Part shown: positions 1-40,251 of the stretch, piece by piece | Numbering within the stretch: the first letter of the stretch is position 1 | Layout of the letters: every line of letters begins with the position of its first letter | Source of the DNA: a virus | Reading direction: 5' to 3' (one strand) | IMG/VR virus record: IMGVR_UViG_3300033145_000513 | Span: 1 to 40,251 of that record | Length of the DNA stretch: 40,251 bases | Position numbers and translations under genes: made by a program | The notes under the pieces: generated by a model | Told to the model about the DNA's origin: nothing | The model's database searches: none | The model's input: only the letters and a program-made list of their open reading frames with translations

Positions 1-114
1 AGGCTGAACAGCAAAAAATAGTTGATGATCTTGAACGGAAAAAAGTTCATGCTGATCAATATTATGATGATGCTTTGGTTAAGCTGAATGAAATAAAAGA
101 CACAACTGCGGAAT
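1..114. repeat. Terminal direct repeat, left copy
   Basis: These 114 bases recur exactly at 40138-40251. The simplest reading is that the contig is circular, or has redundant ends, and the overlap was left untrimmed. A real phage terminal repeat is also possible. The repeat lies inside a small coding sequence rather than next to the terminase genes, which favours an assembly overlap. Confidence 0.97.
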
Positions 115-137
115 ATAAAAAAGATAAGGACAAATAA
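3..137 (+). CDS. 3' part of a small coiled-coil protein (continues from 40074 across the junction)
   Basis: Joining the window ends, the frame opened by the ATG at 40074 continues here for 44 codons after an in-frame TAG at 40137-40139, ending at TAA 135-137. The residues are charged and helix-prone (for example EQQKIVDDLERKK) and match the character of the 21 residues before the amber, so the two halves look like one roughly 66-residue protein. The stop overlaps the ATG of the next gene by one base (TAATG), as expected for translational coupling. No good start codon exists inside this part. Function is unknown. Its place before the tail hub gene suggests a small virion or assembly protein. 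Confidence 0.5.
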   Translation, partial: AEQQKIVDDLERKKVHADQYYDDALVKLNEIKDTTAEYKKDKDK

Positions 138-1954
138 TGACGCAACCGATTCCATCAACCGCGCGAGATTATCCGGTATTCTTGCCGAATAAGGGGCCCG
201 TATTAGATAAGCCCAAAGAATTTTTGCAAGATAGTATTTCGCCATATTCGCGCAATATGGAATTGCTTAATGAAATGATTCAGGGCAGGCGAGGCCTGGC
301 AAAATTATTGACGACGGTATTATCCGGATATGTTTTGGCGCAACCTAAACTACGGGCGTTTAATAACACAAAATATAATTTATTTTGTACTTCAAAAGAC
401 ATTTATTCTCTTGATTATTCAAACTCAAGATATGACATACTTACACCTACTTACACAACTGGAACCATCGAGATCCAGGCTGGCACGCCTACTATATTAA
501 GAGGATCCGGCACTTTATGGGATGCTAACGCGAAGGCGGGTGATTTTATAAAAATTGGTGCGGGATCTGTTCATACAGATTCAACGTGGTATGAAATCGA
601 ATCGGTGGACTCAGATACATTAATCACGCTGACTGCGTCAGGGCCCACAACGGGAGCAGGCGCAAGTTATGTTTTAAGACAAATATTTTCTGGTGGCAAT
701 ACATATTTTTGGGATTGGGAGCAATTTCTTGACGATAATCTTGGCGAAGTGGTTATTATGACAAATGGCGTTGATACTCCAGTATATTGGGACGGAGCCG
801 GCGCGGTTGTTGCGATGGGGACTCTTGCCACAGGATTTACAGCAGCAAAATATGTCGATGTTTACAAAGATCGTATACTGTTTCTTGATACGGTCGAGGG
901 GGGAGCCAGGCAGCCGCAAAGGGAAAGATGGAGCGGCGTTGCAGATCTGACGGATTGGACGGATATAGACTTCGCAGATTTTGTTGACGAGCCTACATTC
1001 ATCACGGGGACAGCAAGATTTGCTGGTTATCACATTGTATTTAAGGAAACGAATGCGTATGTGGGCCGACATGTAGGTAGCACGGAAGTTTTTGATTATG
1101 ATCTTGCTTCTGAGTGTGAAGGATGCAGGGCCAGGTTTTCCATAATAGAACACAAGGAATTTCTTGCTTATTACGGATCTGATAAAAAGTTTCACAAGTG
1201 GAATCTTTTGCAAGATCAAATTATTAGTGAATCGATATTCCCGGAAACGAAAGAGTTTGATCCGAATACTGATAAATATATTACGGCTGGTCAAATAAAA
1301 AGAAAAAATCATATACGGTGGCATTGTCCTTATGGTGACGCGGATAAACATAATTATACAGTTGTTTGGGATTATTCTGTTACGGATAGATTTGAGATAA
1401 AGATATGGCAATATGCGGAAGAAGATGCAACCTTGTCTTTTGGATCATTTGTATTGACAAGCGATGTATATGCCGATGATGCTATTTTTGGCGCGTTGTA
1501 TGCTGATGAAACGCTTGGATTTGCTGATGATAGTAGTTTGTTATCAGACGCGGAAATTACTTTATATGGTGGATATGACGGAATTGTAAGAATAGTAGAC
1601 AGCGGGACAGACGATAACGGGTCAACGTATAATAGGCTATTAAGGTTTAAGCGATTTAATCTCGGCTTATATAATAGAAGGAAGCGATTGCAAAGTCAAA
1701 CGTGGTGGTTAGAACAGGCATCGTCCGGAACGGTTACAATCAAGATGCGGTTAGATGATAGCACGGATTATCATACAACAACGAAGGTGATCACGCTTTT
1801 AGGCAGTCCAGCAAGCAAGGAGATTACTAAGCAAAACATAGTGTGGGATTTGCATGCGGTTACATTCCAGCCGGAAATATCAGCAACAAACCATTTTTCA
1901 CTTGAGGGATTTGTTAATTATTATTATATAGGAGGCTTTGCTAGTGGTGCTTAA
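137..1954 (+). CDS. Putative tail hub / stabilisation protein, P22 gp10-like propeller
   Basis: This 605-residue protein has an AAGGA ribosome site six bases before the ATG. It is rich in beta strands and in repeats typical of the gp10 tail-hub/stabilisation family of short-tailed phages: an NGVDTPVYWDG stretch, a KDRILFLDT segment, an ERWSGVADLTDWT segment, and several aromatic blade-like motifs between residues 190 and 420. Residues about 105-185 look like an inserted small beta domain. In P22-type phages such proteins cap the portal-adaptor channel and hold the needle or fibres. The position upstream of fibre-like and ejection-type genes fits that job. The assignment rests on pattern resemblance and context. 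A generic tail protein is the alternative. Confidence 0.55.
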   Translation: MTQPIPSTARDYPVFLPNKGPVLDKPKEFLQDSISPYSRNMELLNEMIQGRRGLAKLLTTVLSGYVLAQPKLRAFNNTKYNLFCTSKDIYSLDYSNSRYDILTPTYTTGTIEIQAGTPTILRGSGTLWDANAKAGDFIKIGAGSVHTDSTWYEIESVDSDTLITLTASGPTTGAGASYVLRQIFSGGNTYFWDWEQFLDDNLGEVVIMTNGVDTPVYWDGAGAVVAMGTLATGFTAAKYVDVYKDRILFLDTVEGGARQPQRERWSGVADLTDWTDIDFADFVDEPTFITGTARFAGYHIVFKETNAYVGRHVGSTEVFDYDLASECEGCRARFSIIEHKEFLAYYGSDKKFHKWNLLQDQIISESIFPETKEFDPNTDKYITAGQIKRKNHIRWHCPYGDADKHNYTVVWDYSVTDRFEIKIWQYAEEDATLSFGSFVLTSDVYADDAIFGALYADETLGFADDSSLLSDAEITLYGGYDGIVRIVDSGTDDNGSTYNRLLRFKRFNLGLYNRRKRLQSQTWWLEQASSGTVTIKMRLDDSTDYHTTTKVITLLGSPASKEITKQNIVWDLHAVTFQPEISATNHFSLEGFVNYYYIGGFASGA

Positions 1955-2435
1955 ACATTCACAAAATTTAAGATTACCCGATATTAAAAGAATCAAGGAT
2001 CCTGAAATACGAAAAATTTTTGAACAATTAACGCGTGCGGTTTTTGATTCGGAAAAGAATATTTATGACGATTTGAAAAAACTTGATGATTCTGATAATG
2101 TTGAGGCGTCGGCAGTCATAACCGACAATGCGATCGTGCGCGGTGATGGTGGGGCAAGGGGCGTACAGGATGCTACGCCAACAATATCGGATGCCGGCAT
2201 AATTTCAACTGTGACCGATCCTGTTGCTGCTCAAGATGCTGCGACAAAAGCATCTTCGGAAGCCGCTGCTGCTGCTGCATCTAAGTGGGAGGTAGACGGG
2301 GGAGATACAGAAATGAAAACAGCAGATGATATGGATATGCAAAATATGCAAATTAAGGGGGTGCGTTTAGAAAATAGGACAGATGATACGGGATGCACAC
2401 AAACAGGCAGGATATGGTTTAGGACGGATGTATAA
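1944..2435 (+). CDS. Fibre-like or tail appendage protein
   Basis: I place the start at the GTG at 1944 because GGAGG at 1931-1935 lies eight bases upstream. A TTG at 1938 is too close. The 163-residue product starts with a helical, basic segment (about 1-50). It continues with the alternating small and charged pattern common in phage fibre shafts (NAIVRGDGGARGVQDA, then VTDPVAAQDAATK) and contains an alanine run. The gene overlaps the hub gene by 11 bases and the next fibre-like gene by one base, so the three are probably co-translated. It probably connects the hub to the distal protein. The exact role is inferred. Confidence 0.5.
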   Translation: MVLKHSQNLRLPDIKRIKDPEIRKIFEQLTRAVFDSEKNIYDDLKKLDDSDNVEASAVITDNAIVRGDGGARGVQDATPTISDAGIISTVTDPVAAQDAATKASSEAAAAAASKWEVDGGDTEMKTADDMDMQNMQIKGVRLENRTDDTGCTQTGRIWFRTDV

Positions 2436-3115
2436 TGGCAGCCATCAATTACGCTGGTATCGCGGCCAACACAACATATTCTCATACTAAACTGGGTTGG
2501 AATGCTCCCACGACTATTGGCGTTATCGGTAATGCTTTTGATAGCAACGCTGGGACTTCGTTCGCGGTTACTGATACATACACGAATGGAGCCTATGTAC
2601 GATTAACACTGAGGGTAGCCTTCACTGTCCCTCCCAATATAAGTAAGATTAAATTTATTTTTAATGCTACAAAAAGTACTGGTTCGTGGGACGCAGTACA
2701 ATCTTATTATAAGTTAACTACATGGGCAGACAATACAGCGTTTGTTGTACTTGAAAACACTACTCCTTGGACTCCAGGCAGCACGCTAACAAAAACTTTT
2801 GATGGAACTTGGACTAAGTGTGATTATGTTCAAATAGAAATGCAGGCTCTTGTAGCCCCGGCGGGTAACACAACAGTTAATGCGATAGCTTATGAAATTC
2901 AAGCCTGGGGGGAGGAGTATCAAGACATTGGATTGAGGCTTAAGACTGCTTCGGGAATAATTAATATAGGATGTGATACGGTGGGTACTCACCCACTAAG
3001 AATAAGAAAGGGCGGCACTACTTATGGCATACCGTTAATTGCTACTGGGGGGGCGGATGATAGTGGGATCAGAATATATGATGGAGCGTCGATAAAAACA
3101 ATACCTAAACTGTAA
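2435..3115 (+). CDS. Putative fibre/appendage tip protein
   Basis: This 226-residue protein starts at an ATG sharing its A with the previous TAA. The sequence is strand-rich, with many Thr, Asn and Tyr residues and no membrane segment. The tail end (SGIRIYDGASIKTIPKL) resembles C-termini seen in phage receptor-binding or appendage proteins. The middle looks like a carbohydrate-binding beta sandwich, but no family is recognised with confidence. The gene is almost free of GATC sites (none between about 2221 and 3066), unlike the neighbouring genes, which fits recent exchange of a host-range gene. It could be a tip module paired with the 163-residue protein upstream. Confidence 0.5.
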   Translation: MAAINYAGIAANTTYSHTKLGWNAPTTIGVIGNAFDSNAGTSFAVTDTYTNGAYVRLTLRVAFTVPPNISKIKFIFNATKSTGSWDAVQSYYKLTTWADNTAFVVLENTTPWTPGSTLTKTFDGTWTKCDYVQIEMQALVAPAGNTTVNAIAYEIQAWGEEYQDIGLRLKTASGIINIGCDTVGTHPLRIRKGGTTYGIPLIATGGADDSGIRIYDGASIKTIPKL

Positions 3116-3126
3116 GGGGAGTTAAG

Positions 3127-3240
3127 ATGTTTGGATTATTTATGAGGATGTGGGGAAAGTTTTTTGAGAAGAGGAGCGGGGCGAAAAAGCGTTTTTTTGA
3201 TTTTTCTAACAAGAGTTATATGCGGGTGAAAAACCCGTAA
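3127..3240 (+). CDS. Small basic hypothetical protein
   Basis: A 37-residue open frame starts at ATG 3127 behind a clear purine-rich site (AGGGGAG) and ends at TAA 3238-3240. The product is very basic and aromatic (GKFFEKRSGAKKRFFDF). It sits tightly between the fibre-like gene and the CxxCxxCC gene, in the same direction and with short gaps. That and the ribosome site are the reasons for calling it. No family is recognised. Confidence 0.45.
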   Translation: MFGLFMRMWGKFFEKRSGAKKRFFDFSNKSYMRVKNP

Positions 3241-3253
3241 GACAAGAGGACAT

Positions 3254-3469
3254 ATGATGTGGGAGTGTAAAAAATGCGGATGTTGTTGCAGGCTGGTCGG
3301 ATATGCACTTCCAGAATTAGACAGGGGCGACAAGGTATGCAGGCATTTAACAAAAGATAATTTGTGCAAAATATATGAAGAACGTCCCAAAATTTGTAGA
3401 GTAAAATTGTTTAGGATAAACGATGAAGAAATGATAAAACATTGTCAGGGGTTACAAGCCCTGGCTTAA
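3254..3469 (+). CDS. CxxCxxCC zinc/iron-chelating protein (YkgJ family-like)
   Basis: This 71-residue protein carries the N-terminal motif CKKCGCCCR at about residues 5-13, then CRHLTKDNLC and YEERPKICR. This cysteine spacing is the hallmark of the YkgJ/CxxCxxCC metal-chelating family (formerly UPF0153). Members normally run to 80-150 residues, so this is a compact version. Two ATGs (3254 and 3257) are possible, with an AAGAGGA site upstream. Biochemical function in the family is poorly defined and metal binding is inferred from the cysteines. It is surrounded by virion genes, which is unusual for this family. Confidence 0.75.
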   Translation: MMWECKKCGCCCRLVGYALPELDRGDKVCRHLTKDNLCKIYEERPKICRVKLFRINDEEMIKHCQGLQALA

Positions 3470-3485
3470 TAAGGGGGGTATAATT

Positions 3486-4355
3486 ATGGCACTTCCAGCA
3501 TTTGTATTGCCGGCAGTTTTAGGGGCTATGGGCGGGGCGGGGATTACAGCGCTATCTCAAAAGGGTGGGACTGATTTCACACAGATTGCAAATCGTTTCG
3601 GATCACTAGAGAAGCCCTTGACTGATTACTATTCTGAAAAAATAGGGCAGCCAGGCCCGACATATCCAGGTGGGGGAAAGGCTGCAGTTGCGCCATTATC
3701 ACCACAGGAAGGGCAGTCTTTCGATTTTTTACGCAAGTTTGGGGAAGGCGATTTTGGATCAACATTCGGCGCAGGGAAAGCGCAGATTGAAAAGACTTTG
3801 ACGAATCAGTTTGATCCAACAACGTCACCTTATTACCAGGCAATCAAAGCAGAATCATCAAGGAATCTTGAAGATACGCAAAGAAATATTGCAGATCAAG
3901 CGGCCGGTGGAGGACGGTATTATACTGGCGCGCGGGTGGCGCGACAACAAGAAGCAAGCACAGAGAGAGATCTTAATCTTGATACTCTGATGGCAACATT
4001 AGCTGATAAAGAACGGGAACGCGCAATCGGCGTTATTCCGCAAGCATTACAATATGGACAAGCAGAATATCAGCAACCGCTAGAAAAAGCAGCAGCGTTT
4101 CAATCTTTAGGTGCTTTGCCTAGATCTATCTCGCAAGCGGAAAAGTCTTTTGATGTTGGACAATTTCAGCAGTCAGAGGTTGATTATCCGAAAGATATTG
4201 CAAGCATGCTTTCCGCATTACTTACTGGCAATCAGCCGGTGCTTCAACAAAATCAGCCTAGCGGAATAAGTCAGTTAATGGGCGGGCTTGGTCAAGGTGC
4301 CGGTCAAATCGGGACAGCAATGCTATTGCAGAAAATATTAAGTGGGGGGGCATAA
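3486..4355 (+). CDS. Putative internal virion / ejection protein 1
   Basis: This 289-residue protein has a glycine- and alanine-rich hydrophobic N-terminus (about residues 3-22), a long helical and glutamine-rich middle, and a hydrophobic glycine-rich C-terminus (GGLGQGAGQIGTAMLLQKIL). Short-tailed phages commonly have such proteins in a run of three that leave the head and enter the envelope during DNA ejection (the P22 gp7/gp20/gp16 arrangement). This is the first of three same-direction genes ending with a 1599-residue protein. A GGGGGG site precedes the ATG. Function is inferred from composition and order; no catalytic motif is visible. Confidence 0.5.
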   Translation: MALPAFVLPAVLGAMGGAGITALSQKGGTDFTQIANRFGSLEKPLTDYYSEKIGQPGPTYPGGGKAAVAPLSPQEGQSFDFLRKFGEGDFGSTFGAGKAQIEKTLTNQFDPTTSPYYQAIKAESSRNLEDTQRNIADQAAGGGRYYTGARVARQQEASTERDLNLDTLMATLADKERERAIGVIPQALQYGQAEYQQPLEKAAAFQSLGALPRSISQAEKSFDVGQFQQSEVDYPKDIASMLSALLTGNQPVLQQNQPSGISQLMGGLGQGAGQIGTAMLLQKILSGGA

Positions 4356-4357
4356 TT

Positions 4358-4975
4358 ATGGCATCATATCAAATAGTACAACAAGCCCCGCAGCCTGGGT
4401 TTTTGCAAGGGTTAGGGCAGGGCATTCCGCAAGGCGCCAATACGTTTCTTCAAGCATTGCTTCCGGCTATATTAAAACAACAGGCAGCCACGGCAGAAGC
4501 AGAGGAATCGAAAACGCAAACTAACGCATATATCGAAGCGTTAAGAGAAGGTGGATTCGAGCAATCCGGTGCTACTATTGGCAAAGAAGGGGGAATAAGC
4601 CGAAGATTTGCAAAGCCTAAAGAGGCAAAGCCTCCGACATTTCTTGAATCGTCAAGAGAAGCGGCGAAAGGCGACATTTCTTTTGATGCCTTGCAAGAAT
4701 TATTCCCTACAAAGTTTGATGAAATTACAACGATGAAAGATCAACTCACTCCGGTGGAGAAAGCGCCAGGGTTTACGCCAGGAACGGGATCTCCGATCAG
4801 CCACATCAAGTCTTTTTTCAGCGGAGAACAAGCCGAGATCAATGATCAGACACAAACTGTAATTGATAACATTAAAAATAAAGCCGACCTTGACGAATTG
4901 AGAACAAACGCAAAAGCCTATGGGGAAGCTGGTGTTGACGTCAAGGCGATCTTAGAACATTTTGGAGTGAACTAA
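4358..4975 (+). CDS. Putative internal virion / ejection protein 2
   Basis: This 205-residue protein has a hydrophobic, glutamine-rich N-terminus (FLQGLGQGIPQGANTFLQAL, residues 15-34), a helical alanine/glutamate segment, then a proline-rich linker and a helical C-terminus. The style matches the preceding gene, and the two start in almost the same way after their ribosome sites. The start is two bases after the previous stop, and the stop is immediately followed by the ATG of the giant gene at 4976. These tight joints imply co-translation of a three-protein ejection set. No enzyme motif is seen. Confidence 0.5.
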   Translation: MASYQIVQQAPQPGFLQGLGQGIPQGANTFLQALLPAILKQQAATAEAEESKTQTNAYIEALREGGFEQSGATIGKEGGISRRFAKPKEAKPPTFLESSREAAKGDISFDALQELFPTKFDEITTMKDQLTPVEKAPGFTPGTGSPISHIKSFFSGEQAEINDQTQTVIDNIKNKADLDELRTNAKAYGEAGVDVKAILEHFGVN

Positions 4976-7900
4976 ATGGCTCTTAGATTATTGGGCGATA
5001 GGCAAACTGAGGATCCTAAGAGCCGGTTAAGCCTGCTGGATAAAACTTTAACTTCCAAACCGATTAGCGCAGCAATCGACTTTTTAAGCGGCGGGCAAGG
5101 AAAAAAGCCCTCTGCTTTTGATCAATTTACTCCAAAACCATTTTTCCCGGAGCAAAAAATTATTCCCCCGCCAAGTGCATTTAATCAAGGCATAGACTTT
5201 GAAGCTGCAAGTAAAATGTTGCCGAAGGTTGGATTTGAAGAACCCACTCCGTTCACGCCAAGTGCAATCGATAAATTTTTCCCCATCGCGAAATTAACTG
5301 GACAAACAGAAGGACTAGAGATACCAGGAAAAGCCATTCCCCAATTAAGAAAACCGCCAAGAAAAAAAGATCCTATCGCAAGCGCCGTTGATTCAATAGG
5401 TAAATTTTTCCGCGAACCTAAAGAGCAGTCGGCCGCCAGGTATAATAACATTAATGCAATATCCAAATTGACAGGGATCTCGCTACAAGACGTTAACGAC
5501 AATATCAAAGAATTGTCTAGGAATCCAAACATAACGGGCATTAAGGGTGGGTTATCTAATGAAGAATATACTGGCATGGTATTCGCTCCTCTTATTGTTG
5601 TTGGCGCTGTTGCTAATCCAGTAAATACAATTATAGGACTAGGGACATTTTCAGCGCTTAATAAAGTTGTAGATCTCAATGAGTTTGTACCGTCAGACGC
5701 GAGCAATGAAGTAAAAACCGCGGTTGAGATAGCGGATTTTGTAGCGAAGGCGCTGGCAACAAAAGGCATTATGAAGTACGCAAAAGGCAATGCCGGATCA
5801 ATCGCAGAGAATTTCACAAAGAAAAAAATCACTGAATTAATACCAGGCAAGAGAGTAAAAATACCAGCGAAAGAGGTTTTTGATTCTTTACGGGGCGAAG
5901 GTAAGGGGCAAGACGTTGAGTTTCTTAAAACGCTTGAGCAGATTACGGGGGATAAGAGGGCAATAAGAAACGCTATGAAGAAGGGTGTTGATATTGAGAT
6001 CCCCGCAGAAGAAATTTCAAGGATGGTTGATCGTCCGTGGTGGAGCGGATTTAAGAAGGTTATTGCCAAGATAGATCTTCCGTTGAAGGGCTTGTCTATT
6101 GAGGATGTTTCGGGAAAAGGCGAAAAATTGCCTCAAAAAATTTTTGATGCGGAGGGCAAGAAAATTCCGCTTAAGGTTGGGCCTCCAAGTGCTGAAATAT
6201 TGGCAGCAGTCGGAGAAAAACCGAAACCAAAATTATGGACAGAGCATCCACTAGTTAAAGCAGAATTAACTTTGGAAATGGCAGAAGAATTGGGACAAAA
6301 AACTCCCGAGGAATTACAGGAAGTTTTAAACCAGCCTGTTTCAAAAGCTATTAAGGATGAAGCTAAAAGATTGCTAGAAGCTCCACCTGTCAAACCGCCG
6401 AAGAAGCCGCCAGTTGCAGAGGGCGCAGAGGAGCCGGAAGAATTTGATTGGGATAAGTTTAAAAAAGATTTTCCTGATGCAAAAGTTTCTACGATGGATG
6501 ACATCGTTAAGGAACATTACCTAAAACTTCCACAAAGTGAAAAGGATCGGCTCTTTGGTGACTTTGATCCGTTTGAAAAGCAGGAGCCAGCCATTGAAGA
6601 AGAATTTAAGGATTTCAGCGATAAACAACTTGTGAAAGAGTTGTCGAATCTTGTTAGCAATTTTGAAGCGCCGCAAACGATTAAGGATCTTGAAGGAAAT
6701 TACAGCCGGCTATCTTCCGGATTTTTACCGGACTTTTCGGAGAAGGGATATACTCCGGAATACTTACAAAAGATTTATAAAAAATATACAGAGGGATCCA
6801 AACTAACAGAAAAGGAAGCGGAAGATCTTGTTTTCACTTTAAATTCATTTAAGGGGATGTTTGGAATTGAAGAATCCAAAAAAATTCCTGACATGGTAAC
6901 TGTTAAGGATATCCGTAAAAGCAAGGCGAATAAGCAGATCGTTAATAAGATCGCGAAAGCTCTTAAAAGACAGGTGGCGCCAGGCAAGGTGAAAGGGATT
7001 GTCAGGGAAAAGACTGGGCTAGAAAAGAAAGAGGCATTGTCTGTATCAGATAAACAAGCGCTTAAAGAGGGATTGAAGAAAGAGGCGAAAGGTGGGCGTG
7101 CGGGCGCCAGGGCAGCGAAAAAAGAGGAAGCTGCGAAGTTTAAGGCCGTTGTTAAAGAGAAGGGCGAGGCTTTAAAACGCAAGGGCGTAATGAATGTGCT
7201 TAAGTACGATATTATAGCGCGTGATGTTGCAACTGGTGATTTTGCTAAGATGGAAGCGAAGCTGAAAAGTAGGCTAGAACGGCTAGAAAAGAAAAGCCAG
7301 GCTGGATTACTTAAGGAAGATATACGCCGGCGATCGGAGTTGGCTAGGCTGAAAGAATTTTTCCAAAACAAGGAATTGCGCCAGGCAGCAAGGAAGCGAT
7401 TGTCTGATGATATTAAACGCATGTTGAAGGATATCAAAGCGGCGCCAACTAAAAATATCCCGATTGAATACAAAGATGCGATCGAGGAAATAAAAGACGC
7501 GATCGATTTTGACGAGGTTAAATTGTCAAAGATCTTGCGTCAATCGAAGTTGGCGAAATTCGTTGAAAATCCGGAATTGTTAAAGCGCATAAAAGAATTA
7601 GATGATATCGATTCCGGCAATATGTCTATTGGAGATCTGCGCCAGGTGCATGACTTAATTGAAACCCTGCAGCACGAAGGATTGCACGGGGATAAATTAT
7701 TAACGCTGAAAAAAGAGCATTCTTTTGATGCGATAGTAGAAGAAGGATCCAGCGCCATTAAGGGATCGGGTGGTATCGATAATATTCCCAATGTGGAAAA
7801 GATTGAAAAAGGCTGGTTTCAAAAATCGGTAGAATGGAAAAGTAATTATCTTGCAGAAAACCGGCCGCCGGAAACGATTATTGAGCAATTTGATGATTAT

Positions 7901-9775
7901 AAAGATGATGGCCCTGTTCAGCAAGCAATATTCAAGCCGCTTAACGAATCGGCTAATATGGAAGTCGAGGGGTTGGAAACGGTATATGACAAAATACATA
8001 CTATTTTCAAAGGAATCGATATCGGTGCGGTGTTAGGAAAAAAAGTTAAAATTAAGGGCTTACGAAGGCCTTTAGCGCGGAATGAAATGCTGGATATTTA
8101 TGCTTCTTCCTTTGACGATTACATGATCGGGCATCTTATTGAAAGTGGCGTGACGGATGAAATGATGTTTGATATAGAAAGAAAGCTGACAGATAAGGAA
8201 AAGGCGCTGGTGCATAAAATGTTTGAGTATTATGATAAGGATCAATATGAGAGGATTGATAAGGTTTTTTCAGAAATTCATGGCCGGCACATGACAAAGC
8301 GAGAAAATTATTTCCCTACGCAGCAGCTTGAAGGCGTGGGGGATCTTGAAGCTATTGAAATGGATGTTCAAACCAGGTCGAAATTCTTAAGATCCGGAGT
8401 GGCCCAGGGATTCACTAAAGAACAGACGGGGGGCAAACAGGCTTTTACAAAATTTGATTTTATTGGAAAGATCGTTCGGAATCTTGTTCAGACTGAACAT
8501 TACATATCTCATGCGAAGGCTATCAGGGATGTAAGTAAATATTTTAGAGATAAAAGGATTCGAAAAGCGGTCGTTGATAATTACGGTGAGCATGTTTATA
8601 ACCTTATGGATAAATGGATTCAGGATGTAGCCAGGGGCAGGGAAGAAGGATCTTTCAGTAAATCAGATCAATTTGTAAAGACGTTGCGTGGTAATTATGT
8701 TGTTTTTGCACTTTGGATGAATATGTCGTCAGTAATGAAGGCGCCGGCGTCATTTATGCAGGGGGCAGGATATATCGGACACAAAAACGCTTATAGGGCA
8801 TTAATGAAATTTTATCTTGATCCTTACGGGTCAATAGAATTTGCGAAAAATAAGTCTGTTCAAATGAAGCATCGGTCTTTTTCACAACAAAAAGAACTTG
8901 TTGAAATGATGTCTGAGCGAGGCGTTATTCGGCATTTCGGATCCGTTAAGCCTAAATTAAACAGAGAACAAATTAAAGAAATAAAACAGATGGTTAGGGA
9001 ATTTGGGATGCTTCCCTGGCAAATAGCCGATGTGTCAACGTCAACAATAATATGGCGGGGTGCTTATGATGCTGCGATTCGAGAACTTGGGCCGGCGGGA
9101 GAAACAGAGGCGATTCGGAGGGCCGATAAAGCTGTTCGGAGAACACAGCCCCAAAGCCGGCTAGTGGATCAGGCAGATGTTTTGAGATCTAATATTTGGA
9201 AAAAAGTTATGATGATTTTCAAGTCACAGCCGATTCAAAACTTTTCTTTGATTCATGATACATTTCAAAAATTTAAAAAATCTTTTCGTGGCAAAAAGGC
9301 GTGGGAAGCGTGGAAAAGTAAAGAAACAAAAAAGCATTCAATGAAACTTTTTTATTATCTTGTAACGGCAGGATTGCTTTTTGATACGTTAAGGCGGCAT
9401 CGACTTCCTAAAACATGGCAAGAGGTTGGATATGCAATATTGAATAATGCCTTTGGCGGGCTTCTTGGTATTGGGGATATTATTTCAAAAGTTGAATATC
9501 CTTGGGGATCCGCAAACGCTGTTGATGCTTTATGGGATTCTGTTTCAAAAGTTATTACATCGAAAAAAGGTAAAACAAAAATGAAGCATGCAATTAAGGC
9601 AGTTAGCCAGGTAAGGGGATATCCTTATGTGTCTGTTCACCGGGCAGCAACGCGCGAGAGTTTAAAGACTAAGATAATTGGTGGAAAAAGGGAAAAGAAA
9701 ATTGATACAGGCGGATTAAGGTTGCTGGAAGGATCTAAGAAGTCGGGTAAATCGAAATTAAGGTTGTTGCAATAA
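4976..9775 (+). CDS. Giant internal virion (DNA ejection) protein, 1599 aa
   Basis: This is the largest gene in the window. The N-terminal 150 residues are proline-rich and disordered. A hydrophobic stretch lies at about 201-228 (FAPLIVVGAVANP), followed by long charged helices up to about residue 1000. The C-terminal third is mixed alpha-helical and aromatic, with hydrophobic segments near residues 1457-1470 (FYYLVTAGLLFDTL) and 1483-1502. A motif around RADKAVRRTQPQSR near residue 1385 recalls the large polyvalent-protein domains of phage ejection proteins. Length and position suggest a protein injected with the DNA to form an envelope channel. I see no clear lysozyme or transglycosylase motif, although a divergent one cannot be excluded. 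Confidence 0.6.
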   Translation: MALRLLGDRQTEDPKSRLSLLDKTLTSKPISAAIDFLSGGQGKKPSAFDQFTPKPFFPEQKIIPPPSAFNQGIDFEAASKMLPKVGFEEPTPFTPSAIDKFFPIAKLTGQTEGLEIPGKAIPQLRKPPRKKDPIASAVDSIGKFFREPKEQSAARYNNINAISKLTGISLQDVNDNIKELSRNPNITGIKGGLSNEEYTGMVFAPLIVVGAVANPVNTIIGLGTFSALNKVVDLNEFVPSDASNEVKTAVEIADFVAKALATKGIMKYAKGNAGSIAENFTKKKITELIPGKRVKIPAKEVFDSLRGEGKGQDVEFLKTLEQITGDKRAIRNAMKKGVDIEIPAEEISRMVDRPWWSGFKKVIAKIDLPLKGLSIEDVSGKGEKLPQKIFDAEGKKIPLKVGPPSAEILAAVGEKPKPKLWTEHPLVKAELTLEMAEELGQKTPEELQEVLNQPVSKAIKDEAKRLLEAPPVKPPKKPPVAEGAEEPEEFDWDKFKKDFPDAKVSTMDDIVKEHYLKLPQSEKDRLFGDFDPFEKQEPAIEEEFKDFSDKQLVKELSNLVSNFEAPQTIKDLEGNYSRLSSGFLPDFSEKGYTPEYLQKIYKKYTEGSKLTEKEAEDLVFTLNSFKGMFGIEESKKIPDMVTVKDIRKSKANKQIVNKIAKALKRQVAPGKVKGIVREKTGLEKKEALSVSDKQALKEGLKKEAKGGRAGARAAKKEEAAKFKAVVKEKGEALKRKGVMNVLKYDIIARDVATGDFAKMEAKLKSRLERLEKKSQAGLLKEDIRRRSELARLKEFFQNKELRQAARKRLSDDIKRMLKDIKAAPTKNIPIEYKDAIEEIKDAIDFDEVKLSKILRQSKLAKFVENPELLKRIKELDDIDSGNMSIGDLRQVHDLIETLQHEGLHGDKLLTLKKEHSFDAIVEEGSSAIKGSGGIDNIPNVEKIEKGWFQKSVEWKSNYLAENRPPETIIEQFDDYKDDGPVQQAIFKPLNESANMEVEGLETVYDKIHTIFKGIDIGAVLGKKVKIKGLRRPLARNEMLDIYASSFDDYMIGHLIESGVTDEMMFDIERKLTDKEKALVHKMFEYYDKDQYERIDKVFSEIHGRHMTKRENYFPTQQLEGVGDLEAIEMDVQTRSKFLRSGVAQGFTKEQTGGKQAFTKFDFIGKIVRNLVQTEHYISHAKAIRDVSKYFRDKRIRKAVVDNYGEHVYNLMDKWIQDVARGREEGSFSKSDQFVKTLRGNYVVFALWMNMSSVMKAPASFMQGAGYIGHKNAYRALMKFYLDPYGSIEFAKNKSVQMKHRSFSQQKELVEMMSERGVIRHFGSVKPKLNREQIKEIKQMVREFGMLPWQIADVSTSTIIWRGAYDAAIRELGPAGETEAIRRADKAVRRTQPQSRLVDQADVLRSNIWKKVMMIFKSQPIQNFSLIHDTFQKFKKSFRGKKAWEAWKSKETKKHSMKLFYYLVTAGLLFDTLRRHRLPKTWQEVGYAILNNAFGGLLGIGDIISKVEYPWGSANAVDALWDSVSKVITSKKGKTKMKHAIKAVSQVRGYPYVSVHRAATRESLKTKIIGGKREKKIDTGGLRLLEGSKKSGKSKLRLLQ

Positions 9776-9830
9776 CCCCCCCCCGCCAAATGTAAAAATT
9801 GGTGGCAAAGTTTATTCTAAAAATCGATAT
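9776..9830 (+). other. C9 tract and weak hairpin in a gene gap
   Basis: After the giant gene there are nine consecutive C residues (9776-9784), then a hairpin, CCGCCAA pairing with TTGGTGG (one wobble) around a nine-base loop. No U-run follows, so it is a poor intrinsic terminator. The homopolymer is a likely place for sequencing length error, but it lies outside the major frames. Confidence 0.4.
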
Positions 9831-9968
9831 GTGGTGTTCTTGATTCATAGATATGAAAGCCTTTTAATCTTTCACGACAAAGTTGGTGTTTATTTAGAGG
9901 GAAACAAAAAAAAATTATATAATGAGTGGTTTGAAAAACTTATTGAATACAAAGAGAAGTCTGGATAA
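9831..9968 (+). CDS. Possible small protein overlapping the next gene
   Basis: A frame opening at GTG 9831 (or 9834) encodes 45 residues (HRYESLLIFHDKVGVYLEGNKK is its core) with a plausible mixed hydrophobic and charged composition. The same frame is open further upstream, to about 9785, without an ATG. It ends at TAA 9966-9968, just before the preferred ATG (9985) of the ligase-like gene. No clear ribosome site was found. It may be a truncated remnant of a longer gene. Confidence 0.3.
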   Translation: MVFLIHRYESLLIFHDKVGVYLEGNKKKLYNEWFEKLIEYKEKSG

Positions 9969-9984
9969 AAACAAAGAAGCCAAA

Positions 9985-11229
9985 ATGAACAAATATATTA
10001 GCCGGATATTAGCCTTTGCATTATTTTTTATTCCATTATGCGGCAGTCTTGTTTTAGGGCCGTGGATAGGGATTGCGGACACTACGGCAGCCAAAGAATT
10101 TTTTGTGATCATGGTTATCCTTTCTATCACTATATTGGCAGTATCAGATAGAGAGTGCCAACAAATATCGGTTAAAGGAGTGACAAACCGTCCACTTTAT
10201 GCGTTGTTGTTTTTTCTGCCGTTCTCTTATTACTGCTCCCCGCCTATTCAATTACAATATTACCATGAGAATTTGGGGGGAATCTGGATATGGGAATCAA
10301 TGGCTTGGGTGTTCTTTTATTGGATTCTATATGAAATTTTAAGAAGGGTAAATTTTAATAAAAAGCTGGTAATTAAAGCGATCCTGTGGTCGGCCTCAAT
10401 AACGTCAGTATATGCCTGTGTTCAAATAATGAACATAGATCAATTTCAATTTGTGCGTCATAACTCCTGGATTGGATCACCAGCCGCAAAGCACATTACC
10501 GGCATGATAGGCTGCCCGACCTATCTCGCAATTTGGCTGGTAATGTGCTTCCCCTTTATATTGGCATATGGGAAATGGCCCCTGTGGATATTAGCTGGGT
10601 TTGTAATCGTTTCAACAAAAAGTGATATTGGGATAGGGGGTCTGACTCTGATGGCTGTTCTTTGGCCTGCGTTTAGGGCTAAGAAAAAAATCTGGCTATA
10701 TTTGATAGCAGGGGTCGCCATATTGACAATCGTCCTCCTGGCATTAACCTGGCGCGAAATTAAGCCGAAGATAACAGATAACGGAAGATTTGGAATCTGG
10801 GCGGCTGTGATTGAAGATATACAGGCGCCTTGCATTCTTGTTCCTATAATGCCGAATATGACAAATCGTCAAAAACTCGAATTTGAAAACATGAACAAGA
10901 GGACTTACGCGCTAACCGGCCGCGGGTTAGGTAGTTTTCCCTATATATTCGGGGCTAAGTATACAACACCGTTTGAATCGGCACACAATGAATATTTGGA
11001 GATCCCATATTCGATCGGGTTATTTGGGTTGATTATCTTTATGTCAGCCATGCTGTATCTTTTGTGGATCTCTTTTGAGGCCGCCAGGGGGGATCTGTTT
11101 TTGTCTGCCTGTTATTGCTCTTTTGTGTTTTCTGCGATCGCGGCGTTCGGTGTGCCGATTTGGCATGTGGAGCCTTTGAGGTTTTATTCTGCAACAATGT
11201 TTATTTTCCTTTCCAGCTATAAAAAATAA
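9985..11229 (+). CDS. O-antigen ligase/polymerase-like membrane protein (Wzy_C / WaaL type)
   Basis: About 414 residues with ten or more hydrophobic segments spread along the chain. Near the C-terminus it has the signature GRGLGSF followed by AHNEYLEIPYSIGLFGLI, which is the loop-plus-helix pattern of the O-antigen ligase/Wzy polymerase superfamily. Those enzymes move or polymerise undecaprenyl-linked glycans on the outer face of the inner membrane. The start at 9985 gives a hydrophobic N-terminus directly. An upstream ATG at 9922 would add 21 polar residues and overlap the small frame before it. The gene stands alone between the ejection genes and the regulator. A role in altering host surface glycan (serotype conversion, exclusion of other phages) is inferred. 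GATC content is like the backbone. Confidence 0.75.
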   Translation: MNKYISRILAFALFFIPLCGSLVLGPWIGIADTTAAKEFFVIMVILSITILAVSDRECQQISVKGVTNRPLYALLFFLPFSYYCSPPIQLQYYHENLGGIWIWESMAWVFFYWILYEILRRVNFNKKLVIKAILWSASITSVYACVQIMNIDQFQFVRHNSWIGSPAAKHITGMIGCPTYLAIWLVMCFPFILAYGKWPLWILAGFVIVSTKSDIGIGGLTLMAVLWPAFRAKKKIWLYLIAGVAILTIVLLALTWREIKPKITDNGRFGIWAAVIEDIQAPCILVPIMPNMTNRQKLEFENMNKRTYALTGRGLGSFPYIFGAKYTTPFESAHNEYLEIPYSIGLFGLIIFMSAMLYLLWISFEAARGDLFLSACYCSFVFSAIAAFGVPIWHVEPLRFYSATMFIFLSSYKK

Positions 11230-11242
11230 TTTAAAAAATGTA

Positions 11243-11270
11243 TTGACAAACGTGTTGCAAGTGTTATGCT
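11243..11270 (+). promoter_or_regulatory. Sigma70-type promoter before the RHH gene
   Basis: TTGACA (11243-11248) matches the -35 consensus exactly, and TATGCT (11265-11270) serves as -10 with a 16-base spacer. The spacer holds a direct repeat GTGTT-GCAA-GTGTT that could be an operator for the small regulator encoded immediately downstream. The promoter begins the run of recombination and replication genes. Confidence 0.65.
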
Positions 11271-11292
11271 TTAAAAGAAAGGGGGATGGATT

Positions 11293-11433
11293 ATGGCAAA
11301 GGATACGCAATTAGTTGTAAGAATCACTGACGAGCAAAAGAAGGAAATGCAAAAAGTAAGCGAAGAACTGAAATTTAATTCACTTTCTGAATTTATTTTA
11401 TTTTTATGGACAAAGTTTAAATCGGAAAGATAG
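11293..11433 (+). CDS. Ribbon-helix-helix DNA-binding protein
   Basis: This 46-residue protein starts at ATG 11293 behind a strong GGGGGA site. The pattern TQLVVRITDEQKKEMQKVSEEL followed by a second helix FNSLSEFILFLW is the classic Arc/CopG ribbon-helix-helix layout: one short strand that reads DNA as a dimer, then two helices. It lies directly behind the promoter at 11243 and ahead of the recombination genes, so it is a candidate autoregulator of this operon. The target site is not proven; repeats in the promoter spacer are candidates. Confidence 0.75.
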   Translation: MAKDTQLVVRITDEQKKEMQKVSEELKFNSLSEFILFLWTKFKSER

Positions 11434-11443
11434 GGGTTGTCTG

Positions 11444-11722
11444 ATGAAAAGAAAAATTAAAAAAACACGAAAAGAAATTAAAATTGAAAAACTTATTAAA
11501 TTATTTAAAAATGAAGTGCGATATTTAAACAAGCATTATAAAATTCCGCGGAATGATAATTTAACTGGCTTATATAGGAGGGTGGGGAAAGTTTGCGAAA
11601 TATATGACGTTAAGACTGATGAACAATTTAAAACTGTTATTGGGTTATGTTATCATTATTGGCTATTTAGTTTCATATGCGGAACACAAGAAATCAAAAA
11701 ATTATTCAATTGTATCAAATAA
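11444..11722 (+). CDS. Hypothetical basic protein, 92 aa
   Basis: Starts ten bases after the regulator's stop with a GGGGTTG-type site. The N-terminal 35 residues are strongly lysine-rich and helical; the C-terminal part is aromatic and hydrophobic with cysteines (GLCYHYWLFSFICG). No family is recognised. Co-directional position between the regulator and the ATPase suggests early expression. Confidence 0.6.
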   Translation: MKRKIKKTRKEIKIEKLIKLFKNEVRYLNKHYKIPRNDNLTGLYRRVGKVCEIYDVKTDEQFKTVIGLCYHYWLFSFICGTQEIKKLFNCIK

Positions 11723-11752
11723 TTTAGGTCAAAACAAAAAGGGGGCCGGATA

Positions 11753-13183
11753 ATGAAAGTATCAAAGTTTAGAATCAAGAATATGTTTGGGATCAAGGAG
11801 TTTGAGGCAAACGGAAAGAGTATTGAATTAGCCGGGGACAACGCAACCGGAAAGACATCGGTCATAGATGCTTTCCGTTTTTGTTTGCAGAACAAATCAG
11901 ATCGGGATTTTATTATAAGGAAGGGCCAAGAAGAAGGCGAAGTTATTATTGAAACCGACACGGGAATCCATGTGCATCGGAAAGTAAGAACCCATAAAGC
12001 AGATTACAAATCTATAAAGGAAGCGGGCGTTAAGGGAGAAAAGACAGAATCCTTTTTGCGTCAGATTTTCACCACATTACAGCTTAATCCAATCGAATTT
12101 TGCTTACTAACAAAAGACGAACAGAACCGGATTGTGTTAGATCTCATTGAATTTGCCTGGGATATGAATTGGATCAGGGATCAGTTTGGCGAAATCGTTC
12201 CAGACATCAATTACGAACAAAATATCCTTTGCGTTCTCCATGATATCCAGGCAGACGAAGGATATTATTTTATGAAGCGCCAGGATCTAAACAGGGATGC
12301 CAGGCACAAATCAGCATTTGTGACAGAAATAGGATCCAAATTGCCGGACAAGTATAATGCTGCAAAATGGGAAAAGGTCAGCGCGGGTGAACTTTACAAG
12401 AAGATCCAGCGGGTCCAGAGTGAAAACGGAGAGATCGAAAGAGCAAAAGCGATCGTAGAAAACCGAGATAATAAGTGCCGGAGGTTTCAGGCTGATTTTG
12501 AAATCGAAATTGGGGCGATATTAACAGAAACAAACGCAGAGGGGCAACGCCTAAAGGATGAAATCAAGGATCTTGAAGCCAGAATCAAGTCATGTAGGGA
12601 AGAACAGACGGGGTTAAAAGAACGCCAAGAGTCACGCAACACACTTGCAAAAGCTGAATATGATAAGAACGTAGCGCAGTTTGACGGAGAGGTTAAGGAT
12701 CACATCGAAATTGCGAAAAAAGAAATAATGCCTTTCGCTGAAATGCAAGAGGAAGCAGATCATATCGAAAAGATGAAGGCTTTTATTAATGAATATAAAA
12801 GCATGAAGGAATACGAAGAACAAGTCGAGAAGTTGACCGAAGAATCTGCCTTTATTACAGCCAAGATTGAGCATGCGCGCACGTTGCCAGGCATGATCCT
12901 AGAAACATGCAAGATTCCGGTCGCTGGCTTAACCGTTGTCAATGGGATTCCGCTGATCAATGGCCTGCCTATTTCAAATTTATCCGATGGCGAGAAGTTT
13001 GATCTTTGCATCGATATTACAACGCAGAAAGAAAGCTCACTTGAGATCATATTGCTTGACGGTGTTGAAAAATGGTCAGAAGTAAACCGCAAAAGAAATT
13101 ATAACAAGCTGAAAGCAAAGGGCGTTCAGTTTATTGCAACAAGGACAACGGATGATAAAGATTTGACGGTAATTCAGTTATGA
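11753..13183 (+). CDS. RecF/SMC-like AAA ATPase
   Basis: This 476-residue protein has a Walker A motif GDNATGKTS at residues 28-36, a central coiled coil (about 205-395), an ABC-type signature LSDGEKF near residue 409, and a Walker B-like strand LEIILLDGVEKW near 430. This head-coil-head layout is that of RecF/RecN/SbcC-type ATPases. A zinc hook (CxxC) is not evident in the coiled coil. Such phage proteins are usually found beside RecT or exonuclease genes and are thought to support recombination or end processing. Here RecT and a PD-(D/E)xK exonuclease follow. A GGGGGCCGG site precedes the ATG. Confidence 0.8.
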   Translation: MKVSKFRIKNMFGIKEFEANGKSIELAGDNATGKTSVIDAFRFCLQNKSDRDFIIRKGQEEGEVIIETDTGIHVHRKVRTHKADYKSIKEAGVKGEKTESFLRQIFTTLQLNPIEFCLLTKDEQNRIVLDLIEFAWDMNWIRDQFGEIVPDINYEQNILCVLHDIQADEGYYFMKRQDLNRDARHKSAFVTEIGSKLPDKYNAAKWEKVSAGELYKKIQRVQSENGEIERAKAIVENRDNKCRRFQADFEIEIGAILTETNAEGQRLKDEIKDLEARIKSCREEQTGLKERQESRNTLAKAEYDKNVAQFDGEVKDHIEIAKKEIMPFAEMQEEADHIEKMKAFINEYKSMKEYEEQVEKLTEESAFITAKIEHARTLPGMILETCKIPVAGLTVVNGIPLINGLPISNLSDGEKFDLCIDITTQKESSLEIILLDGVEKWSEVNRKRNYNKLKAKGVQFIATRTTDDKDLTVIQL

Positions 13184-13380
13184 CATGGCAACAAAAAAAC
13201 AACTTGAAGAAAACAGCCCGGTGGATCATAGCCGTTTTTGTAATGGGATATTTTTTTGCTGAGGTTGTGAATCGTCAGGATAAGATTGTTAAGCAGCAAG
13301 AGGCTGATTTTGTAAAAAGACTGGAAGTTTCAAAACAATTTGATTTAACAATGCAGGAAATAACGAGGGGGGAATTATGA
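13180..13380 (+). CDS. Small single-pass membrane protein
   Basis: A 66-residue product overlapping the ATPase gene by four bases (ATGA). One hydrophobic helix at about residues 14-30 (WIIAVFVMGYFFAEVV) is followed by a charged, coiled-coil-like tail. Its stop overlaps the ATG of the RecT gene. No known family. It may anchor a recombination complex at the membrane or act as a small inhibitor; both ideas are inference. Confidence 0.65.
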   Translation: MTWQQKNNLKKTARWIIAVFVMGYFFAEVVNRQDKIVKQQEADFVKRLEVSKQFDLTMQEITRGEL

Positions 13381-14240
13381 CAAATGAAATTGCGACAAAA
13401 TTGCAGTTAGTAGGAAATAATTTGAAGGAATTGCTGGACAAAAAAGCTTCGGCATTACCAAAAAATTTTAATGAAACTCGTTTTCTGCAAAACTGCTTGA
13501 CGGTATTGACCGAAACCGAAGGCATTGAAAAATGCGTTCCGCAGGACGTTGCAAAGGTTATGTTGAAGGGTGCATTTTTAGGGTTGGATTTTTTTAACAA
13601 GGAATGTTACGCGATTATTTATGCCGGAACAGTTAAGTTTCAAACTGATTATAAGGGGGATATAAAAGTATCAAAGCGATGGGCTACCAGAGCCATAAAG
13701 GATATATACGCTAAACTCGTGAAAGAAGATGATCAATTTGAAATATTTATCAAGGAAGGAAAGCAGATAATAAACTTTAAACCGATCCCGTTTAATAACA
13801 AAAAAACTGTTGGTGCTTTTGCTATTGTGTATTTCGAGGATGGTTCGATGTCTTATGACACAATGAGCGTCGAAGAAATCGAAGAAACCAAACAAAATTA
13901 CGCAAAAAAAAATAAGGAAGGAAAATTCTCTCCATCTTGGAGAAAGTCACCGGGGGAAATGCAGAAAAAAACCGTCTTGCACAGAATATGCAAGTTAATT
14001 GACATTGATTTTGACAATGAAGATCAGCGCAAGGCGTTCGAGGAAGGCGGGGATTTTGATAAAAAGAAGATTAAGGAAACGATCGATGTCGAAGCTGTCA
14101 AGGATCCATTTGATGTCAAGCAAGAAGAAACGCCAGACGCTCAACCCAGTCCGGAGTATCTTAAAATAAAAAAAGAGAATCCTGAATATGAGGATTGGCA
14201 AATTCAAGCAATCCTAAAGGAGCAAAATGAAACTAAATAG
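13377..14240 (+). CDS. recT: RecT-family single-strand annealing protein
   Basis: This 287-residue protein matches the RecT layout: a helical N-terminus, then a core with LKGAFLGLDFFNKECYAII, KFQTDYKGDIKVSKR, a GAFAIVYFEDGS strand pair and the WRKSPGEMQKKTVLHRIC segment. An acidic low-complexity C-terminus follows. RecT proteins anneal single strands and pair with a 5'-3' exonuclease, which here is the next gene (overlap of 14 bases). Length is normal for the family. The start at 13377 follows a GAGGGGGG site and overlaps the previous stop. Confidence 0.88.
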   Translation: MTNEIATKLQLVGNNLKELLDKKASALPKNFNETRFLQNCLTVLTETEGIEKCVPQDVAKVMLKGAFLGLDFFNKECYAIIYAGTVKFQTDYKGDIKVSKRWATRAIKDIYAKLVKEDDQFEIFIKEGKQIINFKPIPFNNKKTVGAFAIVYFEDGSMSYDTMSVEEIEETKQNYAKKNKEGKFSPSWRKSPGEMQKKTVLHRICKLIDIDFDNEDQRKAFEEGGDFDKKKIKETIDVEAVKDPFDVKQEETPDAQPSPEYLKIKKENPEYEDWQIQAILKEQNETK

Positions 14241-15024
14241 CTCCAATTACTTTTCAAAAGAAGCGATGCAGGAATACTTCAGCGTGTCCCAATATAAGGA
14301 TTTCGTGGGATCTCTGGGGCGCAAGGGATGTGAGGCAATGGCCCTGGCTAAGATGCGGGGTGAGTGGGAAATGGAAATGACTACTCCTTTGCTGGTAGGA
14401 TCCTATGTTGATGCACACTTTGAGGGTACGTTAGATGTATTCAAAGCGCAACATCCGGAGATCTTAAAAAAGGATAGATCGTTACTGTCTACTTATGTCC
14501 AGGCAGATGATATAATCGCCAGGATCGAAAGGGATCCTTATTTTATGAAATACATGGATGGAGAGAAGCAGCGCATATTTACGGGAGAAATCTTCGGTGT
14601 AAAATGGAAATGCAAAATCGATTCGCTGGATCCTAATGTCCACATCACAGATCTAAAAATTATGCGCGAAATAAGAAAGGCGCATTGGGTTAGGGATTAT
14701 GGCCACATGTCATTTATCCAATTCTGGGGATATGATTTGCAGGCGGCCATTTATCAAGAAATAGTTGCGCAGAACATCCAGGCAACACTTCCTTTTTTTA
14801 TTGCCGCAGCATCGAAAGAAAAGGTTACTGATATTGAAATCATAGGATTCACACAGCAAGAGCTTGACGATGTTTTGTCAACGATCGAGCCTAATATAAA
14901 AAGGATCGTCCAGTTAAAAAAAGGCGAAGTTGAGCCAGATCGGTGCGGGTCTTGTGATTATTGCAAGCTCACAAAAGTTTTAACAAAGCCGATTCACCAT
15001 AGCTTATTATTACTGGATATTTAA
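14227..15024 (+). CDS. PD-(D/E)xK exonuclease (Cas4/YqaJ/RecE-like), RecT partner
   Basis: This 265-residue protein contains the nuclease core pattern GVKWKCKIDSLDP, then ITDLKI (the catalytic D and DxK part), and a QxxxY-type helix (YDLQAAIYQEI) typical of RecB/Cas4/lambda-exonuclease relatives. The C-terminus holds CGSCDYC, possibly half of an iron-sulphur or zinc site as in Cas4-like enzymes. It follows RecT with a small overlap, as standard for phage two-component recombination systems, and would make the 3' single strands that RecT anneals. Confidence 0.8.
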   Translation: MKLNSSNYFSKEAMQEYFSVSQYKDFVGSLGRKGCEAMALAKMRGEWEMEMTTPLLVGSYVDAHFEGTLDVFKAQHPEILKKDRSLLSTYVQADDIIARIERDPYFMKYMDGEKQRIFTGEIFGVKWKCKIDSLDPNVHITDLKIMREIRKAHWVRDYGHMSFIQFWGYDLQAAIYQEIVAQNIQATLPFFIAAASKEKVTDIEIIGFTQQELDDVLSTIEPNIKRIVQLKKGEVEPDRCGSCDYCKLTKVLTKPIHHSLLLLDI

Positions 15025-15025
15025 A

Positions 15026-15325
15026 ATGCCAGCACACATAAACAGCATAGTATCAAAAAAGCAGTTAAAAGTTAAAGGAAAGCATAACCGCATTCTTCAA
15101 GTACATCATATCGCAGCCCGACCTCTTACGGATAGAGAGGTTAAAATTCTTGGGAAGTTTGATGATATGAATGAGTGTCGCCCGCGCATCACAGAATTAA
15201 CACAGATGATTCCTCCGCGGCTTGAAGAATGCGGGACTGTTAAATGTGTCGTTACAAAAAAACAAGTTAGGCAAACAAGGCTTATTTTTGAAATGCCAGG
15301 GGAAATACAGAAGGAGTTATTTTAA
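15026..15325 (+). CDS. Hypothetical protein, 99 aa
   Basis: Begins one base after the exonuclease stop. Basic N-terminal half (KKQLKVKGKHNRILQVHH) with two cysteines later in the chain. The stop overlaps the ATG of the next gene. No family is recognised. Location suggests an accessory protein of the recombination set. Confidence 0.6.
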   Translation: MPAHINSIVSKKQLKVKGKHNRILQVHHIAARPLTDREVKILGKFDDMNECRPRITELTQMIPPRLEECGTVKCVVTKKQVRQTRLIFEMPGEIQKELF

Positions 15326-15498
15326 TGACAGGCTGGCGTAAAACTGTTTTATGGCATACGCTCTGGATAGCATCTATATTTATTTTATTGGTGCTTGTAT
15401 TCTTCAAAGGAATTTCTATGCAAAAGAATAAAACTGAATTATATCAAAGGGTTAAGGCAATAGAAATAATACTCAAAAAAGGGGGGATATGTGAATAA
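15325..15498 (+). CDS. Small single-pass membrane protein
   Basis: A 57-residue frame starts at ATG 15325 (TAATG overlap with the previous stop, AAGGAG upstream). It has a clear hydrophobic helix at about residues 13-31 (WIASIFILLVLVFF) and a lysine-rich tail. The end overlaps the GTG of the next gene. A holin-like or anchor role is possible but unproven. Confidence 0.55.
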   Translation: MTGWRKTVLWHTLWIASIFILLVLVFFKGISMQKNKTELYQRVKAIEIILKKGGICE

Positions 15499-15823
15499 AA
15501 AAGGTGAAGTAAGTATAGGGGATTTGACTGGACTTGTGGCATTGCTGCTTGTCATTACAGTTATTGTTATTACGCAGTTGCAATTTAGGGGATGGGAAAA
15601 AGTGACGAAGGAATTAAAAATAGAACAAAAATATATTTTTACAGCAGTAAGCACATTGTCTGATATAACAACGGGACTTAGAGAGGCAGACGTGTATAGC
15701 GCTTTTGAATTTAAACAATTAAAAAATCAATTAGACAAACACGAAGCATCGATCCATTATGGAAGGCCAACGCGTCAAGAGAAAGATGCACAACGAGCCG
15801 CACGAAAGGCTCTTGCTAAATAA
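15491..15823 (+). CDS. Membrane-anchored hypothetical protein, 110 aa
   Basis: Starts at GTG 15491 with GGGGGG just upstream. One hydrophobic segment (about residues 11-28, LTGLVALLLVITVIVITQL) is followed by a helical charged cytoplasmic or periplasmic domain. With the preceding gene it forms a pair of small membrane proteins. An Rz-like spanin arrangement was considered but there is no lipoprotein partner here. Function unknown. Confidence 0.6.
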   Translation: MNKKGEVSIGDLTGLVALLLVITVIVITQLQFRGWEKVTKELKIEQKYIFTAVSTLSDITTGLREADVYSAFEFKQLKNQLDKHEASIHYGRPTRQEKDAQRAARKALAK

Positions 15824-15860
15824 ATCCTAAAAACGAAAACAGAAAGCTCGGGGTAAAAAA

Positions 15861-16574
15861 ATGGAATTTGAATTTAAACAAAAAACATTATTTATCGACG
15901 TGGAAACAACAGGGTTGCCGCCCAGGATTGATGTCCCAGGCAAGAAGCCCGGCACAATAAGGAAAGAGCAAGTCCCTTATGAAACTGGATATATGCAATA
16001 TCCTTATATTGTTGGCATGGCATGGGCTATCGATGATGGGCCAGTTACAGAATACATCTTCAACCAAGAGGGTAGAGAGATCCCGGAAGAAGCCAGCGAC
16101 ATACATGGCATTACTACATCAATGGCTTATTTATCAGAATATACGTTTAATCAAGGGTTAATTGGAATGTTGGTTGATGTCGATGAAGTTGATATAGTTG
16201 TCGGACATGGGTTATATTTTGACATTTCAATTATTAAAGCCAACATATTGAAGGAGATAGATTTGGGGGAAGCCCGCGAAATGAAGGATCGGCTGAATAA
16301 TTTAGATTATGAGCATATGACGAATATGCTTCATAAATACAAACGCATCGATACGATGCGAAGCACTTGCAAGATGATGCGCAAGTGGCCTACGCTGGAA
16401 GAATTATACATGAAAATTTTTAGAAGATCATTTGAGGGCGCGCACACCGCGAAGGGTGATGTTATTGCTGTGCGTGAATGCTATAAATGGTTATTGCTTA
16501 AGGGAATCGTGCCTACTTTTGAAGAATTACAGCAAAAGGCAGAAGAAAAAGAGAAAGCACTTGACAAGAAATAA
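15861..16574 (+). CDS. DnaQ-like 3'-5' exonuclease (DEDDh)
   Basis: A 237-residue protein with all three exonuclease motifs: FIDVETTG (Exo I, residues 10-17), VGHGLYFDISII (Exo II), and HTAKGDVIAV (Exo III, with the DEDDh histidine). Length and lack of a polymerase domain fit a free-standing proofreading or maturation exonuclease. It sits between recombination genes and the replication initiator. The promoter for the downstream RNA overlaps its last codons (TTGACA reads Asp-Lys near the C-terminus). No phage polymerase is present, so it may edit host polymerase products or process recombination ends. Confidence 0.85.
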   Translation: MEFEFKQKTLFIDVETTGLPPRIDVPGKKPGTIRKEQVPYETGYMQYPYIVGMAWAIDDGPVTEYIFNQEGREIPEEASDIHGITTSMAYLSEYTFNQGLIGMLVDVDEVDIVVGHGLYFDISIIKANILKEIDLGEAREMKDRLNNLDYEHMTNMLHKYKRIDTMRSTCKMMRKWPTLEELYMKIFRRSFEGAHTAKGDVIAVRECYKWLLLKGIVPTFEELQQKAEEKEKALDKK

Positions 16575-16588
16575 AAAAAGAGTAAAGT
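16561..16588 (+). promoter_or_regulatory. Sigma70-type promoter for the structured RNA
   Basis: TTGACA at 16561-16566 (perfect -35) and TAAAGT at 16583-16588 (-10, four of six) are separated by 16 bases of A-rich DNA. A start six to eight bases later falls at about 16595, two bases before the first paired base of the structured RNA. Confidence 0.6.
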
Positions 16589-16594
16589 GAAATT

Positions 16595-16705
16595 ATGGTC
16601 AGAAGAATAAAAGTCAATAAAATAATAATATCACGGCGATGGTGGATTCTATCCAAGGGCGTTCCGTCCTGTTCTTCTGACCAAGAAGCCATCGTCTTGA
16701 TTTTT
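16595..16705 (+). ncRNA. Putative pseudoknotted structured RNA upstream of the initiator gene
   Basis: Direct reading shows an 11-bp perfect stem (16597-16607 with 16672-16682). In its loop, 16635-16643 pairs with 16688-16696 beyond the stem (9 pairs, two wobbles), making a pseudoknot. Two hairpins are packed between: 16644-16647 with 16651-16654, and 16656-16661 with 16665-16670 (loop UUC). Every base from 16635 to 16682 is paired or in a tiny loop. A 27-nt A/U-rich linker follows the first strand. A U-run (16701-16705) ends it. An alternative hairpin, CAAGA (16682-16686) with TCTTG (16695-16699), would compete with the pseudoknot and form a terminator. It matches no class I recognise. A 38-codon frame (ATG 16595 to TAA 16711) covers the same bases, so peptide coding is an alternative. 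Confidence 0.6.
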
Positions 16706-16716
16706 AATTAAGGTTA

Positions 16717-17409
16717 ATGATGGGTAAAGACCCAGCAATTTTATTTTATACATCTGATTTTCTTTCAGGAACATCTTTTCTCAATTATGAGGAAAAGGGG
16801 CAGTATATAACATTGTTATGCCAACAACACCAATCTTACGAAATACCCGAAAATCATATGATTAACGTATGCGGATCATTAGACTCGCCAGTGATGCAAA
16901 AGTTCACAAGGACAGGCAATGGGTTTTACTACAATGAACGTATGCGGATAGAGGGCGAAAAACGCAGAAGCTTTTGCGACTCTAGGAGTAACAACAAATC
17001 TGGTAGACCTTCTAAAAAAATCATAAGAAAATCATATGATAATCATATGGGGAATCATATGGAAAATGAAAATGAAAATGAAATTAAAGATATAAAAACA
17101 ATAAAGAGAAGTCCCAAAAAATTTAACTTTGATGAAGTTTGGGATTTATATCCCAAGGGTCACAAGATTGGGAAGGATGAGGCTAGGGGATATTTCAACT
17201 CAACCGTAAAAACACCCCAAGATCTTTATGATGTCCACAAGGCTTTGTATAATTATGTAAGAAGTGATAGGGTGTTAAGCGGCTTTGTTATGAATGGCTG
17301 CAAGTTTTTCAGCTTGTGGAAGGATTTTGTTGATTATGAGAATCCGCAGAAAGACACACTTAACGAAAAACTAAAAAAAATGGGGGTTATTGATGGAAGT
17401 AGAGTATAG
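16717..17409 (+). CDS. Replication initiator / helicase-loader-like protein (DUF1376-type N-terminus)
   Basis: A 230-residue protein. Residues about 6-40 (ILFYTSDFLSGTSFLNYEEKG) match the DUF1376-type domain of phage and prophage replication proteins. The middle is disordered and polar (residues 95-130) and encodes the iterons. The C-terminal domain (FNFDEVWDLYPKGHKIGK to FFSLWKDFVDYENP) resembles the C-terminal part of phage replisome organisers. A second ATG at 16720 has better spacing to AAGG. It lies directly behind the structured RNA. Origin repeats inside the initiator gene copy the lambda O arrangement. Confidence 0.7.
   Translation: MMGKDPAILFYTSDFLSGTSFLNYEEKGQYITLLCQQHQSYEIPENHMINVCGSLDSPVMQKFTRTGNGFYYNERMRIEGEKRRSFCDSRSNNKSGRPSKKIIRKSYDNHMGNHMENENENEIKDIKTIKRSPKKFNFDEVWDLYPKGHKIGKDEARGYFNSTVKTPQDLYDVHKALYNYVRSDRVLSGFVMNGCKFFSLWKDFVDYENPQKDTLNEKLKKMGVIDGSRV
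17019..17105 (+). other. Iterons and AT-rich tract: putative replication origin
   Basis: Four copies of AATCATAWG lie at 17019, 17030, 17041 and 17053, spaced 11, 11 and 12 bases, so all face the same side of the helix. Another exact copy is at 16852. They are followed by tandem GAAAAT units and an AT-rich stretch to about 17105, suitable for melting. Iterons plus an AT-rich unwinding zone inside the initiator gene is the lambda ori design. Confidence 0.65.
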
Positions 17410-17809
17410 GCAGATAGGTCAATATCGTTTCGCTGTAAAGAAGCGCAAGCCATTTGCAGAGTTCCTTGTGAGCAACGATATAAGCCAGACAGAGTGGGGC
17501 AGGATGGAGCAATGGCAGAAAGAAAATGTACTACTTATGTATAAGTGGGGCAGTGAGAGCAATAAAAGCAATAAGTCGGCCGAAGTAACCAGACAGCAGC
17601 TTTTGCGCATATTTGAAACAGCAGAGGAATTGCCGGAAACTCAGCAGTCGGTTTATGAATTATATAAGGCAGATGAAAGACATATTATGCAGATCAGGAA
17701 AGATTTCGGTATAATTTTTTCATCAGAGGCGAGGCAGAAAACCAATAAGGTTAAGGAAATGTTTACAAAGCCATTAGCAAAGAAAATGTCAAGAAATGAT
17801 TGGGATTAA
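17393..17809 (+). CDS. Hypothetical protein following the initiator, 138 aa
   Basis: ATG 17393 has a GGGGG site upstream and overlaps the initiator by 17 bases. The product is helical and charged with no clear domain (residues SQTEWGRMEQWQKENVLL are typical). By position it could be a helicase loader or an initiator partner, but nothing in the sequence proves it. Confidence 0.65.
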   Translation: MEVEYRQIGQYRFAVKKRKPFAEFLVSNDISQTEWGRMEQWQKENVLLMYKWGSESNKSNKSAEVTRQQLLRIFETAEELPETQQSVYELYKADERHIMQIRKDFGIIFSSEARQKTNKVKEMFTKPLAKKMSRNDWD

Positions 17810-17811
17810 GC

Positions 17812-17949
17812 ATGGGAATTAAGTCACGGCCGTTTTTTACGATGGGCGGGAAAGAATGCCCGAATCCGGATAAATGTATTTGCTATCTTTGCAAGGCGAA
17901 GAGGAAGGAGAAAGAAAAAGATGTGGAAAAAATCAACAAGAAATTCTAA
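17812..17949 (+). CDS. Small cysteine-rich protein, possible zinc knuckle
   Basis: A 45-residue frame from ATG 17812 encodes CPNPDKCICYLC (residues 16-27), four cysteines in CX5CX1CX2C spacing, then a lysine/glutamate helix. It starts two bases after the previous stop and overlaps the nuclease gene by 29 bases. Metal binding is inferred from the cysteines. Confidence 0.55.
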   Translation: MGIKSRPFFTMGGKECPNPDKCICYLCKAKRKEKEKDVEKINKKF

Positions 17950-18358
17950 ATATTCTTTTCAGATGCGTTGTTCGGCAAGCAACACGTATAAAAAACGAAA
18001 GAAACCAGAAGATCAGTTGCAAATTTTATTTGTAAACTGGTTATTAGACACGGGGGTTTTATTTAACGCTAGTTGTGCCGGCATGAAAACACATATTAAG
18101 ATTGCATCCAGAATGAAGAAGATGGGATCAAAGAAAGGTTTCCCGGACATTCAGATTATGGAGCCGCGCAACCAATATCATGGGATGTTTATAGAATTAA
18201 AATCAAAAACAGGAAGCGTAAAAAAGGAACAAAAAGCGTGGCGGGCAGCTTTGATTCAAAAAGGATATTACGCTGTGATAATGCCAACGAGGCTTGAGTT
18301 ATACGACGGCCTAGATTGGTGCAAAAATGAAGTAATAAAATATATGGGGTTTAAATAA
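17921..18358 (+). CDS. VRR-NUC domain nuclease
   Basis: A 145-residue protein with the VRR-NUC core: an early EDQLQ helix, the GFPDIQIM strand carrying the catalytic aspartate, and MFIELKSKTG with the ExK motif, followed by QKAWRAALIQKGYY. This is the PD-(D/E)xK fold used as a stand-alone phage nuclease, related to the Fan1 nuclease domain and to Holliday junction resolvases. It probably resolves branched DNA before packaging. An AGGAG site precedes the ATG. The stop shares a base with the next ATG. Confidence 0.85.
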   Translation: MWKKSTRNSKYSFQMRCSASNTYKKRKKPEDQLQILFVNWLLDTGVLFNASCAGMKTHIKIASRMKKMGSKKGFPDIQIMEPRNQYHGMFIELKSKTGSVKKEQKAWRAALIQKGYYAVIMPTRLELYDGLDWCKNEVIKYMGFK

Positions 18359-18891
18359 TGCTACTAATATCATTTATTGTTTATATCGATACACCGGATT
18401 ACAGAGGGCAGATCAATCGGATTCTGCGAAGCATCAAGAAAGTGCCTTATCCTAAAAAGCAAATTGAGTTTTTAATATATGCTAAAGAGGCTCATGCTTT
18501 GCGGGTGTATAAGATTCCAGGGCCGCCGCTTTTGCGTATTTTTCCAGACAACATTGCGACAAGTCTAATTAATGAATGTCATGGTGACGTGATATTTGTT
18601 ATTGATGAATGGTTTAGGTTTCCTGAAAATTTTATGATTGGGCGAGCTACACGCGCGCGTTTTTGTGTTGGAAAGAAATATTTTGAGGTTAGCAAGTCTT
18701 TTCGTTTTTCTTCTGACACGTTATGCCTCAGAACATCATCGATTATGCAGGCGGCAATACAAAACCGGAAAATTCATGGAAGGTGGGGTAAATTAAACCG
18801 TAAGGAGATCTTGCGGATCATATATAAATGGGGAGAAATATCGGGTTGGAACAAGATCCGGATCATATGGAGGTATATATGGGGAGAATAA
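18358..18891 (+). CDS. Glycosyltransferase-like (GT-A fold) protein, tentative
   Basis: A 177-residue protein. The N-terminus (ISFIVYIDTPDYRGQINRIL, then PKKQIEFLIYAK) has the strand-helix-strand opening of family 2 glycosyltransferases. A central INECHGDVIFVIDEWFRFP resembles the region around the DxD metal site, although only D-E is present where D-x-D is expected. It is short for a full enzyme. It could be a reduced GT-A domain or an unrelated Rossmann-like protein. Its co-occurrence with the O-antigen ligase-like gene makes a glycan role plausible. Confidence 0.4.
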   Translation: MLLISFIVYIDTPDYRGQINRILRSIKKVPYPKKQIEFLIYAKEAHALRVYKIPGPPLLRIFPDNIATSLINECHGDVIFVIDEWFRFPENFMIGRATRARFCVGKKYFEVSKSFRFSSDTLCLRTSSIMQAAIQNRKIHGRWGKLNRKEILRIIYKWGEISGWNKIRIIWRYIWGE

Positions 18892-19139
18892 CAAAACAAT
18901 CATTGATCGGGCAGGAAATCGAATTTAAGTTCACATCAGCTATGACAGATTATGGGAACGGAACGGAAGAAAAAAATTTCCGCAATGAAAATTACGGGAT
19001 GGGAGTTAAGAAGTCCAGGCAAAGCAAGGATCATCCTTGGAGAATAACGTTCACCTTGGATGCGTTTCCAGAAAAAATTTTCCACAATAAAGAGGAAATG
19101 GAAGAAGCCTTTGATAAATTGAAAGCGTTGCGGCCATGA
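18879..19139 (+). CDS. Hypothetical protein, 86 aa
   Basis: I place the start at ATG 18879 because GGAGG at 18869-18873 lies just upstream; an in-frame ATG at 18828 lacks a site. The product is polar with a beta-rich middle (WRITFTLDAFPEKIFHNKEE) and no known motif. It overlaps the genes on both sides by a few bases, so expression is coupled. Confidence 0.6.
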   Translation: MGRITKQSLIGQEIEFKFTSAMTDYGNGTEEKNFRNENYGMGVKKSRQSKDHPWRITFTLDAFPEKIFHNKEEMEEAFDKLKALRP

Positions 19140-19636
19140 TTAAAATTATAGCAATAATAACAGGATCCGTGATCATGTTTTTATTAGGCAAAATAACATA
19201 TATAAAGCTGGTTGCGGAAGGATGGCCGGGTCATTGGCATATGTTTTGGATCTTAATGTGTTCATTCGGGGTGTTGATGTGGATATTGCATCGGAAACCA
19301 AAGACGAAATATCTTTATGGAAAGATTTTAGTTGAATGCTTAAGATGTTATCAGCGGGATTCTGGGCATGGTGTCAGGTTGTATCAAAAAGACTGCAGAT
19401 TTTATCCGATTGATTTTCAGATGCGGGATCAATGTATGAGTATATGCGAAACATATTTTGATCGTAGGGATTTGATATATTTAGATGATGATGCGGTAAT
19501 GGGTGTATTTTTGAAATCGAAGTTGGTTTTAGCAACATGGGGTAAGATGCCGGATAATTTACAAAAAGAACAAAACGAGCAGCGTATTGCTGATTGGATT
19601 GCAAAGAAAATGAGGAGAACGGGCCATGACGATTAA
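19136..19636 (+). CDS. Two-helix membrane hypothetical protein, 166 aa
   Basis: Two hydrophobic segments at about residues 3-22 and 36-52 (FWILMCSFGVLMWIL) precede a soluble domain with cysteines (CLRCYQRDSGHG, later MSICETYFDRRD). No recognised family. The gene overlaps both neighbours. Membrane location is clear; the role is not. Confidence 0.6.
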   Translation: MIKIIAIITGSVIMFLLGKITYIKLVAEGWPGHWHMFWILMCSFGVLMWILHRKPKTKYLYGKILVECLRCYQRDSGHGVRLYQKDCRFYPIDFQMRDQCMSICETYFDRRDLIYLDDDAVMGVFLKSKLVLATWGKMPDNLQKEQNEQRIADWIAKKMRRTGHDD

Positions 19637-19817
19637 GGATGTATTCAACCGGCGAAGGCAGTCAACACTAATGAAGCGGCACAACGAAAATCGGATGGCA
19701 TTTAAGAAGTGGGTAGACAGGCCGAAGAATGAGGATGGGGCGAAGGCGCGCAGAAAGAAGCAGATGGAAAGGGCAGAAGAAAAAAAATTAAAAAAACGGA
19801 ATAAGGTGGTAGAATAA
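19626..19817 (+). CDS. Very basic small protein, 63 aa
   Basis: More than a third of the residues are Arg or Lys, arranged in a helix (ARRKKQMERAEEKKLKKRNK). Nucleic-acid binding is likely from charge alone. It overlaps the preceding membrane protein by 11 bases. No family is recognised. Confidence 0.55.
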   Translation: MTIKDVFNRRRQSTLMKRHNENRMAFKKWVDRPKNEDGAKARRKKQMERAEEKKLKKRNKVVE

Positions 19818-19821
19818 AATT

Positions 19822-20007
19822 ATGGATGGAAAAGAAATGATTAAGAGGTATTTTGATTCGTTAATTCCTAGCAATTACACAATGAAGTTTACATCTGCGA
19901 AGCGGGCGGTAGATCTAACCTTTAAGGTATTGCCGCCAGGGACAAGGCCGGTGTTTACAGTTATAGGGACAATGCAAACAATCATAATGTTTACGGGAAG
20001 GGGTTAA
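19822..20007 (+). CDS. Hypothetical protein, 61 aa
   Basis: The ATG at 19822 lies just past the previous stop. The C-terminal half is strand-rich (RAVDLTFKVLPPGTRPVFTV). No motif or family is visible. Support is position, direction and tight spacing within the run. Confidence 0.5.
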   Translation: MDGKEMIKRYFDSLIPSNYTMKFTSAKRAVDLTFKVLPPGTRPVFTVIGTMQTIIMFTGRG

Positions 20008-20015
20008 GTCTATAT

Positions 20016-20510
20016 ATGCCAGGCGGTAACGGAAAATTAAAGAAAAGGAAACGCGGCAGGCCGAAGGCCGGTGAAGGCGTGTCTAAGAAACTGACAAAAT
20101 CTGCCGCAATCGAGTCTGACGGATCCGCGACAAAGATGGCTAAAAAGTTGGGAATCACAAAGCAATCCGCGCAACATCATCTACAAAAGCCAGAGATTAA
20201 GAAAGCAGTTTTAACGGCGCGAGGACAAGCGATTAGGGCTGCCAAACTATCCAGGACAAGAGCATATAAGCAATTATCAAGGCAGTTAGATGCGAAGAAG
20301 TCGGGTGAAATTATAGTCAAGGGCGGGAAGATCAGGGGCAAGATGGTGCCGGATTGGCCAGCCCAGGATTCAGCACGGAAAGATTTATTGAAAGTTTTTG
20401 GAGATTATACGGATGATACACTAGGGGACTTAGAAGGCAAGGCAATTCCGTTCATTATATTATTGCCACATGTGCTTATTGAGCCAAAGATAAATACGAT
20501 CGATGTTTAG
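20016..20510 (+). CDS. Probable terminase small subunit / DNA-binding protein
   Basis: A 164-residue protein with an AT-hook-like KRGRPKAG at residues 13-20 and a helix-turn-helix (SATKMAKKLGITKQSAQHHL, about 37-56), followed by a helical domain and a hydrophobic C-terminus. This layout is common in small terminase subunits, which select DNA for packaging. The large subunit lies about 2.8 kb downstream, separated by small genes, so the pairing is less certain than usual. An alternative is a transcription regulator. Confidence 0.55.
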   Translation: MPGGNGKLKKRKRGRPKAGEGVSKKLTKSAAIESDGSATKMAKKLGITKQSAQHHLQKPEIKKAVLTARGQAIRAAKLSRTRAYKQLSRQLDAKKSGEIIVKGGKIRGKMVPDWPAQDSARKDLLKVFGDYTDDTLGDLEGKAIPFIILLPHVLIEPKINTIDV

Positions 20511-20537
20511 AGCGGGAGGAAAGGGGGGAATAGAGAA

Positions 20538-20705
20538 ATGCTAACTGAAAGTTTAAAAGAAATTTTGGATATAACTATGAAATATGTTGATGAGGCAGAT
20601 AAACATAATGTTGATAAAGTAAAGATTGAGCAAGAATTACAGGATATTGAGGATAAGATAGAGACACTTGCTTTGGAGATTGAGACAGGGGGGTATGAGT
20701 TATGA
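20538..20705 (+). CDS. Small acidic helical protein, 55 aa
   Basis: ATG 20538 follows a GGGGGG site by several bases; the stop overlaps the next ATG. The chain is helical and acidic (EQELQDIEDKIETLALEIE). First of the tiny-gene run that continues to the terminase. No family is recognised. Confidence 0.5.
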   Translation: MLTESLKEILDITMKYVDEADKHNVDKVKIEQELQDIEDKIETLALEIETGGYEL

Positions 20706-21016
20706 CCGCGAAAGAACGATTGAGGGAAGTGATAGAAGAAAGCTTTTTATATAAACAACAAATAGGTTTAAGAAGCATTGGTATCTTAGATAAAAGAGTA
20801 AATGATTTAATGGATAAAATCTTAGAGATAGCTCCTGAGTTGTGCGAGGTTGATGTTCCTGTTAATGAATTGACAACATATTTTTGTAAAAGAGTAGATG
20901 TTTGGTGTAAAAAAAATCATGAAGAATATTGCGGAGATTGGATGATAGCTCCTGTTTTTGAAAATATTATGAAAGAAGCAATAGCAACCAAAGAAATCAT
21001 AAAGATAAGGGAGTGA
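20702..21016 (+). CDS. Hypothetical protein, 104 aa
   Basis: Helical N-terminal half; cysteines at FCKRVDVWCKKNHEEYC suggest a small metal site or disulphide-prone patch. Overlaps the previous gene by four bases. The region has no GATC sites and has lower GC than the virion genes. No family is recognised. Confidence 0.6.
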   Translation: MTAKERLREVIEESFLYKQQIGLRSIGILDKRVNDLMDKILEIAPELCEVDVPVNELTTYFCKRVDVWCKKNHEEYCGDWMIAPVFENIMKEAIATKEIIKIRE

Positions 21017-21018
21017 AG

Positions 21019-21249
21019 ATGGAAAAGCCAGAGAAGCAAAAATGCATATGTAATGGTTTATGTGATATTTGTTTATTACATGATAAATGGCAAGCCTACC
21101 ACGAACGAGAGGTTCTGAGGGCGAGGATAGATGGCATGGAAAAAGTATTGGTTGACATGCAAGAAAGCCCTGCAAAAGAGTATCATAAGGAACGAATCGC
21201 AACCCTAACCAAAAAACTGGAGGAATTAAATGAAGAAAGAAAAAATTGA
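21019..21249 (+). CDS. Small cysteine-containing protein with linker-encoded C-terminus
   Basis: ATG 21019 is preferred (GGGAG six bases upstream); GTG 21013 is an alternative. Residues 8-18 (KCICNGLCDIC) form a cysteine knuckle. The helical C-terminus ERIATLTKKLEEL is encoded by copy A of a short DNA linker that recurs at 21602 and 22398. The end overlaps the next gene. Confidence 0.6.
   Translation: MEKPEKQKCICNGLCDICLLHDKWQAYHEREVLRARIDGMEKVLVDMQESPAKEYHKERIATLTKKLEELNEERKN
21190..21228 (+). repeat. Linker repeat, copy A
   Basis: Encodes ERIATLTKKLEEL at the end of the gene at 21019 and provides GGAGG for the gene at 21230. It is about 30 bases identical to copy C apart from one base near its end. 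Confidence 0.85.
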
Positions 21250-21379
21250 TTGGCATAAAATAAAAGTGAATAACGAATTATACAAAAGGCATGGCGTCGG
21301 GCTTCCAATGGCTTTATTCTTTGAGATATATGATGAAGCACAAAAACAAAAATACTTAGAAAGAAGTATAATTGGTTAA
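21230..21379 (+). CDS. Small hypothetical protein, 49 aa
   Basis: ATG 21230 follows GGAGG (in the linker repeat) by six bases, a strong initiation signal. The product is basic at the start and helical at the end. No family is recognised. Confidence 0.5.
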   Translation: MKKEKIDWHKIKVNNELYKRHGVGLPMALFFEIYDEAQKQKYLERSIIG

Positions 21380-21409
21380 CCCCTCGGGGTACAAAGGAGA
21401 GGTTGTGGC

Positions 21410-21643
21410 ATGAAAGATATTGCGAAGGAGATAATATTATTTATTAGGCAACATATATTTTTACCTGAAAATGATAACTTACAACATGTTATTGACAAGA
21501 TAGAGGCAGAGGTTCTTAAGGCTTGGATTGAAGGTTGGGATGATTCAACACGATATTATTCTGATGTTGAAAAGTTCAAAGAATATGGAGATAAATTTGA
21601 TACCTTAACCAAAAAACTGGAGGAGTTTAACAACCCAAAATAG
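21410..21643 (+). CDS. Hypothetical acidic protein with linker-encoded C-terminus, 77 aa
   Basis: An amphipathic helical protein whose last residues (TLTKKLEEFNNPK) come from linker copy B, the same tail as the gene at 21019. The preceding 30 bases hold a small GC-rich palindrome, ACCCC-TC-GGGGT. A GGAGAGG site precedes the ATG. Function unknown. Confidence 0.55.
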   Translation: MKDIAKEIILFIRQHIFLPENDNLQHVIDKIEAEVLKAWIEGWDDSTRYYSDVEKFKEYGDKFDTLTKKLEEFNNPK

Positions 21644-21648
21644 GGGGA
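21602..21648 (+). repeat. Linker repeat, copy B
   Basis: This segment encodes the C-terminus of one gene, its TAG stop, and the GGGGGAG ribosome site of the methyltransferase gene. It shares its left part with copy A (21190-21228) and its right part with copy C (22398-22455). Confidence 0.85.
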
Positions 21649-21652
21649 GAAA

Positions 21653-22180
21653 ATGGGAAAAGACGAATGGTATACGCCACCAGAAATATTTGAAGCATTA
21701 GGGACAGAGTTTGATTTGGATCCATGCCATCCAGCAACAGAAATATTTGTACCAGCTAGAACGAAATATCACGAAAGAGGACTAGAAAGAGAATGGTATG
21801 GAAGTGTTTGGATGAATCCGCCTTTCGGCGGGAGAAACGGTTATTTCCCCTGGATAAAAAAATTTATAGATCATGGGAATGGGATAGGATTAATTACAGC
21901 TTTAACATCATCAGAGGGTTTTCATAAATATATACCACAGATGGATGCCATTTGCTTTCCAAAAGGCAAAACAAGATTTTATGAAAGCTTAAATAAAAGG
22001 GGCGGGTGTCCCACAACGGGAATTGTTCTTTTTGCTTTAGGGAAAAACAGTTGTGAAGTCCTTGAGAAATCAGAGCTGGGTATATATTTTAAAATAAACC
22101 ACCACAAAGGAGATAAAAATGGAAGAAACAAGAATTATAAAACGAGTAGGAAATTATTTAACAATACAAGCAAATACTGA
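21653..22180 (+). CDS. DNA N6-adenine methyltransferase (phage Dam type)
   Basis: A 175-residue protein opening with WYTPPEIFEALG and LDPCHPA, followed by WMNPPFGG (the NPPF catalytic motif) and a C-terminal GGCPTTGIVLFALG. This is the phage-specific N6-adenine methyltransferase family, which usually methylates GATC. The enzyme could protect phage DNA from restriction. The gene has two GATC sites while the small genes around it have almost none. A GGGGGAG site precedes the ATG. Confidence 0.85.
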   Translation: MGKDEWYTPPEIFEALGTEFDLDPCHPATEIFVPARTKYHERGLEREWYGSVWMNPPFGGRNGYFPWIKKFIDHGNGIGLITALTSSEGFHKYIPQMDAICFPKGKTRFYESLNKRGGCPTTGIVLFALGKNSCEVLEKSELGIYFKINHHKGDKNGRNKNYKTSRKLFNNTSKY

Positions 22181-22385
22181 AGATTGTATAAAATGCAAAA
22201 ACGCTAAATTTGCAACAATTTTAATTAATGATTTGTGTTTAGGTTGTTATGAAGAAAAGGTGTTAGAAAGAAAAATTGTTAAAGATTTCGTTGATTTGTG
22301 TATTTCAAGCATTTCTCCTGACAAAATGGAAAAATTAGAGGAAGTAGTGGAGTGTTTGAAAGAAAATAGACATTTACCCATGTAA
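22119..22385 (+). CDS. Small cysteine-motif protein, 88 aa
   Basis: Starts inside the methyltransferase gene (62-base overlap) behind AAAGGAG. Cysteines at CIKCKNA and LCLGCYEE suggest a zinc ribbon-like fold. Its TAA stop is followed, in the same frame, by codons for WKFERIATLTKKLEEFNNPK and a second stop, so the gene may once have ended in the linker. See the linker copy C entry. Confidence 0.6.
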   Translation: MEETRIIKRVGNYLTIQANTEDCIKCKNAKFATILINDLCLGCYEEKVLERKIVKDFVDLCISSISPDKMEKLEEVVECLKENRHLPM

Positions 22386-22397
22386 AATTGGAAATTT

Positions 22398-22455
22398 GAA
22401 CGAATCGCAACCCTAACCAAAAAACTGGAAGAGTTTAACAACCCAAAATAGGGGG
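22398..22455 (+). repeat. Linker repeat, copy C (mosaic)
   Basis: Left part equals copy A (GAACGAATCGCAACCC and onward) and right part equals copy B (GTTTAACAACCCAAAATAGG). It lies after a stop codon, so it is a relic that still supplies the GGGGGA ribosome site for the next gene. Confidence 0.85.
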
Positions 22456-22460
22456 AAAGA

Positions 22461-22772
22461 ATGAAAGATGACAAAAAAAAAGAATTGTTGCACAAGTTGT
22501 ATCAAAAAGATTTCAGAAGAAGATTACACAATAAAATGGTTGAAGCATCAATATTCGGGAATGAAGATGAGTATTTATGTCGAATGGTTTTACCAACAGA
22601 AGAACATACGAAAATTGATAAAGTTACCAAAACCACTAGACCCAAGGCATATGTACCATATCTGGCAACTCTTATTAAAACAATGACATCATTCTTTATG
22701 GCAACAGCCACAGATTTTATTGTTGATGAAGTTTTAGAAGCATTAGAAGTTGAGCACCCCAACGAAAGGTAA
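22461..22772 (+). CDS. Hypothetical protein, 103 aa
   Basis: Basic N-terminus (DKKKELLHKLYQKDFRRR) and an amphipathic middle with MTSFFMATATDFIVDEVL. It begins behind linker C and ends in a second linker type that encodes NER-stop. No family is recognised. Confidence 0.55.
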   Translation: MKDDKKKELLHKLYQKDFRRRLHNKMVEASIFGNEDEYLCRMVLPTEEHTKIDKVTKTTRPKAYVPYLATLIKTMTSFFMATATDFIVDEVLEALEVEHPNER

Positions 22773-22774
22773 GC
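22759..22774 (+). repeat. Second linker, copy 1
   Basis: CCAACGAAAGGTAAGC encodes the last residues NER, the TAA stop and the AAAGG ribosome site of the next gene. It is repeated exactly at 22954-22969. Confidence 0.85.
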
Positions 22775-22775
22775 T

Positions 22776-22967
22776 ATGAAGTATAGATTTTCTTCAAGGG
22801 AAGAATTTGAAAAATGTTTAAGAAATAGTTGTCCAAATAGAAACTGCAAAGGTTATCACGGAGGCAAAGGTAGCTTAGCTTGTTATTATTTATGTAATTT
22901 ACGTGGGTTATCATTAACAGAAATAAAAAATGCTGCGATATCAATGATGCAGTCCAACGAAAGGTAA
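22776..22967 (+). CDS. Cysteine-rich small protein, 63 aa
   Basis: Four or more cysteines (CLRNSCPNRNCKGYH and LACYYLC) suggest a metal-binding fold. Starts right after linker copy 1 and ends in linker copy 2, so the whole gene is flanked by identical 16-base repeats. That is a unit that could be gained or lost by recombination. Confidence 0.6.
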   Translation: MKYRFSSREEFEKCLRNSCPNRNCKGYHGGKGSLACYYLCNLRGLSLTEIKNAAISMMQSNER

Positions 22968-22969
22968 GC
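22954..22969 (+). repeat. Second linker, copy 2
   Basis: Exact second copy of the 16-base element at 22759. It ends the 63-residue gene with NER-stop and sits two bases before the ATG at 22971. Confidence 0.85.
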
Positions 22970-22970
22970 C

Positions 22971-23093
22971 ATGAATCTATTCCATAAATTTATGATGTGG
23001 TTATTCGACAAAGTATTTCCGGAAAACTCTCATTACTTGCAAGAGAATCCGGATGCAAGAGAAAGGAAGGATTATTGTGGAAGTAATTATTAA
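22971..23093 (+). CDS. Small hypothetical protein, 40 aa
   Basis: ATG 22971 follows the AAAGG of linker copy 2. The N-terminus is aromatic and hydrophobic (LFHKFMMWLFDKVF) and could associate with membrane. It overlaps the next gene. No family is recognised. Confidence 0.45.
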   Translation: MNLFHKFMMWLFDKVFPENSHYLQENPDARERKDYCGSNY

Positions 23094-23280
23094 AGGCAGA
23101 ACAGTAAGAATTTGCGGAAAACATGGTGATATATCAATCCATGTAAATGAGGAAAACGATTATTTTTGTTTAAGTTTGTGCAGGGATGGGTTTGAACTCG
23201 GTTGTTTGCCTTCGGTTCAAATATGTAAAGATCATGCGGTTATTACGAATACCCTTGAAAAAGGAAAGAATTTAAGGTGA
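23077..23280 (+). CDS. Small beta-rich hypothetical protein, 67 aa
   Basis: I prefer GTG 23077 over ATG 23053 because AAGGAAGG ends six bases upstream of it. The sequence is strand-rich with cysteines (VRICGKHGDISIHV). The stop overlaps the GTG of the large terminase by four bases, so the two are coupled. Function unknown. Confidence 0.55.
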   Translation: MEVIIKGRTVRICGKHGDISIHVNEENDYFCLSLCRDGFELGCLPSVQICKDHAVITNTLEKGKNLR

Positions 23281-24827
23281 ACAATCCTGAAATTGAACAA
23301 TTAAAAGAAGAATCGGAGTATTGGGAGCCGCAGCCCCGGCAGTTGCTATTTTTGCAATTATATGTGTATGAGGCGTTGTATGGCGGGGCGAAGGGCGGGG
23401 GCAAGACAGATGCTTTATTGGCTGAATCATCAAGGCAGATAGATAATCCGCGTTATCGCGCTGCGTTGTTTAGGCGGGAGATCACAAGGCTAGGCGAGAT
23501 TATAGATAGATCACATCGATGGTTTAGCCGCATGGCTAAGTGGAATGAGCAAAAGAAAACGTGGACATTTCCTTCCGGGGCAAAGATCCATTTTTTTCAT
23601 TGTCAGCATGAAACGGATAAAAGCAATCATCAGGGCAAGGAATATCAATTTATAGGCTTTGATCAGATTGAAGAATTTACTGAATCGATGTATGATTTTA
23701 TTAAAGGCGCGAACAGGACATCAGATCCTACCTTGCGATGTTATATAAGATGCACAGCTAATCCTGGGAATATTGGTCATGCTTGGGTGAAGTCCAAATT
23801 TATTGATAACTTGGATCCAAACGGGGGCGTCAAGTATTTCAAGCGTATCAATGAAGAAGATACCGAGGTGCCGCAAGGAACACCAGGCGCGCAGTCTAGG
23901 GCGTTTGTATTTGCCAGGGTATATGACAATCCAGCCTTACTTAATGCAGATCCGGAATACTTAAATGTATTGAAAAATTTACCAAAAGCATTACGCTTGG
24001 CGTTTTTGGAAGGTGATTGGGATGCGTTTGAAGGTCAGTATTTCAGCGAGTTTACGCGAGCGCTGCATAAGATACCGTATTCAGATTTTAAAGAAGTTGT
24101 GTCCATGCTACCGTTGACAAGGTTTGCATCGCTTGATTATGGATTCGCGAAGCCGACATCGATCCATTTTCATGCTGTACTTCCAGAGGGGAAGCTAAGA
24201 ACATATAAAGAGATCTACAAAGCTGGCATGGATTACATGACCGTATCGGAAGAATTTAAGGCGGCGATCGAGCCTGGGGAAGTGATCGATTACCTGGTAT
24301 GTGATCCGGCAATCCAGGGGGATAAGTCACATCATCAAAAAGAACCGATGAAAGACGGCGACATGAAGGGTGAATCCGGATTTGATATTCTTCGCAGAGA
24401 GTTGCAGGACGTATGCCCGGTGTTGTTGGGTGACAACCGACGTGTGGTCGGGTGGACAAGGATGCACGAATATTTGAAGCCTTTTGTCAATCAGCATGGC
24501 GAAGATGATGCGAATTGGAAGATTACGGAGAATTGCAGGAATTTGTTGCGGACTTTGCCGACTTTAATTCATTCAACAAGCAGGCCTGAAGATGTTGACA
24601 CGAATTGTGAAGATCACGCACCGGATGAATGTAGGTATGCAATTATGTCAAGACCGGAAATACCCGTCGTACAACCTAAAGAAATTAGCCATGATGACTT
24701 TTTTTGGAAAAGAGTAAAAATGGACATAAAAAGAAAGAAACAAAATAATCCTTTACAAAGCCTAGGTGATCATGTTATAGATAATATATCGATGGAAGAT
24801 GGAGAACATTTTATAAAAGATGGATAG
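23277..24827 (+). CDS. terL: Terminase large subunit
   Basis: A 516-residue packaging motor. Walker A is GGAKGGGKTDAL (residues 36-47) and Walker B is FIGFDQIEEF (about 126-135). The C-terminal RNase H-like nuclease has SLDYGFAKP near 284 and YLVCDPAIQGD near 338. The start is GTG 23277, overlapping the preceding stop; a later ATG would lose the N-terminus before Walker A. It is the first gene of the head module and is followed by a strong terminator. The motor docks on the portal encoded at 26018. Confidence 0.95.
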   Translation: MNNPEIEQLKEESEYWEPQPRQLLFLQLYVYEALYGGAKGGGKTDALLAESSRQIDNPRYRAALFRREITRLGEIIDRSHRWFSRMAKWNEQKKTWTFPSGAKIHFFHCQHETDKSNHQGKEYQFIGFDQIEEFTESMYDFIKGANRTSDPTLRCYIRCTANPGNIGHAWVKSKFIDNLDPNGGVKYFKRINEEDTEVPQGTPGAQSRAFVFARVYDNPALLNADPEYLNVLKNLPKALRLAFLEGDWDAFEGQYFSEFTRALHKIPYSDFKEVVSMLPLTRFASLDYGFAKPTSIHFHAVLPEGKLRTYKEIYKAGMDYMTVSEEFKAAIEPGEVIDYLVCDPAIQGDKSHHQKEPMKDGDMKGESGFDILRRELQDVCPVLLGDNRRVVGWTRMHEYLKPFVNQHGEDDANWKITENCRNLLRTLPTLIHSTSRPEDVDTNCEDHAPDECRYAIMSRPEIPVVQPKEISHDDFFWKRVKMDIKRKKQNNPLQSLGDHVIDNISMEDGEHFIKDG

Positions 24828-24891
24828 AGGATCACAAATGTAAATAAACTTTGTAATTGTTGCTGCTAGGCCGGTGGTGATAATAAAATTT

Positions 24892-24935
24892 AACGGGCAT
24901 TTTTTCGTTTCGCATGCGAAAGATGCCCGTTTTCT
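24892..24935 (+). terminator. Rho-independent terminator after terL
   Basis: AACGGGCAT (24892-24900) pairs with ATGCCCGTT (24923-24931). The loop contains a second perfect palindrome, TTTCGCATGCGAAA (24908-24921). A short U-run (TTTC) follows. It separates the terminase from the head genes. The upstream 60 bases hold nothing I recognise. Confidence 0.8.
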
Positions 24936-24972
24936 ACATATAAACCAACATACTCAAAAGGGAGAATGAACG

Positions 24973-25467
24973 ATGAAAATTAATATGAAGTTAATGCTGG
25001 TCTTGCTGTTAGGGGTTGCGCTATTATTTGCACCACAAGTTTATGCAGAATTAGCGACAAGTACGGAAACAATGGAAGATCAGGGCGTCGAAGAAATAGA
25101 CGGCGCGACACCAGGCTTGCGTAAGATGGGATTGGGAACAAGGCTTCGCGGGATCCTAAACAGAGAAACGGAAACGATTACAACTAGCGGCGCTCATGAT
25201 TTGGTTGCGGCTAACAGAACAATTCTTTTTGAAAGTGTTTTGGGTAATGGTATATCTGATGCTAGTTTTGAAAATGGTTATCCTGGAAGAATGGTCACGT
25301 TTATTTTGACTGCTGATAATGACGGTACTGTTGACATTACGCCAGTGACAAAATCAGGGTTCACATCTTTTACGTTGTCAGATGTAAAAGATAGTATTAC
25401 CTTGTTATATCAAGATGATACTGTTGGTTGGGTTGTGGCTGGAAACAATGGCGCAACAATAAACTAG
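24973..25467 (+). CDS. Putative decoration or head protein with Sec signal peptide
   Basis: A 164-residue protein. Residues 1-25 form a textbook signal peptide: basic N-region, hydrophobic core LMLVLLLGVALLF, then QVYA as cleavage motif. The mature part is beta-rich (AHDLVAANRTILFESV, then DDTVGWVVAGNNGATIN) and resembles small capsid-surface or needle proteins in phages. A signal peptide is unexpected for a head-module product. AAGGGAGA precedes the ATG. A moron adhesin-like protein is the alternative. Confidence 0.5.
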   Translation: MKINMKLMLVLLLGVALLFAPQVYAELATSTETMEDQGVEEIDGATPGLRKMGLGTRLRGILNRETETITTSGAHDLVAANRTILFESVLGNGISDASFENGYPGRMVTFILTADNDGTVDITPVTKSGFTSFTLSDVKDSITLLYQDDTVGWVVAGNNGATIN

Positions 25468-25494
25468 ATTGACCAATTAATGGGGGGCCGGAAA

Positions 25495-25644
25495 ATGTTT
25501 GGTATATCAAAATGTAAATGCTGTGAAGCATTGAAAAGTGAAAATAAGCATCTAAGGGAATTGGTTGATCGGGTGCTGACGCAGATAGCGCCGAAGCCGG
25601 TTGAGAATGATGCAACCGATGATATAATTCCCGAAGATGAATAA
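25495..25644 (+). CDS. Small Cys-containing coiled-coil protein
   Basis: A 49-residue frame at ATG 25495 with CKCCEALKSENKHLREL at residues 7-23 and an acidic tail. Short proteins with a CxCC/CxxC start and a coiled coil are frequent near portal genes of short-tailed phages. The role is not known. A GGGGGGCCGG site precedes it. Confidence 0.55.
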   Translation: MFGISKCKCCEALKSENKHLRELVDRVLTQIAPKPVENDATDDIIPEDE

Positions 25645-25658
25645 CAAAGGAAAGCATT

Positions 25659-26009
25659 ATGTCAATGATAGATTTAGGGAAGATGCGGGACAGTTATGAG
25701 GATTGCGGAGTAGAAGTGGCAAACCCCAAGAAGAAAGAGAAGTATTATCCTTCATCCTATATCGATGACATTGAAAATCTTGATGTTGATTCGTTAGAAA
25801 TGGACAAGGATATTGAGATTAAGGCTATGATCCGGATCAAATCAGCTACTAAACATATCAGGAAAGACAACAAGGAAAACAAGGATGTGGAGGAAGGCAC
25901 AGATCTTAATTTTGAAATAAGATCAATCGACTTTGCACCAGGATTCAAACCGAAGAAAAAAGAAAATATGGATCTTCAAGATGCGATCGAGGAAGGTCTT
26001 AAAAAATAA
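25659..26009 (+). CDS. Capsid staple-like protein
   Basis: A 116-residue protein with YYPSSYIDDIENL, a conserved IEIKAMIRIKSATKHI strand pair, and DLNFEIRSIDF. The tyrosine-proline start followed by a two-strand barrel resembles the small staple/decoration proteins encoded near portals in several phage groups. It would stabilise capsomer joints. The match is by pattern. It starts 14 bases after the preceding stop and ends nine bases before the portal gene. Confidence 0.5.
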   Translation: MSMIDLGKMRDSYEDCGVEVANPKKKEKYYPSSYIDDIENLDVDSLEMDKDIEIKAMIRIKSATKHIRKDNKENKDVEEGTDLNFEIRSIDFAPGFKPKKKENMDLQDAIEEGLKK

Positions 26010-26017
26010 GGACGGTT

Positions 26018-27907
26018 ATGCCTGAAAAAAACATTGCAGACATGCAAGGTAAGGATTTAATATCCGGAATAAAGCAAGAGATCACTAAGCATGATAATGG
26101 GCGTCAGATGTATAAACGTCAAGCCATGCAGAATGTTTTATTTTTATATGGCCGGCATTATCATACTATAAGCAAAAATCATTTTAGTAATGAATTAATT
26201 GATACCATAGCGGCAGATCTCGAAGCACGGAGCAACAGAAACAAGATCCAGCGTACAAGTAATTACATTCTTCCTTTATATAGATCGTTGTTGGCAAGAT
26301 TGCAACGCCAGCAAGCAAATATACATGCGAAGCCGACAACATCCCAGGAAAGCGATCGCGATGCTGCCAGGGTGAGCAAAGAAGTTGCAGAGCATTTTTG
26401 GCAAAATTGCAACCGAAGCAATCCCTGGACAGAGAATGGCCTTTCCGGGATGCAAATGGTTTTATTGAAACTTAATACTTATCAGCTTACACTTGGCGGT
26501 GGGTATTTAATTCCTGTCTTTAATCCGAAGGCATTGGATTTTATGTATAACGATGTCACAGGATCGATTACAGAAGCGGAAGTCGGAGCAGTCGAAGTTC
26601 GAGTTGAAAGCCCGCTTAATATATTTCGGGATCGTTTTGGGCGGTGGGTAATACATCGAAGGCATATATCACCGGAGCAGGTATTTTATGAATTTGACAA
26701 AGATGTAGATCCAGAGCCACAAAATGATGATTTGATCGAATCGCGGATCCTTATGATTTTAGAGGGGGCGATGCAAGAAGAAAAAAAAGAGGGCGTATAC
26801 GTTTATGACAAGTATTGTTTACCTACAAAAGATTATCCGGAGGGTCGGCTTATTTCAGTCGGCGGTGAAACAATTTTGCGTGATGATATTTTGCCGCCTG
26901 AATATAAAAAGAGATTGCCGCCAGTGCAAATACTTTATCAAGATCTAGGTTTTTCACCTTTAGGCCAGGGAGCCATTGAGCAAGCCATAGATTCTCAAAG
27001 AGATTACAACGAAACATTAACAAGGATTTCGCAGTATAAGAGAAATCTTACTGGAAAGGTTTTGGCTCCTAGGGGGGCAAATCTATCAGCCAAATATGAT
27101 GATCAGGTCGGGCAAATTGTATATCATTCGTTAGGTTTTAGGCCGACGATGGAAAACGGCGCGAGTATACCGGCGTATTTTTTTAAAGAGATTGAACGGA
27201 TCCGGCGCGATATGGAAGATGTTATGTCTAGTCATGATACGTCAATCGGAAGAACACCAAAAGGCGTTAAGTCAGGCGTAGGGATCGATGCGTTAAGTGA
27301 AAACGATATGACACAAATAGCGCCTGAATTAGTTATGCAAGAAAGGAAACTTGGATATTTTACTGAAACTGTGCTTGATATTATGGTAGCACGATATCAG
27401 GAAAGACGATTGCTTGATATATCCGGCGAAGATCTTGCATACGAAATGAAGTCATTTATAGGATCCGATTTGATGGGACAAAAGAAGATCGAGATCCGAC
27501 TTGGATCCAGCTTGCCGGCTGGAAAAGAAGCACGCCAGGCGTTTATTATGAATCTTGCTGACCGTGGGTATATTAGCCAGGCGAGAGCAAAAGAGTTGTT
27601 AGAGTTTGCAGATGTCGAAGGCATTTATAAAACGCTTGATGAAATAGGCGCAAAGAATGATCTGCTAAACATTATTGAGGACAACGGGATTGTTATTGCC
27701 GAACCGTGGGAAGATCACACGATACGTTTAAAAGTGATCAACGATTTCCGAAAAGGCAGTACATATGCAAAGCTGGATGAACAAAAAAGAGCAGCGATAA
27801 ATGACTTAGCAAGGCAACACGGGGATTATTTATTATTAGAACAACAAGCCGCGGCACAACAGGGCGGGGCATTGCCAGCAGCGGCGCAACCACAAGGGGT
27901 CGGATAA
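26018..27907 (+). CDS. Portal protein (P22-type)
   Basis: A 629-residue protein whose length, N-terminal helical region (about 1-110, ending with RSLLARLQRQQANIHAK) and later ISQYKRNLTGKVLAPRG and DVMSSHDTSIGRTPKGVKSG segments fit the P22-type portal family. The ring of twelve forms the DNA channel at one vertex and binds the terminase. The C-terminus is glutamine- and alanine-rich, as in barrel-bearing portals. The stop overlaps the next ATG, so the scaffold is probably coupled. Confidence 0.8.
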   Translation: MPEKNIADMQGKDLISGIKQEITKHDNGRQMYKRQAMQNVLFLYGRHYHTISKNHFSNELIDTIAADLEARSNRNKIQRTSNYILPLYRSLLARLQRQQANIHAKPTTSQESDRDAARVSKEVAEHFWQNCNRSNPWTENGLSGMQMVLLKLNTYQLTLGGGYLIPVFNPKALDFMYNDVTGSITEAEVGAVEVRVESPLNIFRDRFGRWVIHRRHISPEQVFYEFDKDVDPEPQNDDLIESRILMILEGAMQEEKKEGVYVYDKYCLPTKDYPEGRLISVGGETILRDDILPPEYKKRLPPVQILYQDLGFSPLGQGAIEQAIDSQRDYNETLTRISQYKRNLTGKVLAPRGANLSAKYDDQVGQIVYHSLGFRPTMENGASIPAYFFKEIERIRRDMEDVMSSHDTSIGRTPKGVKSGVGIDALSENDMTQIAPELVMQERKLGYFTETVLDIMVARYQERRLLDISGEDLAYEMKSFIGSDLMGQKKIEIRLGSSLPAGKEARQAFIMNLADRGYISQARAKELLEFADVEGIYKTLDEIGAKNDLLNIIEDNGIVIAEPWEDHTIRLKVINDFRKGSTYAKLDEQKRAAINDLARQHGDYLLLEQQAAAQQGGALPAAAQPQGVG

Positions 27908-29127
27908 TGAAAGTAATATTCAAAGGATGGAAGTTTTTATTAAACAATAGGGGTGAAACGGGTGACGAAGCAAACCAGGATGAGGGGATCAATCCTCTTG
28001 AAGCAGCATTAAATCAGCAAATGCCAACGGCAGAGAACACAGATGGAGTTCCGAAAGCACCGGAGGAGGAAGAAGAAGCGCCGGCGAAGAAAAAGGAAGA
28101 ACCAGCAAAAAAGGAAGAAAAGGATGAGGATCTAATAGACATAGAGGGTTACAAGGGCAAAAATCGTCGAGCTACGGGCTTCTCAGGTGATGAGAAAAGA
28201 AAGGATATCATTGAAAAACTCGAAAACATGGATCTCGACTTCGATTACGGGAAAGATAAGTCCAGAAAGATCACTGTCAAGGAAGCGAAAGAAACGCTTA
28301 AATGGCTGCAAGATAATAATGAAATAATCGGATCAGGTATCAGTATGAACAAATACATAAAAGAGTTTCCTGATTTCGGAAAGTTGATCAAGGCGGTAAT
28401 CACCGGATCCTTTGGTGCGGATGATAAATTCAACGGTGAATTTGCGACAAAGATTCTAGGGGCTATTGAAGCGAAAGAAGAAGTAATCGATGAAAAGGTT
28501 GATGAAATCGATGCGGAGATCGCAAAGATGCAAAAATTATTAGATGATGGCGATATTGACGAGGACAGCGCGCAAGCTGATGCTATAAAGGGGAGCATTG
28601 CTTCGATGAAGGCTATGAAGGGGCAGATGAACAAAGCATTATCGAAATTGGACGAAGTTACAAAGAAGTTTGACGGATTTGAAACAAAGCAGCAAGCAGC
28701 TGCAGATGCAACAAAAACAACCGAATACAAGGACGAAGTCAAGCGAGTTGCCGCTTTATTTAAGGAAGAACTCGCGACTTTGACTAATAAGGACAAAGAG
28801 GACGGATATAAGTTTGTAATCGATACCGAAGCTGAGGAATTTGATTCTTTGGTTCGTGCGAGAGTTGCAAAGGCTTTTGCCGATCTCGGCCTTAAACAAG
28901 GCGAGAGCATTACGGATGAAAAGTTTAAAGCACTTATCGCGGATAGCGCAAAGACTTCTTATGAAGTGCTTGTTAAGAAGCGCGAAGCGATTGAGCAGGC
29001 TTATGCCGTAAGGAAAGGCACTAAGAAGGTTGAAGTAAAGAAGGATGAGGAAGAAGCACCGGAAGCAGAAAACGAAATGAATCTTGAGGATTTATCAAAA
29101 ACAGTTGAGGATATGCTTCCGAAATAA
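27907..29127 (+). CDS. Scaffolding protein
   Basis: A 406-residue, very acidic and lysine-rich helical protein. Residues 55-75 are a low-complexity EEEE/KKKEEPAKKEEK tract. The middle is a coiled coil (about 195-260) and the C-terminus ends in a helix (LEDLSKTVEDML) of the type that contacts capsid subunits. It lies between portal and major capsid genes, the classic position. It would be inside the procapsid and removed before packaging. No protease domain is visible. Confidence 0.75.
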   Translation: MKVIFKGWKFLLNNRGETGDEANQDEGINPLEAALNQQMPTAENTDGVPKAPEEEEEAPAKKKEEPAKKEEKDEDLIDIEGYKGKNRRATGFSGDEKRKDIIEKLENMDLDFDYGKDKSRKITVKEAKETLKWLQDNNEIIGSGISMNKYIKEFPDFGKLIKAVITGSFGADDKFNGEFATKILGAIEAKEEVIDEKVDEIDAEIAKMQKLLDDGDIDEDSAQADAIKGSIASMKAMKGQMNKALSKLDEVTKKFDGFETKQQAAADATKTTEYKDEVKRVAALFKEELATLTNKDKEDGYKFVIDTEAEEFDSLVRARVAKAFADLGLKQGESITDEKFKALIADSAKTSYEVLVKKREAIEQAYAVRKGTKKVEVKKDEEEAPEAENEMNLEDLSKTVEDMLPK

Positions 29128-29161
29128 AAACTAGGGATTCTAGTTAACGGAAGGGATAATA

Positions 29162-30388
29162 ATGTTTAAAAATATATTTAGAATGCCGCGGATGCTTGAT
29201 AATAAACGCGGAGTAGTACAGATTACCGACTTGTCTGCATTACTTAAAAAAATCATCAAGCCTCAAGTTGTGCCGCAGTTGAGGCGTGAATCGATCCTGT
29301 ATGATCAGGTTAAGAAAAATGTTGGTGTTACGATCATGAATAACAACATATATATTGCGGCAAGATCAGGACGTCATTCCGGTATCTATTCAGTTGCAGA
29401 AGGCACCGCGCCTTATACTGGAAAAGCGAAGTATATTCAACCAGTTGCACCCGTGCGTTATTCGTTCGGGACGGTTGAATTTTCCGATCAGGCTCTTTCG
29501 GCTGCGGATAAGGTCGGGCCAAAGGCTATCGCTGCAATTTTGGCTACTGAAATCATGGCTCTTAAAGATGATTTCCGTATGGATATCAACCGCACCCTGC
29601 ATGGAGCGGGTACGGGCAAGTTGTGTCTTGCGAACAACGCCGCTTCACCTGGTACAGCATTAGTCGTTGATGGTAATCCTAACGGCGGGGATGCAACGGA
29701 ATACCTGGCGGATGGGATGTATATCGATATTGGTGATACATTGGCCGTATTGATCACAACCGTTGATTCAGCAACAACCGTAACGATCGCTAGTTCAACG
29801 TGGGAAAACGATGATGTTATCACAAAAGCCAGTGATGCGGAAGCAATGGGTATTTCCGGGATCATCGATGATGGCGACAACGTAGCAACAATTCAAGGAT
29901 TGGCTCGCGGAAGTTATCCAATCTTAAAAGCTAATGTCGAAGATACCGCGGAATCGTTGACAGAATCCGATATGATTACCATGTATCTCCGCGCAAAGAA
30001 AAACGGATTCTCAGCAAAAACAGGGGCAATTCTCATGGGCGAAACGATGTATAAAGCCTATGGTACATTGCTGACATCTATGAAACGAAGTAATACGCCG
30101 CATCCTGTTCTTGGTGGTGGATGGTCGGGCCTAGATTTCATGGATGGCGTTCCGGTAATTTTTGACCCGGACACATGGACAGGCGTTGTTCAGTTTGTTC
30201 ACCTTCCTTCATTAACTATCGGCGAAATGTCTACACCGATGGAATGGTTAGAGGCTGATGCTCATGGTGGAGTTTTGACACGATCAGCAAGCAATCGAAC
30301 CGTTTGGGAAGGTACTCTTAAGTATTACTACAACCTTGTCGGCCTTAGATTCAATAGCCAGTCAAGATTGTCAAATAAAACTGCCTAG
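29162..30388 (+). CDS. Major capsid protein (HK97 fold)
   Basis: A 408-residue protein with a helical N-arm (about 15-60), a long VRYSFGTVEFSDQALSAADK spine-like helix-strand region, a beta-rich insertion (residues 160-225, with repeated VTIASSTWENDD-type strands) and a C-terminal RTVWEGTLKYYYNLVGLRF strand. These and its place after the scaffold fit a HK97-fold coat protein. The gene is followed by a strong hairpin, common behind capsid genes to set high expression. No N-terminal cleavage site is obvious. Confidence 0.85.
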   Translation: MFKNIFRMPRMLDNKRGVVQITDLSALLKKIIKPQVVPQLRRESILYDQVKKNVGVTIMNNNIYIAARSGRHSGIYSVAEGTAPYTGKAKYIQPVAPVRYSFGTVEFSDQALSAADKVGPKAIAAILATEIMALKDDFRMDINRTLHGAGTGKLCLANNAASPGTALVVDGNPNGGDATEYLADGMYIDIGDTLAVLITTVDSATTVTIASSTWENDDVITKASDAEAMGISGIIDDGDNVATIQGLARGSYPILKANVEDTAESLTESDMITMYLRAKKNGFSAKTGAILMGETMYKAYGTLLTSMKRSNTPHPVLGGGWSGLDFMDGVPVIFDPDTWTGVVQFVHLPSLTIGEMSTPMEWLEADAHGGVLTRSASNRTVWEGTLKYYYNLVGLRFNSQSRLSNKTA

Positions 30389-30412
30389 TTTTCTTTTGGG
30401 TTAGCATAGAGG

Positions 30413-30444
30413 TAGGGGGTTGGTATTTTGTAACCAACCCCCTA
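30413..30444 (+). terminator. Strong hairpin after the capsid gene
   Basis: TAGGGGGTTGGT (30413-30424) pairs perfectly with ACCAACCCCCTA (30433-30444) across an eight-base loop. There is no U-run, so it may act as a partial terminator or protect the mRNA end. Confidence 0.7.
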
Positions 30445-30451
30445 AATTGAA

Positions 30452-30853
30452 ATGAAAAATGCACAATATGAACAAGCTGGGGTTGATTTGCTAAATACGG
30501 CAAAGGTCGATAGGGTTAGCCGGAAGAAATCTTCCGACAATGATCTTAAGGCTGTATGCTTGTCAGCGGCAAATTGGGCTTGGAAGAAACCTGTGTCAGT
30601 TGGTTTCAGCACTTCCAGACAATGCGATCAGCCAGGATATACTGGGTGCGGTGTGGACGCATGCTATTTATGCCACACAAGGGGCAAGCCGGGAAGGAAA
30701 TATATTTTTAAATCCGGGTTTGCGACTTATTGCTTATCTTGTTTTTTATTGAATTATGTACCTAGGCTATTAAAGGAAAAAGTGTGCGATTTCAAAAAGA
30801 AGTTTTTTGCAAGTTGGAATAATACTATTAGAAATTTAATGGTTTATGATTAA
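30452..30853 (+). CDS. Cysteine-rich protein after capsid gene
   Basis: A 133-residue frame starting seven bases past the capsid hairpin, with no clear ribosome site. The middle has CDQPGYTGCGVDACYLCHTRG and later FATYCLSCF, a set of six or more cysteines suggesting one or two zinc sites. The N-terminus is polar and the C-terminus basic and aromatic. It matches no family I know and does not look like a structural protein. It could be a moron inserted behind the capsid hairpin. Confidence 0.5.
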   Translation: MKNAQYEQAGVDLLNTAKVDRVSRKKSSDNDLKAVCLSAANWAWKKPVSVGFSTSRQCDQPGYTGCGVDACYLCHTRGKPGRKYIFKSGFATYCLSCFLLNYVPRLLKEKVCDFKKKFFASWNNTIRNLMVYD

Positions 30854-30885
30854 TTTTTATTAACAAAAAGGAGAAGGGGAGAATC

Positions 30886-31320
30886 ATGCTTACAAATACC
30901 AAAAATAAAAAGATAGATGATATCACTAAAAAAGATGAAGGAGAGGTCGAGATTGTTTATAATCAAATACCGATTGTCGTTAAACCTGGTCAAGATTTAG
31001 ATGTCCGCGATTTCGGGGTTTCCAGTGATCTTATTCCTGCTGTTGAGCGCCATATCCTCATGAAGAATCCAAACACCTTCAAGCAGTCAAAAACAGAAGA
31101 TGTTTTTAAAACCGCGAAGGCTGCGCTTGTCAAGATCAAAGAACTCGAGAAAGAGATTGAAGATCTTAAGGCAGAAGTGGTCATAGCTAAAAAAAGCGGA
31201 AAGGGATCCGGCGAAGAGGAGGCTGCAGTTAAGGCAGAAAATGAGGGGTTGCTTAAGGAAAATAAATCTTTAAAAGAATCCGTGAAAGAATTGAAGGCAC
31301 AGGTAAAGGCCATCAGCTAG
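30886..31320 (+). CDS. Coiled-coil hypothetical protein, 144 aa
   Basis: The first half is mixed; residues about 68-142 form a coiled coil (KIKELEKEIEDLKAEV, then KENKSLKESVKELKAQV). A GGAGAAGGGGAGA site lies upstream. It is located between capsid and adaptor genes. By position it could be a head-completion protein, but the long coiled coil is more like an assembly factor. Confidence 0.6.
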   Translation: MLTNTKNKKIDDITKKDEGEVEIVYNQIPIVVKPGQDLDVRDFGVSSDLIPAVERHILMKNPNTFKQSKTEDVFKTAKAALVKIKELEKEIEDLKAEVVIAKKSGKGSGEEEAAVKAENEGLLKENKSLKESVKELKAQVKAIS

Positions 31321-31418
31321 GCCGCCCGATAACTTTTGCTTCTTTTATTATTGGGACTGGCTAGGGCGGTGCATGGGTTATCCGGCCCCTAGCCGCCCGC
31401 TAACTATCGGGGGATGTT
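31321..31418 (+). other. Structured intergenic region
   Basis: GGCTAGGG (31359-31366) pairs with CCCTAGCC (31387-31394), and the segment GCCGCCCGNTAAC occurs twice as a direct repeat (near 31321 and 31391). No U-run follows the hairpin. It may regulate the adaptor gene or be a recombination scar. Confidence 0.5.
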
Positions 31419-32072
31419 ATGACGCTTACCATTGACGAGGTACTGAATGAACTTATAAGCGAAGTCGGGGGCGACACAACCGATGCCGCATTTAAAACGA
31501 AAATGCTTGGTTTTATGAAGGCGGGCATTAGACATATACCGGTTTTCATGCGAAGCCGGCTTTTTCTTACGCTTGGAACAAGCACGCTATCAGCGGGAGA
31601 TTTTAGTATAGATCTATCCGCATTAAATCCTGGCTTTATTAAGGAAAGGGCTGTGTGGTGGGTAACTTCTGAAAGTAAGCGCGAACTTATTTGGCAACCA
31701 AATTCAAATAGACAATTTAATGATATATTCAGCCCGAATGCAAGCGGGAATCCGCGAGTATACCGAATTTATAATAAAACGATGGAATTTAATCGCAAAG
31801 CCGACAAAGAATATACGATCGGGATTGAATATTTTAAAGAGGTTTCCGCGGTAGCGGTAGATGACACGTTCTTTGGTGATGATAGTTTATTGGAAGCCGT
31901 GAAGCATTTTACTAAGATGGTTTATTTTGGTGATTATGAAAAAGATAGGCAATCTAAGGCTGATCATCAGCGGGACGGGGAAAAGATTATTTTTGAATTA
32001 AAAGCAGATTATGAAGTACAGGAAATGGGTGGATATGTTGAGGGATCAAACTCTACAATAGGAGGATTTTAA
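31419..32072 (+). CDS. Head-tail adaptor (P22 gp4-like)
   Basis: A 217-residue protein with the alpha-helical start TIDEVLNELISEVGGDTT typical of connector proteins, a central beta-containing region, and a helix with LEAVKHFTKMVYFGDYEKDRQ as in short-tail adaptors. It follows capsid genes and precedes fibre genes, as in P22-type phages, where twelve copies extend the portal. The assignment is by layout. Confidence 0.65.
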   Translation: MTLTIDEVLNELISEVGGDTTDAAFKTKMLGFMKAGIRHIPVFMRSRLFLTLGTSTLSAGDFSIDLSALNPGFIKERAVWWVTSESKRELIWQPNSNRQFNDIFSPNASGNPRVYRIYNKTMEFNRKADKEYTIGIEYFKEVSAVAVDDTFFGDDSLLEAVKHFTKMVYFGDYEKDRQSKADHQRDGEKIIFELKADYEVQEMGGYVEGSNSTIGGF

Positions 32073-32073
32073 G

Positions 32074-32544
32074 ATGAAAAAATTTTTAAGTGTTGTGTCA
32101 TTAGTTTTAATAGCGGTGCTGATTTTTTGCCCGCTAGCTGATGCAAAGGTAGTGGCCACGCAGCGATTGCTTGCTGACGCGGCTGGAACGGCAATGGAAA
32201 ATTATGATCTTACGAATGCAACGGCCGTATATAGTGAAACAATTTTGATCAAAGACAATGCTGGATTAACGGCGGCATTGCTGGTGACCGAAGATAAGGC
32301 CGGCGATGGTGGCGACGTTGATATTAGCGCGCAATATTCTATTGATGGCACGAATTGGTATTCGGCATATACAACAGCTATGGCAGGGACAACAACGATC
32401 GAAGGAGATATCGTTACAGCCATCGGGAACACAACGGAATATATTGTGTATACAACTAGAGTTGCGGTTTATATGCGTTTTAAATTCGATCCGGACGCTG
32501 ATTCAGAAGTGACGGTGTATTTAGTTTATCAAGTAGATAATTAA
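32074..32544 (+). CDS. Secretory beta-sandwich protein in the head-tail module
   Basis: A 156-residue protein with a clear signal peptide (residues 1-24: FLSVVSLVLIAVLIFC core, LADA end) and a mature beta-rich domain (DISAQYSIDGTNWYSAYTT, then YVYTTRVAVYMRFKF-like strands) resembling Ig-like or carbohydrate-binding modules in virion proteins. AGGAGG eight bases upstream makes the start certain. It is unusual for a virion-type protein to carry an export signal. A periplasmic or surface accessory protein is the alternative. Confidence 0.55.
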   Translation: MKKFLSVVSLVLIAVLIFCPLADAKVVATQRLLADAAGTAMENYDLTNATAVYSETILIKDNAGLTAALLVTEDKAGDGGDVDISAQYSIDGTNWYSAYTTAMAGTTTIEGDIVTAIGNTTEYIVYTTRVAVYMRFKFDPDADSEVTVYLVYQVDN

Positions 32545-32572
32545 TGAAGAAACCAAAACGGGGGATAAAAAA

Positions 32573-33022
32573 ATGAAAGAGATAGCAAGAAAATTGACAG
32601 ATCTATATGATCAAATGTTATTAAGACATGAAAAGATGGGTAAAGTGATCGCTGAAAACACGATAAAGACCCAAGCGAATAAGGAGGCCGCCGCTGATTT
32701 AGAATCTAGGATCAAGGCGTTAGCTGTTCTTGAAAAGAAATACAAGGACATCGAAACGGCTGATTTGTGTCGCCAGGAAGTGAAGGACATCCAGGCGCAA
32801 AACAAAGCCGATAGGTTGCAGATCTCTGCAGACCGCGATCAAGTTGCAAGAGATAAGGAAGCCATGTTGAAAGAGGTTGATGATTATAGGGTAGAAGTAA
32901 AAGATGCAGATGATAAAGTCAAAAAGGCAGAGAAGGCCCTGGACGAAGATAAGAAAGAGTATAAGGATAAGATTATGTCAAGCATCACAGTAGAATTGAA
33001 GAAGAAAGGCATTGATCTCTAA
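32573..33022 (+). CDS. Coiled-coil protein, 149 aa
   Basis: Almost the entire chain is a charged helix (EIARKLTDLYDQ, KEAAADLESRIKAL, DDKVKKAEKALDEDKK). Such long coiled coils are usual for fibre chaperones or connector parts. A GGGGGA site precedes the ATG; the stop overlaps the next ATG. Function inferred from shape only. Confidence 0.55.
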   Translation: MKEIARKLTDLYDQMLLRHEKMGKVIAENTIKTQANKEAAADLESRIKALAVLEKKYKDIETADLCRQEVKDIQAQNKADRLQISADRDQVARDKEAMLKEVDDYRVEVKDADDKVKKAEKALDEDKKEYKDKIMSSITVELKKKGIDL

Positions 33023-33297
33023 TGGGCGGGACGACAAATGACAATAGCCATTTTTTCGTGCAAATAAAAGGATTTCAATATTCGGATCAAGATGTTAATT
33101 CTTCGGATAGTGATATCACATATACTTTGTATTTAGATCGTTATGGTGGATGGTACATTATGAGAGAAGATGTTTCCGTCAGTGATGATGATAATGTGAA
33201 AGCCATCAGATTCATAAAAGGATCAATTGATTCTGATACAAACTGGACGGCAAGAGAGGCTTTAGACTATGACACATTTTACGAAACATTTAAGTAG
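33022..33297 (+). CDS. Hypothetical beta-rich protein, 91 aa
   Basis: Strand-rich (ITYTLYLDRYGGWYIMRED) with an aspartate-rich loop. It is coupled to the gene before (one-base overlap) and overlaps the large fibre gene by 29 bases. It may be an adaptor or chaperone for the fibre. Confidence 0.55.
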   Translation: MGGTTNDNSHFFVQIKGFQYSDQDVNSSDSDITYTLYLDRYGGWYIMREDVSVSDDDNVKAIRFIKGSIDSDTNWTAREALDYDTFYETFK

Positions 33298-36163
33298 GGC
33301 GGGGTTATTTTGTTTGCTTGTCTTAATGACCACGCCTTCTTTTGCCGAGATAAGAGGCAAAATGACAAATCCGCATACCTCCAAGCCTGATTTCTGCATT
33401 GGGATTGAAACCGAAGATCAAACTGTTCAAAACAAGAAGTGTAAACCCCTCCGCGTTACAGATGACACATTAATAGACAATGGATCCTATTTTTCTTTAG
33501 ATACAGGCGGTGAGGGATGGGTGATTCCGCCTATAATAGAATGGTTTGACCCTACGGGTGGATTACCGGCAGATCCTGCTATTGGTGATAGATATGGAGC
33601 CGATGCAACTGCCAATGGTTGGACAATAGACTATGTTTATGAGTGGGATGGAACTGTATGGGTAGAATCAGAACCGGAAGATGGGTGGATGGTATGGGAT
33701 TTACTTGACCTTATTATGTGGGTTTTCTTTTCAGGCGGATGGATGGAGGAGGGAGAGACTTCGTTTCTTCGGTTAGATACAACCAACAATCCATTGACAG
33801 GGCCCCTTCATTCTGATATGAGCGTAGCAACAGACCAATGGCAGATTAACCAATCAAGTGCAACGGGGACTGAATGGGTATCAGGCGACCCTACTGGATT
33901 GATATGGATTAATGATGATAGGACGGGTACGACAGCAAATGAAAAGGAGGAAGCAGCGTTAGTTATAGATACGGAAGGAGTTTTTGGTATTTATACAGAT
34001 AAACTAGGTTATTTTGAAGATGTTGAAGTTAATGACCTTCTTGATGCTGCACGTGCACAAATTGGGAGTAGTAATCCCATATATTTTGCAGGTGATGGTT
34101 ACCAAGCGAGAATGTACGCTTCCGTTGGCAGTAAAGTAATACAAATTATAGATGCTAATAATGTAACAAAAAATCATGACCATGCAGTTCAAGCAAATCC
34201 AACATTATATATTCAAAGTGTAACTAATCCCGATATTGCTAATGATGAATGGATGAGTTTTGCTTTTCCAATAACGCATGGACTTATAGAAACTGGAAGT
34301 GGTGCTTTAAAATTAAAAGCTGCTGCTGTAGATATAGGGAACGGAGCCACAACCGCAGGGGTTTTGGCTATCTACGAAGACACCGACGACGGCACAAACA
34401 AAGCAACTTTCACCGTACCAGCATTAGCGGGGGATACGGCTTATACTTTCCCTGCAGCCTTACCATTAACGAGCGGTCAACCTTTAGTTTCAACGACAGG
34501 CGGAGTGATGAGTTGGGTGCCGGGATTAGAAATGTCTAATGCTTCTATTCTAGCTAACGCAACAGCTTCAGGTGTTGTGACGCTTGGCGGGACTGGGGGG
34601 AGTAATGATGAAGATGAAACCTCAGATTATGAGAGTGTTGCTAATTCTATATTAAAGTCAAGTACAACAGGAGTAACAGGGGTAGACCATAATTATGATT
34701 TATTTGTAGGTGCAAGATTTGGTGAGGGGAATAGGGTTCTTCCTGCGGCTGGAACAGACCATAAAATTTGTGCCTATTCAGATGACACGACAAATAATTC
34801 TGATACTTTATGCTTTTGGCAAGACCAAGCAGATGGGAATATAGCTAGTGGGGCGGGGGATATAAAGCTCAATCCTAATTCGGTTGGTGATGTTACTCTA
34901 TTTGAAGATACTGATGTGGGAGATGCAGTTAACGGAAAGGCTCTTGTATTGCATAGAAAAACCGCAGGTGATGGAGATATGAGTTCAAGTATCTTTTTTG
35001 ACCAATTTGAAAATCTTGTTATGCGGTCAACTGCGGGTAGTAGTGGTGATAATATATTTATTGGTGAATTGGCAGGGGAGGACATTGAATCTAATGGAAT
35101 AAAAAATACGACGATGGGAAATGAAGCTGGAATAAATATTACATCTGGTGATAATAATATATGTTTAGGATGGGCGGCGGGAAAACTAATAGACACGGGA
35201 AGCCATAATGTGCTTTTAGGAGTTACTGCTGGTGATGCTATAACAGGTGGTAATAATAATTTCTTGCTTGGAACATACTCTGGAACAAATATTACTGGTA
35301 GCGATAATGTTGGTATTGGGTATGGAACGCTCAATACGGGTGTAGGAATATCTAAAAACATAGGAATTGGAACTTATGCTTTAAGATACGGAACAGATAG
35401 TAACAATGTTGCTATTGGCTACCAGGCAGGAGAAGATGTTACTGGTTCAGCTAATATATTTCTAGGTTATATGGCTGGAGAAGGACAAACAACAGTATCA
35501 GACACTTTATGGATAGACAACACCGACACCGCAACACCATTAATCTATGGGGATTTTAGTGCAGACCATATACAAATAAATGGTTCATTTGATGTAGGTG
35601 ATGGAACAAACGAAGTTAGAATGACCGGTGAAGGCGTCCAAACCTTCCACGGTAACGCTCGATATTGGCAGGGGATATGGTTAGATACATCCAACTTCAA
35701 AGAACCGACAACGAATAAAGCCACTTTAGTTAATAGGGGAATTGGCACAGCATACTCTTTTGCGGATGACCAAGATGCAGAGCATATTCACGTGCAGGTA
35801 AGCATACCAGGTTTCTGGGATGTGGCGGAAGATTTACAGGTTATATTGTTATGGGATAGTCCAACCATTTCCGGAAATTGCGATTGGGAAGTTAGGTATC
35901 AACTTTTTGCCGAAGGTGGAGTAATGGATTCTACTACGCTTGACGGAACCGAATCCGATATTGTTACAAGTTCAGGAACATCAAAAGGATTAGTTCACAG
36001 CACAATTAATATACCGACAGTAGATTTTGATACAGGAGATAAAGCTGTAAGGTTTGCAATATACCGAGATGGGAATGACGTAGGAGATACATTAGGAGAC
36101 TTTGCATATCTTCATGGGATTAGATTAAGGGGTGTAAGATATAAAACAGGCGGGGCGATGTAA
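33269..36163 (+). CDS. Large fibre/adhesin with signal peptide and YadA-head-like repeats
   Basis: A 964-residue protein. Residues 1-26 resemble a Sec signal (GLFCLLVLMTTPSFA, cleavage after SFA). A linker-rich N-half has collar- and strand-type segments. Residues about 580-740 hold repeats of the form NNxxLGxxAGxxI (for example DNNICLGWAAG and NNNFLLGTYSG), as in the left-handed beta-roll heads of trimeric autotransporters. The C-terminal 170 residues (GIWLDTSNFKEPTTNK to LHGIRLRGVRYKTG) look like a compact beta tip. No membrane anchor is visible. The position fits a phage tail fibre. The gene is nearly free of GATC. A TTG near 33308 is a less likely start, and the hydrophobic stretch would remain. 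Confidence 0.65.
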   Translation: MTHFTKHLSRAGLFCLLVLMTTPSFAEIRGKMTNPHTSKPDFCIGIETEDQTVQNKKCKPLRVTDDTLIDNGSYFSLDTGGEGWVIPPIIEWFDPTGGLPADPAIGDRYGADATANGWTIDYVYEWDGTVWVESEPEDGWMVWDLLDLIMWVFFSGGWMEEGETSFLRLDTTNNPLTGPLHSDMSVATDQWQINQSSATGTEWVSGDPTGLIWINDDRTGTTANEKEEAALVIDTEGVFGIYTDKLGYFEDVEVNDLLDAARAQIGSSNPIYFAGDGYQARMYASVGSKVIQIIDANNVTKNHDHAVQANPTLYIQSVTNPDIANDEWMSFAFPITHGLIETGSGALKLKAAAVDIGNGATTAGVLAIYEDTDDGTNKATFTVPALAGDTAYTFPAALPLTSGQPLVSTTGGVMSWVPGLEMSNASILANATASGVVTLGGTGGSNDEDETSDYESVANSILKSSTTGVTGVDHNYDLFVGARFGEGNRVLPAAGTDHKICAYSDDTTNNSDTLCFWQDQADGNIASGAGDIKLNPNSVGDVTLFEDTDVGDAVNGKALVLHRKTAGDGDMSSSIFFDQFENLVMRSTAGSSGDNIFIGELAGEDIESNGIKNTTMGNEAGINITSGDNNICLGWAAGKLIDTGSHNVLLGVTAGDAITGGNNNFLLGTYSGTNITGSDNVGIGYGTLNTGVGISKNIGIGTYALRYGTDSNNVAIGYQAGEDVTGSANIFLGYMAGEGQTTVSDTLWIDNTDTATPLIYGDFSADHIQINGSFDVGDGTNEVRMTGEGVQTFHGNARYWQGIWLDTSNFKEPTTNKATLVNRGIGTAYSFADDQDAEHIHVQVSIPGFWDVAEDLQVILLWDSPTISGNCDWEVRYQLFAEGGVMDSTTLDGTESDIVTSSGTSKGLVHSTINIPTVDFDTGDKAVRFAIYRDGNDVGDTLGDFAYLHGIRLRGVRYKTGGAM

Positions 36164-36181
36164 ACCAACAAAGGAGAAGAA

Positions 36182-36274
36182 ATGAATATATTATTAGCTT
36201 TTATTTTGGGGATGTTTGTACAACATTGTATTTGGTGGTTTTTGTATAATCAAGAAAAGGAAGAAACGCAATGA
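36182..36274 (+). CDS. Small single-pass membrane protein, 30 aa
   Basis: ATG 36182 follows AAAGGAGAAG and the frame ends with an ATGA overlap on the next gene. The hydrophobic segment ILLAFILGMFVQHCIWWFLY fills most of the chain. It may be a holin-like or stabilising peptide. Confidence 0.5.
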   Translation: MNILLAFILGMFVQHCIWWFLYNQEKEETQ

Positions 36275-36639
36275 AAAAATTTATATTAACAATCGGATTA
36301 ATAGTGTTATTAGTAGGGAATTGTTGGGGGGCGGATGGGGATATATCTCAAGTAGAGGTAAGAGAAAATGTTGCTGGATGGGCTTTAGATACGTTTAAGA
36401 TATTAAGATATACAGAAACAGCTATTATTACATATCGAAAAGTAGATGCCAACGGCGACCCAGTTGGCGAGGAGTTTGATGTTGTATTTATGAATGTAAA
36501 GGAAGATGAAAGTACCGTCGAGATAGAACTCTCAACAGAATTTTCTGATTTTTACGCATATCTACATACTAGAATACGAGATGGTGATAGTTTAAAGACT
36601 GCCATTACTAAAGCTGTAAAAATTAAATTGGGCATTTAA
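36271..36639 (+). CDS. Secretory protein with signal peptide, 122 aa
   Basis: Residues 1-20 are a signal peptide (FILTIGLIVLLVG core, CWG end). The mature part is beta-rich (TAIITYRKVDANGDPVGEEF) and ends in a helical lysine tail. The frame ends by overlapping the minus-strand lipoprotein gene by 17 bases. Likely periplasmic. No family is recognised. Confidence 0.6.
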   Translation: MKKFILTIGLIVLLVGNCWGADGDISQVEVRENVAGWALDTFKILRYTETAIITYRKVDANGDPVGEEFDVVFMNVKEDESTVEIELSTEFSDFYAYLHTRIRDGDSLKTAITKAVKIKLGI

Positions 36640-36985
36640 TATTATTTGAAGTTATTACATATTTATCAACTAGCTCTTTGGCAAAAGGATTGTCGGAACA
36701 ATATATTTTTTTTGTTAATGAAAAGAAGGAATTTTCGTCTTTATTATACTCAAAGGTAAAATAATTTAAGTTGTCGGGTTCGGCTGGATAGACTGCTAAT
36801 TCAGGGTTATCAAAAACAGAAGTTGGTTTGCGTGATGGCTCAAAAATAATATCAATTTCTTCGGGTTCAAGGTTTGTAGACGCAAATTTACCATTTTCAG
36901 ATATTTTAACATAAGGTTTTTCTTTTGGCTTTGAACAACCAATACAAACGAGTAATACAATAATGATTAAAAATAAATATTTCAT
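36623..36985 (-). CDS. Predicted lipoprotein, 120 aa (minus strand)
   Basis: The start is the internal ATG at 36985 because GGAGG lies just upstream on this strand; a longer upstream frame has no ribosome site. Residues 1-17 (LFLIIIVLLVCIGC) form a lipobox ending at Cys17, followed by a charged mature domain. It is convergent with the preceding gene and divergent from the lipoprotein gene at 37133. A role in superinfection exclusion is plausible by analogy with other phage lipoproteins, but unproven. Confidence 0.7.
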   Translation of the reverse strand: MKYLFLIIIVLLVCIGCSKPKEKPYVKISENGKFASTNLEPEEIDIIFEPSRKPTSVFDNPELAVYPAEPDNLNYFTFEYNKDENSFFSLTKKIYCSDNPFAKELVDKYVITSNNIKCPI

Positions 36986-37004
36986 AATAACCTCCAAAAT
37001 TAAC

Positions 37005-37061
37005 GGACAGCTTTCGGTGGCTAATAAAAATACGGAGTATTTTAACACCTACTAACTGTCC
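37005..37061. promoter_or_regulatory. Nested inverted repeats in a divergent region
   Basis: GGACAG (37005-37010) with CTGTCC (37056-37061), GGTG (37016-37019) with CACC (37046-37049), and AAAATAC (37027-37033) with GTATTTT (37037-37043) nest in one another. This lies in the untranslated region of the minus-strand lipoprotein and could be a leader structure or an operator. Confidence 0.5.
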
Positions 37062-37065
37062 AGAG

Positions 37066-37130
37066 TTTACATAGAAAATCCGCATCCTTATTAGCGTTAA
37101 TAGATTAACATAAATTTAAGGGAAAGTCAA
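37066..37130. promoter_or_regulatory. Facing divergent promoters sharing a palindrome
   Basis: On the plus strand TTTACA (37066) and TATTAG (37089) are 17 apart, feeding the lipoprotein at 37133. On the minus strand TTGACT (37130-37125) and TAATCT (37107-37102) are 17 apart, feeding the lipoprotein ending at 36985. Between them GTTAATAGATTAAC (37096-37109) is a perfect palindrome overlapping the minus -10 and the plus start. One regulator could control both. The promoters are moderate matches. Confidence 0.4.
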
Positions 37131-37132
37131 TA

Positions 37133-37489
37133 ATGAAATCATTGCTCTACAAAACCCGATTCATCTGGGTAATCCTGCTCGCAATAGGAATGGGTGTACT
37201 GCTGTCAGGGTGCACTACTCCTGTTCACACACGATACGCACGATTGATAAACAGGTTAGAGCCGAGGAAAAAGAAATGTTTACGCAAGGCGCAGTTATTT
37301 GTTAAGTTAATGGGTGGAGAAGTTTATTGCAATAAGACACACGCTTTTATGGTTAAGGATGGGAAGATTTATGATGCCGATATTATAAGTCTTACAGGAT
37401 ATCCCATAGACCATTGGAGAGTTCAGCGTGCGTATGGGGATAAAGGAACGTGGTATATTTATGATAAAGAAACAATGCCCACACTGTAA
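37133..37489 (+). CDS. Lipoprotein with papain/transglutaminase-like Cys-His-Asp pattern
   Basis: A 118-residue protein with a signal and lipobox VLLSGC (Cys27). The mature part has CLRKAQLFVKLMGGEV, then THAFMVKDGKIYDAD, giving Cys49, His70 and Asp81/Asp83 in the order used by transglutaminase-like and NlpC-type cysteine peptidases. It is short for those families but the core would fit. It could cut peptidoglycan peptides at the inner face of the outer membrane or be a superinfection-exclusion lipoprotein. The catalytic role is inference. Confidence 0.6.
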   Translation: MKSLLYKTRFIWVILLAIGMGVLLSGCTTPVHTRYARLINRLEPRKKKCLRKAQLFVKLMGGEVYCNKTHAFMVKDGKIYDADIISLTGYPIDHWRVQRAYGDKGTWYIYDKETMPTL

Positions 37490-37595
37490 AGAAGAAGTAA
37501 CACTTGAGGAGGGTCATTCAATTTGGCGATGCACTAAATGCGACGGATTTATTTTAGATAAACCAGAGGAGTATTTAAACAAGGAGAATAAATGA
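37461..37595 (+). CDS. Small zinc-ribbon protein, 44 aa
   Basis: Frame from ATG 37461 with CPHCKEEV and later CTKCDGFI, two CxxC pairs as in a zinc ribbon. It overlaps both neighbouring genes. AAGGA-type signals are weak at its start but coupling is likely. No specific function is visible. Confidence 0.55.
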   Translation: MIKKQCPHCKEEVTLEEGHSIWRCTKCDGFILDKPEEYLNKENK

Positions 37596-37771
37596 AGCAT
37601 ATTATAGTGTTATGTAGCGTTTTATTTTTGGTTGGATGTTCAATGACAATAACTGCAACTGAGGACGAATGTACTCTTAAAGGATTCGGTTCGGGCAAGG
37701 GAAGCATTAAAGATAAATGCGAAGTGGAAAAGGGATTAATTAATTTCCCCGAAATACGATTGGATAACTAA
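37592..37771 (+). CDS. Predicted small lipoprotein, 59 aa
   Basis: AAGGAG precedes ATG 37592. Residues 1-16 (IIVLCSVLFLVGC) end in a lipobox Cys16; the mature part is short, with two further cysteines (Cys27 and Cys43). The stop overlaps the next ATG by one base. Function unknown; many phage lipoproteins this size exclude other phages or act in lysis. Confidence 0.6.
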   Translation: MKHIIVLCSVLFLVGCSMTITATEDECTLKGFGSGKGSIKDKCEVEKGLINFPEIRLDN

Positions 37772-37986
37772 TGAATATGGGGCAGATTGCAGCTTTTGGT
37801 ATGAGTATTATTGCCTTCATAGGTTCTATCGTAAGTTTAGTATGGGCGTTTTCAAAACGACCTACATACGATTATTGTGATGAAACATATCAGAGAAAAG
37901 ATTTGCACATACAGGAATATAATACTTTGATTGCCATGATTAGAGAATTAAAAGCATCTGTCGACGCATTAAAAAAAAATGATTAA
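37771..37986 (+). CDS. Single-pass membrane protein, holin-like, 71 aa
   Basis: A hydrophobic helix at about residues 4-25 (AAFGMSIIAFIGSIVSLVWAF) is followed by a basic KRP stop-transfer and a coiled-coil tail. Size and shape are like class III holins or spanin inner-membrane parts, but a single helix is weak evidence. It lies among lipoproteins, as expected for a lysis cassette. Confidence 0.5.
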   Translation: MNMGQIAAFGMSIIAFIGSIVSLVWAFSKRPTYDYCDETYQRKDLHIQEYNTLIAMIRELKASVDALKKND

Positions 37987-37988
37987 TT

Positions 37989-38189
37989 ATGGGTCAAATA
38001 ATGACACGGCAACAATTTATGGGGGTATTTTTGGGCTTTATCATTCAGCGCATTCCTTCGTGGTTGCCGGAAGAAGCCACAGAAGAAATGTTTCTTGAAA
38101 TAATTAATAAACGTATTGGAGAACATTCTTTTGAAATAAAAGCAGCTTTAGGAAGAGTTTACCAAAATAAAGAAGAGGAGCCGAAATGA
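37989..38189 (+). CDS. Hypothetical protein, 66 aa
   Basis: Amphipathic helices (FMGVFLGFIIQRIP, EEMFLEIINKRIGEH) with no membrane segment long enough to be certain. It overlaps the next lipoprotein by four bases. No recognised family. Confidence 0.5.
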   Translation: MGQIMTRQQFMGVFLGFIIQRIPSWLPEEATEEMFLEIINKRIGEHSFEIKAALGRVYQNKEEEPK

Positions 38190-38392
38190 AAAAGACGATT
38201 GCAATAGTTGTTTTGTGTTTGAGCTTGCAGGGGTGCGCGATTCATTTTTATAATGAAAAGACAGTTAAGGGTCAGGCGAAGAATATTAAAACAAAAGTCG
38301 GAGCGGTAGAAGGAGCTAAAGCGGATTATACATCCACGCTTGATTTGTGGATCCCGTGGCGACCCAAGGAATGTGTTGAATATGCCAATTAA
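38186..38392 (+). CDS. Predicted lipoprotein, 68 aa
   Basis: Signal MKKTIAIVVLCLSLQGC ends at lipobox Cys17. The mature domain is small and basic. It follows AAGAGGAG and overlaps the DUF1353 gene by 11 bases. It could be the outer-membrane half of a spanin, but no clear inner-membrane partner overlaps it. Confidence 0.6.
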   Translation: MKKTIAIVVLCLSLQGCAIHFYNEKTVKGQAKNIKTKVGAVEGAKADYTSTLDLWIPWRPKECVEYAN

Positions 38393-38759
38393 GAATGCTT
38401 TCCCTTTGCCGTTAAGGGGCGAATTTGTGGGTAAGGATCGATGGAAATTGACTGCGCCATTTGAATATCATTCTAAGAAATACGGCACAACAAGAGTTGG
38501 GATAGGTTTTATTGCCAATGGTTCTTCCTTTCCTAAATTAGTATATAGTCTTTTTGGAAGTCCGTGGGGCGGCAAATATGCAGAGCCTAGCGTTATACAT
38601 GATCATGATTATCACGAAAAAGTAAATCAGAAGATAGCAGACAAAAAGTTTTTAGAGGGAATGAAGGTTAAGAAAGTGTTTTTTATTAAAAGAGATATTA
38701 TGTATCGAGCATTAAGGGTTTTTGGATGGATTTCATGGAGAAAAAACAAAACAAAGTAG
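38382..38759 (+). CDS. DUF1353-family protein
   Basis: I place the start at ATG 38382 because the longer frame from 38340 adds a segment overlapping the lipoprotein without a ribosome site. The 125-residue protein has the family's pattern: KLTAPFEYHS, GIGFIANGSSFPKLVYSLFGSPWGGK, then IHDHDYHEK. The HD-x-x-Y cluster may bind metal, but the family has no proven activity. It is often found near phage lysis or tail genes. Start confidence is moderate; family membership is good. Confidence 0.7.
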   Translation: MPIKNAFPLPLRGEFVGKDRWKLTAPFEYHSKKYGTTRVGIGFIANGSSFPKLVYSLFGSPWGGKYAEPSVIHDHDYHEKVNQKIADKKFLEGMKVKKVFFIKRDIMYRALRVFGWISWRKNKTK

Positions 38760-38763
38760 AAAG

Positions 38764-39228
38764 TTAATCATGTTTATCAAAGGCAATATGACATTTAGTG
38801 CAAAGTCTTTTCCAGTCAGAAATTTCGCGCTTATATTTTCCGGATATATTCGCCCATTCAAATTTCTTGGCCGTGGTTGTTCCGCAATGTTCGCAAGTCC
38901 TAGGCCTTCCCATTTGCCTAATAATCCAGTCGTGCATAGCCCAATAGCCAGCCTTGTCACCTTTCCATTTATGGCTATTTTCTTCGCTATAAAGATTTCC
39001 ATAATTAAGGTAGTAGCATTTCTTGGAACAATATTTTCCGAGATTGTATTTAAGTCGGCTTGGTTTTATGAGAAATTCTCTGCCGCAATAAAGGCAGTTT
39101 CTTTTGATTTTATTCCGTTTATTAGTATAGGAACATTCTTTGGAACAAAATTTCGCCTTACCTATTTTTATTCTTTGAGGAAACGTCTTAAATTCTTTGT
39201 CACAATGTTTGCATTTTACAATAATCAT
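38764..39228 (-). CDS. HNH endonuclease (minus strand)
   Basis: Start at 39228, where a GAAGGGGG site lies upstream on this strand; the frame extends further but without a site. The 154 residues contain two zinc-knuckle repeats (CKHCDKEF with FCSKEC; CLYCGREF with YCSKKC), then the HNH core with CEHCG, FEWANISGKYKRE and LCTKCHIAFDKHD. This is the phage free-standing HNH layout, a probable homing-type endonuclease. It has its own promoter and no GATC sites, marking it as an inserted moron. Confidence 0.85.
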   Translation of the reverse strand: MIIVKCKHCDKEFKTFPQRIKIGKAKFCSKECSYTNKRNKIKRNCLYCGREFLIKPSRLKYNLGKYCSKKCYYLNYGNLYSEENSHKWKGDKAGYWAMHDWIIRQMGRPRTCEHCGTTTAKKFEWANISGKYKREISDWKRLCTKCHIAFDKHD

Positions 39229-39256
39229 TTTAACCCCCTTCAAGAAAGGAACTGTT

Positions 39257-40072
39257 ATGAAAAAGTATAAAATTATTATAGCATTATTATTGTTGGTGTC
39301 AATGGCTACATTCGCCCACTCGTACACTAGGGATTACGACGTAAACGATCCACTCGATCATACGTTAAATAGTAAATGGCCTGCGGAGATCCGCGAGGTT
39401 ATGGCAGACGTAGCCGAGAGGTTAACTTACCTATATGGATTTTCTACCGGGGAAACAGCGGTAGGTGCTAAAAAGATTCCGTTTGAAGTCCAGGCGGGGG
39501 ATCCTGGGGCGATAGCAAATCAAATACAATGCTATGCGAAAGACGCGACTGCAAAAGCAGAATTATATTGTCAGGATGAAGATGCAGACGTTATCCAAAT
39601 AACGACTGGAGGGAAGATAAACGCAGAAGCGTTAAGCGGAACGGCATTGCCGGCAATATGGCAAGACAAAGTTTATCCAGTCGGACATATTTATATATCA
39701 ACCGTATCAACGAATCCGAATACTCTTTTGGGTTTTGGAACTTGGGCAGCCTGGGGAGCCGGAAAAGTAATTGTTGGGCTTAATGGCGCAGATGCAGATT
39801 TTGACACGTCAGAAGAAACTGGGGGAGCAAAGACGGTTGATTCTTCTCACGCGCACTCTGTCCCCGTAACGGGTTGGGGCGTAACTGGGGGCGCCCTAGG
39901 TTCAGCAACAAGTGGAAGGATGCTGGCCGGTACTGGCACAACAGAATCGCCGGAAACATTAGAAAGCGTAAAAGCCGCTGGGGCGGCACAAGATTCTGAT
40001 TCTGGGGGGAGTACAACACTGGCTATCGTACAACCATATATTGTGGCTTACCTTTGGGAAAGGACTTCATAA
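39257..40072 (+). CDS. Tail collar/fibre protein with signal peptide (gp10 C-terminal-like)
   Basis: A 271-residue protein. GAAAGGA six bases before ATG 39257 fixes the start. Residues 1-22 are a signal peptide (IIIALLLLVSMATFAHS). Residues about 130-185 (YPVGHIYISTVSTNPNTLLG to GKVIVGLNGADADFD) match the conserved end of phage fibres of the T4 gp10/collar C-terminal type, ending IVQPYIVAYLWERTS. Family members lack a signal peptide. It precedes the hub gene across the circular junction. It probably binds the receptor. Confidence 0.7.
   Translation: MKKYKIIIALLLLVSMATFAHSYTRDYDVNDPLDHTLNSKWPAEIREVMADVAERLTYLYGFSTGETAVGAKKIPFEVQAGDPGAIANQIQCYAKDATAKAELYCQDEDADVIQITTGGKINAEALSGTALPAIWQDKVYPVGHIYISTVSTNPNTLLGFGTWAAWGAGKVIVGLNGADADFDTSEETGGAKTVDSSHAHSVPVTGWGVTGGALGSATSGRMLAGTGTTESPETLESVKAAGAAQDSDSGGSTTLAIVQPYIVAYLWERTS
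39275..39302 (-). promoter_or_regulatory. Perfect consensus promoter for the HNH gene (minus strand)
   Basis: Reading the minus strand, TTGACA (39302-39297) is followed after 16 bases by TATAAT (39280-39275). Both hexamers match the sigma70 consensus exactly. Transcription would start at about 39268 and run into the HNH gene. The promoter lies within the signal-peptide codons of the opposite-strand fibre gene. Confidence 0.85.
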
Positions 40073-40073
40073 T

Positions 40074-40139
40074 ATGGCAAATACAAAAAAGACAAAAGAT
40101 TTGCTGGAAAAAGAGATCAAAAGGTTAGAGCCGATATAG
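40074..40139 (+). CDS. 5' part of small coiled-coil gene, ending in amber at the repeat boundary
   Basis: ATG 40074 with AAAGGA upstream begins 21 codons (MANTKKTKDLLEKEIKRLE) ended by TAG 40137-40139. The same frame then continues through the terminal repeat to TAA 135-137 (window start). The amber lies exactly at the edge of the repeat. Elsewhere TAG ends many genes normally. A mutated CAG, readthrough or assembly error are possible. Confidence 0.5.
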   Translation: MANTKKTKDLLEKEIKRLEPI

Positions 40140-40251
40140 GCTGAACAGCAAAAAATAGTTGATGATCTTGAACGGAAAAAAGTTCATGCTGATCAATATT
40201 ATGATGATGCTTTGGTTAAGCTGAATGAAATAAAAGACACAACTGCGGAAT
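40138..40251. repeat. Terminal direct repeat, right copy
   Basis: Identical to 1-114 base for base. It shows circular continuity, so genes at the two window ends are neighbours. Confidence 0.97.

Follow-up and report, generated by a model that had tools for sequence, protein, structure and literature searches.

An apparently undescribed class of leader RNA, putatively regulatory, at the head of phage replication operons

In IncI leaders, translation of the leader peptide frees the downstream partner of a pseudoknot, which is otherwise part of a hairpin stem, and a countertranscript prevents this. In the pT181 attenuator, the anti-terminator occupies the 5' half of the terminator stem (PMC4878617). 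In P4 immunity (CI RNA with seqA/seqC), the processed RNA is located between its two targets (PMC4825925). The repZ/repA pseudoknot switch of IncI, IncB and IncL/M is the subject of Asano and Mizobuchi (1998), a work represented here by its entry in the reference list of PMC10724649. These are the closest mechanisms to that of the leader described below, which belongs to a class whose action may resemble that of any one of them.

The DNA analysed, referred to as the window, is a virus record of 40,251 bases encoding RecT/DUF3799 recombination, replication, and P22-like portal and head modules. The leader occupies the gap between the end of an exonuclease gene (16574) and the start of its proposed target, a replication-initiator-type gene (PHROG primosomal protein; 16717..17409, plus strand, as are all the leader features). 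A promoter-like TTGACA-16-TAAAGT (16561..16588; TTGACA at 16561-16566, TAAAGT at 16583-16588, spacing 16) overlaps the end of the exonuclease gene and has an expected start at about 16595-16597. This promoter was called perfect in the preliminary description of the locus; both hexamers are in place, but TAAAGT matches at only four of six positions, and promoter-like matches occur in the region at chance frequency (20 versus 19.4 expected), so that the promoter is no proof by itself. Where the transcript is expected to begin lies K5' (GGTCAGAAGAA, 16597..16607), the 5' strand of a long-range helix, K; its perfect complement, K3' (TTCTTCTGACC, 16672..16682), is found within the loop of a terminator-like stem, T, composed of T5' (GGCGATGGT, 16635..16643) and T3' (GCCATCGTC, 16688..16696). 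Helix K has 11 perfect base pairs and helix T has nine (seven Watson-Crick and two G-U), and the two are interleaved in the order K5'-T5'-K3'-T3'. Two small hairpins (16644-16654 and 16656-16670) lie in the loop of T, between T5' and K3'. Directly after T3' comes a U-rich tract, TTGATTTTT (16697..16705), the expected release site, and the initiator ATG lies 20 nt downstream of T. The 11-bp stem, the 9-bp helix, the two small hairpins, the U-run and a 38-codon frame over the same bases (16595..16711), a possible leader ORF, had all been reported and are indeed present. All four helices contain G-C pairs, rather than the three previously counted, and comparison with other leaders led to a reassignment of the strands: the terminator-like stem T corresponds to the 9-bp "pseudoknot", and the long-range, or kissing, helix K to the 11-bp stem. 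A competing CAAGA/TCTTG terminator hairpin (16682-16686/16695-16699) had also been proposed as a switch; it exists, and a terminator could plausibly take part in a switch, but this hairpin was rejected as the main terminator, because it is much weaker (-3.4 kcal/mol) and is not the conserved helix.

Like the IncI, IncB and IncL/M leaders, as far as the entry in that reference list indicates, the leader forms a pseudoknot by pairing a segment immediately ahead of the initiator gene with one farther upstream, which is a hairpin loop in one form of the class (form a). Unlike in IncI, it is the loop of a terminator-like hairpin, followed by a U-run, that contains the partner here, and no enrichment of a countertranscript promoter was seen for the one type scored. 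In pT181, too, an intrinsic terminator, putative in the leader described here, stands in the 5' leader ahead of the initiator gene, and an upstream segment pairs with the terminator region; here, K3' belongs to the loop of T rather than to its stem, such that K and T can coexist, and no antisense signal was seen with that promoter type. It is this tested defining feature, K3' in the loop of T, that sets the class apart from pT181. With P4, it shares complementary segments in the untranslated leader of a phage replication operon and premature termination, which is putative here; unlike P4, the complement lies inside the terminator loop of one compact element of about 110 nt, and action in trans is hypothetical. 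The Rfam search suggested for the locus was run with the Rfam 15 covariance models and matched no family at or above the gathering cut-off for the window or for 31 related loci, and a literature search for this architecture in open-licence papers yielded nothing specific. HDV-like, ToxI-type and other pseudoknotted RNAs were rejected, because of the wrong strand order or the absence of repeats, and have no Rfam support. The earlier statement that no class has such an order of strands is true of the libraries searched, but the order is common to dozens of viral leaders. The class is apparently an undescribed one, absent from Rfam 15, of RNAs with a putative regulatory role.

The nested fold of the window leader has a z-score of -2.97, with none of 200 shuffles as good; the summed energy of the two interleaved helices was reached by none of 67,996 dinucleotide shuffles, and helix K, given T, by none of 300. 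When a crude score was slid along the whole window on both strands, the leader ranked third, two other sites being slightly better; given these two sites and the chance-level promoter, the anatomy alone constitutes moderate evidence only. A blastn search of the leader region against phage records gave no match, and an exact-pattern search with the K5' and T5' strands of the window returned 10 stretches, all attributable to chance and none with the partner strands. No relatives of the window phage were found with the exonuclease and VRR-NUC neighbours as anchors. In the absence of a homologue of the window leader, its membership in the class rests on architecture and position; it has the complete order of parts of the second form, form b (promoter, K5', T5', K3' in the T loop, T3', U-rich tract and initiator start). 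The RNA leader of the window is real, and what decides this is the comparison with other phages.

Homologues of the initiator were taken from viral contigs and genomes, and their upstream regions were compared. A recurrent layout was found, consisting of a promoter, K5', T5', K3' in the loop of T, T3', a U-run and the start codon. In form a, a hairpin, H1, has K5' in its loop, and K is 6-8 bp long, whereas in form b, K5' lies at the start of the transcript and K is 9-12 bp long. Including that of the window, 35 leaders before replication genes were tabulated with the same order of parts, in a descriptive table, with no test, for which the strands were named by hand; a T-then-K test mis-assigned a few leaders (L229 and L232, for example), and these were re-read by hand before tabulation. 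The window leader is of form b (K 11, L1 27, L2 28, L3 5), as are the leaders of the alpha group (K 9-11, L1 17-18, L2 22-26, L3 8) and those of L232, L136, L094 and L237, which are like that of the window. A TAnnTTTG promoter was found in 19 of 27 leaders (background 0.10) and a TTGACA-type promoter before the L135, L162 and L301 leaders, and the promoters of related leaders occupy the same place as that of the window. The distance from the end of T to the start codon is 6-28 nt in nearly all leaders. Most related leaders have a U-run after T, most of them having been selected for this U-run; in L162 and L232, T has no U-run, so T may not terminate everywhere. An antisense promoter motif was present in 4 of 27 leaders (background 0.16, one promoter type scored), and an antisense (countertranscript) regulator is not supported, given this lack of enrichment. 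Leaders with ATG frames through the terminator-like hairpin include L303, L301, L162, L135, L228 and L003. The L301 and L303 leaders have an extra terminator-like hairpin between H1 and T (in L303, GGCCGATG..CATCGGCC plus TTTCTTT).

Compensatory change was assessed in two alignments. For the first, 29 distinct alpha-group leaders were found with a pattern fixing L1 and the first bases of T5', and were then aligned; in helices K and T and the small hairpin P3, 100% of the 783 cells are paired, and 14 of the 27 pairs have changed on both sides, versus 26-47% pairing in slid controls. In the second, of 14 form-a leaders, 99.5% of the cells of helices H1 and K are paired (slid controls 26-47%), and both sides have changed in 8 of the 13 pairs. 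Independent per-locus shuffles agree with the alignment result. The covariance check suggested for the window thus found pairings kept with compensation in other phages (29 + 14 leaders), no relative of the window leader itself having been found. The predicted structure is established for the viral leader class, with covariation that comes from leaders other than that of the window.

The element was found before 34 of 54 initiators with an upstream gap of at least 60 nt, versus 3 of 59 lying nearer another gene (loci examined here, with element assignments made partly by hand), and at several of the loci from which it seemed to be missing, it stands before a small ORF preceding the initiator. 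The element is tied to the head of the replication operon. One leader was found before unrelated initiator families: the same alpha leader precedes KDPA-type initiators, DUF6291, NGY..SR-type and DUF4326 proteins, and small ORFs followed by an initiator. The DUF3799 nuclease, used as an anchor, led to loci L301-L307; L301 and L303 have this nuclease in common with the window phage (59-62%) and carry H1-K-T before a DnaD-like helicase loader and a Lin1244-type initiation protein. In L159, whose initiator is the closest in sequence to that of the window (57%), a plain terminator-like hairpin, GCCCCCG/CGGGGGC (L159:1950-2000), precedes the start, with no evident K helix. Contigs carrying the relatives have been binned as Bacteroidota, Saccharibacteria and an alphaproteobacterium. 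The class is real and widespread, comprising dozens of viral leaders with quite different letters ahead of replication-start genes. One 32.8 kb contig (IMGVR_UViG_3300032050_000499) has two initiator genes (L010 and L020), each with its own leader; the K helix is GTGTCCG/CGGACAC in one and apparently GTATCCG/CGGATAC, as in L018, in the other.

Within the window initiator gene, AATCATATG occurs four times (16852, 17030, 17041 and 17053; repeat region 16852-17061), and the number of CATATG motifs in the initiator genes of the relatives examined ranges from one to seven. These repeats look like origin iterons, suggesting a putative lambda-O-like origin within the initiator gene. Downstream of the repeats lies ATGGAAAATGAAAATGAAAATGAA; HMENENENE, encoded there, is nearly invariant among relatives, which were retrieved with a search pattern favouring it. 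Elsewhere in the window, a lipoprotein-like ORF (36623-37048, minus strand), opposite to its neighbours' strand and with a strong inverted repeat adjoining, is a possible moron gene, and close to the right end of the window, likewise on the opposite strand, is an HNH-type endonuclease-like ORF with several Cys pairs (38764-39327, minus strand).

The reading we favour, with a probability of about one half, is that the leader, lying close to the promoter, acts in cis as an RNA attenuator of the phage replication operon, T being an intrinsic terminator at the start codon and K the helix that governs it. Transcription would start at K5'. As K3' would emerge ahead of T3', the 5' end of the RNA would pair first with K3', and T would then close around the K helix as a pseudoknot, or its closure would fail or be delayed. 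The K helix would thereby set the frequency of T formation, and T, lying before the initiator ATG, would limit transcription into the initiator gene and, as the CATATG repeats resemble origin iterons, also into the repeat-bearing putative origin inside it. The computed nested states of the window RNA are close in energy (-29.9 kcal/mol with K paired and -29.2 kcal/mol for the T state); in the T state, K5' is blocked and a branched terminator forms, with T extended by the pairing of AUCA (16630..16633) with UGAU (16698-16701) and followed by U's. In this attenuator, T would terminate transcription, K would oppose rather than help T, and the state adopted would be decided by leader-ORF translation, a protein or leader RNA in trans; as both helices can be present at once, however, K does not have to act against T. 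Architecture, compensatory conservation in relatives and position are established, and from these we infer the regulatory function. The preliminary description proposed an RNA controlling the initiator or replication: a structured RNA does head the initiator operon, and control itself would be its probable role.

Alternatively, though this is unlikely, the leader may provide immunity or copy control in trans: a T-terminated small RNA carrying K5' and K3' would silence the replication operon of an incoming or sister genome by pairing with its nascent leader, as the P4 CI RNA does (PMC4825925), and the diversified K alleles would set the specificity group. In favour of this, seven K alleles, each with its own matching K3', occur in a near-identical alpha leader and are not tied to the downstream gene, and K is far more variable than the unpaired L2a + L3 (mean pairwise difference 0.35-0.37 versus 0.00-0.06, L2a and L3 not being fixed by the search pattern). 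However, the small hairpin P3 varies just as much as K (0.379), so this variability may merely reflect the freedom of paired bases, and some K alleles cross-pair (8 of 9 pairs). The wider proposal, that this is an undescribed, widespread class of leader RNA whose diversifying, self-matching K alleles constitute RNA-based immunity or incompatibility groups across unrelated initiator families and host phyla, such that the truncated leader from one phage genome would silence the replication operon of another in an allele-specific manner, is likewise unlikely.

It is quite unlikely that the leader is a translational switch, in which translation of the leader ORF opens T, allowing K to form and exposing the initiator start, as in IncI-type repZ leaders. 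T adjoins the start codon, ATG frames run through T in 16 of 35 leaders (7.9 expected from shuffles, an expectation that is too low because the shuffles mix A+T-rich and G+C-rich parts), and the leader frames of L303, L162 and L165 overlap the initiator start. Conversely, 19 of the 35 leaders have no such frame, the L228/L003 frames display no third-position bias (10, 10, 11), the coding signal in relatives is weak, and K3' sits in the loop of T, outside its stem. The suggested peptide-coding check on the 38-codon frame of the window revealed no relative of the peptide in phage records; with this and the weak coding signal in relatives, a peptide function was rejected, leaving the frame as a candidate leader ORF.

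A free-standing, nuclease-resistant noncoding RNA ending at T and acting elsewhere, with the initiator expressed by read-through, would be consistent with a compact unit of about 110 nt with its own promoter and terminator, whose expected 5' end is, in form b, sequestered in helix K, but this is very unlikely given that the element always heads replication operons, with T a few nucleotides from the start codon. Finally, it is extremely unlikely that the class exists in other phages while the pairing in the window is due to chance, or reflects the coding of the 38-codon peptide: no homologue of the window leader was found, two other sites score slightly better in the crude scan and the frame spans the element, but none of the dinucleotide shuffles reached its score, it lies exactly between promoter and initiator, its geometry is near those of the alpha group, L232 and L136, and the peptide has no known relative in phage records.

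The control of initiation is a main decision point of phage replication. The element is a compact RNA module with strong covariation that stands ahead of replication initiators in phages of apparently very different bacteria and moves between unrelated initiator families. Its natural pairing alleles make it possible to test whether phages, like plasmids, control or exclude each other's replication through the pairing of leader RNAs.
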